DNA from: Thysanoteuthis rhombus
Lineage: Eukaryota; Mollusca; Cephalopoda; Oegopsida; Thysanoteuthidae
DNA: 64,000 bases
Reading direction: 5' to 3'
NCBI GenBank assembly: GCA_963457665.1
Contig: OY735231.1
Span: 41,021,524 to 41,085,523, forward strand
In this document: in pieces, positions 1 through 64,000 of the stretch
Numbering within the stretch: position 1 is the first letter of the stretch
Layout: the number at the start of each line of letters is the position of its first letter
Made by a program: the position numbers and the translations under genes
The notes under the pieces: model-generated
Databases searched by the model: none
What the model was told of the DNA's origin: nothing
What the model saw: only the letters and a program-made list of their open reading frames with translations

Positions 1-1740
1 GACGTTTCCCAGTCAGTCGGTCCCGATTACATCAATCAAAAGAAGAAGGTGAGGAAGAGGTGTAATATCATTAAAAGGTGTCACATCATTGAGAACGACA
101 TTGTGAGGTTTTCACCATCTACTATGATGTCATTATAGAATGTACAAGGTCTGCATTCTTGTATTGTAAAAGAGCCCAAAATGTCCAAAGAAAAAACAAA
201 ACAACAAAAAAAAAAACCCCGCCATTTTCGATAGATATTGAAAATGATATTTGCAGAATATTTCCATATCGCAATATTTTGCAATTATGGGAATCAATTG
301 ACTCAAAGAAATACTTCTTGCTCTTTTTCCTACTCCCACCCCCACCCTGGGTACTATTACTAGCACGGCTGGTGGATGTATCATTGAACTCATGGTTCTT
401 GTTTAAGGCTAATATCCACCTTCAACTTAGTTTTTTAGTTGCTTTTTATCACAACTTTTACTCAGTTTCAAAAATGATTGCTGCATAAGCTCACCATTGC
501 AATCAATGATTGAACAACCGTAACGTTAAAATTATAAAAAGCATTTTTAAAAATTCCATTAAAGGACAAATATGGTCAGAATAAATTCTATGTATGACAT
601 CACTGGCGATTGCAACTGGAAAACTAACAGAAACATCTAGATTCTGAAGAATGTAGATGATGTTAATAAACTATACCCATCAATATAAGGCCCCAAATTG
701 AACAAAAAAACTTCTTTCCCAATAATCTAAACAAAAAACATACTTAGAAGTGGTCTAGTTGAGTATCGATGTAAATTTTCAAGTTTGTAGATTACAGTAG
801 GTTTTTTTCAAAATTCTATTTTTGACATTTTCCTGCTGAAAATATAATTGATCGATTAATTCTGACACTTTTATTCTTTGATAGGATTTTTTTTACATGA
901 CGCTATATTTTCCTAATATGACTGTGATAGCGAGCATTAATTATGACTTTTCTATCTGAAACCTGTTAAATGAAACAAATTTGTACGATTCTTATTCCTC
1001 GTAGCATAAATAGTTGATGATTACATTCAGAAAATTCGATCTGCCATTAATTAGGAAAATTTAGCAGGTTAATGTAAAGGGAAAGTCGAGTGCTAATCGG
1101 ACGTGTGGTTGTGAATATCAATTTAGATCATGAATTAAACAGCAGAATAATGACATTCTCACTAGTTGTCAGGTGATACATTGGAGACATATTGCACAAG
1201 GCGTTGAAAAAGAACGGAATTCTAATGAGGTTTCTACGTACAGTTAAAAGGAAACTGCAAAAAAAGGCTCTGAAAGGTTTAAACAAGGTTAAGTAGGACC
1301 GCTGAAGAAGAAATCATGGATAAGGAGTGTCACTGTAAAGGAACAACAGATAAGGAGCCATTCGGACGGAAACTATAAATTGAAAAAAAGAAAATTAACA
1401 ATCTCTATTCCTCTGTTTGTGAACACTGATGAGATAATTTTATATCTACTGAGAGAATTGATTTGAAAAAGCTTTCTTGCTTCTGTTCCAATATGAAGGC
1501 TGATTGGATATGTCATTTTATTTTCAAATACTTGATTTTATTTGTAAATAGCATTTTGTCAAGATTCTTTTTGAATGGATATGCATGAAGTATACATACA
1601 GACTCGGTCAAAGATAAGATGAGTTACAGAGTAACCCTTTCAGGCGCAAAACGACGATAAAAGCATCTTAAGTAGATTTGTTGACAAGACACAGCGTGGT
1701 TACTCAGAAACCCCCGCAGATAAATAGCCAGTCGCAGCCG
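1..1740. other. AT-rich non-coding stretch, nothing recognised
   Basis: I see no gene and no recognised repeat here. Short open frames near 81-488 lie in AT-rich and A-run DNA, overlap on both strands, and match no family I know. The words around 585-620 (a GACATCACTGGC motif) recur near 31450, so part of this stretch may be an unnamed dispersed repeat. Confidence 0.5.
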
Positions 1741-2110
1741 ATTAGTTAAAGGCATTAAGAGAAAGAAAGTGAGAAGGGGTTGATGAAAAAAACATCGTAA
1801 GTAAGAAAGATAGTAATTTTAGTGGCTTGAAAAACGAAATAAAGTAGGTGAAATTGACAAGAACAAGGTAGATGGTCATTTAGTTCCGGAATGAGGTGAA
1901 AGAAGAGTGAAAGTTAATTCAGTAGAATAGATAGCGATAGAAAAAGATTATTGCCCATAAATATGGGAACAACGGTTGGTCACCTGAGGAGCAGACCAGA
2001 TAAAAGTCGCAGACCAGACAAAAGAAGACCAAAAAAGGAGTTGGACGGTATACGGGCCACCGGCTTCTGGCTACTGACTGTGGTAGGACTGATTAACTTC
2101 TGAACATTCC
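1741..2110 (+). repeat. LTR-like dispersed repeat, copy A
   Basis: This purine-rich stretch shares a long collinear pattern with 2150-2345 and 39310-39645. The shared parts are a TTAGTTC-like word, an AGATAG(C/A)(A/G)AT block, a TATA-like CCATAAATA box about 60 bases later, then GGTTGGTCACC, repeated AGACCAGA words and a GTC-GGACGG-TAC block. A TATA box followed by a transcribed-looking leader suits a solo LTR or another Pol II-driven repeat end. I see no gag or pol remnant beside it, so the LTR assignment is inference. If it is an LTR, it is an old, diverged solo copy. Confidence 0.4.
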
Positions 2111-2149
2111 CCTCTCTCTGTCTTAGTGAGTGTGGATTTTGTTTGGACT

Positions 2150-2345
2150 TCAAAATAGAAGAGAAAATGGTAAATTATCACTTAGTTCCAGTGCCAGGTA
2201 AAAGAAGCAGGTAAATCAATTCAGTAAAATAGATAGCAATAGAAAAGGGTCCCTTGCCTATAAATACGAGACCAAAGGTTGATCAACTGAGTGATACACT
2301 AGACCAGAGTAGACCAGGAAAAGGGTCGGATGGTCTACTTGTGTG
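2150..2345 (+). repeat. LTR-like dispersed repeat, copy B
   Basis: This is a shorter second copy of the repeat just upstream, in the same orientation and separated by about 40 bases. It keeps the TTAGTTCCAG word, the CAGTAAAATAGATAGCAATAG block, a good TATA-like CCTATAAATA near 2258, and the GACCAGAGTAGACCAGG and GGGTCGGATGGTCTAC words. Its closest relative in the window appears to be the 39.3-kb copy. The side-by-side arrangement with copy A could be a tandem duplication or two insertions. Confidence 0.4.
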
Positions 2346-2586
2346 ATTGTTGTTACCGTTGGGAAAAGCGAAAATGAAGTCAAAATTACATAATACCATG
2401 AGTTTGACAAAAAATGATTAGTCTTTGATAACAAAAAAAAGGAAAACTTTGGAAATTCTTTTATCAAAAGAATTGAATAAATAAGAATAAGAGACGTCAA
2501 AAAACAGGAACAAAGTGACTAATGTTGGACACACCAAAAAAAAAAACAAAACAAAAAACAATATGCTTTCGCACAAATTGTTATCC

Positions 2587-2902
2587 CTATTATTGTTCGG
2601 ACTATTCTCATCTTGGTTGCTTTTCATACAACGTTTCGGCCGTTGTACTCTACGGCCTTCATCAGTTATCATCTGGTAGGTGTGGGGGAAGTAAGGAAGC
2701 GAACCCTTTATTTAACCGATGGGGGTATTTAAACCGCACCCCCCTCTTAGCAGTAGTAGTATTTTCGAATTATTATTGGATTATGGGATTGAACCTAGAA
2801 CCAGTAGATTACTTGCAGTAATTCTGTCTGATTCTTCAACCACTACGCCATGTGTCCATGTACGAAGAACAACCAAGATGTGGATAGTCCGAACAATAAT
2901 AG
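2587..2902 (-). mobile_element. SINE-like element with tRNA-like head, inverted ends and hammerhead-like tail, copy 1
   Basis: The element is bounded by inverted repeats of about 39 bases, 2587-2625 against 2864-2902, with about four mismatches in the central 34. Read on the minus strand, it begins with a tRNA-like Pol III promoter: an A-box-like TGGCGTAGTGG region at 2829-2851 and a B-box-like GGTTCAATCCC at 2785-2795. Its 3' part carries a hammerhead-ribozyme-like core: CTGATGA (2659-2665), a 6-bp helix GGCCGT/ACGGCC (2652-2657 with 2638-2643), then GAAAC (2633-2637) and GTTGTA. That order of motifs is known from Penelope-like retroelements, so the tail may derive from one. A sister copy lies at 41571-41911 in the opposite orientation. 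The catalytic claim is inference; stem I is not clearly visible. Confidence 0.55.
2629..2680 (-). ncRNA. Hammerhead-ribozyme-like motif, copy 1
   Basis: On the minus strand the order is CTGATGA, a 6-bp stem with an 8-base loop, then GAAAC and a GTA trinucleotide that could serve as an NUH cleavage site after a two-pair stem III. The stem has one unpaired base on its 5' side. Short stem III hammerheads of this kind are known in Penelope-like elements. The same core occurs near 41847-41885. I could not find a convincing stem I, so activity is uncertain. Confidence 0.4.
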
Positions 2903-3164
2903 AGATGATAATAACACCTCATCTCAAGAATGCCTGAATGGTGTTTATAAAATGGAGTTATCGAATCCTTTGTTCATTTCCTGTTGCCTGCAGCCAGGGC
3001 AGCCGAAAGGTTCATCGGGTGGGATAAGGAAAAGATAACCCAGGGGAAACTTGTCAGTCCATATTTTTTCACAAGGATTAAGTAGCGTCAAAGTAGCGAA
3101 AGAACGATGATGGTGAAGTAAATGAAGTGGATGATGACAACGAAGCACGGGAAGAATAAAAAAG

Positions 3165-3580
3165 TCAGGTTGGTCACTCAATAGAAACCGACACACGACC
3201 ATCATCTTTAGGCAGCATTCTTTTTCGGGGTAATCAATGATAAATTATGAAAAAGGGTCAATCAATGAATAAACGCCTTTTACGGGGCAGTGATCACTAA
3301 AAAGTTTGAATTTAAAAAGACAAAACGAGTGTGAATGCAATCGATCACAAACTAAGGGGTCAATTTAGGATTAGTTTACATTGAACCCCAACTAAAAACC
3401 TATTCGGGGAGGGGTGCTTGAAAGAACTTTTTTGTAGACCTAGAGAGGATCAAACATTAATTTTTCAGCAGTTCAATTAGAGATATTTATACATAGCTAT
3501 ACACATGCATACATAGACAGCCTGCTACACCAACTTGAAAACGGAAAAAAACTACTTTGACAGTTTCAGTTCGATTGTTG
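3165..3580 (-). repeat. Dispersed repeat family X, copy 1
   Basis: Read on the minus strand, this copy shows the family X order. It starts with a TTTTCAAGTTGGT word followed by a CTATGTATG run. Next come GTCTA plus a T/A run, CCTCCCCGAATAGGTTTTTAG and a GGGTTCAAT word. It ends with TTTTTAGTGATCACTGC, AAAAGG, ATTGATCACCCC-like words, GCATGCTGCC-like words and TTTCTATTGAGTGACCAA. Related copies lie at 13.3, 16.3, 34.6, 37.1, 40.5, 42.9 and 50.1 kb, with fragments at 19.8 and 62.8 kb. I see no coding capacity. The class is unknown; it is about 420-600 bp long and non-autonomous in appearance. Confidence 0.65.
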
Positions 3581-5030
3581 ATAGCAATTAACCGTGTTGC
3601 ATAAAGCGATATCGCGTACGTATCAAAATTAATCTATGTATTCAAAATAAATCTGAATCCGGGAGGATATCGACTAATATTTACAGAAATGAAGAAAAGG
3701 AATGATTATCCTGGTTCTATCTCGAATCACACGTTCAAAATTCAGTTTCCCGGTCTGTCACGATCTTTGACCTATACATATTTAGTGAGATTCAGTAAAA
3801 TATCGAGGTGTTAGTACTGAAGAACGGAGACCTTTCTCTGTACGCCAGGATCAATCAGCCCAGAAGCGAACTTGAACCCGAACATTGAGAAAATAGACAA
3901 TCAAAACTTCTGGAGTGAACATGATTCACCGACAAATAAACACTCTTTCCGTCTAATCCTAATCTGCAAAATTCAGATGAATCATTATTATTAAAATTCA
4001 AAGGAATTTTGATTTTATTTCAGGACAAAAATAGCAAAGTGAATATGTTTGGAAATCCGATTATATTTTTATATTTATAGAAAAATATATCGACTGTTTT
4101 CCCTGTAACTTGTTTTTTCTTAATCCTTGAAGTGTCTATTATGATAATTCCTATGAAATGATGAAATGATAAGGTTCAAATCAACCTTATTTACACCTAA
4201 TGCGAACCTCAACTCGGACATAACTTTTGAAATAAAAAATCTACCAGAAACGAATTATTTTTCCATAAAATTTCTGACTTGAGAAATTTAGAAACGTGGA
4301 TATTACTAAGATCCAAATACATCTTGGTGCTATTTTAAGAAAAAAAATCCAGAAGGAAATTTGAATGATCTTGAGAAAAACCGATAATGTTTTCATATAT
4401 CAACATAATATCAAATGTTTGTCCTGCAACTTTCAACAAGGGACGTGAGTGCATTTTGGAACTATTTGTGCATAATCCTCTCCCCCAACGTCATTGCAAT
4501 ATGTCGACGCCATATAATATCGCCAAATATTCATGTCTGCTTGTACGATCATAAAACAGGTAATATATTTTATTTTTCTTAAAGTTTTATCGTCACATCA
4601 TCAGGTAAGTTTTCCTTAATAATCTGAAATATGAAACATCGAAAATTAGACAGTAACCTCTCCAGCTTAATAGAAATCATATAACCTTATCAGGTTAACG
4701 TTCACTGCTGATAAATATTTTTATTGAATTTACAACTCGGAAGACAGATTCTTAAACCATCCCTTCTCCCAACCCCTCACATAGCCTTGAAGAATGTGAT
4801 GTATCCGATGCGCTGACACAACTTAATAAAGATAAGAGATAAAACCTAATTGAGGGACTGGTGAGTATCTCTTATAAACGAAACACCATTTTTTACGGCG
4901 TAAGAAAGATATATAAGTGATTAGAGTTTCTCAAAATATGGATAAACACAAACCTCTAAACCAGGAGAAAAGAATTTTACATTCTCATATTTATTCTATT
5001 TCAAGATTTTGGGGGAGATCGGACTGGCCA
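3581..5030. other. AT-rich non-coding stretch, nothing recognised
   Basis: This stretch holds no open frame of interest and no repeat I can match elsewhere in the window. It is AT-rich with many short A and T runs. Confidence 0.5.
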
Positions 5031-5032
5031 AT

Positions 5033-5038
5033 CCGGCT

Positions 5039-5080
<42 letters not shown>

Positions 5081-5725
5081 GTCATCATGATCATCAGCTT
5101 TTTAGCATCTGTCGTTGGACACATACCTTCTCAAGATTTGCTCCATTATAGGTATCATAGAACCAGTGCTTTCTAAACTTATTTATTTCGTAACGCCATC
5201 TTATATTTTGTCGGCCCCAGTTTCACATATGATCTCAGGGGATTTACGTTGTGAGCCCTCATATCCAGTGGCTGTTTACCATTCACACAGCAAGGCCAGT
5301 TCATTGCCATCTGAGTTTTCTTATGGATTCTATCATACCTTAGACTCCTGTTTTTCTTCCCTCAAATATATTGTACTGTCCCTCTAATATATTGTGATCT
5401 CTCTATGCTATGTTGAGCATGATTCCCTCGCGTGCATGTTGCATAATCCTTAGTTCAAGGATCAGTTTCCTGGTTCAGTTCAGCTCCATAGGTGATCATC
5501 GGTTATATACCTTTTTTTTTTTACTAGCGGTATAGTTATTATTCTTGAAGATTGAACCCACCCTGCCGAAGGCTTACTGGCTCAAAGGGATTTTTCGCTT
5601 GATTCCTCTTCTTTGGGGGATTTCATTGAGATTCGTTGTCCAGGGTAGATATAGTGGTCTACTTAGGATCTTAAGATTAACCATTTTCCTGAATCTTGGA
5701 TCAGGATTGGATGAGAAAATATGTT
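5033..5725 (-). mobile_element. RTE-type LINE, 3' end fragment
   Basis: On the minus strand this is the 3' portion of an RTE-like non-LTR retrotransposon. It ends in the typical GTCCAACGAC...GCTAAAA...CTGATGATG sequence followed by an (ATG)n tail, seen on the plus strand as (ATC)n at 5040-5092. The same coding region at 43.6, 46.4, 28.9 and 18 kb encodes the C-terminal block with the K-W-WAGHVAR motif of RTE-like reverse transcriptases. This copy is 5'-truncated near 5725, as is common after target-primed reverse transcription, and is interrupted by stops and frame changes. It is too diverged to encode protein. Confidence 0.75.
5039..5092. repeat. (ATC)n microsatellite
   Basis: A nearly perfect CAT/ATC trinucleotide run forms the tail of the adjoining minus-strand RTE LINE. 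RTE-clade elements commonly end in short tandem repeats of this type. Confidence 0.9.
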
Positions 5726-5939
5726 AACTTCTGATTGTATATTGTTTACTTCAAAAGTTGCATGATTTTCTATTTTTGGTATCCGAGATCATGTTTGCAC
5801 TAGGTGTAAATATGGTTTATTTGAATTCTATCCAACATGATTTCAACTTAAACAGAGAGAGACACATGAGAGGGAATTTTCTTCAACGCAAGGATTCTGT
5901 TAGATCAAATATCCATTTTTTAATGATATGATTGCTGCT

Positions 5940-6262
5940 TTGAAAGAAACAAATAGAGAAAATACAGATCATGAATGAGCAAGATGAGAATTTGGAGTTA
6001 AAACAATTGTTTTGACATTTCCATTACTAGCATCTATTTAGCTCAATGGTAAGAGCAACACTTTGCTGAAGGTACCCTATCCTTTGCGGGTTCGATTCCA
6101 GCAGCAGGCTTATTTTTGTCTATTGTTCATTTCATTTATGTTGACTTTGCCAAATGATATATTCACGGAGTAATAACGGGAGTAAAAGTTATAATTGATG
6201 TAAAGCAATTTATAATCTTTCTGTTCGATCACCAATCTATTTCCAATCAGCATATATCTATG
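5940..6262 (+). mobile_element. tRNA-derived SINE, tandem unit 1
   Basis: The copy has a clear Pol III type 2 promoter: an A-box TAGCTCAATGGTAAGAGC at 6039-6056 and a B-box GGGTTCGATTCCA at 6088-6100, with tRNA-like spacing. It is preceded by AAAGAAACAAATAG and followed by TGTCTATTGTTCATTTCATTTATGTTGAC-like sequence, both of which recur in the unit at 6.6-7.0 kb. It runs into an AT/AC microsatellite. The head is too changed to fold convincingly as a functional tRNA, so it is called a SINE rather than a tRNA gene. Confidence 0.65.
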
Positions 6263-6297
6263 CATGTATATAAAAAATCATACACACACACACATAC

Positions 6298-6341
<44 letters not shown>

Positions 6342-6545
6342 GGGGATATTACTTATGTATATACATACACACACATATGCACATACATACGCTTATATTA
6401 TATAGATACACATATATATCTGTATGCATATTTATGTACGCATATACACGCACACACTCATGCAGACATATATATATATACATACATATATACATACATA
6501 CATACAAACACATGCATATACACACATATATGCATATATATGATC
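6263..6545. repeat. Mixed (AT)n, (AC)n and (ATAC)n microsatellite
   Basis: About 280 bases of alternating TA, CA, TACA and a short GA run separate the two SINE units. An apparent frame of Ile, Tyr, Thr and His codons over this stretch is an artefact of the repeat. Confidence 0.9.
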
Positions 6546-6589
6546 TGACAAAATGATTACAAATTGCGTTATTTCAAGTAGAAACTCAT

Positions 6590-7004
6590 TTGAGATGATC
6601 TCCCGTCATTATATGGTTAAAAGATATAACACAATTTATCATCATTCTGTCGGATCATGCATACACATTTCTTGATACATAACCATAACTAATGCGTTGA
6701 AAGAAACAAATAGAACAAGAATAAACAAGATGAGAATTTGGTATGAAAGCAATTATTTCGACCCTTGCAAAACTGGAGGCTATCTAGCTCAGCGGTTGAA
6801 ACATCGCTACGTTGAAGTGGTTACCCTATTGGTAGCAGGTTCCACTTATTTAATTGTTTATTCCATCTATGTTGTCAAGGGCAAGTAATTCATTAACCAT
6901 GTAATCATGGGGATTATCTCAAATTGTATTTAGTAATATAAGGCAATCCCTAATCATTCCGTCGGATCATATATATCCATTTCTTAATACACCTATAAAT
7001 ATGT

Positions 7005-7005
<1 letters not shown>
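6590..7005 (+). mobile_element. tRNA-derived SINE, tandem unit 2
   Basis: This unit repeats the order of the 5.9-kb unit: AAAGAAACAAATAG, a diverged A-box TAGCTCAGCGGTTGAAAC at about 6784, a decayed B-box near 6833, then TTGTTTATTCCATCTATGTTG. The downstream block, with a CATTCTGTCGGATCAT-type word, occurs three times: about 6165-6260, 6590-6685 and 6895-6995. That pattern indicates tandem duplication of a SINE together with its flank, not independent insertion. It ends in a long (AT)n. Confidence 0.6.
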
Positions 7006-7013
<8 letters not shown>

Positions 7014-7084
<71 letters not shown>

Positions 7085-7090
7085 ATAAAG
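7014..7090. repeat. (AT)n microsatellite
   Basis: About 60 bases of pure AT followed by GTATGTATATA. It lies at the end of the second tandem SINE unit. Confidence 0.95.
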
Positions 7091-7434
7091 ATATTTTCAT
7101 ATAAATATATGCATATATACACGTTACCACAACAACTCTCATGCACATACAGAATAATAAAAGTGGTTTGCTTGCCAATGAGCAGTGAAACACAGATGAT
7201 AAAATCAAGATAAGAGAAAACCAATTAGGACGATGCATTGCAAATAGATTTGTTTTGCGAAACAAATCAACTTTAATCGCAAGAATGCATCCAGCTGAAG
7301 AGACACGAGAATGCAAAACAATCAAAAGTTGCAAAAAATATGCTCTGCCAAAATATAGATTACAAGACGATATTGATAGGAAAATGTTTTTACAGTCAAA
7401 AGGAAATCAATTGAGGGAGATGATGTAGGCTCAA

Positions 7435-7775
7435 AATCACCGTGGTTTAGTGATGTAATGCTTACCACCAGGTCGGTAGGCCGTGGTTCAGTCAACTGCT
7501 GAATCATACCAAAAACTTCTAAGACAGTATTCAATGCCTCCCTGCTGAGCACTCAGCACAAGGACTACAATTAAGGAACCTCCCATGAGGCTAAGGGGTT
7601 ACAGCCTAATCACTTTAGATACTTCTTTCTCGTATGATTATCGAAGTTAAGCAATATCAAGACTGGTTAGTACATAGATGGGTGACCATTAGGGAATCCC
7701 AGATGCCGTAAGCATAACAAAGCTTTGACAAGCCTGGTAAGCTAGTGGTGTAAAACTAAGAACTGCCCATTCAGA
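7435..7775 (+). mobile_element. Composite SINE: tRNA-like head, linker, 5S-rRNA-like module
   Basis: The order is a tRNA-like head (TGGTTTAGTGATGTAATGC at 7442 and GTGGTTCAGTCAA near 7484), a linker with ATTCAATGCCTCCCTGCTGAGCAC, then about 120 bases that read like 5S rRNA. The 5S module starts near 7594 (GGTTACAGCC) and continues with GAAGTTAAGCAATATC, GACTGGTTAGTAC, ATAGATGGGTGACC, GGGAATCCCAGATGCCGTAAGC. A tail follows with CTTTGACAAGCCTGGTAAGC. The same order is seen in reverse at 15330-15660, so the fusion is a family structure, not a chance junction. Such 5S SINEs (SINE3 type) and 5S-tRNA chimeras are known in animals. Not a functional 5S gene: several positions differ. Confidence 0.75.
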
Positions 7776-10700
7776 CCTTGCCCTGAAATGGCGAGGGTAT
7801 ACGTGGAGAAGGATGATACATACATGCCGTTGCTTCAGCAGATTATCAATTGAAAATGAGGCGAAAAGCTGTAAAAATATTTGGACTTTGAACAAATAAG
7901 TAAAAACGTGGAACATGAATGAATGGCTTCCGTTCTATCTCTACAGACAATGGAACGATACTGGAGTGTATCCTCTCAGGTGCATACCCTAGCAAAGCCT
8001 ATGGAGATCTCTTGGCCTCGCTGGCGTACTCCAGTGGAAAGCAGGGGTTGATTGTACAGGCGTCAAATTAGGCTTCTTGAGCAGCCTCAACTCCCTTGTC
8101 TGGAAGTACAGTCGTACATCCTCTAGAGTAGTTGTCTTGCCAAAGCTAGGGAGCCTAATCTACCATATTTTACCCGTAGCTGTGGAAATGAATTCATGCC
8201 TTTCCTGTGGATATTAGCGCAAAGTGAACATAAACATGTTTTGCATGTATTATAGGTCTATGCTTACAATATGAAATGTTTGAAATTGATTTAGCCTTTT
8301 AAATCATGAATGCCTTTTCTTGCATTGCATTTTTCCCATCAAGCATTTCTTTAAAACGTGATGACTTAGTGTGACATGAAGAATTTTCGTCTTTCTTCGC
8401 CCACCCTCTCTCTATCAACTCTTTCTTTTTAACTTTATCAGCCAATTACAATTTGGTTAGAAGGAAAAACCTTTTTGGCATTCACAGAACTGTCAACTGC
8501 AGTTGTAGTCAAAGGGACAAAAGAATACCATTGAAGAAAGAGAGTCAATCGCAGAAACATGATAAAAGAAATAGTTATAGTAGGTGGAATCCTTAGCGAG
8601 ATATTGAAAGTAGGCCGGAGCCAGGTGGGCCAATTTGCACGAGTTCAAGTGGCCTACCCCCAACCCTGTGGTAGTGGCAAATAGTGTTGTATTTACTGCT
8701 TCTTCTCTCAGTACTTAAATCTATTGTCTTGTATAATCTTTGAAGAAAATTGCTTGCCGTTACGTTTTTTATATATCGTTCCAGTTCTTTTATCTAGTTC
8801 TGATACTTGTAAAAAAATCATTTAATTGCACGAAGTCTGTCCATAGAAGAAAAAACCTTTTTGGAGACACTCTTCCTGTAGTGAAATTAGATGTGTCTCC
8901 CAAAAAGTGTTTCCTTGTTTGAAACAAAATTTCACACAAAACACGTTACTCTTCAAGATACTTCTTTTTTCAAAAATGAGTCAAGTGCACTAGATACATG
9001 ATCACCCTAACACATGAAGCACAAAATCTAACGGGCATATCTTGATCCAGCTTCTTTTTTTTTTCTAATACAAAAGGTCAAAGTCACTGATATATCTTAT
9101 CTCAGTAATACACACTATGGAATATCTCAATCGTGCATTATTCTCAAGTTTCGGTTTCTCAATGGACAGACCCTGTATATACCCGTAGATAAATCATATG
9201 GTATCAACATCAATTTGAAGAGTATATAATGAGTGGTTTGAAATGGGGTCATCATCTTTCCATTTGGCCCTGGATACTAATACCAGCTTTGCATAGGCCT
9301 GGTTTAGGGGCCGTCCTGGATAAGAGAAGAAGTTGCATAAAGGCTTACGCAAAATGCTCAATACAATGCAAGTTAAGATAGAGGAAGAAAGATCAAGACT
9401 GTCCCTCGTGAGGATTGCGTCGACTCTAGTACCAAGTGTTTGGGAACTACATTTGGCAGAGTAATGAAAGGTTAATTATGACAGCCAGAAGTTGCAGGAA
9501 AGTGTAAAAATAACAAAAAGAAAATCATAAAGCTGTAAACCGAACAGATTATGCGGACGACAAATACAAGGGACTTCACCTGAGATGACATGGATATGGT
9601 TGTGAAAAGGACATTTTAAGAGAGAAACTGGATCTTTATCAATGGTAGCATAGATCAATTTTACAAGAATAAAGTAAATTAAGATAGACAGGACACGGCA
9701 AATCAGTAAAAGCCGACTATGCTGAGATAGAGATGAGAAGTAAATCATAAGATGAACAAGTGGATGGATTAGGCTGAGAAGGACTACAAAAGTAGATATG
9801 AGTGGATGGGAAAAGTGATGCACTCAGAATTATGCAAACTACTGACTTTTAAAAATAGCTTCTCTTTTTTTGAAATTTCAATCGTGCCCTCACTGATAGA
9901 GGGATAGAATTCTTACCTGGCAATTTCCATTCATTCAAAATAATGTTGGAGTGTTTTTTCCACAAGTTTTTTCTTCAAATGATTCACCAGAGGCATACAA
10001 TCCCACTTACCTAGAAAAGAAAAATGATGGTATCAGAGATATTTAAGGAGAAAAAAATCGTAATGAAGAATTTTTTTGATAGGAAAACAAGTTATAATTT
10101 GAGAATTACAATGACTTTGATATAATGTCGCTTTGCATATTCAATAACGCACATTGCCGTAAACCTGGGTACCAAGTCTAATGATAATATTAGAACCGCT
10201 TGACTTGGAATCGTTCAGTCCTTTGCTGTACTAAGCAATGGTAAATGTACGAATCAAAATATGTCCTAAAGGATAACAATCTTCAAAGTTCTCAGACAGA
10301 AAAGAGATTTGAGAGAAAGACATGGGAGAGAGAATTAGTTTGTTTTTTTTTAGGAATATTAATGCCAATCTTCCTTTATTCAAACCATAGAAATCTTAAA
10401 AACGTTATGTAACTTTTCAAGATCCAGTATGATAATTTTCGTTTTGATTGATTCAGCAGTTTCAAAGTTCAATATTTTTTGCATGTCGATATGATTTGTT
10501 GAAGTCCCTTATTGTAACCAAGAACCACAGATTTCATTATAAAATGTAAACAGACAATCAGATCAGCTATAACTCATCATCCCCGGGGTGAAATTTCTCC
10601 ACAAGCCTACATACAAAATCTCATTATAATATACCAAGGAATAATGAAATCATTCGATTGAAAAAAAAGAGACAACGACGACAATAAAGACGGACAGACG

Positions 10701-11685
10701 GACAGCCAACAAACCATGGTGAATGATAATCCCGGTGGCTTTTTTTCCACCAAAGACACAAATGATAACATTCGGTAGGGTTTTGTCTTGACATTCAAAC
10801 AGACGATTAAATCCAATGCAGAAAACAAAATCCTTTCTCTGTAAACAACGAGAAATTTGTCTATTCAGGCATCCACAAAATAAAATCGTAGGACAGTGAA
10901 AAGGATTATCAGGAGTGCTTTTAGGTTGATACGTTCACAAATGATCAGATATTATATAAGAATGACACTTTATAACCTTTCGTACATACAATATCTATAC
11001 ATCCATCGTATCACACACACATACACAGGAATAGATAACTAGATATATAAAGGATATGCGCATTTAACATCACAGAGGGCATCATCCAATGATCTATACA
11101 TAATCAGGAAAGTGAAATATTGTGCCAAGAGAACAATTGCCATCTACCAAAAACAAGTTATCACCTGAAAAATATACACTAGTCGTTTTTTTCACCCAAC
11201 AGTCAATATAATATAGAGAGTCTCCTGTGGTGATCCCTTAGAGATCTTCACTACACTAAATAACACGACCCTAAGGCCCAACCAACTGTCCTTATCTGAA
11301 CTCTTTCAAAAGCGTGGCTATGAGTGCCAAGATGTGACTGAATGATTGTAACAAAATCTTGTTAGCGTACAATATCATCTATGTATATAATGGATATAAG
11401 AGGTTTTCATAGGAAACTTGAACAAAGATACGATAAGATACTGAAATCCATCCGGACAGAGGAAAAATACAGTCAACAAGTCTGAAAAGAAAACATTATT
11501 TAAATAAAACAATATTGACCGAGCGGCTTCAGAGTAGCCAACCTTTTGGATAGCTCAATCGATAGCCAAGATAACATATATAGAATCTACAGCTCTCAAC
11601 AGCAGCTTTCGTAGAACGTATGATCTAAGAATCTTTTATCTTCTTACTTCATATATACAGATATAGAGCCTTGAATTCAATGTAC
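7776..11685. other. Non-coding stretch, no recognised element
   Basis: I see no recognised gene or transposon. A 115-codon open frame on the minus strand at 9476-9823 is rich in Leu, Ile, Phe and Ser, lacks any domain, and is probably chance. A short ACAGACCCTGTATATA word near 9167 resembles some Tc1/mariner ends but has no partner. The block 7960-8200 is less AT-rich than its surroundings and holds an ACTGGAGT/ACTCCAGT inverted pair. Confidence 0.5.
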
Positions 11686-11689
11686 TACT

Positions 11690-12225
11690 ACAATGCCCGT
11701 TCCAATGGTGCATGTTTTGAGGGGACCAGACTTTATGGTGTCTGGGTCAGTCTGCCATAATTGTCATGCAAAATAATCTTCTATCCGTCGTATGAAACCA
11801 TGGCTTCAAAATATTTCGGTTATTTGTCTTCAGTGTTGCTAACATATAATATTTCATATCTAAATTCAGATCTAGATTCAGATCATTCAAAAGAGACGAG
11901 ACCAAAGGGGATAATTCATAGAAGCAATAAAAATAGGTGTTTAATTCTCAATTCTTTAAATTTATTTTGATTAGATTTATCGAGAGATTCATAATTGCAA
12001 CTGCACTGACTTGTTTGCTGACTATACATCTGGGAAATTTCAGTTTCATACAATGGCCAGTTGTTAAGTAATCGCAGTGTATGGATTTCTCCGGAACCAT
12101 TGATCCAAAAAGCTTCAAATTCAACACTGCACTGCATTGTGTACTGAATAATGTATCTTCATCAATGACCAGTTGTCGAATAATCGTGTTTCATACACAC
12201 ATGCAAATAGTTTTGTCTCATGAGA
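11690..12225 (+). repeat. Dispersed repeat Y, copy 1
   Basis: From about 11740 this matches 52605-52830 in order: CTGCCATAATTGTCATG, AAATAAT, TATGAAAC, GCTTC-AA-TATTTCGGT and a later TTTATCGAGAGATTC word. It also contains an internal repeat, CAATGGCCAGTTGTTAAGTAATCG near 12053 and CAATGACCAGTTGTCGAATAATCG near 12163. Its class is unknown and the small frames across it are not convincing. Confidence 0.55.
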
Positions 12226-12228
12226 GTC

Positions 12229-13215
12229 CAGTATTTCTAAACTTTTTTTTAGTTCCAAACTCTACTCGGGCAGCCCAAACTATTTTACTTCCCCCTTGGT
12301 ATAAAACAAAGTAATTTAATTATATATCACGAGGCAAAAAGAACTACATCTCATTTGCTTTCGTATCCATATGATTAACTTCTTGGCCTCTAGTCAAAGT
12401 TTTTGCAGTTTGATTAATTTCCCAATTGAATTAATTAGTTTGTAATTGGTTACTATGGAATTTATAGTAAAACAAGTAATTAATAGTATTACTGAATCAA
12501 GTCACGACAAAATTAAGTTTTAATCAGTAAAGCCTTGCCAACTTCATTTTCAACTGCGACGAAAATGTCATGTTAAGATTAATTCAAATAAGTTACCAAC
12601 TTTTGTAAGGAATAAAATGATCTAAGCAGAGAGTGTTTCTAACAAAGAAAGAAAGCTGTTATCTTAATAAGGAGGGGTAAATGATGAGAGAGGGAAAGAG
12701 TTGATAAGATAGAGAAATATGAAGGAGAGACTGGGCTAAGAGTGATATTTTTCTTTATAACACCACAGCACGTTATTATTTCATTTCAAAAAATCAATTA
12801 GATTAAAAAAAAAAGTATAAGAAAGAAATCAGACTAGAGAGTGTTTATAACAAATAGAAACACTTCATATATATAACTTCATCATTTTCGAATGAATTAT
12901 GATGCTTTTTTGACTATATTTTCCGTTTTATTTTTGATAAAAGATTTCTCTTAGAATGAAAACACATGTGAAAAATGAAGATTGTGAGAATTAATTCATT
13001 TCAGGTGTTTTAACAGGGATTAACTTGAAAAGAAAACAGGTGGAAATAAATCAATTTATTACTAAAACGAATATAGACAGATTTTGCTAAATGCTGTTAA
13101 AATCCTATTTACAACGTTGCAGTTTTGAACAGATTCTGTTATTATTTTGATCTAGCCAAAGAATGCTGTCGAGTCTTTGCAATTTCAAATACTCCCACCC
13201 TGTTTGAGATCACTG
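12229..13215. mobile_element. Candidate non-autonomous hAT DNA transposon
   Basis: The left end reads CAGTATTTCTAAACTTTTTTTT and the right end CCACCCTGTTTGAGATCACTG. Together these resemble the short terminal inverted repeats of hAT elements (CAGNG-TCTCAAAC type). The flanking octamers, TGAGAGTC and ATATAGTC, agree at five of eight positions, compatible with an old 8-bp target duplication. The interior is AT-rich with no transposase frame, so it would be non-autonomous. The terminal repeats are short and diverged, so a chance pairing is possible. Confidence 0.35.
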
Positions 13216-13317
13216 ATATAGTCCTTACTTATATTCTCGTGACTGTATTTATTTTTTCAGTAATGTGATCATGAATATTCCCCTGATTTATCATTTGGCT
13301 GTCCATAAGTTCCTGTT

Positions 13318-13915
13318 TACAGATTAGAAACTATCAACCAAAACAGGTTTCTTTATTTTCAAGGTGGTTTGGCTGACTGACTGGCCAAGTACATGCTCAT
13401 CATGCGTACAGGCCGGATCAATGGAGCTAGAAGGTTGAAAATTTGAATATTTACTCATTATCATTTGTAGGGGAATATTTTTTGGTATTTTCAACTCCTT
13501 CTACTCCGATAGGTCTTTCGTGGTGGTTTCAATTTACGATCCAAACGACAATATAGGTATGTCTCAAGAGTGTAGGTTGCACCAATGATGCTCGAGGGTT
13601 GAAAATTTAAGCATATACCTCACGTTGTGCTTAGAAAAGAACAGTTTTTCCGTTTCTTTTTTTAAAAAATATACCCCTAAAAAGGTTCTTACAGGGAAGT
13701 TCAATTTGTTATCTTATGCTAAACTAGTTCCTTACTTTGTATACGGCAGCATTCACCCTTTTTTTGTTGAAAATTCGGACTTTTTAGGGATCATTACCAG
13801 ATAGAATGTTATTAATCACACCATTTTTCCATTTTCATAATTGATCATCGCTCCAATACTCTATACTACCAAACGTCGGTTTCTAATGATTGACTAACCA
13901 GACCTATTTTATTTC
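13318..13915 (+). repeat. Dispersed repeat family X, copy 2
   Basis: The copy starts at CTATCAACCAAAACAGGTTTC, then GGTGGTTTGGCTGACTGACTGGCC, a CATGCGTACAGGCCGGATCAATGG block, GAGCTAGAAGGTTGAAAAT, and ends near CTAATGATTGACTAACCAGACC. It contains the middle block twice: the GCACCAATGATGCTCGAGGGTTGAAAAT phrase at about 13579 repeats the GATCAATGGAGCTAG phrase at 13415. It is therefore longer than most copies. Confidence 0.65.
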
Positions 13916-14389
13916 ATCTATTTGTTAGCATGTCAACTCAGCCATCATTCCGAAGCTGTTGACATGTTCAGCGCTGATTTCGCAAATCTCTTTCAAAATT
14001 TTGATTCATCACTCACTTTCTTGCTAGCAAATCGCCTCTATACCTTTTCAAGAGGAAATTAAAAATTAAGGCAGGCAATTTATAACGTACGGTGTGCTAG
14101 TCAAAGAAATACGGCATGCAAATTTTCAATTCTAACAAGCAAATTAAAAATACAATAAAATTAAACAATGGATTTTAAAAAACAGCAAGAAATTAAAATA
14201 TACGGCAAACTAATTATCTCTGCATAAACGAGCATACAATTAGTGTTGAATCTTGAATAGTTAATTCAGATAGCTAGACAATATTGAATAGCTCTATGAA
14301 AGTTTTTATGTCAGTATTTTTGTATACTCGTCATCAAGAATGTCACTGCTAATGACTGAATGAATAAGTGCGATTACAGCTCGAGTAAA

Positions 14390-14762
14390 AGCATCTGATA
14401 TAATTAGCTTTAATGCAAGCCACCCACTTCTCATTTGCATCCGCCATTTTGAACAAATTATGTTGACAGGTTAAGGGCGTTCGGAGTGATGGTAATGTAG
14501 CACCCTTGTTAATTGGGAATGCAAATAGGCTTTAAACCTTTGAAAGAAATGTTTTGCGTGTATGTATGTATCGCTGATCTCCTCATCAATAGTGTCATTG
14601 GGTTAGATACATACAAGCGATTGTTAGTGAAACCAGCTTTGGGCTTGCCAGACCTGTCGAAGCTTCGTTCTGTTAACGGTACCTGATAATCCCCAAAGAT
14701 CACCTTCCTGGGTACTGACCAGGCTTGACGTTGCTATGGTGATCTGGCTAAAACTATCTAAT
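14390..14762 (-). mobile_element. 5S-derived SINE with extended 3' region, partial
   Basis: On the minus strand the 5S-like part shows ACGTCAAGCCTGGTCAGTACC and AAGGTGATC, followed by the shared tail CAGAACGAAGCTTCGACAGG...GGCAAGCC...TCACTAACAAT that is nearly the same at 15.35 kb. The stretch 14390-14560 matches 15655-15830 (CATCTGATATAATTAG, GGGCGTT-GGAG-GATGGTAATG), so a longer shared region flanks the 5S part in both places. The tRNA-like head is not visible here. Confidence 0.6.
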
Positions 14763-15004
14763 CATGCCCTCTGTCGCTGATTGTACAATCTTCTTCCGAA
14801 ATCCATTGAGAACTTTCGGAGATATTGTGTGGAATAAAGAGAGGTGAGCAGAAACGAGATAAATATAACTCTACTAACTTTTTTGGCAGAAGTTGGATTT
14901 TCAAGGTTTGAATAAATACACAATGCAAAGGTTTTGAAAGAAGCAGATACCAAGAATGAAAAAAAAGATAATAGCAATAAAGACAGAGAGTAAAGTAATG
15001 GAAT

Positions 15005-15033
15005 TAAAGTATCAGACATGGGGGGGGGGGGGC
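15005..15033. repeat. Short poly-G run
   Basis: An uninterrupted run of about 13 G at 15020-15032 stands out in AT-rich sequence. It has no evident function and may be length-variable. Confidence 0.7.
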
Positions 15034-15329
15034 ACAGATTGAGACGCTAAAATGAAACCCATGAAATATAGAAAGAGAAATATTATATTGCAAAAAAAGT
15101 TTGAATAAAGATTTTTAAAATAATCTAAAATGGAGCAGCTTTAATGGTGGAAAGATAAAAGCACTTTTCCAATATTTGATTGTCTTAAAAAATGTCGACA
15201 ACGTTTAATGAACAAATTCACAATTTCTAATGTTGAAATTATGTCCGAAAACTTATTTTCAAACGCTTCTTCTGCTTTGTACGTATGAATAAATCATTGT
15301 TCTTCCTTCATGCCCTGATCAAGCATGTT

Positions 15330-15660
15330 GCAAAGTTGGGTACTCACAGCAAATTGTTAGTAAGACCCACTTCCGACTTGCCAGGCGCGCCGAAGCTTCG
15401 TTCTGCTTACAACAAGTGGTATTAGCCAATCTTCACCCATCAAAGGACTGACCAGGCTTGACGAAAACGATGCATCCAAGGTAATATGACCGTAACCTTA
15501 GCTTCGGGAAAAGGTTTTTCAATTTTAATCCTTGTGCTTAGTGGATATGCCGTAAATACTATTATAAAGGTCTTTGGTATGACGGGGTGATAGACTGAAC
15601 CGTGGCCGACTCAATAGGAGACGTGCACTCTACTACAGGGTCACGGTGGTCTATTTGCAT
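15330..15660 (-). mobile_element. Composite tRNA-5S SINE, near full length
   Basis: Read on the minus strand the parts run in order. First is a tRNA-like head (GACCACCGTGACCCTGTAG, GTAGAGTGC, then CACGGTTCAGTCTATC). Second is the linker with ACCAAAGACCTTTATAATAG and ACTAAGCACAAGGATT. Third is the 5S-like module starting GTTACGGTCATATTACC, with TCGTCAAGCCTGGTCAGTCC, GATGGGTGAAG and TAATACCACTTGTTGTAAGC. The tail is AGAACGAAGCTTCGGCG...GGCAAGTCGGAAGTGGG. This is the clearest copy showing that head, linker and 5S part belong to one element of about 320 bp. It is diverged from a working 5S gene. Confidence 0.75.
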
Positions 15661-16215
15661 CTGATATAATTAGTCTTAATGCTTGTATTTACCCACGCCT
15701 ATACTCATGTGCAATCACCATTTTAACTAAGTGATTTCGACAGGTCTTGGGCGTTTGGAGCGATGGTAATGCACACCATCAGTAATTGAGAGTGAAAATA
15801 TATTTTAAACTTTCGCAAAAAGTGATTTACGTGATATACCATAACGAGTAATTGCTTTTTAACAGAGAAAGTTTCTACTCTAAATACATTTACGCTGTCT
15901 TTTTTGTCGCCCTTTTTTTATCGGAATCTGGGAGTCACTCATCAATATCTTGTCGCTGCTGCCAGGCCAGTAAGACGGTTCTGGGCAAAGGACGTGAGCC
16001 TCTGGCTTGCATTATTGAGTGTAGAGTAGAGATCAGTTTCTCCCGAATAAATATTACCAGGATCACCACGGGAGATTCTCTGCCTTATCCCCAGCTTAGA
16101 GCACTTGGTATATCCGGTTGGTCACCCATTTGGTACTAACCAAGCTCGACATTATTCAGCTTTTGTGAACCGCTGTATCAAACAGGATATGGCCGTAGCA
16201 AGTAGTGAGTGATTA
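15655..16215 (-). mobile_element. 5S-derived SINE with intact-looking 5S module
   Basis: The 5S-like module lies at about 16090-16205 on the minus strand. It shows GCTACGGCCATATCCTG at its start, GTCGAGCTTGGTTAGTACC, AATGGGTGACC and GGATATACCAAGTGCTCTAAGC at its end. This is the best match to the 5S internal promoter and 3' helix in the window. Downstream on that strand are words shared with 14.4 kb. The open frame 15852-16139 on the plus strand is an antisense shadow of this repeat. Confidence 0.65.
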
Positions 16216-16299
16216 TCTCAGGGGAACTTTCTTTTTCAATTCGAACCAGGAGCAAAATATGTCAACTTGATAAACATCATGCGCTAATGTTCAACTGCT

Positions 16300-16730
16300 C
16301 AAGTATTCAAACCTGTCAACCGAAACTTTCAACATATGTTTCCTCTTTTTCTCTTAGCTGGTCTGGCTGGCTTGCTAAGTATGTATGTATCACACGGACA
16401 GGCCGCACAAATTCAGCTACTGAGCTGAACATTTCAGCAGTCATTCATTATTATGTCTAGAAAAAACATTTGTTTTCTCTTATTCCCCGACCCAAATAGG
16501 TTTTTGCCGAGGGGATTCAATTCGCAATGTAAATTCATACCAGATTGGTCGCTCAGTTTGTGTCCAGTAGCATTCACATTTTAAAAATCATTTCTACTTT
16601 ATTGGTGATCACAGGCTCATAAAATATGAGAAAAGTAGCGTTTTCATTGTTCAACCCTTTTTCAATTGATCACCCCAACACTGCATGCTACAAAAATTAG
16701 TTACATAACAAACCAGACTTGTTATTTCTG
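16300..16730 (+). repeat. Dispersed repeat family X, copy 3
   Basis: The copy shows CAAACCTGTCAACCG, GCTGGTCTGGCTGGCTTGC, GTATGTATGTATCACACGGACAGGCCGCAC, a CCGACCCAAATAGGTTTTTGCC word, GTGATCACAGGCTC, ATTGATCACCCCAACACTGCATGC and AACAAACCAGACTTG. It looks close to full length. Confidence 0.65.
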
Positions 16731-17934
16731 TAGTCACTTGAATCAACGCAGGTTTTTAAATTGACTCCTTGGTACCCAGACATTTAGAGACGTAAGAAAA
16801 GCAGATCTCATATTGTGAGAAAATTTTTTAAAAAACTTTATATTATTTGGCGCGACCCGTGTCATGTAATAGTGTTATTAATTTAGATGTTTTTTTTCTT
16901 TCATTTTACGAATCTGGAAATCATTCCCATATTTGAAAATTAAAAAGAAAACATTCAAATTGGTAGCACTGGATCCCTAGCATAGGAAAATTGAAGGAAA
17001 ACATTAAAATTCACAATTTCGAAAAATTAAAATTGAAAAAAATGTCTGAAGTGGCAACACTTCGAACCAATTCTTACGGTACCTTAAATATCTGTCCCTA
17101 TTTTGCTGATATGAACCTCAGGAATTCCGTCTTTCAAAATGTTGCTGAGTTCATTCAAATGAAGGATTGTACAATTGAGGTGTCTATTGACGGAGAGGCA
17201 AACTTGCTACACATCCGGATATGTGTGGTTTTCTTTGGTACCGTAGAAGAAGGAAAGTGACAGCCTGGGCGATAGACCGTAGCCATTGGAGAACTCGATT
17301 CCACACGCATCCCAGTGCCACCATTCAGCAGCCACATACGCGTCTCTCAGCCTCAGGGACAGATCTTCCTAAATATTTTTTTTTCATTGATGTTCACATA
17401 TTTTGCAATTTAAGGAGTGGTATGCGGTTGCTGATATACGATATTTGTAAAATGTGTTTTAATATCCTGTGAAAACAATATCACAGTAATGATATTCATA
17501 TTATATTTAGGCATCATTTTTTTAAAATTTAAAACAATCCAGAAATGTGGTTGATATACGGTAAATAGTCGCCTAATTTCCTTAAAACCATTTCTCGGTT
17601 AATTCACCCCTCCTACGATAGACACATTCATTGGTTAAGCTATAACTAGATTCTGATTGGTTTCCCCTAATTTCTGTAGGCTAGAATACTAATCTCGAGT
17701 CGATATGATATCCACTGAAAAAAATTCGCTGACTAAAGTAGCATTTTGGCAGGTCATTATCTCAGGGATTCCTAAAGAGTCTATCTCTGTAAATATTAGG
17801 GCCATTATCTTGATTGGAGGAAATCAGGCGGTGAATCAATCTAGGATGATCAGCTTTTAGGTAGAACTTACCCAACTTTCAAGGAAATCCTATTACTTCT
17901 AAATAAAGGGTGTAAAGACGATGCATCATCCTGA

Positions 17935-18345
17935 CAGTAACCTAGAGGACTGAAAGATGGAACTTAATCAAAAGATTGGCCCTCAGGCTGCGAACAAAGC
18001 AACGTGCACAGTCCAGAATCAAGCTCAAAATAATACGGAAATATCGAAAGACAGCACAGTATATTAGGGAAAAAAACTGGAGTCAGATATATATAATCCA
18101 TTGAGAAACCCAAATGGTATTGTTGCAAGAATGTCTAATAACTGCTAGTTATCACGACACACAACGCGGATCCCAAGAGATCATATGCGAAAGGCCGTGA
18201 CCGACGGAAAATAAGATGGCATGACAAATTAGACAGATTCAGTAAGTATTGGCACGGTGTTCCCTATGATGAAGAGAGGTCAGACGAATCTTTTGGAAGG
18301 TCTACGTCCAATGACGGACGCTGAGGGGCTGATGATGATCTGGAT
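17935..18345 (+). mobile_element. RTE-type LINE, 3' end fragment
   Basis: The plus strand carries the C-terminal coding region of an RTE-like reverse transcriptase. It resembles K-TGV-DII-SI-KLKW-WAGHVARMS, then a TRW-DKLDRF-KYWH block, with stops and frame shifts. It ends in GAAGGTCTACGTCCAATGACGGACGCTGAGGGGCTGATGATG, the characteristic 3' end. It is 5'-truncated and non-functional. The short frame 18280-18471 on the minus strand is its antisense shadow. Confidence 0.7.
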
Positions 18346-18524
18346 TGTATTGATCGCAGAGTGATGCACGGTGGCCAAACTCCGATGGGACAGTTTGTAT
18401 TCACTTTGCAAGACTGCCTTCAAGAAAGGCATCAATTTATCTCTCTCCCATCTATGGGTAAAATAACTCATGGTGAAGTAATTGATGCCACTTTGTGCGT
18501 TTCATCTCTATTTCCAAATGGAAC

Positions 18525-18590
18525 ATACCAAATAAGCGATTTTTGGAACCTCGGCTGGGACGGCTGAAGCCGTAGCCAGCAAAAGACACT
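18525..18590 (+). repeat. 5S-SINE 3' fragment
   Basis: The words GGAACCTCGGCTGGGACGGCTGAAGCCGTAGCCAGC match the 3' end of the 5S-like modules (compare GCCGTAGCCAGC near 33377 and GATGCCGTAAGC near 7702). Only the end of the module is preserved. Confidence 0.4.
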
Positions 18591-18642
18591 ACGTACTTTA
18601 TTGATACTTTATTAATTCTTCCAAATTGTCATCTCGTAGCTA

Positions 18643-19330
18643 TCAGGCTGTCGGGAAAATAAAGGCCGATTCTCAATACCAACTTTGAGTTGTGCATTAC
18701 AACATTACTTCAGTATATTGTTCTAATATATGTAGTTAGTTTTAGTTATTGAAAGGTTTTCTTTTTACTGATATACACGATTTATTTTCAGAACTATCTG
18801 TTGACAGTATGGACTCTCAAACCTGGAGATGAAAAAATAGTTTTCTGTAATCCTCTTGCACGAGTATAAACATGATATGCCAAATGCATCTCAAACAGCT
18901 TCCAATTATAATCTAGCATAGAGCGAAGGACACCCTCTGAGGGTATAGTACGGCTGTCTGAAAAGTTTCAGAATGGTGATTTGAGTCTCGAAGATCAAAA
19001 GGGCGGATGTACTTCTACATTAGTAAGAAAAAAAATAATTGAAGATGTTGGTCGAACAAAACCTAAGCCAGTTTACTCGATTTTGGCAATGTGTCAATAC
19101 AGGATCATCTAAGGCAAATTGGTAGAACGGAAGAATTAGGTAAAGGGTATTCCACATGATCTTAACAAAAACGAGTTACGACAAAAAAGAACGGTAATTA
19201 TTTTGTGAACGGGCTAATACAATATTTTAGAAGGATCAGATAGTTCGGGCTCCAATTTTCGAATGATAGATTCGTTACCGAGGAGAACATTAATGGAGAC
19301 GAAAAAAAGTGTCATTTGAAGTTAGTAGTT
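18643..19330 (+). mobile_element. Mariner-like DNA transposon remnant
   Basis: The start, near TCAGGCTGTCGGGAAAATAAAGG, resembles a mariner terminal repeat. Within 18920-19320 pieces of a mariner-like transposase can be read. One is EKFQNGDLSLEDQKGG, corresponding to the conserved W-F-KF-SGDFSLEDKPRSGRP helix-turn-helix linker. Another is a later VT-E-DEK block like the catalytic VTGDEKW. The pieces lie in different frames with stops between, so the gene is dead. The 3' end was not located; the frame loses similarity after about 19330. Confidence 0.5.
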
Positions 19331-19579
19331 TTTATGCTCTTAAGAAAATCACCCAACTCTTGGGAGTAAAATTCTTTTGGGGGACAATATTACTACGAAT
19401 CTTTAGTAGTTAGTGTCCACAAAAATCTTATGATGTACAAATTTGTTTGTTCCCGTGACAAAAGTAAATTGAATGCTTGTGCAAATGAGAACTTGAAATT
19501 GTTTCAAGATAGTTCTTGCACAGCTCATCTCTCGTGGCTAATGAAATTGTATTGGTATGTTTTAATATCATGCAGTAAG

Positions 19580-19707
<128 letters not shown>

Positions 19708-19799
19708 CTAAAACAAATAATTGCAATTCTGAGTATAATTAGCATTCCAAGGGAAATTATGAATTATCTCCACATGCCCATTTTCATCACACAAATTTA

Positions 19800-19910
19800 A
19801 CATAAACTTACATTAAAAAATAAACCCCACCCCCACTAAAACCTTTTGGGGGGAAATTTGAAAAAGAAATTCTCCCTTCTTATCAAGGGCACAGCTTGGA
19901 GTTTCTACGG
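19800..19910 (-). repeat. Dispersed repeat family X, fragment
   Basis: The words ACCCCCACTAAAACCTTTTGGGGGGAAATTTG match the minus-strand middle block of family X (compare CCCCCACTAAAAACCTATTGAGAGGG near 40735). Only this block is recognisable. Confidence 0.45.
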
Positions 19911-22744
19911 TGAACGCTTTGAGTAAAGTCCAGATACATAGATACATAATAATGTCAGATCATATGAATAACCTAAACTTAACAACAGTATCTAAACAGT
20001 GTTGTGGGTAGCAGTGATTAATTATGTCATGATATATTATACGTATAATTATAATTGCTCATCTATACATTATTCTAGACGAGTAACTTTTGTGCACAGA
20101 TTAAATTCCTTTGTGCCTTGGTTCCAAAATGTCTGTGCGTGCACACACGCGATCAGGTCAGAAGGAACGATGTTCGGGGAATCTGCTTGAATATTGCATT
20201 CAAAAGATTGGCTTGACTGGTGGAAGAGGTGACTAGAAGTCAAGGGTTTGGTTTCTATGAGTAGTTAGTTTTGATGAAAGTAATATTATAAAGAATTGTT
20301 GCAAACAATAAGGAAAAGGAAGGTCTGGTTGGTTCATTATGCGATAAATGTCTTTTAGAAGCATTCCGTAATGGGGGAGGATAAAATTTTTAAAAAGATT
20401 GAAAAAGGGATGAGTTACTTCTCCCAACTTTTGTTTAGCATTGATTATTAAAAAAAGCAGCAACGAATGCTGCTAGGCATAGATTAAAGAATCAATTTGA
20501 CATAAAATTACATTGTGAATTGACCCCTCAAAGCAGGGATGGAGGTTTAAAAAAAAAACAATAAAAGAATAAAAATGGATGTTCAGCATCCCAGCCTTCT
20601 ACCTGTGCGCATAATCCATACACAGTCACCCAGTCGGTCGGTCTAATTTAGTAAAAAAGAAACTTATTCAGTCAGTTTCGGTGATGATTCATCAAAGAAG
20701 CCATAGAAGGTAAGAAAAGCAGAGATAGGCAGTGGGTAACCTACTTGAAAGGTTCGAACAGATGAGTGCGAGAACAAGTACCGTAAGGCATTAGAGGAAC
20801 TGTAATTGCTGAGAGTGATAAGGGAAAAAAGAGCCTTGATCACCCACGTTCTAATGCAATACGGCATATAAATAGTTGAATAATTAGTTGAAGGAACAAC
20901 CTCCTACTTTCCATTCAGCGTAGTACTGGCAAAATCGAGATTACTCATGGAGAAAGCAATAATGCAGTTGAAAAATATTTTAATGGCATCTATTTCATAG
21001 CAATGTTAATAACATTCGTATTTGAGCTTCAGGGTCGTAAACAGTTTCAAGTTTCTATTACATTTTGTATTAATTAGAAGGAACGTAGAAAAAGAATGAT
21101 AATTGATTGGAAATTAAAACTAATTGTTCTCTAATATTGCAATAGGATTGTTAAATTGGTTATACTTCGGAACTGAAAATAGCAATAGGCATTGATAGCA
21201 TTATTAGATGAACAAAATATTACATTTTATAGACGTTTCAAATAATTCAATGTCTGTTGTGTGGATGTAGATAAAATCAACTAAGTGGTTGAAATGATTG
21301 ACGAAATGGAAAGATTGAGAAAAACTGAATATCTCATAATTATGATATTTAGACAATCTTGATCCATTTTGTTTGTATCCAAACTTCTTTAAAAGAAAAA
21401 GCGGAAAAAATTATACGTCTTAAAAAGACAGGGACAAGAGTTTATTTCGTTTCATCTGCTCAATGTGAATGTCTGGTTTTCAGTGAGTGTCGTTCAAGAT
21501 CCCCATTTAGAACATCGGAATTATATCAAAACAACTTTGACTGTTGGAGTGCATATAATTTCAAAGCAAACCGGTTGTAAATCTTTAACTGTTATCATAA
21601 AATGAAAAGTAAGCAGTTAGATGCACAACTGACCGAAAAATCAGCGAAATTGGGATTTATCAGCTAAGGTGGCCAACTGATATTTTAACTTAAGTGCTAT
21701 TCTATTGTATGGATGGCAGGAATTCCACCAACTGTACGCACGATGTTGATGGTTTTAAAGCTCAAAAACCTGAAATCGGCTAAATTTCAAGTTTCCCCTG
21801 AGTGGAGTTAGGGGTTAAAGATTCCCTCCCCGGGGTGCAGGAGGTCATGCATCCCTTCACAGTACCATTTCTTTTATCAGACTAGAGGAACTGATTCCTT
21901 CTGAGAGAGGAGGGGCTCAAAGAAACGAAGTTTGACTTCGAGGTTCACAGAGAGAGACATTTCAAGAGCAAAACATTATCCCCTGGTTATCAACTTAGGC
22001 TTCCGAATGCAATCGAATAACGTTCTTCCAATCTTTAAATCATTTAAATACAGTAAAGGGAAAACTAACCGAGCTATCCAGCCCATAGAGATTTGTTTGA
22101 TTCAAAAGTACTCATAAACTTATTGAAAAATACTTGAACATTTTTGAATTCCTTTACTAAGTCTTCAGACGGTAGTGTCAAGGACGCCAATTTAATTAAT
22201 GTGTACTGTTCAGAATGGTGGATTAAGTTCAGTATTTAGCAGGTGCAAAAAAAAAATTGAATAGTTTGAAGATCAAAACAGTATTATAACAAGGATTATA
22301 TTTCAGTTTGTTCTGTTTTTTATCAGTTGGGCGAATCGAAGTTAAGGAATTTTAAGTTTGAAAATGACGCACCTAGCATGTAAAGTAAATCAAGCATGGC
22401 GAGGAGAATTCAGAATTATCTTATATCAGCTGTCAGCTCATTTTCAAGCTGAAATAACAAACTTGCTAAACGAGAAATCCATAGAGCCCAGAGAAATTTT
22501 AGGAGAATCTTGAAGCGGAACGAGACGTACAAGTCTTGAAAGATTCAAAAACATTGATTTACCTAGAAAAGTTACAAAAGTTGAAACTCTTTGGAATTTG
22601 GGTAAAATCTGACAAAATATCGATATGTAGTAAGGGAGATAATGCACGGGAACACTACTGCTAAACTATTACACAGAACATTTTTGAATTGGTCATTCTT
22701 GAATGGCTAAAAGTGACTAGATTTATACCGATGTTCAAATGATG

Positions 22745-22801
22745 ATAGGGTTAGTAAGTTGGTTTGAAATTAGAGTTAGTAAGTTAGGGTTAGGATTAGC
22801 G
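22745..22801 (+). repeat. Degenerate TTAGGG-like patch
   Basis: GGGTTAGTAAG, GAGTTAGTAAG and TTAGGGTTAGGATTAGC words cluster here. Two adjacent exact TTAGGG-type units are present; the rest are variants. Confidence 0.45.
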
Positions 22802-23712
22802 CTAAATACTTATCCGAAATCATATCCTTTCTTGGTAAATTTGATAAAGTACTGTTTCAAATATTCAGAGCTTTCTGCTCTCTTCTCTTCAATGAAATCT
22901 TTTGAAAATGTAGCAATCTTTGAAACAATTTATTAATTTTTCACGAGTTTGGTTTTCGTCCTTGTTACTCGACAATGAACCAATTGTCGTTTATCATCCA
23001 TCAAGACTACATTCGTTTTGAAGTAGTACCGACAAGAGAAACTCAAGTAGTATCCCATGATTCATTGAAGGTATTTAATGGAGTGTGACATGAGGAATTA
23101 CTATATAGATTTGACTGTTGTGGTATCATAAGTGACTTTCTGTCTTTGCTCTTAGATTTCCCCGCTAATCAGGAGGAAAGAATAATGATGAATGGAAGAA
23201 AGCTCTAGATGGAATGAGATAAAGGGTTCCGTCTTGGGTCCTTCAATTGGTAATACTGCAGTTCTGTGACACATCTAGGCTACGCATTTGTAAAGGTTGG
23301 ATTTTCTTTCAAGTGCTACACCAGTCATAAAAGGGAAGAATCTCAGCAAGCTTCAGCTACAAAGGAGTAGTTAATTTCATGTTTTTGTTTTGTTTTGTTT
23401 TTTATTAATTACCACTATTGTATTAACGTATGGCCACCGTCTCCATTATGGTTTCTAGTGACTTTTCATGTTACTCAATATTTTGAGTCTGTTTCGTTTT
23501 GCGAGTTTGGAAAAAAGGAATTGCAGATATTGTTTCTTTTGTATTAAAAAAAAATGCTGGCAAGGTAATTTTTTTGGCATTTTGCTTTCGTGGATATTGC
23601 ACTCGTTATCAAGTGAAGAAGGAAGATGTGCAGATGGAAAAGATTTATCGAATAGATTATGAAGACTAGCACAAAAGTTCTTTCCACTTTTTATAATGAA
23701 ATTCTGTCAATT

Positions 23713-23788
23713 TGTTTAGGATTGAGTTTGGGAGTTAGGGTTCGAGTTAGTGTTAGTTAAGGGATAGGTTTAGGGTTAATTGAGGTAA
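23713..23788 (+). repeat. Degenerate TTAGGG-like patch
   Basis: The words TTTAGGATTGAG, GGAGTTAGGGTTCGAGTTAG, TTAGTTAAGGG and GGTTTAGGGTTAATTG form a loose tandem of TTAGGG variants. It may be an old interstitial telomeric repeat or plain tandem slippage. Confidence 0.45.
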
Positions 23789-23994
23789 GAACAAAGTGTG
23801 CAATGACAGAATCTAAAAAATGAAACTTAAGAATAAAAAAAGAAGGAACATTCTGCAAAAATTATTTTTGCAAAATATAGAAATGCAGAATGAGGACCAC
23901 ATTTGATGATTTTCAACACGAAACCGACTGAGATTTTTCCGTTTCATGACTTGTGGATGATAAAAAAACTCGAACTTTCGAAACGTGGAGTTAA

Positions 23995-24507
23995 CGTACG
24001 TCAAGGATCTTCTGTGGAATCTTATTTGTCATTGAATTTATAAACGACTTTGTTGGAAACTTAAACCCTGATCTTAAACTCTTTGCAGATGATCTATCTC
24101 TTTTTCTGCTGTTGAAAAGGGGCAGTGAGTTGAATAGGGACCATGGCAGCGGAAAACGCTATTCAATGCAGACAAGACTGAAGAGGCAAGAAGAGAAAAA
24201 GCCTGAGCATCTTTTTCTGATGTTGGGACATGATGGGGTAGCAAGAAAAATGCAGCCTAAACATATTGGGATGATCTTTGATACTAAACTAAACTCCCAA
24301 ATCCAACATTTGTGGGACAAAATCATCAAGCTTCATGGGAAACCTAATTTAGATAATGGGTTCGATCCTGCGATGAGCTTAGAGATCACTAGAAAATTGG
24401 AACAAAGACAACATTCAACTGCTCTAGCAGTGACAGGGGTATGGAGGGAGCAGGTTGACGGAAGTTATTTGAGGAAGTTAGATGGGATGACCTTTATCAG
24501 AAGGTAG
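23995..24507 (+). CDS. CR1/Jockey-type LINE reverse transcriptase fragment, uninterrupted 170 codons
   Basis: A single frame is open from 23995, after a stop at 23992, to the stop at 24505-24507. It reads as the palm and thumb of a non-LTR reverse transcriptase. GILFVIEFINDF corresponds to the GPLLFLIYINDL motif. LFADDLSLF, near 24081-24107, keeps the two catalytic Asp. KHIGMIFDTKLN corresponds to KHLGVILD-KL. A later LE-RQHSTALAVTGVWR block corresponds to LE-IQ-NA-LAITGA-RG. Roughly 20 to 30 residues between the FADD and thumb regions look shorter than usual. No ATG lies at the true start, as expected for a 5'-truncated copy. The domain is incomplete, so a working enzyme is unlikely; absence of stops suggests it is younger than the RTE copies. 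Confidence 0.7.
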   Translation, partial: RTSRIFCGILFVIEFINDFVGNLNPDLKLFADDLSLFLLLKRGSELNRDHGSGKRYSMQTRLKRQEEKKPEHLFLMLGHDGVARKMQPKHIGMIFDTKLNSQIQHLWDKIIKLHGKPNLDNGFDPAMSLEITRKLEQRQHSTALAVTGVWREQVDGSYLRKLDGMTFIRR

Positions 24508-25145
24508 TATAGGTTTTTGTGCAATTTTCTTCAATCTAAAATGAAAAACAAAAGAGACAGCATATTCACGCCGTCAACCTTTCCGTTGAGCACGATGCTT
24601 CCTAAAACTTAACACATCAAAATGATAATAGTAACACCGGAAAAAAACTGATTGGTTCGTGAATATCTATCCTGACAATGTCATTTACGAATAGATTTGC
24701 ATCATAAAAATATAAAAGACGCCAATACGCTTGCAGAATTCAAATGAGAATAGCTTGCAGTTATCAGACAATGTGTACAATATACAACATGTATAAATTG
24801 ACACGTAATAGGAACTTAACAAAGCTGTGATTTCATCATAGACAACTCAATGAACACATATTTCAACAAAGATTTAATCGTATGAGCCCTTTTTGTGTAT
24901 GCGGTACGAGAAACGAAAATTATGAGTATTTTCTCCGGTATTGGCCCCATTTTCCCTCGATAAGTAAGGATCTCTTCAGTCAGCTTTGTTGGTGTACCTA
25001 GGGTAGAGATGATAAACATGGAATCGAAAAAATGATGTGAATTGCTCTTGGACGGAAAGTCAGATCTAAATATTTGAGCAACCTTTTCCCCCTTTCCTCT
25101 TTTCTTTTCTTCATCGTTCTTTTTTATGTATTTCATTCTCATTTA
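24508..25145. other. Probable LINE 3' flank and non-coding DNA
   Basis: The sequence just after the stop (24508-24560) continues with TATAGGTTTTTGTGCAATTTTCTTC, which still reads like the C-terminal Y-FLCNF of the LINE in another frame. The rest is unassigned. Confidence 0.4.
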
Positions 25146-25610
25146 GCTTTTAAGAGTGATATATAAACAATAAAAGGTTTATCATCAATATATACGTAGC
25201 CAATGTTGATTTCTATCAGTGGGGCAGCTTAGCTGAAAATGTCAATCCAATTGTGCATTTTGTGATATAATTATTGATTTAAATCAGTGCTAACTGCTGT
25301 GAGAGCTTGGTGATTATGTTTCCTTCCTGGTGTCGATGACACTAGTATTTGATTAATGTCAATCCAATTGTGCATTTTGTGATATAATTATTGATTTAAA
25401 TCAGTGCTAACTGCTGTGAGAGCTCGGTGATTATGTTTCTTCCTGGTGTCGATGACACTAGTATTTAATTCTTGTTTAGTTTTTAGGAGTGATAAATAAA
25501 CAACATAAGGTTTATCTTCTATCTATAATTAGTCAATGTAGCTTTCTACCAGTGGAGCAGCTTAGCTGAAAATGTCAAGCCAATTGTGCATTTTGCGATA
25601 AAATCATATA
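25146..25610 (+). repeat. Tandem duplication: 117-bp unit twice, inside a larger repeat
   Basis: The segment 25238-25354 is repeated at 25355-25470 with only about three differences, from AATGTCAATCCAATTGTGC to GACACTAGTATTT. Outside it, 25146-25270 is repeated more distantly at 25475-25607 (GTTTATC, AGCAGCTTAGCTGAAAATGTCAA-CCAATTGTGCATTTTG). So an older repeat of about 330 bp spacing contains a young 117-bp duplication. No coding capacity. Confidence 0.85.
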
Positions 25611-26899
25611 ATTCGTATTCATCTAGCCTAAGGTATTTGGAAAAAATTGGGTATTAAGTCATCATGAATTTTTGATTCGTCATCCATTTCTTACTTCTTT
25701 TTGTCAATTGACTCATTTTTTTTTTCCTGGCTAATACATAGATAAATACATTTACTGAAACTATTTATAGTTTGGTGGGAATCTTGAATTTCTAATGACC
25801 TGCATCTATTATCAAAATGACAATTCCCAAAAACTATGTATGGTGAATAAATTCGATAAATTACGCCTTCAATATCATATAGATATATCTCAAGAATTCG
25901 TTCTTTACTCATATCGTTTCATATCACCGAACCATATCCTTTCCTTGCATCCCAGTAGCACATGCTTTGCCACCCACTGACTAAAAAGTGTTACTGAACA
26001 AAATTTAATTGACTAATTTACGATCCTTGTCCTTTGAACGAGATAGATAAAGATTTGTGAGCATCTGAAGTATTCTAATTGGTTTGGTATTGTGCCAAAT
26101 AGATGTATGATTTACTTCAAGTCATGTTACAAGCTAAGCCAATACCTTTAGCCATACGAGGTAATGACAAAAAGTAAAAGACATTTCTACTACTACAGGC
26201 AAAAAAGATGATAAAAAATATAGACAAACCAAGAAATGGACCACACTTCATTCTCATTGATTTTCTCGAACTAATACCAAGCAGGGCTGTCAGCGCTTGG
26301 TTTTTAGATGTGTTCACACACATGTCTACAAAGTTTGTCGTTCCCTAGTTTATTGACGTCATTAGTGTTCACAAGCATGAGATTATAGGTTAGAATTGTT
26401 TTTTTCTGATGTAATTTATGATTTCCTTTCTATTGGTCTGCATTATCCAGGGTTTTTCTTCAAATAGCTCCCCCTCATCTATGGTTTCCTTTCGAGTGTT
26501 TCCCCCCCCCCATCCACGTTTTTTTTTTTAGTGATGATGTCTTTCATATATTTCTGGGTCTTTTACCAAAACATTTAATGAAATCTACGTTTTTCCATAC
26601 ACTACACTCTCTCAATTTATCCACTGCTCTAATCTATGGGATAGCAACTGGACACTACTGTTTGTTTTGAAAGCATTTCACATTATGCAGACTCCACACT
26701 TTTATGTATCCAAAAATGTTTGTGCGATATGATATTTGCGTATATCTATTTTTCACAAAATGATTTTCATGAAATTTGTCCAATTTCATGAACATTTAGA
26801 TGAATAGTAATCAAATCGAAAACCAGTAATGGTTTTTGTAACACTATGTAGTACCCAGCTAGTTACTTTTATTGAGTTTTGTTGCCTTTAAAAGCGTCC

Positions 26900-26900
<1 letters not shown>
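25611..26900. other. AT-rich non-coding stretch, nothing recognised
   Basis: No supported gene or repeat. There is a short C run at 26503-26511 followed by a T run at 26519-26529. Confidence 0.5.
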
Positions 26901-26902
<2 letters not shown>

Positions 26903-26954
<52 letters not shown>

Positions 26955-26962
26955 TCCCTCTC

Positions 26963-27033
<71 letters not shown>
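26903..27033. repeat. Long (CT)n microsatellite
   Basis: About 130 bases of CT dinucleotide, broken only by a CCCTCTCCCTCTCCCC section near 26950. One strand is all pyrimidine. The poly-Ser/Leu frame across it is an artefact. Confidence 0.95.
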
Positions 27034-27035
<2 letters not shown>

Positions 27036-27960
27036 GAGGCTTTGCCTTTCTTTTGGGAGATCTACCACCATGTTATTTCTCAGCTGTTTTATGTCAGATT
27101 TAGACGATCGAAAAGTCACTTTTGATAATATTCTTTTCACGTAGATGAATCTTCTACTCAAGGCCACGTGATCTGTCAATAAATGCGTTTAAATCTTGTT
27201 TGAAAATCGACTTTCTCCGGTCACATTTACTTGAAACTTGATAGAGAAGAGTTCCTTAATAAGATGCGTCTTACCTAAAATCATCTTCTATTCAGGGTTA
27301 AGTGGTCAGGTAAAAATGGCATTTAAACTTCATAGTGAACGTGTTATTGAAATTTTGGTTCTTTTCGTATAAAGTCTATGTTTATTGGAACGTGAGATTC
27401 TTTGGAAAGGCATGAATCCATCACCCATTCTTGGTGTGGGTAAAAATAGCACAAGGTGGAGTGAGTGACCCCACTTCTAGTGCTTGGCGTCTGTGGGTCT
27501 ATTACACGTTTGCAAACAGGTTGACTTTTCGCGTTTAATGAAAGCCCAGCCTATACTTTTGCAGCCCTACTGGCACCACCATTCCCATCTGCACACCTCA
27601 CTCGCACGTTTACACCCACTGCCGCTTGCATCTTGGCACGCACTCCCAACCGCACCCCACCTGCAACTAGGCACGCACCACGGTCGCATATATTCTATCA
27701 CCAAAGCATGCAGACATTCAGTTTTTTCCTTGGCTGCCATTATCCACTACAATGATATATCGAAATAGGTAAGAATCCTGTGCAAAGCCTTCTGCTACTT
27801 TTTGAGAATAATTTGGAAGGCTTCATGTTAAACTTAGTAGAATAACTATGATTTTGGTTTCGGAGAGCTTCTAAGATACGCATCGCTTCTACAAACTACT
27901 ATTTCTATGTGTCACTTCTATAAAATGTCAGCGTCTCTGTCAGCTGACACTCATAGAGAC
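27034..27960. other. Non-coding stretch with a less AT-rich patch
   Basis: The patch 27560-27700 is rich in CAC and GCAC words and stands out in base content, but encodes nothing recognisable. The words CTATCACCAAAGCATGCA near 27697 recur as CTATCACCAAGGCATGCA near 29850, suggesting a shared repeat end. Confidence 0.45.
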
Positions 27961-27963
27961 TCC

Positions 27964-27997
27964 GGTCACCATGGAAACTTGAATCACGATGGTGACC
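27964..27997. promoter_or_regulatory. Perfect 9-bp hairpin containing an RFX/X-box-like site
   Basis: GGTCACCAT (27964-27972) is the exact inverse of ATGGTGACC (27989-27997), with a 16-base loop. Within it GTCACCATGGAAAC (27965-27978) fits the RYYNYYATRRNRAC pattern used for RFX X-boxes. With no neighbouring gene, a regulatory role is speculative. Confidence 0.3.
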
Positions 27998-27999
27998 TT

Positions 28000-28907
28000 T
28001 TTTCCCTCTCCGGCATTCCCTACTTATAGACATTTCTTTTTTCTTTTAGAGATGGTTAAATTTTTTTCTATTTATACTTCGTTTCTTTCAAAGAAAATCA
28101 CAAATCATATCAAGATGAGAGAATCAAATAAATGATAATCAGAGAGTAGAAAGCACACAGAGAGCGCCAACCTTACAGTCATTAAATCCTGAATTAAAAT
28201 CAGTTCATGGATAGTAACGATGCAGGGAAGGTAACATTAAACACTCATGGATTCAATACCAAATTCAATCAATCTTTCCTTACCCAATCGAAAATCAGTT
28301 CAGTTAGTGATTAAGATTCACGGGAGATAACTGTAAAAAGGTCCTGAATCCATTCCAAATTTTAATCGTATGCTAATCACTTACATTCCGACAAAATGTC
28401 ATGGAAATTCATCGAAAACTTTCGGAGGTATCGTATGAATAAACATGAGTGAATATATAAATGCACGAAAAGAAATGAAAAATATTTCTCAATAGAAAAA
28501 ATTCTTGCATCCATCCCAAGACTCAATCACGTCTTCTGTAGTTTACTGTCCACCCTCCCAGGAACTCCCGTTGGAATTCATTGATAACTTTTGGAGATAC
28601 TGTGTTAGCAAAAATACATTTAGATATAAGATGATACATTTACCTCTTATATTAACATTTTAATTCTCAATAATTCATATATTTCAAAAGGAAGACTGTA
28701 TCATGTAAGAACTTTTAATAAGATTCTAACATACACTTTCGCTACCCCACCAGCACCACCACTCAAATCCCCTACCCACATCTGAAAGCACCCCTGGACG
28801 TCTATGCACTAGGATTGATATTGTATCAATTCGAAAGCCTAATTTGACAATGGGTTTTTTGAAAAGGGTTTGGCTCTGAATTTTTTGGCTTGGCAATATT
28901 TAAACTT
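28000..28907. other. Non-coding stretch with an internally repeated motif
   Basis: A motif of the form GGAATTCATTGA-AACTTT-GGAG-TA appears near 28410 and 28572. Relatives lie near 14802 and 39947. The 28220-28300 words (GATAGTAACGATG-AGGGAAGG) recur near 49872. This suggests an unnamed old dispersed repeat. Confidence 0.4.
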
Positions 28908-28965
<58 letters not shown>

Positions 28966-29510
28966 GTCGTTTATCGTTTGTAGTTGGATATAGATCCTCC
29001 CCAGGATTTGACAGACCTCCCCATCGTGGGCATCGCAGAGCCAATATTTTCTGAACCCTCTAGTCCGTTGCACCATCTCATATTCTGCTGGCCTTGATTC
29101 TGCATTTGATCTCAAAGGATCCATGTTTTGAGTCGTAATGTCTGTTGGTTGTCTGACATTCTTGCAACATGATCAACCCATTGCCATCTAAGTTTCCAAA
29201 TAGATTCTATGATGTTTCTTTCCTAATATACTGTGCTGTCTTGTGATATCTCCATGTGAGGTTGAACATGATTCTTTCATGTGCACGTTGTACGTTTTTA
29301 GAGTCAATCTCTTGGTAAGGTTCCATGTTTCAGCTCTCTATGTGACTATCGGGGGTGCACTGCTTGTTTACCCATCTTTTCATGATCGATGGGATTATCT
29401 TGTTCTTGGAGGTTGAGCTTGCTCTACCGAAAGCTTGCCATTCTTGAGTAAAGCTTTGCTCAATTTCTCCTTCTTTTGAAGATTTCAGGGAGATTCGTTG
29501 CTGGACGTTT
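28908..29510 (-). mobile_element. RTE-type LINE, 3' end fragment
   Basis: On the minus strand this is the same 3' region as at 5.0, 43.6 and 46.4 kb, ending in an (ATG)n tail (plus-strand ATC at 28912-28965). The GTGGGCATCGCAGAGCCAATATTTTCTGAA block corresponds to the coding stretch before the 3' end, and CATTGCCATCTAAGTTT corresponds to the KLKWQW motif in antisense. It is truncated near 29510, about 600 bp from its 3' end, and is not translatable through its length. Confidence 0.75.
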
Positions 29511-31715
29511 CAAATCATCAAAAGATGAAACCAACTGTTACGAAACAAAATCATGTCAAAAGCTGCAAGTCTATGTAAATATTTTCCCGTACATATCGGG
29601 GGTCAATGTGAATCAAGGATTTCATGAACGGGTCAATTGTGTGAACACTTGGGGGAGCCTCACTTTAAGACTTTGAAATATTGGGTTGATTTAAATGAAT
29701 TGATTTTGTTGCCGTAGAATATTGAAATAAATTCTTATTTTTGCTGTGTACTGCAGTATTGCAATGTTTTATAAACAATTTTACATTGGACATCTTTGCG
29801 TGTTTGAGGTCAGAGAAGTTCCCAATGATCTGACAACCCTGTTATATACTATCACCAAGGCATGCAAATACAAAAGAGCCTATAGTTTTAAAAGTCTAAC
29901 TATGTAGAAACTTGTTTCCGTGCAAGATTTGTTTTGTAAAAAAGTTCTCATCTTTATTTTTTCTGACATCTTCTTTCCTTATATTTTGACAACTTAATTT
30001 TCAAAAAAGCGTCTATTGATATTCAGTTGTTGAATACTTTTTCTTCGAGATGCCACATTTAATTTGTAAAAATTCGAGCAATTTTACTCTATGTTGTCCG
30101 GATACGACATCCTTTCGTGCGTTCAAGATTTTCTTTAATATAAAAAAAAATTGAAAAGACATGAAAGGCAAATTTATGCTTATTTAAGGCTGTTAGATTA
30201 TCAGTATAGGATAAATTATATCTTTCTGGCGTTTTGTCTAAAATCAAATAGCAGTACATTTATTTGAGGCATTCAGAACCACAATATACATTCTGTCAAT
30301 TATGATAAACGGAGAAAAAGACGCATCGAAAGTTTCTTAAAATTATTTTCAAAATGCCAAAATTTTGAAACTACAGCACGCATACAGATAATTTTGTTGC
30401 TGTTATGTAGCTAAAAGTTTTTATCTTTGCCTCAAAAACTGAAGTATTTTTTTTAGCAAGAGACTCTAACTCTATGACCCTTACCCTACAAGTTGGAATT
30501 TCGACCACTTTGTGATTACCAAACAAACAATTTAACTTGACCGCCTTCAGATAGACTAGGGTTAAAAGTTTATGGTGGTATACTTGAGGGGAAACTGACA
30601 CCTAATTTGGTCAACTCTTGGCATTTTTGTTTTTAACATCATCTTATGAAAATATCGATTTCCTTTCCAATGTTATATAAGAACAAAGCATCTGAGAAAG
30701 ATATTTTATGACTGGTGCCGTTTATTTAGAGTGTATACCATAAAGTTGAACACTAGCAGACAACGGCAGCTGTCAGATTTTTTATAGTTAAAATAGTTTA
30801 TATCACATAAATATTGTATAAATATATAATATGAATATCGTATGTAAAATACAAACATTGGAAATATTTTTTGTTATGTAGAAAAAATAAATATAATATT
30901 ATGTATGGCATTTTTTGGTTACAAATCTTTAACCTCGATTTTTTTCAGATGTAAAATTTTCAAATCTAGCTGAGGTTTCCTTCCTTATCGATGAACCAAT
31001 TTCCATGAAGTAAACGCAATTTTGTATGGAAATGTGCTGATCAGACACTTCAGAAAGTACGTTTTGAATTTTTTCTAAACTTCTTTTCGGAAAAACTAAA
31101 CATTGTGGTCATTTTTTTTTTCTAAAAACATTTTCTTTTTCATAGAAAATCTCTGTCGAGGAAAATAATCTACATATATATTTGAATGATATATTCAAAT
31201 TCCTTATCTCCATCTTTCACCTCAGTGTCAATATGCTCACTCAAAAATACCATATATTACCCCCAAATTGAAAGAAAGTCTGTATAGAATAATGGACCGA
31301 AATTAGTATAAATTGATTTAAAGGTAGACATGATAACAACTGTCCGAATAACAGGTAGCTACGACAAAAAGGTCAATTAGGAGTGACTTCTCCCCCTAAC
31401 TTCGATTTTGCCCTAAAATGAAATGAATATAGAAAGAATAAATCAAATGACATCACTGGCAATCATGACTTTCTGACGGTACAATCGTTCAATTATTGAC
31501 TGTGAGTTTTCATAATTACTAATAATATTTCTGTGACTATCTAGACCATAAATCTTCCCCCGGTGTCGACAGTATGTTCAAAATTAAGCAAAGCTCAAGT
31601 AACCATGATTTAAATTCCATAACAGATTCATCACCAAAACATGCGACCAGAAAAGAAGTGTCACTGAGAAAGATTTCATTAAAACCAATCATCCCAGACA
31701 TTTTTTTATTGCATG
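29511..31715. other. AT-rich non-coding stretch, nothing recognised
   Basis: About 2.2 kb with no supported feature. The small frames at 29476-29676, 30371-30601 and 31574-31837 have no recognised domain. Confidence 0.5.
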
Positions 31716-31719
31716 CACG

Positions 31720-31795
31720 TGTATTTTTACCTGGGTTTTACATGTGTTTTTACCTGGGTTTTACATGGATTTTCACCTGGTGTTTTCATGTGTTT
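31720..31795 (+). repeat. Short minisatellite, about 23-bp period
   Basis: Three tandem units of the form TGTRTTTTTACCTGGGTTTTACA, the third diverged to TGGATTTTCACCTGGTGTTTTCA. Confidence 0.8.
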
Positions 31796-31879
31796 GTGTG
31801 TGCATCAATGTGTGATTGTGCTAAGATGTTTGTGTGAATGTTTTCGTGTGTATTTATGTTTGTGTTCTTGGATGATTCG

Positions 31880-31934
31880 TGTGTATGTATGTATGTATGT
31901 ATGTATGTATGTATGTATGTATGTATGTATGTAT
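31880..31934. repeat. (GTAT)n microsatellite
   Basis: About 13 units of the tetranucleotide GTAT, giving Tyr, Val, Cys and Met frames that are artefacts. Confidence 0.95.
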
Positions 31935-31949
31935 ATTAGTGCTTTAAGC

Positions 31950-32170
31950 GTATGTGTGCTTTGCATTCTCATGAGCGTGTGTCTGTATACCTTGTGTTCT
32001 TGTGAATGTGTATGTATGTACATTGCATTCTTGTGAATGCGTGTGTTTGTGTGTGCCATGCGTTCTTATGGGTGTGTGAATGCCTTATGTTCATTTGAGT
32101 GAGTGAGTGTGTTTACCCTGTATTCTTGTGACTGTGTGATCTTTGTGTTCTTGTGAGGTTGTGTATGATC
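31950..32170 (+). repeat. Imperfect GT-rich minisatellite
   Basis: A phrase like TTGCATTCTTGTGAATGTGTGT recurs at irregular intervals of about 35 to 50 bases (near 31960, 31992, 32023, 32055, 32080, 32118 and 32146). It leads into the (GT)n run. Confidence 0.65.
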
Positions 32171-32171
32171 C

Positions 32172-32172
<1 letters not shown>

Positions 32173-32247
<75 letters not shown>
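32173..32247. repeat. (GT)n microsatellite
   Basis: About 75 bases of GT with one TACG interruption at 32204-32207. It has Z-DNA-forming potential by composition. Confidence 0.95.
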
Positions 32248-32248
<1 letters not shown>

Positions 32249-32249
32249 C

Positions 32250-33109
32250 ACACATGCCGAGGGACTGAGAAGTATTTTTTATGAGAAATGAGAAGCTTTT
32301 AAGACGAGTGGATTTTTTTGAAGCCGAAGAAAAGGTGGAAGGAAGTTGAAATGTTGTGGTACAATATTAGATGTTTTCATGTTATTTATGTCTTAAACTT
32401 AAATTTAATAACTTGAAAACAATTAGAAAAATATCAATTTAGTGGCACCAGAAAACGGGAATGGCTTCCAAAGTTATCAAAACTGATTGACTGAAGTGAG
32501 AAATTCAGAAGAAAGTAATTTTTCTGAACGAATAAATCAAACCCCATGTTCAAGTTGATCTTTCGAAAAACATTTCGGCTATAAATTTAAAGTTAGATTA
32601 GTAAAATTTCGTTTTTTGCTGAATATTATTGAAGCTCGTTATTTTAACAAATTTCCCAAACACAAAATATCCCTAGTGCTGTAATAAATTCTTCAAGAAT
32701 CTTTTAAAAGTATTTTGAACTTTTGTAACTGATGAGATGTGCTGGAAGGTATCATCAGTGATTAACGATGTTCTGGGAAGACAATCCAGATCAGTTGCAA
32801 AAATTATTTAGCGCCATTTTTCATAATGGCAGATTTTTGTTGTGGTACCTTAATCGGAAGAAAGGTTCATTAAATATTGGCATGTTGTACATCGTTGAAA
32901 AGGAAATTACGTGTTGAGTATAGTTTACAGGAATAATACAGAGCCCAGAGCAAATCACTTTGATCTTTTTACGACAAAATATCATCGAACCTAAATTCCA
33001 GGTGGCTCTCCAGTAAAATCCTTTGGCTATCAATTTGAAGTTGAAATGATAAAATTCTGCATTTTTGCTGAATGTCATTGAAGCTCATTTTTTTTCTTCT
33101 AAAAATGCA
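32250..33109. other. AT-rich non-coding stretch with an internal repeat
   Basis: The phrase TTTCGTTTTTTGCTGAATATTATTGAAGCTCGTTATTTT near 32608 recurs as TTCTGCATTTTTGCTGAATGTCATTGAAGCTCATTTTTTT near 33055. Upstream of each lies a GGCTAT-AATTT-AAGTT block. So about 32570-32660 and 33010-33095 are two copies of an unnamed repeat about 440 bp apart. Confidence 0.55.
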
Positions 33110-33124
33110 TAAAGCACAAAAGAA

Positions 33125-33390
33125 CTGTCTTTAAATGGTTCAGCGAAGGTCAGATCAGGTTGGATACACCTGTTCTTGTAAGATACTTAAAGATGGACAT
33201 CGTCAAGCCTGGTCAGTAATTAGATCGATGACCGCTATGGAATACTAACAGTCTCATAATCAAGAACGTTGAAGTGAGTAGTGACACTTCAGGTGTTTGT
33301 AAACTCTTATTTCACATTTTGCAACCTGAGACAAAATAAAGTAGTGATTTGGGAAGCCTTGACGGGGATACCTGATGCCGTAGCCAGCTT
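33125..33390 (+). mobile_element. 5S-derived SINE fragments
   Basis: AAAGATGGACATCGTCAAGCCTGGTCAGTAATTAGATCGATGACC near 33190-33235 is the central 5S-like segment. A second piece at 33339-33378 reads TTGGGAAGCCTTGACGGGGATACCTGATGCCGTAGCCAGC, which is the 3' part. They are probably pieces of one or two old copies of the tRNA-5S SINE. Confidence 0.55.
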
Positions 33391-33602
33391 GAGAACACTA
33401 GCTATAAATGATTTTTAACTGGTTTTTAACCGATTGCTTTAAGACCATTTTATGATTCAGCACAGAGACGGTTTGGCTTAATTGAAAAGAAGGGAAAAAA
33501 AAAACGTCGATCGACACTAAAAGGGAAGAACAGAAAACAATTCGTTTTTCATCTTCATTAAATGAAGAACTATAAATCACTATTCTTTTCTTTTAGAATT
33601 TT

Positions 33603-33819
33603 GACAACTTTTTACCGTCATCAGAATTGATTAGTTACTTTTTATTGGAACTTCTACTCAGACCGATTTCCTTCCGGCAGTGAGTAAATACCGTTTGATC
33701 AGAATTAAAGAACAGGGTTTATTCTTTATTCTCCGATCAAACGCTATTTATTCACTGCCGGAGGGAAATCTGTCTGATAAAAAGCAACCATCAAATTAAG
33801 ATCAATGTAAAAAGTCGTC
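33603..33819. mobile_element. Foldback element with arms of about 95 bp
   Basis: The left arm begins GACAACTTTTTAC and contains CAGACCGATTTCCTTCCGGCAGTGAGTAAATACCGTTTGATCA. The right arm carries the inverse, CGATCAAACGCTATTTATTCACTGCCGGAGGGAAATCTGTCTG, and ends GTAAAAAGTCGTC. The inner 42 bases pair with few mismatches; the outer part is more diverged. The arms enclose about 30 bases. This is typical of a foldback MITE or a long hairpin derived from an inverted duplication. No second copy was seen in the window and no coding capacity. Confidence 0.75.
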
Positions 33820-33919
33820 ATTGAACTTGAAATAACGGGAGAACGATTTGATTTCCAAGTGACACTTAATTTTTATAGTCTGTCACCCTACTTTAGTTGT
33901 GAGCATCTGTTGTTCCTAA

Positions 33920-34045
33920 ACTGATCACTCTGGCACAGTGATAGAGTGCTTAATTCCATCGGTTCAATGTCAAAACTTTAAGAATGGTACTCAATGCCTC
34001 TCTGCTGAACACTCTGCATAGAGAGTAAGATTTAGGACGCCTGGC
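33920..34045 (+). mobile_element. tRNA-5S SINE, head and linker only
   Basis: The head shows CTGGCACAGTGATAGAGTGC (A-box-like) and TCGGTTCAATGTC (B-box-like). The linker GTACTCAATGCCTCTCTGCTGAACACTC is nearly the same as the 7.5-kb copy. The 5S module is not present downstream. Confidence 0.6.
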
Positions 34046-34489
34046 AAGAAAAATTCATAACTGATTCATGTGGCTTTGGACTATGGTTGTTTCTATCACT
34101 GAACTCCTCATAAAATGCCCTTCTTTGAATGATGAACGACGTCCTGGACCATTATGAGATTTGTCTTTCCTTCCTAAGTTTGATTTTTGTCCGGGAAGAA
34201 AGCTGGGAACTAGCATTTGCTATGTTTGTCTGCTGTCATCGTTGTCGTCGGCGTCTTTGTGTCATTTATTCTATCGGATAACTTTGTTATTCCTTAATCG
34301 ATGATATTTCGTGCAAAGGCTTTTGGAGTTATTCTACCAGGGGGATGAGTTATTGTTTGTTCACATTTTATAAGCAAAAATGGTCTTGTTTACATTTGAG
34401 AAAATTCCGCACATTTGGCATATTCTGCTGAAATTATACTTTTAGGATTTTTATTCTTGTTCGGTTGCTTTTTCATCGGAAGCCCAGGT

Positions 34490-35175
34490 CATGTCTCTAT
34501 TGTACGATTATTACGTAAGCTTGATGAGCAGGAATTTTCGAGTTCATGTCTGTCCATTAGTCAAATTTACTACGTATCACGATCAGAAATAAACATAGAA
34601 TTAGAATGTTTTTCCTTTTTTCGGTGTTTCACCGTCATTGTATTAGGAAAAGTCAACCAAAACTGTCAATATAGATTTCATCAGTTTCAAAGTTGGTCTG
34701 GCTGGTTGACTCTCTATATGTATGTATCACGCGCACAGACCACGTCGATATGGCTAAAGGACTGAACATTTAAAAGTGTACCCCTTATTGTGTCCTGAAA
34801 ACCTCTTTGTCGTTGTTGTCTTTAGAAAAATCCTTCTCTTAAGTAAGTTTTAGTTGTGGTTCAATTTACATTGTAAGATTGGAGGGGGGTTAAATTGGCC
34901 CCTGATTCATGCTTGGTGGCGTTCCCTCTTGTTTTCTAAAACTTCAAACTTTTTCAGTGATCCAGCAAAAGGCAAGAAAAGTAACGTATATATTGATCAC
35001 CTCTTTTTTCCAACAACACTGCGTATTGCCAAAAGACAATTGTTCCATGACAGTTTCTATTGAGTATCTAATTTATAACATTCATCAAATATTACGATCA
35101 GCGATAAATATTGAATTAGAATGTTTGTTCTCTTCTTTGATGTCTTCCGGCCATTGTATTTTCGTTTCTTTCTTG
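34490..35175 (+). repeat. Dispersed repeat family X, copy 4, in a tandem arrangement
   Basis: The family X body runs from AAGTCAACCAAAACTGTC near 34651 through GGTCTGGCTGGTTGAC, GTATGTATCACGCGCACAGACCACG, CAGTGATCCAGCAAAAGG and TTTCTATTGAGTATCTAA near 35070. A block with ACGATCAG-GATAAA-AT-GAATTAGAATGTT lies on both sides, at about 34579-34640 and 35094-35165, spaced about 515 bp. That suggests two tandem units, the first incomplete. Apparent frames of 116-119 codons here are repeat-derived chance frames. Confidence 0.6.
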
Positions 35176-35469
35176 GTAATATCAAAATCTATTGATGTTA
35201 CCTCACTGCTATTGAGGCAATCGCCGTGTGCATGTGTGTGCGTATATACGTTCATTGCTATCATTTGATGACTGGCCATTGTATGAAGTTGACATTCGCC
35301 AGTTAGATCAGTCAGGACATAAAGGATTGCTGAGTTGACTTTGAATTGTTTTTTGATAAATGGTTCTCAGGAACTCTGATGAGGATGATTAAAAAATTAC
35401 AGATTATAGATATTCTATCGAAAATCATAGATCTAAAATTTTATACAATAATATTCAAATTAACGACAC

Positions 35470-35705
35470 CCAAGAAAAGTAACCAGAATATTTCGAAGCC
35501 GTGATTTCGTAGGGCGGACGGAAAATTAATCAACATAACTATAAAGGCAGGCTGCTTTAAACATCATAAAGTCCAGTCCCTTCCAAACAAGCATTTATGG
35601 AATGGACATTGTCTTAGTTTTTGGTGAAATGAGAAAATGTGTTTATTACGCAAGGAAAAGTTTCAATAAATTGTTCTCGATGTTAACTGGACTTCACTTG
35701 TTTCT
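35470..35705 (+). repeat. Dispersed repeat W, copy 1
   Basis: Shares with 53960-54175 the order ATATTTCG, GT-GTTTCGTAG-GCGGA-GGAAAAT, CATAACTATAAAGG-GGCTGCT, CAGTCC, then GG-AATGGACA-TG-CTTAGTTTTT. Class unknown. Confidence 0.6.
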
Positions 35706-36399
35706 CATGAACATCTCTTTATCTAAGTGATACTGTAACAACAACTTTTTCCAGATTACATGTAAAATGGAGCAAAAATATCTTAGAACATATATTCTTC
35801 AAATATGTACCTAAAATCTGAAAAAGTATCGCACATTATTAACAAATAGATATGACTTGAATCTTCAGCATTCATTGTATTAAAATACTAAAGAAATCAA
35901 CTATTTTATTATAATACATTAATTAAAGTTATTCCTTATTCTTATTAAATATCATCTAGATAGAAATTCTGGCATCGAAATGCAACAAAACATATCTCGA
36001 TTAAGATGACAAGCATCTAAATTGGCAACACTGAGTAAAAGATGTAATTCATATTCCGGTATGTCTATCTGTCTGTCAGTTAGTCTTTCAGAGACGGCAA
36101 TCGGTGTCAAATATTATCCATTACTACTGTTTACCAATATGTGTCACTCAAACCAATTTCTGTAATCCAACTGGACGAAATTGGAGACCATGAGCAGGTA
36201 TTAGTTTCTATGATGCTTAATGAGTAGATGGGCTATGAATCAGAACACCAAATATAAACTTCTTGGTAGTCCATGGTTTGACGTACACACCTATGGCAGT
36301 GTCCATAATCAAACAAAAAAAAAGAAGACCAAATCGTGTTCAAAAACTGCGATATCATACATACAATGTTTGACAGCATTTGTCAACATTTGTGTCTGT

Positions 36400-36765
36400 A
36401 ATAAAACTGATTCTTGTCCATTGAGTTTTCAAGTTATTCCCCATTAAAATGATCATTGCATCAAAAATAAAACAAAATGTATCTTCCGAAACAAATACAA
36501 TATGATTATTTGTAAGATAAAAAGTTATGAATACACATAAAGTGTACACTTTATAGTCTGCTTGCTTGCCTCCTTCTTTCTTGTAAATTCTATTTTTTTA
36601 ATCTCGTGAATTGACTTTTTAAAAAGAATAATATTCCAATGTTACGTACAGAGGAAAAAATTCCTTTTTTTTTCATCTCACTCTCGTATATTTCTATCTT
36701 TACCGACGCTTTCTCTCTCCCTCTCATAATACTCCTTATTCAAATAACAGCTTCATTTCTTTGTT
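36400..36765 (+). repeat. Dispersed repeat V, copy 1
   Basis: Matches 45870-46190 in order: ATGATCATTGCAT-AAAAATAAAA, AGTTATGAAT, CTCTGCTT-type and TCTTTC runs, TTCTATTTTTT-AATCTC, GAATTGA-TTTTTAA, then TTTCTATCTTTACCGACGCTTT. Class unknown, non-coding. Confidence 0.6.
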
Positions 36766-37104
36766 ACAACCGCTGTTTATATCTCTTAAACCACTTAATT
36801 CCTTATAAACACCATTAACCAATTTGAAAATTGGTCTTAACATCGTATTTCCCCCGTTCTGATAACTGTTGGATTTCGTCGTAATTTGCACCATATTCAT
36901 CAGAAATAAATGCAATAATAGAATTAAGTGCATATCTTTTGTTCTTTATCAAAGAAAGGAAATAAAACGCTATTTAGTCACGTCAGATGCAATGTTGCCT
37001 TCGTACGTTGACGAATCAATGGTGCACAATATTCTCTTAAAAAACGAATTAACGGCTTTTGATTACATCATTGCGTTAATTTCTGATGAACATGTAATTC
37101 ATTA

Positions 37105-37400
37105 GAAACTCTCAACCAGACCTGTGAACATAGGTTTCTCTCAGTTTTTGAATTGGTCCAGCTGGCCGGCTGACTTGCCGGCTGGTTGGCTATGTATGTA
37201 TGGATCACGTGTACGGGCTGTGACACTGGAAATAGAGGGCTGAAATTATCATTATTCACTCCTTATTACACTGAAAGGTGAGAAAGGTAACTTATCCATT
37301 GATCGACCCTTTTTGATAGATCATCAAAACATGGCATGCTGCCAAAAGACATTGGTCTTGTGACAGTTATTATTGAGTGACTAATCAGACCTGTTTGATT
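37105..37400 (+). repeat. Dispersed repeat family X, copy 5
   Basis: Starts with CTCAACCAGACCTGTGAACATAGG, then GGTCCAGCTGGCCGGCTGAC, GTATGTATGGATCACGTGTACGGGC, and ends at TATTGAGTGACTAATCAGACCTGTTTG. The middle block is shorter than in other copies, so it carries an internal deletion. Confidence 0.65.
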
Positions 37401-37639
37401 ATTCTCAGTTATTTGGAGTGTTTGTGTTTTTGTTAAACACAGCTGTAGGTTTATATTTGACAAACCAAGGATTACCAACATTTCTATAATGCAAGAGCAT
37501 TTTGTTGTTAAGGTGTGGTCAAAAAGGCCCGTTTCGTTTCTCAGATAATTACTTCTGTTGTTAACGGAACTCCCTTTAGTGTCCATGCACTGGTCAAGTT
37601 AGCATTAACCGAATTAAGTTGCTCTTTAAGCTCGACATA

Positions 37640-38140
37640 AGGACAACAAGTTTCTATCTATGCTACTGGAGGGCAATAGAGAAAAAAGACGTTTTTCCAG
37701 ATCTTTTTAAATTTGAAAGTTTTTTTTTAAATCACACATGCGCATGATAAATGTAACCTTCGAATCGTTTTATTGTTCACTTGAAATTCAAAATTAGACT
37801 TAATATAAAGGAAATTAAATCTACATTTTTCTAGTAATAATATCTATCCAAAAGCCATTTTTTTGAAAATGTAGCAATTTTTAGCCATAAAAATGGCACA
37901 TGTCAAGATAGCTACAAATATAGCCATAATGTCATTTTTTGCTTATGCATAGAACTCTCTAATATCAGAATATTGTGATTAAGTGCAGTGAATTAAAAAA
38001 ACTCATAAATTTATTTTACTTTTTATATTTTGATATAAATGATTACATTAGTATTCATAAGGAGTCTGAATATTTTCCTATGAGATATTAGATTCTTGTG
38101 CTTTTTAGTACACGAATATAGAAATATTTCGATTTGTTGG
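37640..38140 (+). repeat. Dispersed repeat U, copy 1
   Basis: Begins CTATCTATGCTACTGGAGGGCAATAGAGA and ends in ATTCATAAGGAGTCTGAATATTTTCCTATGAGATATTAGATTCTTGTG. The same two ends appear at 40805-41110 in the same orientation, where the interior is shorter. Confidence 0.65.
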
Positions 38141-38394
38141 CATTCTTTTTAGCTCTAAGTGTTATCAATAAACCAGTCAAAATAGGGCACCCTGCGAGAC
38201 GACCTTGTTAACGATCAAATATTTTAAACTCATCATTCTTATTTCGTTACCATCACAGCTAGAATCTTAAAAATCTTTTGAAAATGTATTTTGTGAATTC
38301 TGTTTTGATTGGTGCGGAAAAGTTACATGTTCATCAAATCAGTCATTATGATAAAAATCCCACTTGAATTATCTATAGAAAACTCAATTGCCGG

Positions 38395-38545
38395 ATGACA
38401 CCAAAGACTTGAAAGATAGTACCGAATGCTCCCCCCGTAGAGCTCTCAGTACAAACACTACGACTGAGAAATCTCTTCTCGAGGCTAAGAGGTCCGGCTC
38501 AAATCACCGAGGTTACAGACTGCAAGGATACATAGACAGGTAACT
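38395..38545 (+). mobile_element. tRNA-5S SINE, linker fragment
   Basis: ACACCAAAGACTTGAAAGATAGTACCGAATGC and GAGCTCTCAGTACAAACACTACGA match the linker of the composite SINE. GGCTAAGAGG, GGTTACAGACTGC and ATACATAGACAGGTAAC follow, consistent with a badly deleted 5S part. Confidence 0.5.
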
Positions 38546-39309
38546 AAAAAACTACGTAGAAAATGTATTGCCATTGTTAGTTTTGTATTGTAGATCAAGA
38601 TGATATTTTTTCAACTTTTGAAAGTATTTTTATCCGGTGGAGTTTATTCTTTAAAGATTTCCAAAATTTCAGGTCCAAAGGGAAAGATCCCCCAAATTAA
38701 CCCTTAAAAGGAAAATGGCAGTTTTGGCGAGAAAAACGTAAAAGGGGAACAAACAGAGACATCTTGTTCCTTGTAAATGTTATTCAATCACATTCATCCA
38801 TACATTCATGGTTCTCTACACGATATCCCCCTAAAAAATATCAAAGAATTTCTATAAAATTCTGTGAACAGATTGGGAATAAGCTATGGGAGAACTGGTT
38901 AGATTTTAGAACATATCCATACACAATTATCTCCCCTGCTATGTAGTTATAAGTCAGAACCACATAATATCACCAGAGTTTCATTTCCTTTCAGATGATT
39001 TGTGCAAATAATGTCAAAGTAAAGGAGGCTGTAAACAATTAAAAACCACATATGAATAGGTTTTTGATACTAATTAGGGTACAGTGATGGCATTCACATA
39101 TAATAACACTTAACTGATAAAACGTGTGGACTTTAAAACTCTTTTCTGGATTCCAAAATGGTCCAAAATGTTTATTTCTCAGAAATAACGTCCTGGAAAT
39201 TCCCACTAACTATTGAAAACCTTGCATGAATTGGTTTCCAATATAAACATCGCTGTAGTGATATTGTCATATAATGATAGTAAAACAACTCGAAAGCACA
39301 TATTCCTGG

Positions 39310-39645
39310 GGTTGATAAAAAAAACGATGTATAAAGGTACTTACGATGGAAGTAAGAAAGATTGACAGTGAGTTAGGTTTCATGAGAAAGCATGAGGAAA
39401 ATAAAAGAGAAAAGGGTAGATGATTATTTAGTTCTGGTATCAGGTAGAGGGAGGGTAAGTTGATTCAGTAAAATAGATAAAAATAGAGAAAGGACGTTTG
39501 TCTATTAAAAGGAGACCAAAGGTTGGTCACCGGAGTACCAGAGCAGTAGAATAGCAGACCAGACGAGAGAAAGGGTCGGACGGCCTACAGGTTGATGGCC
39601 GCTGGCAGTAAAAGGACTGGTCACTCTATCCCTCCCTCTCTCTCG
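39310..39645 (+). repeat. LTR-like dispersed repeat, copy C
   Basis: The third copy of the repeat seen at 1.74 and 2.15 kb. It shows GATTATTTAGTTCTGG, TTGATTCAGTAAAATAGATA, GGAGACCAAAGGTTGGTCACC, GCAGACCAGACGAGAGAAAGGG and GTCGGACGGCCTAC. It runs into a CCCTCCCTCTCTCTC tract like copy A, so the shared end is probably genuine. If an LTR, it is solo and old; no retroviral coding remnant was seen near it. Confidence 0.4.
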
Positions 39646-39654
39646 ACACATACA

Positions 39655-39659
39655 TTACG

Positions 39660-39724
<65 letters not shown>
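39655..39724. repeat. (TC)n microsatellite
   Basis: About 65 bases of TC, broken once by TTTC at 39680. It abuts the LTR-like repeat. Confidence 0.95.
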
Positions 39725-39729
<5 letters not shown>

Positions 39730-40494
39730 CTCTATGAATGATCATTTTGCTCGATCTTCAGGCGAAGACTATTGATGTATTTTCAGTCGGCCAGGAAGAA
39801 AAATAAAGGTTCGATTTTGAATCCCGACATGAGTCTTTCGTCTCTCGTTTCTTCCCTTGCTGCAGTGCAATGAGCGTCCCTGCAAATAAACGTTTTATCT
39901 TTCAAATGCATCGATCTGCCTATGTCCACTCTTCCACAACATTTTATAGAAATTCTTGGAGAAACCTCTCGAGATATAAGACGTAAAAGTATGGCGACCT
40001 TATGTAGTTTGGACATAACATTCATGATAGTCCATACGATATCTCCAAGAACTGATTAGTTTTTGAAGCGGGCTCATACACAATCATCTTTTCTGCGACG
40101 CCCTCGATAGGGATTTAAGTGGGGATCGATTTGACATATATACATACATGCATGCATATAACCTATGTTGCAAGACCAAAGTTGTTATCCGGTTGTGTTA
40201 TTGTGTGTGTTGATGCCTCTAGAATATATCTGGTTTCTGTATCGCCCGTTTCCGCACTTTCAGATTTCAAGCATCTCTTGGAAGGCACACAATCATTGAA
40301 TTGAACAGTTTAAGATTACTTGGAGCGGACACTATTAAATAACATGAGTAAAAGGAAAAGATTTATTTGCTTTCAGCCTCAACTCAATAGTCGATATTGA
40401 CACGGGAGGACACGAAGTCGTGAATGAGGCTGAAGGAGGTTGCTATTTGAGAATTCCCTTTTCTGAGCAACAATGGGGCCCCGATTCTCAAGAT

Positions 40495-40800
40495 ATTACA
40501 GGTCTGGTTTGTCACTCAATAGAATCTGGCACAACATGCCGTGTCGGGGTGATCAATTTGATGATTGGAAGAAGGGGTGATCGATGGATAAGTTACTTCT
40601 CTTATCTTTTGCTGGGTAGTGACGACTAGAAAAAATCTAAATTTTCAAATATTTCACGTATGTTTTACGAAAATTCAGAGTAGAACACAAAGTTAGGGAT
40701 TGATTTAGAATAAACTGATAGAAATAATTGAACCCCCACTAAAAACCTATTGAGAGGGATTTCCAACGAACAAAAAACGTTTTTTTCTGGCCAACAAATC
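40495..40800 (-). repeat. Dispersed repeat family X, copy 6
   Basis: In antisense it begins ACAGGTCTGGTTTGTCACTCAATAGAA, then GGCACAACATGCCGTGTCGGGGTGATCAAT, GGGGTGATCGATGGATAAG, a CTTTTGCTGGGTAGTGACGACTAG block and CCCCCACTAAAAACCTATTGAG. The 5' third of the element (CTGGCTGGC and GTATG part) is missing. Confidence 0.65.
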
Positions 40801-40804
40801 TCTA

Positions 40805-41110
40805 CGTATCTCTAGCTATGCTACTGGGAGGAGATTAGAGATTAAAAAAAAGAAGATATCATAAGATATGGATTTTATCAAGAGAAAGATTTATTAGAAC
40901 GAAAAATGCATTTTCTTTGCTAAAACACTGTAAATTCCTTCAGAGTATTATAATCAAGTCCTGTATATAAAAAGAAAAAGATCCTGAAAGATTTATTTTG
41001 GTTTTCAGATTTTGATATGAATTAATGATTCTATTAGTATTCATAAGGAGTCTGATTATTTTCCTGTGAGATATTAGATTCTTGTGTTTTTAATACATTG
41101 TGAAAATATT
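40805..41110 (+). repeat. Dispersed repeat U, copy 2
   Basis: Shares both ends with 37640-38140: CTCTAGCTATGCTACTGGGAGG near the start and ATTCATAAGGAGTCTGATTATTTTCCTGTGAGATATTAGATTC at the end. Confidence 0.65.
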
Positions 41111-41570
41111 CAAATGTAATACATTATACTTCCAGCTTCAATTTTCAGAGGGAAGCGCTGTCAAACGTAATTGTCATTCAATGAAGCCTTTATGCAGTTG
41201 ATATGAATTCGTAACAGATTTAGTCAATCACCAAGCAAAGTTGATTATTATACTACTAGCATAGAACCTGCCAAAAATAATCAGTTAAAAATAACGAGTA
41301 ACATTTTTGCTGTATTGTAAAAAACAATAAATAAACACTATTTGGATCTTTGGTAAAATTCGAACGAAAAGATACTGAGAAAAAGCAGCAACCATGTCAG
41401 TTTCAGTGTTTGTGTTGTTTTTTTGTCTTTTTTTCTGTTTTACATGTTTTTAGATTTGCAGTGATAAAAGGATAAATATGTTACTGATTTTTACCTAGAA
41501 AAAGTTCATATTCGAGGTTGCATTTCACTCGAGTAAATACGATGATAAATAGTAAAAAGTAAATCTCTGA

Positions 41571-41911
41571 ATTTTTTAGATGAGGTATTTTTATTATTTC
41601 TATTAATATTCGGACTATCCCCATCTTGTTTTGTTTTTCATACAACGTTTTGGCTATATGGACACGTAGTGTAGTGGTTACAGATTAAGACAAAATTACT
41701 GCAAGTAATCTGATGATTCTAGGTTCAATCTCTGTGTGAGACAATAAAATTTTACTAATGCTAAGAGGGGAGTGCGGTTAATATACCCCTGTCGGTTATA
41801 AAAAGGTTCGGTTCGTTACTTCCCTGCACCTACCAGATGATACCTGATGAGTGCCGTAGAGTGCAACGGCCGAAACGTTGTGTGAAAAACAACCAAGATG
41901 AGGATAGTCAA
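41571..41911 (+). mobile_element. SINE-like element with tRNA-like head, inverted ends and hammerhead-like tail, copy 2
   Basis: This is the sister of the 2587-2902 element, in the opposite orientation. The 5' end (CGGACTATCCCCATCTTG...ATACAACGTTTTGG) is the inverse of the 3' end (CCGAAACGTTGTGTG...CAAGATGAGGATAGTC). Between them are a tRNA-like head (GTAGTGTAGTGGTTACAGATT, then CTAGGTTCAATCTC) and a body with a GAGTGCGGTTAATATACCCC segment. The tail holds the hammerhead-like core CTGATGAG, GCCGT, ACGGC and CGAAAC. A 23-bp direct repeat flanks it (41548-41570 and 41912-41934, two mismatches), which is good evidence of a real, whole insertion about 340 bp long. Penelope-like elements are the likely source of the tail. 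Confidence 0.65.
41848..41885 (+). ncRNA. Hammerhead-ribozyme-like motif, copy 2
   Basis: CTGATGAG is followed by a 5-bp helix GCCGT/ACGGC enclosing an 8-base loop, then CGAAAC and GTTGTG. The core matches the 2.6-kb copy apart from a few changes, and the helix is preserved. The trinucleotide after the short stem III is GTG here, not GTA as in the other copy. Confidence 0.4.
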
Positions 41912-42934
41912 AATAGTAAAAAGTAATTCTTTGATATCAAATTATTTTTAAAAATGTAAGTGTAATCTTCCTGAATCTATTCGTAAGTTGCTATCAAAGT
42001 GATAATCTTTTCCATTGCATATTTTCGTTTTTTGTATTTTTCATAATGAGATAAGTCTGTTTATCTACTTTCACTGATTTGTTACTTACTTTCCTCTACG
42101 CTACAAAATAAAAACAGAACACAACTTTTCCTTTACGACATTTTTGTAATAGCGAAAAAGTGACAAAGCAAAATTTAGGAAAATAGAGACTACGTTTTTC
42201 AAAATTCTTTTAAAACACACACTAAAAAATAGTTACAGTCAAAAAAAAAGACCATTGTTCGAAGTGATAGGTAAGAGGCATTTTATCAGCAAGATTGTTA
42301 TATTCAAGTGGAATGATTCAAGAAAATCAAATGTTTCAATTTTGAATACGGTAAAGTCCAGGGACTCAAATTTGAAATTCCTAATGTCGACGAGCCAGAT
42401 CTTTTATGAAATGAATATTGTCTTTAAAAGTCTGGTGACTTCGCATAAGTTTCTCGTTTAGCCAACTCATGTGTAAAATCATCCAGTAGCTTCACCATTA
42501 CAGATCTATGGATCTAGGTAATGTTTTTAATTAAAGGCAAACTCAGCGTTGTCAGAATTATATTTGGACGACAATAGACATAAGCAACTTAATTCAGATG
42601 TCTAGTATCGACAGACTCTCGTAATAATTGACTTCTAACAATTCCCTCTAAGTCTGCAATTGTATATACTAGGGAAAAATTAGTTCAAAGGCCTGTAGAT
42701 TCTTTTTTTTTTCTTACGAAAGTCACCTTTTCTGATCCCTCTCATAAAATCAAACCAAACAATAGATTTCAGATTGCAAAAAATTGTTTGTTTTTTTTAT
42801 ACAAAACCGAACTGTGACTCCATTATGTCTGTGAGAGAATGACATCCAATGCATTATGCATATCAGAAGCATTCTGTTCATCTATCAATTCCATTCAGAT
42901 GCAAAAATGTTTCTTTTTAGAGAACAAAGTTTAA

Positions 42935-43360
42935 ATGAACAGTCACTCAATGGAGACCGTCACATTAAAAATGTCTTTTGATTGCATGCCGTGTTGGGAG
43001 TGATCAATCAAAAAATTAGAAGGGAAGGGCTGATCAATGGATAACTCACGTCTCTCACCTTTTGTTGAGCCGTAATCAGTTGAGAAACAAGGCCCAATTT
43101 TCAAAAAAGAAAGGCATGAAAACTGCTTGAAGTAAACTAAGGGATCGATTGAAAATGAAATCCTCCATTAAAAACCTTTTTAGGAGGGGAATTTGGAAAA
43201 AAGGGGTTAATTTACAACCCTGAGCTTTACTGGTACTTTTTTGCCTGTGATATATACATACACACATACATACACGCGTACATACATGCAGAGTCAGACA
43301 GTCATCAAGACAAATTTGAAAACGGAAGAAACCTATGTTGAAAGTTTTAGTAGACAGTTT
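42935..43360 (-). repeat. Dispersed repeat family X, copy 7
   Basis: In antisense: CAGTCACTCAATGGAGACC, ATTGCATGCCGTGTTGGGAGTGATCAAT, GGGCTGATCAATGGATAA, CCTTTTGTTGAGCCGTAATCAG, CCTCCATTAAAAACCTTTTTAGG, then CATACATACACG and TTTGAAAACGGAAGAAACCTATG. It looks near full length. Confidence 0.65.
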
Positions 43361-43569
43361 TTAATAAGCAGCTTCTCAGATCTGATTTGAACACGTCCGT
43401 CTTGCGATTTAAGAAAGCGAACCATCTATACTATATTTTCTTTTTTTTGTAACGATCTGCGTGTGTTACTCTCTAATTTGTAAATTCATGAAATAAAATA
43501 TTAATCATGAGAGACAATTCTCTTACTCAGAAATTTGAATGAAGCAGACGACAGCGATGGTTCGTTTCT

Positions 43570-44462
43570 TTCTTATCACCATCATCGCCATCAGTCTTTT
43601 AAAGTCCGTCGTTGGACACAGGCTGTCCCCAAGATTTGCCTCAATTCTCTATCATGGGTGTCGCGGAGCTAGTATTTCCTGAATCTGTCCAGTTTATCTC
43701 TCCATCTTGTGTTCTGTTGGCTTCGATTTCTTATGTAATCGGTGGAGATCCATGTTGTGAGACGTGATGTCCACCGTTTGTCTTTCATCCTTGCAACATG
43801 GCCTGCCCATTGCCATTTGAGTTTTTTAATAGTTTCTATGATGTCACAGACACCCGTTTTCTTCCTTATATACTTGCTGTCTTGTGGTCTCTCCATGTAA
43901 GGTTGAGCATGATTGTCTCATGCGCACGTTGCATACTTCTCAGCTTGCAGGTCTGTCTCTTGCTAGGTTCCATGTTTCAGCTCCATAAGTGACTATCGAG
44001 AGAATGCATTAGTTGTACACTCTTTTAAGGATTTTTGGGATCATCTGGTTCTTGAAAGTTGAGTCTGCTCTGCCGAAGGCTTGCCATCCCAAAGTGATTG
44101 TTCGCTCGATTTCCTCCTCTTTTGAGGGTCTCATGGAGATTCGTTGTCCTAGGGAGATGTAGCGGTCTACCTTGCATCTTCTATCCTGACGGTTATGTTC
44201 TTATTCTCAACATGGGTATTGCACATTATTTTCGTTTTACTGAAGTTCATTTTTTGCTTTCTTTGTTTAGATCATCTAGCATTAGTTGGAGGTCGTATAG
44301 GTTCTCTGCGAAAAGGACGATGTCGTTTGCAAATATAAGGTTGCTCAAGTATTCGCCGTCTATTTTGATTCCTCCATGTTCCCAGTCCATGTTCTGGAAG
44401 ATCATCTCAAGGCAGGTTGTAAAGAGTTCGGGTGAGCTGGTATCACCTTGTCTTGAATAAAA
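43570..44462 (-). mobile_element. RTE-type LINE, 3' end with partial reverse transcriptase
   Basis: On the minus strand, 44462 to about 43570 runs from the reverse transcriptase GVRQGDT-SP motif (antisense at about 44436-44459) to the 3' end. The catalytic motif reads FANDIVLFAE near 44300-44330, where the first Asp of FADD is replaced by Asn. A second open segment at 43669-43896 reads K-TGVCDIIETIKKLKWQWAGHVARMKDKRWT and TRWRDKLDRFRKY, the diagnostic C-terminus of RTE/BovB-like enzymes. It ends at GTCCAACGACGGAC...TAAAAGACTGATGG. The catalytic change, truncation and interruptions make it inactive. Plus-strand frames here are shadows. Confidence 0.8.
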
Positions 44463-45525
44463 TTTGTGTTCGAAAAAGTCAGGGTTGAAATTCAGTTTTG
44501 CGAACCAGAGGAACTTCTATGAAAATGTTTTCTATCATAAATCATATGAATTAAAATGTTACTTTTCCAATGTGAAATATTAGATATTTCATCTAAATAT
44601 TACTCTTTTACTACTATAAATCAAATTGATCAAAGTATTACTCATTATCAAACTCCTACTATAGAGTTTTGACTTTAATTCCGTTTGTAACAACATTTAC
44701 CGGACAAAAACCAGTGACGTCATTAACAATTACCAGTAACAGTGAAGTACACAGAAACCGATGATGAATTGGCACCCATTTTTTTGCATATCCAATTTTC
44801 AAGAATTACTCATAAAGTAGTTGAAACGAGAAACATAGTTTTGGTATAGTATCATATGGAGAAATGCATTATGTTTTCTTGACTATGTAGCTTTTAATGA
44901 AGCAAGGGAGTTTGACCCTAACACAGCCAACCTCATTTTATTCAGAGACAGGGGAGAGCAAAAGAATTTTCGCATATGAAACTAATCCAAACAAAATTAT
45001 GGATTGGCAACAGAGACTGGAAGGGATAAGGGAGAGAATAGGAAGATTCAAGCATTGAGTAAGAAAAGAGAAAAAACATGGGATGATGGATAGTTCTAAT
45101 TGCCAACGCCTGTGCAATTCCATGAGTCCAGCAAGTTGGAAATAATCACTTTTCTTTCAAAGCAAAACTCATTAGTCCCAAGTGGGTGACGCTTCTATGG
45201 TTATAGATTGTCAAGTTTTAACGGGTTTAATTGATTTTCTCGAAATATTATTGGACGTTCTTTCCCGAAATGTATTTTGTCAATTCCGGTTTTTATGATG
45301 ACTTCGACTGAATGTTGAACGAGGAGAATTGACAAGTGTAATTAAGAAATAAACCGGGGAGGCATTCAGGGATGCTAATTTAATAGAAGCACTCATAATC
45401 ACTCCCTTGAGTTTTACCAGCATCAATCTCTAATGAGAGTATTTTAACTGCTTCTTTGAAAAGCGGGGAGTCACCCCATTCTTAACTCTAATTTGTTTGA
45501 CAAGGTGTAAATTGTAACTTCGTCA
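44463..45525. other. Non-coding stretch, nothing recognised
   Basis: No gene or repeat I can support. A small minus frame at 44938-45123 has no recognised domain. Confidence 0.5.
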
Positions 45526-45527
45526 AC

Positions 45528-45805
45528 ATCATCATCATCAGCCTTTTAACGTCCGTCGTTGGATATTATCATCATTAGCAGCAGCAGTAGCAGCCTTTTA
45601 ATGTCTGTCGTTGGATAATATTATCATTAGCAGCAGCAATAGCAGCCTTTTGATGTCTGTCTTTGGATGATATCATCATCAGTAGCAGCAGCTTTTTAGC
45701 GTCCATTGTTTGATATAAACTTTCCCCAATACTCCCTATCGGGGGCGTCGCGGAGCCAGTACTGTTTATTTCGCCACTCAATCTTATTTCCTTCTGGCCA
45801 CAGTT
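45528..45805 (-). mobile_element. RTE-type LINE 3' end with fourfold tail
   Basis: The minus-strand 3' end of the RTE LINE (45805-45690) is followed by three more copies of its last 25 bases. The antisense phrase GCCTTTTAACGTCCGTCGTTGGAT occurs at 45541, 45593, 45644 and, as GCTTTTTAGCGTCCATTGTTTGAT, at 45691. The units are spaced about 46 to 52 bases and separated by ATC and AGC trinucleotide runs. The coding region is only about 100 bp, so this copy is very short. Confidence 0.75.
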
Positions 45806-45869
45806 TTGTTTCTGGGATAAAGTTGTTTGTTTCTAATCATTTTTTTAAAGTTAATCCCTATAGAAACAT

Positions 45870-46190
45870 TCCAAATGAAACTAAATAATCATTGCATGAA
45901 AAATAAAATAGAAAAATCTCGTGTATGGAATGCCACATGATTCATGGAAAAATGGAATGTTATGAATATTAATAAGCGTAACCATAAGTTATAAACACTC
46001 TGCTTTCTCTCTTTCTATTTGTTTATTCTTCTCTTTCATGTACTTTCTATTTTTTCAATCTCAGAAATTGATTTTTAAGAAATGAATAACAGAACGTAGT
46101 GTGACGAAAAGAAAGATATCCCTCTTTCTGCCCACTCTCTATAGTGCATCCTTCTATCTTTACCAACGCTTTTTCGCTCTCAGTCATCAT
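45870..46190 (+). repeat. Dispersed repeat V, copy 2
   Basis: Matches 36400-36765 in order, ending at TTCTATCTTTACCAACGCTTTTTC, after which ATC-rich repeats start. Confidence 0.6.
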
Positions 46191-46230
46191 CATAACAATC
46201 ATCATCATAACAATCATCATCATCATCAGT
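46185..46230. repeat. (ATC/ATAAC)n short repeat
   Basis: Tandem ATCATCATAACA units and plain ATC. This resembles an RTE tail, but no LINE body directly adjoins it. Confidence 0.7.
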
Positions 46231-46369
46231 TTTTCAATTGGCTCTCATTACACCCCCCTCTAATTAGGATAACTTTCTTATTTTGTAAGGAATGCTGTTT
46301 ATCTCTCTGTAATCACTAACCCTTCGGCTCATTTGATTCTTTGAAATATTTCTACCGTTTTTGGAAACT

Positions 46370-47990
46370 GCAACCAATTTCATCCTCCTCATAATCAGCT
46401 TTTAAGTGTAGGTCGTTGGACATAGACCTTTCTCAAGATTCACTGGTTCTCTCTATCATGGGTGCGTGGGGGAAAGTACTTTTCAAATTTGTTAAGCTCT
46501 TCAGCTATATTACTTTAGTCGGTCACAATTTCATATATGATCTCTTGGGATCGATGAAAGAGTCAGTTGTCTGACATTCTTGCAAAATGTCCAGCCCATT
46601 GCGATTTGAGTTTTCTGATTGTTTCTATGATATCTCAGATTCCTGACTTTTGACTAATGAACTGTGCTGTCTTGTGATCTTTCCCTGCGAAGTTCAGCAT
46701 GATTCTTTCATGTGCACGTTGCATGGTTGTCAGTTTGAGGGTTAGTCTTCCGTTTAAGTTTCATAGCTGGATTTTTTTGTTCTTGAAAGTCGGAGATGCT
46801 CAACTGAAAATTTTACAATCTAGTGTGATTCTTCATTTGATTTGTTTTCCTTTTGGGGATTTCCTTTTTAGCATTTTTCGGAGATCATGGAGGTTCTTGG
46901 CAAAGAAGACGATGTCGTCTGCTAATATGAGGTTACTTAGGTATTCACTGTCTATTCTGAGTCCTTGCTGTTCTTAGTCTTGGTTTCGAAAGATCATCTG
47001 AAGACAGGCTGTGAAGAGTTAGGGTGAGCTGGTATCACCTTGTCTCACTCCTTTTACTTTTTAAATTGAGTCTTTACGTAGCCTGATAGAGGAACTGCTG
47101 TGTCAGTAGATTTGTTGCAGTACTATGACATATACGGGACCTACACAATGTACTATTACGTCAATGACTTCCCCTGAGTCGGAAGCTTTTTTTTTAAAAG
47201 TCGACTAATGCTACAGGAAGTGGCAATCTATATTTTGTTGCTTTCTTTTTTAATTAGTTAATTGAATAGAGATGGTCGGTGGTTGAGTTGCTTTTTCTAA
47301 AGCCAGCTTGTTTCCGTGGTTGTTTTTCATCTGGTGTTTTGATAATTCGTTTGGGGATCACTGTGGTAAAGAGGTTGTCAATGTTGTTGCGTGGGCTTAT
47401 TGGCCTGTACTTGTTGAGGTCTTCCGGATTTCTTATTTCATATCACAGCATTACCGTATTCCAGTCCTCTGGTAATTTACTTTGTTTGAAGCATAAGTTG
47501 AAAAAAAATGACTACTCTCTTAGTGATGACTTTTCCAACTTTTTTGTCGGTTGCTGGTCATGTTATCGGGGCCTAGGGTCTTTCTTTTCTATCTTTAATG
47601 ACTCCCTTCACGTCCTGTGAAGTAACTTATTACACTCGGCTTGTATTTCCTGTCCATTTCCATGTCTTTTCTTTGTTGGAATAGACGTTTCTGTAAAATT
47701 CTTTGGCCCGCTCGACAATTCGGTCCCTGTCCGTTGTTAAGTTTTCATTTCCTTCGAGCACATTAGTTATTAGCTTCCTTTCCGTACCATGAGATTTAAA
47801 ATAGTTCTGAATCCTGTACCTTTCCCAAAAATGCTTTCAAAAAACACGTTTAGCTGACCAGCTGTCCATTTGTGCGTCTAGCTGATGTATAATGTCTTTT
47901 GAAAGTCAGGCCAACTTCATGCAACTGATTCCGTAGACTTTTGAGCATACGACTGCCCTGGCGTCTCTCAGGCTACAGTTCGGTAATTCT
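46370..47990 (-). mobile_element. RTE-type LINE, longest copy in the window
   Basis: About 1.6 kb on the minus strand. From 5' to 3' it covers the region upstream of the reverse transcriptase core, the core itself and the 3' end. In antisense, 47025-47050 gives GVRQGDTSSP and 46905-46935 gives LILADDIVFFA, with both catalytic Asp present. The 3' end near 46385 keeps GTCCAACGACC-ACTTAAAAGCTGATTATG. Around 46750-46800 the copy lacks part of the sequence seen at 43.6-44.4 kb, so it has an internal deletion. Many stops and frame changes; not functional. The endonuclease domain is not recognisable, so the element is 5'-truncated. Confidence 0.75.
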
Positions 47991-48970
47991 TAACTACAGC
48001 ATAGACTAAATTTCTTTCACCCATGACGAACTTCCTTTTTTTCCCATCTGTTTTTTTTTTTTTTCTTTCATGTATTCTTTTAAATTTCGTTTTGTCTGGT
48101 TTTTTTTGAAATGACATTGCACGGTAACGAAATCGCGGAAAATCAGAATTTAAAATTAAAAAAACAAACAGAGAAAAGGGTATCAAATGTAATGATCCAC
48201 TCTCTTAACCAGAGCCATAAGTTCAACCATGTGTCCACCATTCTTACGCCCATATCAGTGATTTCAGATTTCAATGGGATTCTGAACAAAATAATTGTAA
48301 CATTACTATTTGTAGTAGTAGTGGTAACAGGAGACCCGAAATTCTGTTCATCGAAAAAAAATGAGTAAGTTTAAACTGAAGTAAGTGTACAATTATCAAT
48401 AACTTTTTCGGGAGTCTTAGTGTGTGGTTATTGTTTATAAGTGGGCTCTAAATGGGCATATATACCATTTTAAACTCCAAAGTTGGCTGGAAATTGAAAA
48501 CCTTAGCTATTTTTGGAGACAGTTTCTACTTGAAATTAACAAACAATATCCGGCAACACTGTAAAAAAAAAACAGACGAGAATACATCATCTGTTGTTCA
48601 GATTGGATGTTCTTTTAATGACTTCATACATTCTCCTCCTTCCTCCATCTGTTGTTCACATGAATAGAACCGACCGACCGAGATAAAAGCGTCTAATAGG
48701 AATGCGTAGACACATCTAAAAAAAAATGCATTTTTAAGGATAGAAAAATATAAATACCTGAATAAATCAAGTCAGGCATCCTTTGTTTCATCTGCCCACT
48801 ATCTACCTCCCTGATTTCATAACCTCAAAAAAAACTCGTTCACCCTTGGGTGAATAATTCACCAGTTCATGAATCACTGATATATTTGCTCTGTCATCGC
48901 TGCATTGAAATCAACAACCTCACTGCGTGTTTCTTGTGTTCATAAATCCTCATTGATACGACCATATACG
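47991..48970. other. AT-rich non-coding stretch, nothing recognised
   Basis: Holds T- and A-rich runs at 48045-48065 and 48158-48168. No supported gene or repeat. Confidence 0.5.
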
Positions 48971-49164
48971 GCGAAGGTATTTCATTTATACTTTAAACAG
49001 ACCTTCGTATAGATTATACAAGAAAATGTACTCAACATTATTGAAATGATTTTGGAATGAACGTTAAAAACAACTAGTCGAATCACCGTTGCCCCACAAA
49101 TGGTCTGCCCGACCAACAGGCCAACTAAAGGTAAAGCGTCATGTCTTTTAAGAAACAACCCCAA

Positions 49165-49457
49165 ATGAAGCATGACATCCGGTGACTAAGTCCTGGTTTC
49201 TGTCCTTGTAAGTCTCAAGTCCAGTGGACCAGGACTTGATACCTACAATGACCATCGACTTGGCAAGATGCAAGTTCACCGAAGAGATACTTACATCCTA
49301 ATCACACAGCTTAAAGGGTAATCAATTAGCTACCAAGTGCACAGGGGAATTTATCCTGATGGATAGTTTCCCACATTCTTCACTCCTACTGAGAATCGAA
49401 CCGAGGACTTTTTGAGCGTGAGGCAGATGTGCTGACACTTACATGATCCAGCTGGGC
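49165..49457 (-). mobile_element. tRNA-derived SINE inserted in repeat Z
   Basis: On the minus strand the head starts GTTGCCCAGCTGGATCATG (near 49457) with AGCACATCTGCCTCACGCTC and a B-box TCGGTTCGATTCTCAG near 49388. That is a clear tRNA-like Pol III promoter with anticodon-arm-sized spacing. The body runs to about 49165 with an AAGTCCTGGTCCACTGGACTTG stem-like phrase. Nested position suggests it is younger than repeat Z. Confidence 0.6.
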
Positions 49458-49475
49458 AACAGATCTCTCTTTGCC

Positions 49476-49477
<2 letters not shown>

Positions 49478-49518
<41 letters not shown>
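49478..49518. repeat. (GT)n microsatellite
   Basis: About 40 bases of pure GT inside the right part of repeat Z. The second copy at 54.4 kb has an interrupted GT tract at the same place. Confidence 0.9.
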
Positions 49519-49519
<1 letters not shown>

Positions 49520-50099
49520 CATGCGCTCCTGAAGATTTGGAGGGGAATACAACTTTGCAAATTTGCACAAGTATGCAACTCTGCAAAATTTCCCCAAAAG
49601 TGCTCTTTCTTGTGTCTATGACCATTTTTGACAAACAATGCCCAATCTTGTGCTGATATTTCCTTTTAGATAATTTCAGATAATTTTCCCAATAATAAGC
49701 TAGGTTACACTAATTCATTTCTGTGAGGTTCGGCTATTTTCATTATTTTTGCTTTTAATTGAGTTTTATGGCTTTTTGGGGTCTCAAAACAAATCGTGCA
49801 TTCTTTGCACTATACATCACTCAGAGAGCACATACCTCTACCAACGTTATAATCACTCAGTAAAAATTGATAGCAACGATGAAGGGAAGGTAAATGTTGA
49901 TGGGTAATGGCTCTATTTTCCCCAAAATTTAACCTCTTTTTCCATAATGCATTGCCCACCCAGGAAATCAATTGAGAATTGGGTGGGGGGGATAACGTGT
50001 AGATAGACAGACAGAAAGTTAGACATATGGACAGATTGACAGACGTGTGAATACTCCGAGATAAATGATTGGTTGTAATGTTTTCCTTCGATAAGTTAT

Positions 50100-50530
50100 A
50101 CATTAAAAACCGTCAACCAAATCTGTCACCGTAGGTTTCTTCAGTTCGTTGACTAGCTGGCTGGTTGTATGTATCACAGACTGCACCAATGGAGCTAAAG
50201 GGCTGAAACTTTCAACATTTACTTTTTATTACGTCTAGAAAAAAATTGTACTCCCTTGAAATAGGGTTTTCAGTAAGTGGTTTAATTTACAATGTTCATT
50301 CGTACTAAATTGACCCCTAAGTTTTTGCCTGTTTCTTCTGTGAAAATTCAGACATTTCTGTGATCGCTGCTCCAAAAATGTGTTAGAAGTGATATATTCA
50401 TTGATTACATTCTTTAATTTTTAATTGATCACCCCAATACGCCAACACTACGCCAAACTTGCTACTGAAAGAGGTTGGTTACATGACAGTTTTTATTGAG
50501 TGACTATACAGACTTGTTTATTCTTTCTTC
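50100..50530 (+). repeat. Dispersed repeat family X, copy 8
   Basis: CCGTCAACCAAATCTGTCACCGTAGG, GACTAGCTGGCTGG, CACAGACTGCACCAATGGAGCTAAAGGGCTGAAACTT, TTATTACGTCTAGAAAAAAATTG, GTGATCGCTGCTCC, TTGATCACCCCAATACGCC and TTTTTATTGAGTGACTATACAGACTTG. One of the more complete copies. Confidence 0.7.
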
Positions 50531-51194
50531 TCCGGAAACAAACGGAATTTTCTAAGTTGAGTAGAAGCCTTTAAACAAGAGGGAGTTTTAGGGTTTGATA
50601 TGAGAAATTCCTTTCTGGTTGAAAAAAAGAAAGAAAAATCTGGATGAATTGCGCACATAGATGAAATGTTGTGATCTTTTCCTGTTTTTTATATCACTCG
50701 ATTTTATGCATCAGAAATTTCAATGGGAAACAGATAAAATTATTTCCTTTAGACATTGTACAGATTTTTTAAGGTATTTTGCCTTACACCAGGATAATGC
50801 AAACTTGAATTCATGTATTGAATTCATCTGTTTTAAGAATTTGTAGCTGATAAATATTACAGTGAGTCACAAAATCAATTACGTATTTTGAAAGCATTTA
50901 TCTAAGTTATGATTAGTGAATATTTCTGCGCAAAAAAAACTCTCATAAGATTATTTAAGATACATTGACTGATTTGTATCCGAGTAGCAAAATCAGGGAG
51001 CTGAAAAAAAAGTCTATGAGGATATTGGCTCAAAGAAGAACATGGGATAGATTCATCTGATTTCCCTGGTCACTAGAGGTTACAATTTAGAGTCACCACA
51101 GCTATTTTCAGCTGAACTGCAAAAAGGAAAAGCATTTAAAATCTTATAGTCTATGTATTGTATGTAAACACTTATTTGTTTCTAGAAATATCAG

Positions 51195-51432
51195 TGGGAT
51201 ACCGGTGACACATCGATTAGTAGCAACAAAGTTGAATCGGCGAGCCGAGTTCAAATTCCGGCGCCGATAATCTGCTTTCATTATGTTGTAATATGGCACG
51301 ACCTACAACATAGATAAACAGACATGCTAGACTAATTCAGAAAATATTGGCATTGCGACGCCCATGATAGAGAGTTCTAGCGAATCTGGAGAAAGGTCTA
51401 TGTCCAGTGACGAACGCTAAAAGGCAAATGAT
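51195..51432 (+). mobile_element. tRNA-like head joined to RTE LINE 3' end
   Basis: A tRNA-like head (GGTGACACATCGATTAGTAGC near 51204, B-box GAGTTCAAATTCC at 51247-51259) is followed after about 35 bases by the last 140 bases of the RTE LINE. That part shows GCATGCTAGACTAATTCAGAAAATATTGG, CGCCCATGATAGAGAG, GGTCTATGTCCAGTGACGAACGCTAAAAGG and a short ATGATG-like tail. A SINE that borrows the 3' end of its partner LINE has exactly this structure. Two adjacent unrelated fragments remain possible. Confidence 0.5.
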
Positions 51433-51504
51433 GCTGATTATAATTGTAATGTATTCATTTTAGATATTAAGAAACCCGGAAAAGGCCGGGTACTCCTAGC
51501 GCTA

Positions 51505-51645
51505 GCGCTTTTTATTTTCCGGTTTGTCTTGGGCGACAACATAGGATTCCTAAAATCCAGTTCTTTATAGTGAGGGCTCGACAGAGAGGCACTGAGTGCC
51601 ACTTTTAAAGTCTTTGATATGACTCAGACATGGGGAGAGCCCAGC
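51505..51645 (-). mobile_element. tRNA-5S SINE, linker fragment
   Basis: On the minus strand: GAGTCATATCAAAGACTTTAAAAG, GGCACTCAGTGCCTCTCTG, TCGAGCCCTCACTATAAAGAAC. This is the linker seen at 7.5, 15.6, 33.9 and 38.4 kb. The 5S module is missing. Confidence 0.55.
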
Positions 51646-52493
51646 GCCTACCCACCGGGATACAGTGATAGGTTTCCACATTGTGGCATTCAATTGAAAC
51701 TTCATCAAGTTTGTGTTAATCTCTCACAGGGAAATCTTGATATGGTGTGACCTATAATTGACAGAATCTGATTACGTAGAAAAATACCTTTGATATTTGC
51801 ATCGATTCAACAAATCGGAAGTGCAAGTAAACAACCTAATTGGCACAGCTTGTTAGCGAAATGAGAAATGCAAAATTTAATTGGTCTATTTTCACACTCT
51901 CAGTTCAGCATATATATCCATTATATTGGTCTTAATTCATTCTTGTCATCAAAAAATGAGGAAAATATCGAAGTAACTCCACAAAGTTTGCAAAAGCTGG
52001 GAATATAAGGAGAGAATGTGAACCTATTTCAGTTGAGAAATTGATACTTAATCTGAATGTTATTGTTTACAATAAACTTTTTCTGTAAAAGAATATAATA
52101 ATAAAAGTTGTGTAAGGGCAAAAAACTCCTGCGTGAAAATCAGAAAAGTATTTCCCTTGCATAAAAAACGGTCCAGCAAGCACTTACTATCTATCATTAT
52201 AGTCAGTTATGCATTAAATTCATACGTAGCTATTAACAATTTCATAGATCTCCTACGACTGAAATTGTCAAATTTTACTGCTTAATCATTGAATTCAGTT
52301 CACTGACAAAGATGTATCTTTTATAAATATATAGTTACAACACACCTGTTTTCTATATGTATTTATGTAAACTCTAGCAATAAAACCTTATTACAAAACG
52401 GTTCATGTAAAGAGATCAATTGGCCTGTGTCTATTATAACACTTACTCATAGTTTTAAAGCAACAGTTTGTTCAAATGACAGAGATATTTCAT

Positions 52494-52508
52494 CCTAACC
52501 CTAACCCT
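52494..52508 (-). repeat. Short interstitial telomere-like repeat
   Basis: CCTAACCCTAACCCT, two and a half units of the animal telomere repeat. It sits beside the LINE tail that starts at 52518. Confidence 0.6.
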
Positions 52509-52514
52509 CATCTC

Positions 52515-52562
52515 CCTGCAGCAGCAGCAGCTTTTTAACGTCCATCGTTGGATGAAGATCTC
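52515..52562 (-). mobile_element. RTE LINE 3' terminus, very short copy
   Basis: The antisense GCAGCAGCAGCAGCTTTTTAACGTCCATCGTTGGATGAAGATCTCCC is the terminal 40 bases of the RTE element with a (GCT)n tail. It is extremely 5'-truncated. Confidence 0.6.
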
Positions 52563-52835
52563 CCGGAAAAAATTAATGCTCGAAAAGTGCCGGACTGTTT
52601 GGTATATGCAGCTACCTGCCATAATTGTCATGTGAAATAATTTTCTGATCATGATATGAAACTACAGCTTCGAAGTATTTCGGTCATTTCCCTTGAACGT
52701 TGCAATTTTAGCCGTTTTACTTCTAATTTAGATAATTTCAAGCAGAAATCAAGTGAGACATTTTTCATAGAAGTTATGAAGATAGTCTGAATCTTTATTA
52801 TTTTTTTTCAATTAATAGATTTCTCGAACTGCTGA
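52563..52835 (+). repeat. Dispersed repeat Y, copy 2
   Basis: Matches 11690-12010: CTGCCATAATTGTCATG, GATATGAAAC, GCTTCGAAGTATTTCGGTCATTT and TTTCATAGAAG. Confidence 0.55.
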
Positions 52836-52943
52836 TCTAAACATCTTTAAATTCGATTCTTTGCTGCCTCCTGTGCTGTTAACTTCGCACATTGGTAATT
52901 TGTCGAGTAATTGAGATGCAAACTCTCTCTCACTCTCTCTCTT

Positions 52944-52974
<31 letters not shown>

Positions 52975-53139
52975 CAGGTTTCTTCAATTTTAGAGCAATA
53001 TGCTGTAAGCATCTAGAATGTCCACAACTCTTTGTTTTACGTAGTGAACAGGCACCACATCAAGAAAGATTTTCTCTGACAATTCAGGGCAATTTGTCTC
53101 TGGGAAACTTCAAAAGAAAAAGAAACTAAGCGGAAAATC

Positions 53140-53395
53140 GTCCTACGATGGCAAGCCTTCAACAGAGCTAGCCCGACCCTCATGACAAGAAAATCCTGTT
53201 AGTATAAGAGAAGGTCCCTAACGAACACCTCCGCCCATTAGTCATATATCGAGCTGAAACATAGAAACTAAGCAAAAGACTGAACGATATAAGAAAATAT
53301 AGGCTCTGCAACGCCCAAGGCCGAGAGATCTGGTGAATCTTATGGAAGGTCTATGTTCAACAATGAATGATAAAAGGCTGCTACTATTACCACTA
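53140..53395 (+). mobile_element. RTE-type LINE, internally deleted 3' fragment
   Basis: The 5' part (ATTAGTCATATATCGAGCTGAAACATAGAAACTAAG) matches the antisense TATGGAGCTGAAACATGGAACC-type block of the long copies. The 3' part shows GGCTCTGCAACGCCCAAGGCCGAGAGATCTGGTGAATC, GGAAGGTCTATGTTCAACAATGAATGATAAAAGGCTG. The WAGH coding part between is absent. Confidence 0.6.
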
Positions 53396-53959
53396 CCGCT
53401 GATGATCATGGGGACGATGTTGATTATGATACTAAACAGACCTCCTCTTTCCCTCGTAATAAATAGGTACATTTTGAAAAATGGATTCTATGTGACAATC
53501 CGAAGCAATATATTATTTATTTTAGAAGGGGAATTGGCTTCGCTAGATGTAGAAAGTAGAATTGGAAACAATCATAACTCTATTCATTGATGTAAAATTT
53601 ATCAATTTTTGTTAATACGTAATTATAACAAATGTCTCAAAGATTGATGTGTAATATTAGATTTAGTGTATTCTGATAACAACGTTCAAAGCGATTCTCG
53701 TTGCTGGGCAATGAACAATATCTAATAGTAATTGAAGGAATCCTGTCCGTCGGAGTCAGTGTGTATGCATTGTGATCACTCGACGGCTAGAATGAACCAT
53801 TGTACAAAGATGACAAAAACAATATACATTTGTCAGCACATTGCTGTGGCGAGTTGGAAGTTGGTTGAGTCAGTGGCTCACCAGAAATATAATAAAAATG
53901 AATACTGACTATAAATCTTTTTTTATCTATTTGATTTTGATATAAAACACTGAAAAATT

Positions 53960-54175
53960 GCCATTGAAATATTTCGCACCCGTAGTTTCGTAGGACGGAT
54001 GGAAAATAATGTTACATGACTATAAAGGTGGGCTGCTCATCACACAGTCCATCCACTTACAAATATGTGCCTTTGCAACGGACACTGCCTTAGTTTTTCT
54101 ACATGCTTATTTGTAACGAGTAGAGAAAAAAGTTATCAATCGCTTCAATGTTCCCGTTTGTGATCAAGGCTGAAT
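53960..54175 (+). repeat. Dispersed repeat W, copy 2
   Basis: Matches 35470-35705: GTAGTTTCGTAGGACGGATGGAAAATAAT, GACTATAAAGGTGGGCTGCT and GGACACTGCCTTAGTTTTT. Confidence 0.6.
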
Positions 54176-54239
54176 CATCTTTGAATTTACCTACTTTCAT
54201 TTGTAAAAGGCGGGAATTAAGATATTTCCATTCACAATA

Positions 54240-54620
54240 AAAAAAAATAACCCTTTATTCAGGAAAACATCTGAAACTGAAATAACACCAATTGAGTCAC
54301 CATAGCCCAACAATTAGACCGACCAACCAGCGAATTCTTCTCTCTGGGTGTCTGTTTTTATCTATGTGTGTTTATCTACGTGTGAATGTGTGTGTGAGTG
54401 TATCCGGGGGGCACCTGGTCACTTTTTGGGCTATAAATTTTAAGTGTGCATGAGTACATCACTGGGTACCATTTACACACCTTTTTCTGTCTCTATGGTC
54501 ATTTTGGACCGACAACATGCTACTGATAGTTTTTAGATAATTTTAGACAAAAGATTTCATTTTTTAAAGATGATTTTAGATAAAATATCGATTATTTTAA
54601 ATGATTAGTCTTGGTAAAAG
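54240..54620 (+). repeat. Dispersed repeat Z, copy 2
   Basis: Continuous version of the repeat split by a SINE at 49.2 kb: GAGTCACCATAGCCCAACAATTAGACCGACC, a GT-rich tract, then CTGTCTCTATGGTCATTTTGGACC and GATAATTTTAGAC. Confidence 0.55.
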
Positions 54621-55239
54621 TGTGGGCTGTTGTGATTCATCTATGCAGCTTGTGGATATTCACGCTAATATTAAACAAAAGTGATCACGAGAGATTCAGG
54701 AATGATTAGTTGTTTTTGAGATTTAAGATTGAACTGTAATTCATTTTCACAAACCAGGCACCAAATCACCATCTCCAATCATGTTCCCGTTATAGTTCCT
54801 TGGTAGCCGCATTCAAAGTCCAGTATAATCTGCAGCCTATCTTAACGTAGTTTTCCGGTATTGTTTCAACTAGCTCCACATAATAGACAGCACTATCAGA
54901 AGTGAGACTGGCCATAGCCTTCGGAATCCACTACGGGGATGAAAAACTTCAAAAAGGTGCCATTAGTGACCAACCGGAAGGTACTGATGCCACACGACAC
55001 ATATGATTAGATATGGAACAATTCGTCACTACTCAATATAAGGAGTTTACAGCCTTTGAGTAATTTCCCTTGGATGCGGTTGTTTGGTTCACATTTCTAT
55101 ATGGGTTAATCAATACCAAAATCAGTCATCAACTCGGGAGTTTTTCTTTTCCACAAAAAACAAAATTGTTTCTCTTTTTCAAAAAATTGGAAATATAGTT
55201 TTTTTTTTCGCAAAGAATAAAATTGGATATATAGTTTTT

Positions 55240-55355
55240 TGAGGGAGGGGAGATAGAATAAGGTTTAGTTTGGTTCCATCCCTTTGATCTGTATGACTTG
55301 GTTGGACTCACTAGGAATTGGATTTCCGCCAGCATGCAAGCCACTCCACCATGTC
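55240..55355 (-). mobile_element. tRNA-like SINE head, tentative
   Basis: On the minus strand GACATGGTGGAGTGGCTTGCATGCTGGC resembles an A-box, and AATCCAATTCC downstream resembles a weak B-box. No second copy was seen. Confidence 0.3.
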
Positions 55356-55897
55356 AAGAGTGGCCTTCGTTTTCTCAGGCAAAATAGGCAAATTACAAAC
55401 TATCAATGATTTGATCACAAAAGTAAAGTTTTAAGGAAGTATTATATCTCTCTTTTACATAATTAATGAGAAAATTAATCTGATAACACCGGAGCATAAA
55501 AAGTGAGCAAAATGTAATAAAACTCTTTCTGCTATAACCGTAGGCGTAAACTAACATTTTTTCCTATCACTGACCTATATTAACTTGACCTAGGCTTGTG
55601 AATGAGGAATTTAAAATTGTATGCATTGTTGCCCAAATAAATTGCATAACACATTCTGACTAAGAGCAGTTCATACATTTTGCATTGAAATATTTAGCTC
55701 TCTATCGACTATGAATATATTAATCAATATCTACATCTCTGCATCTATGTAACATGAGTGGCTTTGTTCAAATGTTCTTGATAAGTTTTGATTCATATAC
55801 TCGAGGAAAAATATCACTTTTAGCCAAATAAACTTAAGAGAAATGAAGAACAAAAGGGATGAGAAAGATGAGACTGAGAAAAATGTATAGATAATAT

Positions 55898-55942
55898 TTA
55901 TTATTATTCATATTCATATTACTATTATTATTATTATTATTT
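55898..55942. repeat. (ATT)n microsatellite
   Basis: An interrupted ATT run, with ATTCAT variants, directly at the 3' end of the minus-strand Dong-like LINE copy. Confidence 0.85.
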
Positions 55943-56865
55943 GCAATCTCACACCAGTTGCCAGGTAGTTGCTGCTGGAGGTTAAGTGACAGCAAGTCTC
56001 CTGAAGTCTCCAGTCCTCCTCTCCACACAGTCATAGTCCACAGCAGTACTGTAGTTTACAGTTTCACGCTAGTTGCCCGGTGGTTATTGCTGATGGCTGT
56101 GTGACAGTAAGTTCCCTCAGGTATTCAGCTCTCCTCTCATCTCATCTCATTTCTCCTTCACCAATCACGGCAGTTCTGTGATTAGTACCTCCACTACCAT
56201 TTAGGTGTTTTTCTTCTTCCCCCTCTGTTAGGCCACTGGTAACAGCTGGGATAGTACATCTTACATTTCTACTTCTTTCCTCAATATTCTTGCAGTTCGT
56301 AGCAGTGCTGTGGACTGTACAGTCTCAATCCTTCTTTGTATCCCGAGTTCCTCCAATCTCACCTTCAGTGTCTTTGGTATAATACCGAGTACACTTTTTT
56401 TTCACCCATTTTCCTCTTTACTCTATGGTTTGCAGGTACGACCACATCTATTATTTTGCAGGTTTCTCTCTTCTTGTTTACGATTACCAAGTTCAGTCTT
56501 CTCGCTTGGATGAGGTGGTCCGTTTTCATGTCAAAGTCCCAAAGTAATTTCTGGTTTCTTTCTCCAGGGCTCTCCGGTTTGTGCGGGTACCACTTTCCCG
56601 TATGGTTGAATCCCATTTGTTTAGTCAATCCCAAGTGTATCACTGTTGCTACTCTATCGTGTCTGTGTTTATACTCCTTCTGGGCTTGTTGACTACATTC
56701 ACTAGTTACGTGGTTCACGATCTCATCTCTTTCCCCACATAGGCGGCCCTTGCTGTCTGTATTCTACCGATTTTTCTTTTGATGTAGTTTGTCCTGATGC
56801 ATTTGTTTTGAGCTGCGATGATGACCGATTCTATTTCTCTCTTCAGGTTCCCCTTTTTGTATGTA

Positions 56866-56868
<3 letters not shown>
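55943..56868 (-). mobile_element. R4/Dong-like LINE with restriction-like endonuclease C-terminus, 5'-truncated
   Basis: On the minus strand 56868 to about 56365 encodes the C-terminal part of a LINE protein with a restriction-like endonuclease. The first part reads KREIESVIIAAQNKCIRTNYIKRKIGRIQTARAAYVGKEMRS. The next frame has HVTSECSQQAQKEYKHRHDRVATVIHLGL, KWYPHKPES and LLWDFDMKTDHLIQARRLNLVIV, then IIDVVVP. In intact relatives these correspond to a CX2C...HX4C knuckle and an RPD...D nuclease core. Here the CX2C cysteines and the PD pair are replaced, and the frame shifts near 56715, so the enzyme is dead. The 3' untranslated part (56280-55943) ends in TTGCAAATAATAATAA. Dong/R4-group LINEs are known for TAA-repeat ends and targets. 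Confidence 0.7.

Positions 56869-56919
<51 letters not shown>
56867..56919. repeat. (ATT)n microsatellite
   Basis: About 53 bases of pure ATT between the two Dong-like LINE copies. Confidence 0.95.
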
Positions 56920-57115
56920 TGCAATCTTGCACCAGTTGCCTGGTGGTATCCGCTGGAGTTCGAGTGACAGCAAGTGTCCTCAAGTATCAAGTCCTCTCCA
57001 CGTTCTCATAGGCCACAGTAATACTGTAGTTTACAGTATCACACTGGTTTCCCAGTGGTCATTACTGAAGGCTGAGTGACAATAAGTCTCCTCGGGTCTC
57101 CAGCCAACATCTCTT
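56920..57115 (-). mobile_element. Second Dong-like LINE copy, 3' untranslated region only
   Basis: TTGCAATCTTGCACCAGTTGCC..., GAGTGACAGCAAGTGTCCTC, CTGTAGTTTACAGTATCACACTGG and GAGTGACAATAAGTCTCCTC repeat the 3' region at 55943-56125 in the same orientation. The body is missing, so this is a more heavily truncated copy. Confidence 0.7.
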
Positions 57116-57429
57116 CTCTTTCACTTCAGTTTACATTTCCAGTTTCATTTCCCTTATTATCACCATCAGTATTATTATTTTAATAATTGGAGTTCTTCCT
57201 TCGTCGAAGGAACAGTCCTGTGTATCGTACTACTAATACAACCCATGTGTTCATTCCTTTTATAAGGTTCCTGCTGTTTATTATTATCAAATGAAGTGCT
57301 GTACCTCAATACTTCTATCAAATTTGACAAGTTTTCTACGTTCATCTTAATTATTGAGATCATTCTGACGGGAAGCTTACTCTTTATTTCTGATCACACC
57401 GTTTATGTGTTGCCGTAGAAACGACGGTA
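57116..57429. other. Short unassigned stretch
   Basis: A minus-strand frame of 62 codons at 57175-57363 (with CISSTIHRTVPSTKEELQLL) has no recognised domain. It may be more of the Dong-like copy or chance. Confidence 0.3.
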
Positions 57430-57755
57430 CAGTTAATAAATTAAAATGGGAGTAAGAAGTAGTCAAATTCAATAAGAATTGAATGAGGTCAAAAGGCGCA
57501 GAAAGCGTGAACGAAAGAGGAGTGGGAAAAGTTGAAGGGTAGTTATGAAGTGCGAAAGAAAATGCAGCAGAGAAGATAGAGAAAGAAACGAAGGGACAAA
57601 GATGAGAAGCAGAGAGAATGAGTGGAGGAGAAATGAAGGGGTGGAAAAAGGTGAAAGGCAGAGAGGGTAAGTGAGAGAAAATTGGAAAAGAGGGAAAGAG
57701 AGGAAGAAATCAACCTTGCCAAAAAGAAAAAAAAGGAGAAGAATGAATCATCAGT
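57430..57755 (+). other. Purine-rich tract
   Basis: Roughly 320 bases in which the plus strand is mostly A and G, with GAGAAAG, GAAGGGG and AAAAAGG runs and few C or T. It precedes an (AT)n(GT)n repeat. No gene is evident. Confidence 0.7.
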
Positions 57756-57771
57756 AAAAAACAAATGTATA

Positions 57772-57774
<3 letters not shown>

Positions 57775-57849
<75 letters not shown>
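57775..57849. repeat. (AT)n(GT)n compound microsatellite
   Basis: About 34 bases of AT followed directly by about 42 bases of GT. Confidence 0.95.
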
Positions 57850-57853
<4 letters not shown>

Positions 57854-57924
57854 CTGTATTAAAACAGGAAGGTATTGTCAAAGGATCATTTTAATCAAAT
57901 GCTATGTTACTTTTATGCAACAGT

Positions 57925-58110
57925 CAACATGATGATCATACTTAACATCATATGGATATAACACATGACAGCACATAATATAAGAGAAAAAAAAACAGGA
58001 CTCAGCGATATCATAAAATCCATTTGAAAACTAAAATGGGTTGGCCATGTTGTAAGGATGTCAGACAATTGCTGGACATTGAAACTCACAACTAGTGTTG
58101 CCAACTGTCC
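57925..58110 (+). mobile_element. RTE-type LINE, internal coding fragment
   Basis: The plus strand reads AAAAACAGGACTCAGCGATATCATAAAATCC, AAACTAAAATGGGTTGGCCATGTTG and GGATGTCAGACAATTGCTGGACATTG, the nucleotide form of TGL-DIIKSI-KLKWVGHVVRMSDNCW. Both ends are truncated and the 3' tail is absent, which is unusual for target-primed insertion and suggests later deletion. Confidence 0.65.
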
Positions 58111-58439
58111 CATATTTGAAAGGATAATCCTATACTGCATTGTCTTCCATCAACTCATAAATATCTCATATTCCGATAAGTTTTCCTCAAATAGAAACAG
58201 ATATCGTTAAATTGTATTTTATTTGATTCTGGTCCAAACATTTTCGCTTTTAAATTTTACTGATCAAAATTACATGCGTATTGCTTGCTGAATATAGTTT
58301 GCTACCCTACAAGTCATGAATATAGTATTTTTCAATTATTTTGAGTCACGATGTACCTCTATTAGCAGAGCACTTGGTTTAAAAAAGGTAATTTTTTTAG
58401 ATTTCTTAACATTATTCCCTACTATTTAAGTTTATTCTC

Positions 58440-59240
58440 CAATGTCTAAGGCTGTTGCAAACAGGTTCCAGAAAAACCTTTTTGAGAAATCAGATAATCA
58501 TGGCTAGAAATATCAATATTTAACCCAGATCCATATCCTGACTTATCAAAAGTGATCTCGGTCTATCATTATAGAACTGGACACATGATGAAAATTGGAG
58601 AGCAGAGATTAAAATCGTTGCTTCAGCGGTCCGCAGGCAATGGTCACAGAAGAATATCTTTCACAGTATCAATCGCCAAAATGATAGTTTATGCTTATTG
58701 TTCAAATGAAGCTTCCGAAGTCACCCAGAAGCTTGGCCACCATCTCTCTTCAGTCATCGTGGGATGAGGAGTGTATTAAAGAGGTGTTACTCAGCTTCAT
58801 TATTGTGATAAAGAGTCAAAGTAACTGTTTATGCATACTACAATGATATTATCGAGGATCAAGTTGAATATATTAATGCGATTAAGATTTATAGTGAGAA
58901 TTGGACGTTCCCACAGGATTCTGCTCGAACTCACAAGGCAAGAGTGATCATGCTCAATATTTAATCGTCTAAAAATTTGCCCCTTGGAAGTCCAGATCTC
59001 ATTCCACTGAATTACATATTGTGGTCAGATCAGAAAAGAATTGCTTGTAGCAAAAGACGGTGCAATTTGAAATGTCTCAAACGTTCTCTGGAGAGAGCGG
59101 TCGCTAATTTTCAAATGGAAATCTTGCGCACTTCAATCGATAAATGGACTGATTGTTTGAAGCAATGTGTGGAGAACAAAGAGAAGCATTTTGAATGACT
59201 TCTAGACATTGGTAATACTCGGAGCATGCTTAATAGATAC
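58440..59240 (+). pseudogene. Tc1/mariner-type transposon, decayed transposase with good C-terminus
   Basis: The plus strand encodes the catalytic region of a Tc1/mariner-superfamily transposase in several frames. Near 58630-58770 ISFTVSIAKMIVYAYCSNEASEVTQKLGHHLSSVIV corresponds to the FTVE...VMVWG strand. Near 58880-58960 ENWTFPQDSARTHKARV is the conserved W-FQQDSAPAHKAR motif with its catalytic Asp. From 58977 to 59198 a single frame reads LGSPDLIPLNYILWSDQKRIAC...LKRSLERAVANFQMEILRTSIDKWTDCLKQCVENKEKHFE. This matches the W-SPDLNPLDY motif, with Asn in the final Asp position, through to the C-terminus. The residue spacing suggests a DD37D-like (maT-type) family, which is inference. Stops and shifts elsewhere make it a pseudogene. 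Terminal repeats were not identified. Confidence 0.75.
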
Positions 59241-59321
59241 ACCAGATCTTACTTGGCTCCATTATTTACTTTTCCTTTAATCAACGGAAACACTTGTAAC
59301 AGTATTCATGGCGGTAAAAAT

Positions 59322-59339
59322 TACACACACGCACGCGCG

Positions 59340-59401
<62 letters not shown>
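59322..59401. repeat. (AC)n(AT)n compound microsatellite
   Basis: About 35 bases of AC/GC dinucleotides followed by about 45 bases of AT. Confidence 0.95.
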
Positions 59402-59406
<5 letters not shown>

Positions 59407-59713
59407 ATACCTCGTTATTATTCAGTGAATGTATCATTTAACCGAGATAATGTGAATAGCTGCATAAATTTGACCTGCAACTTACAGATAAGAAATACAA
59501 TACTGAACCCATAACAAACGCATGAACACATACACATTCAAAATCACATATATTTAAACTATGAAAAAATACCCCCAAAATAACCTTAACTAACCAGTCT
59601 CAACAAATATATAATTGAATCAATAAATATGAAAACAAATATATATAAATGTTATGTAGGTTTGCATGCCTGTGTACACGTCAAAATGAACTAAATCACC
59701 CATATTGACATTA

Positions 59714-59752
<39 letters not shown>

Positions 59753-60342
59753 AGCCAACGGTGATATAATCCCTTCGAAGAATACAGGGAATATAATATA
59801 CAACTCAAAAATAGATCTAACTATAACTGATGTAAAGTAGAACCCACATACCAAAAGCTCACATTAAATGAAACAACAATAAAGACCCAGCCCTATTCCC
59901 AAATTACTATATAAATGAACACTCAAACGAAGTAATTAGATTTTTTATTTAAGATTAAAATGAAAGACCAAATCAAAACAAAATTTTGAAAAGAGTGGCC
60001 ATCACAATGAATTTAACAAAGCAAACCTGCTAATGAAATAAAAGAAAAGCACACACACTCACATACACACACATGCAAACACAAACAAACGTGGATATAT
60101 ATACACACACACAAAACCCACACTCATCCCGAGACAAGAGGTCTAAATATGAAAATCAAAACAGAAACGATATGAAACAATGAACACCGAAGGCAGATCA
60201 GACAAGAGAAAAAAGCAAAAGGGGAATAACTGGTCTCAGATTGAAATACTAAAACGAAATATTTTCCCGTTTGAAGATCTCCAGTAATCAGTGAAACACA
60301 AGTAACGGACTGAATTGATTATATGGATGGGATAATGGATTA
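59402..60342. other. AT- and A-rich non-coding stretch
   Basis: Contains an (AT)n at 59716-59749 and CA-rich words at 60046-60130. No supported gene. Confidence 0.5.
59716..59749. repeat. (AT)n microsatellite
   Basis: About 34 bases of pure AT. Confidence 0.95.
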
Positions 60343-60412
60343 TCTATGGCCACACTGAAGAGTTGTAATACAATGGAACAGCTGTCTGCAGATGACATAA
60401 TAATTAACGCTC
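60340..60412 (+). repeat. 80-bp unit S, copy 1
   Basis: TATCTATGGCCACACTGAAGAGTTGTAATACAATGGAACAG then CTGCAGATGACATAATAATTA. Two more copies lie at 60567 and 61228. Confidence 0.75.
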
Positions 60413-60563
60413 CTTTATTCAGGGTTGGGCACTCTTTAACTCGTTCATTGTAAGCTTATGCAATGCTTTTCCATGAGAATAGAGCACTCTGGTGGACAGG
60501 AATTAAAGGTAAATAAATATATTGCTTAAATTCAGCCGTACTGACCGTCTGGTTCAGTCATAG

Positions 60564-60621
60564 ATTGTCTATAGCCACACTGAAAAGTTGCAATACAACG
60601 GAACAGCTCTCTGCGGATCAC

Positions 60622-60688
<67 letters not shown>
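60564..60688 (+). repeat. 80-bp unit S, copy 2, with (AT)n tail
   Basis: TGTCTATAGCCACACTGAAAAGTTGCAATACAACGGAACAG, CTGCGGATCACACAATAATA, then (AT)n at 60628-60688. Confidence 0.8.
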
Positions 60689-60689
<1 letters not shown>

Positions 60690-61134
60690 CCAACGTCCCA
60701 CTAAACTAATGTCAACTTGAGATGCTCCGACAAGAAAACGGACTCAAATGAACTTTAATCCAATAGCGAGGCTTAAATACATGGACTGTTAATAAACATA
60801 AAGGTGAGATAACTGATAATCCCTCTGCCTACACGTACACGCATACCCGTGTAAACCTAGGAGTATATAACCATTTTTACAGACCTACTTCCCCACTCCC
60901 TTATTATACTTCTCTTATCCACAGTTGCCTTTTACACATAAGTCCCATACCCACTGATAAGAATGTTTCCCTTGCTCACAACATCTCTCATCTAAATTAT
61001 TTCCAACTCGAACTAATCTAATCAAAAGACAGTCATGGCTTCACAGTTTTCTTCCTCATTTTTCAACTCAAACCGTGGATCGTACATAGACGGAATATGT
61101 CTGTCAACTCAGCAGTATGAAATGATAAAATTGT

Positions 61135-61302
61135 AATTTGTTTCACTCCGGCTATATCTTCATGCCCTGGTATGCCAGCCTCTGAGTCTGGAGCAAAGGT
61201 TTCGATCCTACCTCGTGGTACTTGATGAGATATTGGATAGTCTATAGCCACACTGAAGGGTTGTAATACAACGGAATGCAGTCCGTGGATGACACGATTA
61301 TC

Positions 61303-61345
<43 letters not shown>
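61135..61345 (+). repeat. 80-bp unit S, copy 3, with tRNA-like upstream part and (AT)n tail
   Basis: AGTCTATAGCCACACTGAAGGGTTGTAATACAACGGAATG, CCGTGGATGACACGATTATCAATTA then (AT)n at 61298-61342. About 40 bases upstream a GTTTCGATCCTACC word near 61197 resembles a B-box, and CTATATCTTCATGCCCTGG may be a weak A-box. This could be the 3' end of a SINE whose tail is TA repeats. Confidence 0.6.
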
Positions 61346-61346
<1 letters not shown>

Positions 61347-61995
61347 TACGAAATATATATATATATAATATGTTATGTCTCATATATATATAATGTATTC
61401 ATATATAATATATGTACATATATATAATATTTGATATATGTGTAATAAATCTTCATATAATATATATGATATATATATTTTTTATATATATGAATGTGGT
61501 ACATAATATATATATCATATGTATACATTATTTATGATACATTTGTATGTAATATATACATATGATATATATAATATTTAAAATATCAATGTGTATAATA
61601 CATCTTTATATAACATAATATATATCATATATGTATATATATTATAACATATATATATTATATGTTATGAACATAAAGATATATATCATAGTACATGTAT
61701 AATTATATACATTGTAATGTATCATATGAAAATATATATTGTAATATATAGATATATATATATCATAATATATACCATATATCAATACATATAATGTTTT
61801 ATATGTATATCATTTAAAAGTGAATGTATATTATGATACATATATTTATATACATCATATATCAGTAATAATAGTGATATGTATTATCATAATTTTTGTA
61901 TATCATATAAAAATTATAGTCATATATATTACCTTGATATTTTTGTATTATATATGAATTCATAATAATTTGTATTAATACAATATTTTTTACTA
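61343..61995. repeat. Long, nearly pure A/T degenerate region
   Basis: About 650 bases made almost wholly of A and T with ATATAT, ATGATATAT and short imperfect palindromes; G and C are rare. It looks like a decayed and expanded (AT)n. Confidence 0.85.
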
Positions 61996-62044
61996 TTAGA
62001 GTTATTGACCCTAAAACTCAGAATCATGCTCCATGTGCTGGGAA

Positions 62045-62372
62045 TGACTCTTGATCAACACTGCATGTACACATAGTAAGACAGCGCAATACATCAGAGA
62101 GAAAACAACTGCCAGAGATATCATTTACTCCTTAAGAAAACTCAAATGGTAATGGGCTGATCCTGTAGCAAGAAAGTCAGACAATTGCTGGACATTAAAA
62201 TCCACAACGTGTAACCTCAGATATCATATGCGAATGGTTGGCAGAAAATGAGATTGTGTGGCGATTTAGACAAGTTCATAAAGTATTGGGGGTCTGTGAA
62301 GTCTGGCGAATCTAGAGGAAGGTCTACGTCCAACAACAAACGCAATAAGGATGATGATTATAATGGTGATGA
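62045..62372 (+). mobile_element. RTE-type LINE, 3' end fragment
   Basis: The plus strand shows ACAGCGCAATACATCAGAGAG, AACTGCCAGAGATATCATTTACTCC, AGAAAACTCAAATGG-AATGGGCTG, AGAAAGTCAGACAATTGCTGGACATTAAAATCC, then GAGGAAGGTCTACGTCCAACAACAAACGCAATAAGGATGATGATTATAATGG. It is the same 3' region as at 18 kb, 5'-truncated and interrupted. Confidence 0.75.
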
Positions 62373-62784
62373 CTTAAAGAGCACACCAACAAAAAGTACT
62401 CAAACGGTAACAACATGACATGGACATCAGTAATTTATTGTGAATCCTCTTAGTTCAGTTACTTCTGCCAAACGTTTGCTAAATTACTTTCGTTTGTTTT
62501 TCAAATATTGATACATAACTTCTTCAATAGCAAACGTATATATTTCATATTTTGTGTGTATCGTTGTCTTCTTTCTGTCTTAGTTGAGGCGTAATTTGAA
62601 TTTTGCAGAACACGAATTAATTAGATAAAACGTTCAATATCTAATACCGGGCGAAGACTTATTGCCCCGATGGCTTATGTACATTAACTGCAAGATTTCT
62701 TTATTTGCTACGTAATCCTAGAGGACTAAAATGCCATCATCAGTTTCGTTTAACCAGACTCAGGGTCGTCAAAAGATTTTCTTG

Positions 62785-62905
62785 TTTAAATCCTGTCTCC
62801 TTTGGTTGCCATGACCAGTAAGCCAGCTAGCCAGCCAACCAAACCATCTTGAAAACTGAAGAAATCGCTGTTGACACATTGGATGACAATTTTGGTTCAC
62901 TGATT
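62785..62905 (-). repeat. Dispersed repeat family X, 5' fragment
   Basis: Antisense AGCCAGCTAGCCAGCCAACCAAACCATCTTGAAAACTGAAGAAA matches the start of family X (TTTCTTCAGTTTTCAAGATGGTTTGGTTGGCTGGC). Only the first 100 bases are present. Confidence 0.55.
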
Positions 62906-64000
62906 CAATGTCGTATACCTTTGAATTCACATCCTATCGGAATGACCAGAATTTTGTCAACTATTCAATGATGATTTATAGTCATAAGTCGACTTACGTC
63001 TAATTACAGATACATCACCACAAGAGCTTAGAACATATTTGATACGGAGATGACGACGGGAATTTCAGTCATTCGAGTTCTATAGCTTAACTGCAAAAGA
63101 TGAAAATGCACACAATGTTATTGTTAGCTTGCCAAGGAGAAAGTAATGAACGCATCATTGTATACATCATATTTTTTCAAGTTTCTCAGGCAGGGAAAGT
63201 GAGAAAGTGAAGGTTAACCAACACCTTGATGGGTTGATGACTCAGTGAAATGATGTAATGGCCGGTATATTTTTCCTCTTCCTTCGAAAGGGAAAGATGT
63301 AAATGGTATGGTATCATCTTTTCGCAGTGCATATATTTCACTAAATCCTACAATGGTCGACTTATGCTCAACCATAATGGAAGCTTTGTTTATCAGTATC
63401 CATTTCAAATGGAGAAATGTATCGATTTTTAAGTTGCAGGCACTCAAAATTGTTCAAAACACCAGAAAATAATTCATGCATTAATATTGTTTTCAAATTT
63501 CAAGCTATTAAGATAATACATATAGTATTTTTATATTCTTTAGTTGATAACAAGTGACAAATCCTCACTTAGAGTGAGGATATAAAGATCCTCCGCTTAT
63601 GCAATTTATGTTTGAAATTAAATTGTTTATAGAAATGTAAGATGACGTTATTTTCAAGCTGTGTTCAACAACCGTATTTTACATTTATCTGAGCAGGGAT
63701 TTCTAAAAACGACTCGCTTCAGGCCTTCCCCTTGTTCCCAAATTACTGGGAAACACCGCCCCTGATGAATACCCAATGAATCTTGAAATAAGCTATCGAT
63801 TTTCGAAAATCTTATGCTTCTATCTTCATTAGTTTCCGAGTTATTAGACTTTAAAGAGGATGACGAACTGGTCGGACCGGGTATGGTCGTGTTTAAAAAG
63901 ATAAATGAATTTTCAAAACACATGCAATGAAGTAGTGAACATCTAATACTTCTATATTTAATAGTTTCCGCGACATTGGGCAGTTCTGTGACCAATACAT
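62906..64000. other. Non-coding stretch to the window end
   Basis: No recognised feature. The 113-codon minus frame at 63654-63995 has a Ser-rich stretch and no recognisable domain, and it runs to the window edge, so a partial exon cannot be excluded. Confidence 0.4.

What the first reader, a model, noticed from the sequence alone, without database searches (positions are those of the whole stretch)
41548..41934. Whole tRNA-headed element with hammerhead-like tail, flanked by a 23-bp target duplication
The 341-bp insert sits between two 23-base direct repeats with two mismatches. It carries a tRNA-like promoter, inverted ends of about 40 bases, and CTGATGA / helix / CGAAAC in hammerhead order. 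Combining a Pol III head with a Penelope-like ribozyme tail and inverted termini is not a textbook SINE layout, and a sister copy lies at 2.6 kb.
Basis: partly seen in the sequence, partly recalled or inferred. Interest (0 to 1): 0.75.

Follow-up and report, generated by a model that had tools for sequence, protein, structure and literature searches.

The report
Penelope-driven SINE with self-made inverted cap
A short tRNA-like jumping element in this genome appears to be copied by a Penelope-type retrotransposon rather than by the usual LINE, and each insertion seems to be built from both sides at once, leaving a fresh inverted cap that records how the copying worked.

Summary
The insert is real and belongs to a large family in a 2.73-Gb genome (species unnamed). 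It is a short element with a tRNA-like Pol III promoter; its body, hammerhead and 3' end are the pseudo-LTR plus ORF start of a Penelope-like element (PLE) of the same genome. One PLE copy (L068: 865-codon frame, RT, GIY-YIG-like C-terminus) carries the same tRNA-like promoter in its pLTR.

The inverted end is not an inherited terminal repeat. Over 98 copies the outer ends are fixed, but the join between inverted cap and tRNA head differs (74 different joins of 84). The PLE "tail" lies on one end only: cap 60, other end 22, both 0, neither 2 (decayed) of 84; among 67 copies with a convincing target duplication, 67 carry exactly one. A subfamily marker agrees between cap and opposite arm in 75 of 79.

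This fits two-sided target-primed reverse transcription: each target strand primes at one of two internal RNA start sites (as seen in vitro for an Anolis PLE), probably on one RNA, followed by a template switch.

The parts
41547..41562 (.). target-site duplication, left copy (AAATAGTAAAAAGTAA)
   Evidence: exact 16-nt match to 41911-41926; duplications at these boundaries in 67 of 98 copies against 2 of 300 mismatched pairs
41563..41654 (-). inverted cap: reverse complement of the element's 3' part, from the distal start site (tail, about 41563-41590) inward to hammerhead stem II
   Evidence: alignment to the reverse complement of the family reference, ref 223-318; inner end differs between copies
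41655..41910 (+). main arm: Pol III-type unit, i.e. PLE pLTR plus start of the PLE ORF, ending at the proximal start site
   Evidence: alignment to the family reference; same unit follows the EN-coding end of PLE copies. The exact base of the cap/arm join is ambiguous within 41650-41657
41667..41677 (+). A box TAGTGTAGTGG
   Evidence: sequence; consensus recalled
41722..41732 (+). B box GGTTCAATCTC (one mismatch; family GGTTCAATCCC)
   Evidence: sequence; 88-100% conserved per site over 98 copies
41840..41883 (+). PLE-type minimal hammerhead: stem I AUAC/GUGU, CUGAUGA, stem II, GAAAC, no helix III; predicted cut after 41879 (GUU^)
   Evidence: sequence; over 98 copies stem I is paired in 97.9% of cells (the row labelled shift 1 is the right register) and stem II in 94%, with only 4 double-change cells; no activity test
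41837..41910 (+). stretch derived from the start of the PLE ORF (MIPDE...; second possible ATG has become GTG in this copy)
   Evidence: the same stretch opens the 865-codon frame of L068
41911..41926 (.). target-site duplication, right copy
2577..2861 (-). sister copy, main arm
2859..2931 (-). sister copy, inverted cap; its tail part is diverged and it passed no tail threshold

Best explanation
The element is a non-autonomous, SINE-like element of a Penelope-like element (PLE). The PLE's pseudo-LTR contains an internal tRNA-like Pol III promoter, a minimal hammerhead and the start of the PLE ORF with its two reverse-transcription start sites. Transcription from the promoter gives a short RNA that begins near the tRNA-like head and runs through the start sites; since synthesis starts inside the RNA, no defined 3' end or terminator is needed. 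The PLE protein cuts both strands of an A/T-rich target. Each freed target 3' end primes reverse transcription of that RNA, one at the distal and one at the proximal site. One cDNA reaches the RNA's 5' end; the other stops part-way and switches onto the end of the first cDNA, often at a 2-3 nt match, completing the second strand. The part-way cDNA stays behind as the inverted cap, so the cap is made anew at each insertion. Shown by sequence: PLE identity of the unit, fixed outer ends, variable joins, exactly one tail, target duplications, clustered 5' ends. Inferred: Pol III transcription, a single RNA molecule, protein in trans, order of events.
For: PLE identity: L048 encodes the GIY-YIG-like end of a PLE directly upstream of the unit; L068 is a PLE with 865-codon frame, RT (RVT_1 E 2.4e-9), 3' UTR, then the unit, and duplication ACATTGCAGTTAT; 9 of 9 readable PLE right ends match the unit, B box in 9 of 9, A box pattern in 7 of 9. 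Its C-terminus aligns with L035 (44% over 52 aa, E 1e-9), and L035 passes Pfam's GIY-YIG cut-off. One tail: 84 caps: cap only 60, other end only 22, both 0, neither 2; with duplication score 9 or more: 48 cap, 17 other end, 2 capless with tail, i.e. 67 of 67; not counting the 30 loci selected with a capped query: 30 and 22 of 54; PLE copies with both ends read: 5 of 5. Cap made anew: 74 different joins of 84 (51 of 54 in the less selected set); exact joint overlap of 2 nt or more in 41 of 82 joins against 17% after re-pairing; extra bits between cap and arm in 22 of 82, some of them further inverted pieces of the same RNA (L075, L080; L030). Same RNA source: marker site 270 agrees in 75 of 79, site 260 in 62 of 75; rare variants shared by cap and own arm 18 of 204 against 5% re-paired. 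5' end: 85 of 98 arms begin at ref -7 to 20, ahead of the A box at ref 19. No TTTT after the B box in the reference; in 3 of 98 copies. Precedent in vitro: an Anolis PLE cuts and extends both strands and starts at two adjacent internal sites that bound the tail (PMC11167929, parts 1-3 of 4 read).
Against: Pfam does not report GIY-YIG in L068 itself (E up to 1). tRNA likeness is weak: Rfam tRNA 25.2 bits, below its 29-bit gathering score; ARAGORN only with relaxed settings on the consensus head, none in the window. The hammerhead is not more conserved than the rest of the unit and shows little covariation. Left ends of 10 of 98 loci were not resolved (6 without interpretable left end, 4 running into PLE 3' UTR). 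Marker agreement may partly reflect one dominant source subfamily at a time instead of one RNA molecule; site 260 disagrees in 13 of 75. The in vitro PLE study saw no difference in start site between strands, so it does not itself show the one-tail rule.
Confidence: 0.8

Rival explanations
1. Ordinary LINE-mobilised SINE that happened to pick up PLE sequence.
For: tRNA-like head, internal A and B boxes, 12-16 bp target duplications, short length.
Against: The outer ends are the PLE's two start sites, the tail appears once per insertion, and PLE copies end in the same way. A LINE would not be expected to start inside a PLE ORF segment on both sides. A LINE with this 3' end was not searched for.
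Confidence: 0.05
2. The copies are just 5'-truncated PLEs (solo pLTRs) made from PLE mRNA, with no separate Pol III transcript.
For: The unit is part of the PLE; 11 of 98 arms continue upstream into PLE 3' UTR.
Against: 85 of 98 arms begin within ref -7 to 20, next to the promoter; random truncation should spread starts over the PLE. The search queries required sequence from about ref 11-20 on but nothing forced starts to lie just before it. No transcript data.
Confidence: 0.12
3. Inherited terminal inverted repeats of a MITE-like DNA transposon, later eroded by palindrome instability.
For: Inverted ends of 40-60 bp and target duplications.
Against: Outer ends differ by the tail, present on one side only; 74 different joins of 84; cap lengths from 16 to over 200 nt; capless copies with duplication (L047, L049).
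Confidence: 0.02
4. Snap-back self-priming: the inverted part is made by cDNA folding back or by priming on an antisense transcript, as favoured for bdelloid PLE palindromes (PMC3846280, passages).
For: Near-palindromic join in the PLE copy L068 and a fold-back-like piece in L080.
Against: Caps are anchored at the outer end and free at the inner end; in 84 capped copies the outer cap piece ends at ref 54 or beyond while arms begin at ref 1-27, so cap and arm are not continuous palindromes.
Confidence: 0.06
5. Two-sided priming as in the main explanation, but from two RNA molecules bound by an asymmetric protein dimer rather than one RNA.
For: A PLE protein dimer is predicted in PMC11167929 (read); marker disagreements exist (4 of 79 at site 270, 13 of 75 at site 260).
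Against: Independent choice of start site predicts many two-tail and no-tail copies (0 and 2 of 84 seen); marker agreement is high.
Confidence: 0.35

Closest known systems
Canonical EN+ Penelope-like elements (Penelope/Poseidon; A. vaga Pen2a; Anolis PAc)
   Same: pLTR containing the ORF start, inverted pLTR at the 5' side, 30-odd-nt tail, hammerhead at the ORF start, target duplication, RT with GIY-YIG-like domain (PMC3846280 passages; PMC11167929)
   Different: here the pLTR carries a tRNA-like Pol III promoter and gives rise to a short element of its own; the tail, described there as optional, is found exactly once in each fully bounded insertion examined here
SMalpha / Sjalpha SINE-like elements of schistosomes
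   Same: tRNA sequence plus hammerhead in a short mobile repeat (PMC8490949 and PMC4918200 passages)
   Different: those carry a type I hammerhead and the passages seen name no mobilising partner; inverted cap and one-tail rule not mentioned in the passages seen. No sequence comparison was made
Metazoan non-LTR retrozymes
   Same: short, non-coding, hammerhead-bearing; PLEs proposed as a strong candidate for their mobilisation (PMC7229834 passages)
   Different: retrozymes are tandem, give circular RNAs and have canonical type I hammerheads; this unit is single with a minimal hammerhead, and its arm starts upstream of the hammerhead, so the template was not cut there
L1 twin priming
   Same: two primers at one target give an inverted 5' part (seen as abstracts in the listing; otherwise recalled)
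   Different: in twin priming the inverted part is an upstream segment of the RNA; here it repeats the same 3' region as the arm, from a second fixed start site

Membership tests
Penelope-like element (for the partner L068) | reverse transcriptase in a single long ORF | tested here: met
   865-codon open frame; RVT_1 E 2.4e-9; weak group II intron-like and telomerase RT matches
Penelope-like element (for the partner L068) | C-terminal GIY-YIG endonuclease | tested here: inconclusive
   Pfam does not report it in L068 at E up to 1; but 44% identity over 52 aa to L035, which passes the Pfam cut-off
Penelope-like element (for the partner L068) | pLTR including the ORF start, inverted pLTR at the 5' side, tail, target duplication | tested here: met
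SINE | short, non-coding, many dispersed copies with target duplications | tested here: met
   3906 first-look candidates, 40 scored; duplications 67 of 98
SINE | internal Pol III promoter | tested here: met
   A and B box sequences and clustered arm starts; transcription itself not tested
SINE | mobilised by a LINE (usual definition) | tested here: not met
   3' part and both end types match a PLE; so 'works like a SINE, driven by a PLE'. No LINE search was made
Hammerhead ribozyme | score by Rfam hammerhead models | tested here: not met
Hammerhead ribozyme | conserved core with stems I and II, minimal PLE type without helix III | tested here: met
   (stem I 97.9%, stem II 94% paired; little covariation)
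Hammerhead ribozyme | self-cleavage | not testable with these tools
   no bench data
Retrozyme | circular RNA cut out by hammerheads, tandem copies | tested here: inconclusive
   arms extend upstream of the predicted cut site in the 98 copies tabulated, arguing against a cut template; RNA not examined; the queries selected copies with this upstream part
MITE / TIR DNA transposon | inherited terminal inverted repeats | tested here: not met
   74 different inner joins of 84

The most novel reading that the evidence does not exclude
A class of SINEs whose engine is a Penelope-like element, and a PLE integration rule read from them: each insertion uses one RNA, two target primers and both internal start sites exactly once, then a template switch from RNA to the opposite cDNA makes the second strand; the inverted cap is the discarded start of that second strand.
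Probability: 0.5. Interest if true: 0.88.

Novelty: new variant of a known kind. Interest (0 to 1): 0.78.

Why it matters
SINEs are normally described as LINE parasites; here the partner appears to be a PLE. How PLEs integrate is open: published work shows both strands extended from two internal sites in vitro and describes the tail as optional and the inverted pLTR as possibly self-primed (PMC11167929, PMC3846280). A short element with many independent copies gives statistics that long PLEs rarely do: one tail per bounded insertion, joins made anew, same-source markers on both sides. That turns the mechanism into a direct bench test with marked RNAs. It also explains how a Pol III unit without terminator or fixed 3' end can be mobile: synthesis starts inside the RNA.

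Tried and rejected
Self-priming, inherited TIRs, plain truncation and LINE mobilisation were considered and are ranked as rivals. Rfam hammerhead models: no match in the window, in 41500-42000, or in L020, L057, L068; the miRNA-model hits on L068 fall on the palindrome or are below gathering and were not used. Pfam GIY-YIG search over the genome gave 7 loci; L031 looks like the host gene SLX1 (my reading of the translation), and only L035 was used further. A test of whether cap ends pile up at the hammerhead cut site was not made formally. Cap lengths do not differ between tail-on-cap and tail-on-arm copies (28 and 22 copies, Mann-Whitney p 0.46). My first microhomology count (mean 2.17) allowed mismatches; the exact recount is lower (mean 1.50; 4 nt or more in 5 of 82 against 0.9%) and is the one I use. 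In one search stem I was first written one base off; the shift-1 row is the correct register, and the cut-site number printed is one base low for the same reason. I first counted marker site 270 as 75 of 77; with two third-base cases it is 75 of 79. Statement that PLE-driven SINEs were not found in print rests on ten searches of an open-licence library, which lacks most subscription papers; PMC8557442, PMC4209133 and PMC5785218 were not held.

Full report
Observation. The window holds a 348-bp insert (41563-41910) between 16-bp duplications, with a tRNA-like promoter, inverted ends and a hammerhead-like order of motifs. The genome is 2.73 Gb in 514 contigs, species unnamed. A search with the insert scored 40 of 3906 first-look candidates, so copy numbers are lower bounds.

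Sample. I tabulated 98 loci: 30 found with the whole insert (L001-L030), 27 found with the core only (after dropping L038, L052 and L056 as repeats of earlier loci), 40 fetched from the rows, and the sister copy in the window. The first 30 were selected with a query holding a cap, so I also give figures without them. One further listed row and nine were not fetched, except one of the nine that one search listed too (L080).

Anatomy. In the sense of the tRNA-like head, each typical copy reads: target duplication, inverted cap, arm, target duplication. The arm runs from the head (A box at reference 19, B box at 74) through a body and a hammerhead (core from 198) into a coding-like stretch that ends near reference 282 or, with the tail, near 313-320. 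The cap is the reverse complement of the same 3' part.

Partner. L048 has, directly upstream of the arm, an open frame ending in a GIY-YIG-like PLE C-terminus. A protein search with it scored 150 of 6062 candidates. L068 is a PLE copy with an 865-codon frame that opens inside the hammerhead, contains an RVT_1 domain (E 2.4e-9), ends in the same C-terminus, and is followed by the 3' UTR and the complete tRNA-headed unit. Its right end is the proximal site, its left end an inverted cap with tail, and its duplication is ACATTGCAGTTAT. Of ten further PLE-hit loci examined, nine had a readable right end, and all nine match the unit; the B box pattern is in nine of nine, the A box pattern in seven of nine. 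So the promoter sits in the PLE's own pLTR. The stretch at the arm's end is the start of the PLE ORF.

One tail. A 30-odd-nt extension, known from PLEs as the tail, can lie at the outer end of the cap or of the arm. Of 84 copies with a measured cap, 60 have it on the cap only, 22 on the arm only, none on both and 2 on neither (Fisher p 2e-20 for the 82). The two are L094, whose right end keeps part of the tail, and the diverged sister copy in the window. Of the 14 others, L069 and L081 have a cap of only tail sequence, L047 and L049 have no cap but a tail and duplication, four (L082, L098, L099, L103) run into PLE 3' UTR and their left ends were not reached, and six (L053, L054, L063, L091, L095, L106) have no interpretable left end. 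Among the 67 copies with a duplication score of at least 9, 67 have exactly one tail (48 cap, 17 arm with cap, 2 capless). Without the first 30 loci: 30 cap, 22 arm, 2 neither of 54. Of the 11 PLE-hit loci looked at (L068 and ten pairs), five had both ends read; all five carry one tail (L068, L109, L119, L123 on the cap, L125 on the right).

Cap made anew. The pair of cap inner end and arm start takes 74 values in 84 copies, and 51 in 54 without the first 30. At 82 joins an exact overlap of two or more bases occurs in 41, against 17% after re-pairing ends at random. In 22 of 82, extra bases lie between; in L075 and L080 these include a further inverted piece of the same RNA, in L030 an inverted piece around the B box, in L040 a run of A. 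The cap lies upstream of the promoter, so it would not be in the RNA and cannot be inherited by that route.

Source of both sides. At marker site 270 cap and arm agree in 75 of 79 copies with letters on both sides (two A/T disagreements, two with a third base); at site 260 in 62 of 75. Overall difference between cap and own arm is 7.5%, against 8.9% (lowest of 200 re-pairings 8.2%) for re-paired ones. This favours one RNA or one source locus; a single dominant source at a time could mimic it in part.

5' end of the arm. Mapped on the PLE, 85 of 98 arms begin at reference -7 to 20, 11 extend at least 9 nt into PLE 3' UTR, 2 begin later. This fits a transcript starting just ahead of the A box. 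Two PLE copies begin their sense strand near reference 178-184 instead (L068, L109), as does a small insert without PLE body (L127), suggesting a second RNA start for the PLE. The reference has no TTTT after the B box; with internal start sites none is needed.

Mechanism. For a PLE of Anolis, published in vitro work shows cutting and extension of both strands, and reverse transcription starting at two adjacent internal sites that bound the tail (PMC11167929, parts 1-3 of 4). For rotifer PLEs the inverted pLTR and tail are described, with self-priming favoured as an explanation (PMC3846280 passages). The present copies show each site used once per insertion and caps anchored outside, free inside. 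That fits two target primers and a switch from RNA to the opposite cDNA, and speaks against fold-back. Whether one RNA or two serve both primers is not settled.

Hammerhead. The core is the PLE-type minimal form without helix III: stem I AUAC/GUAU, stem II GGCCGU/ACGGCC. It is well paired but no better conserved than its surroundings, with 4 double-change cells. Arms reach far upstream of the cut site in these copies, so their templates were uncut; the cited in vitro work found cutting dispensable for insertion. Rfam models do not report it.

Known and new. PLE structure, PLE hammerheads, and SINE-like elements with tRNA and hammerhead in schistosomes are known. PLE-driven mobilisation of short hammerhead elements has been proposed (PMC7229834 passages). 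In ten searches of the held library I found no report of a Pol III promoter in a PLE pLTR, of a SINE with a PLE partner shown by sequence, or of the one-tail rule; listings and passages only were seen for most papers. I therefore call it a new variant of a known kind.

Noticed in passing
window 7597-7714 (+): 5S rRNA-like sequence, 44.2 bits, above the Rfam gathering score; gene or 5S-derived repeat not decided.
   Followed up: no
L068, L109, L127: Sense strands begin near reference 178-184, just before the hammerhead, unlike the tRNA-headed arms; possibly the start of the PLE's own mRNA.
   Followed up: partly
L012, L018, L043: Extra direct repeats of the tail-to-stem segment outside the cap or arm, as in partial tandems.
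   Followed up: no
L040, cap/arm join: A run of A lies between cap and arm.
   Followed up: no
window 5083-5672, 17816-18319, 28947-29500, 43575-44180, 46366-46764: Another dispersed repeat family, 65-72% alike over several hundred bases.
   Followed up: no
window 25128-25607: Tandemly repeated block, 117-bp stretches 97% alike.
   Followed up: no
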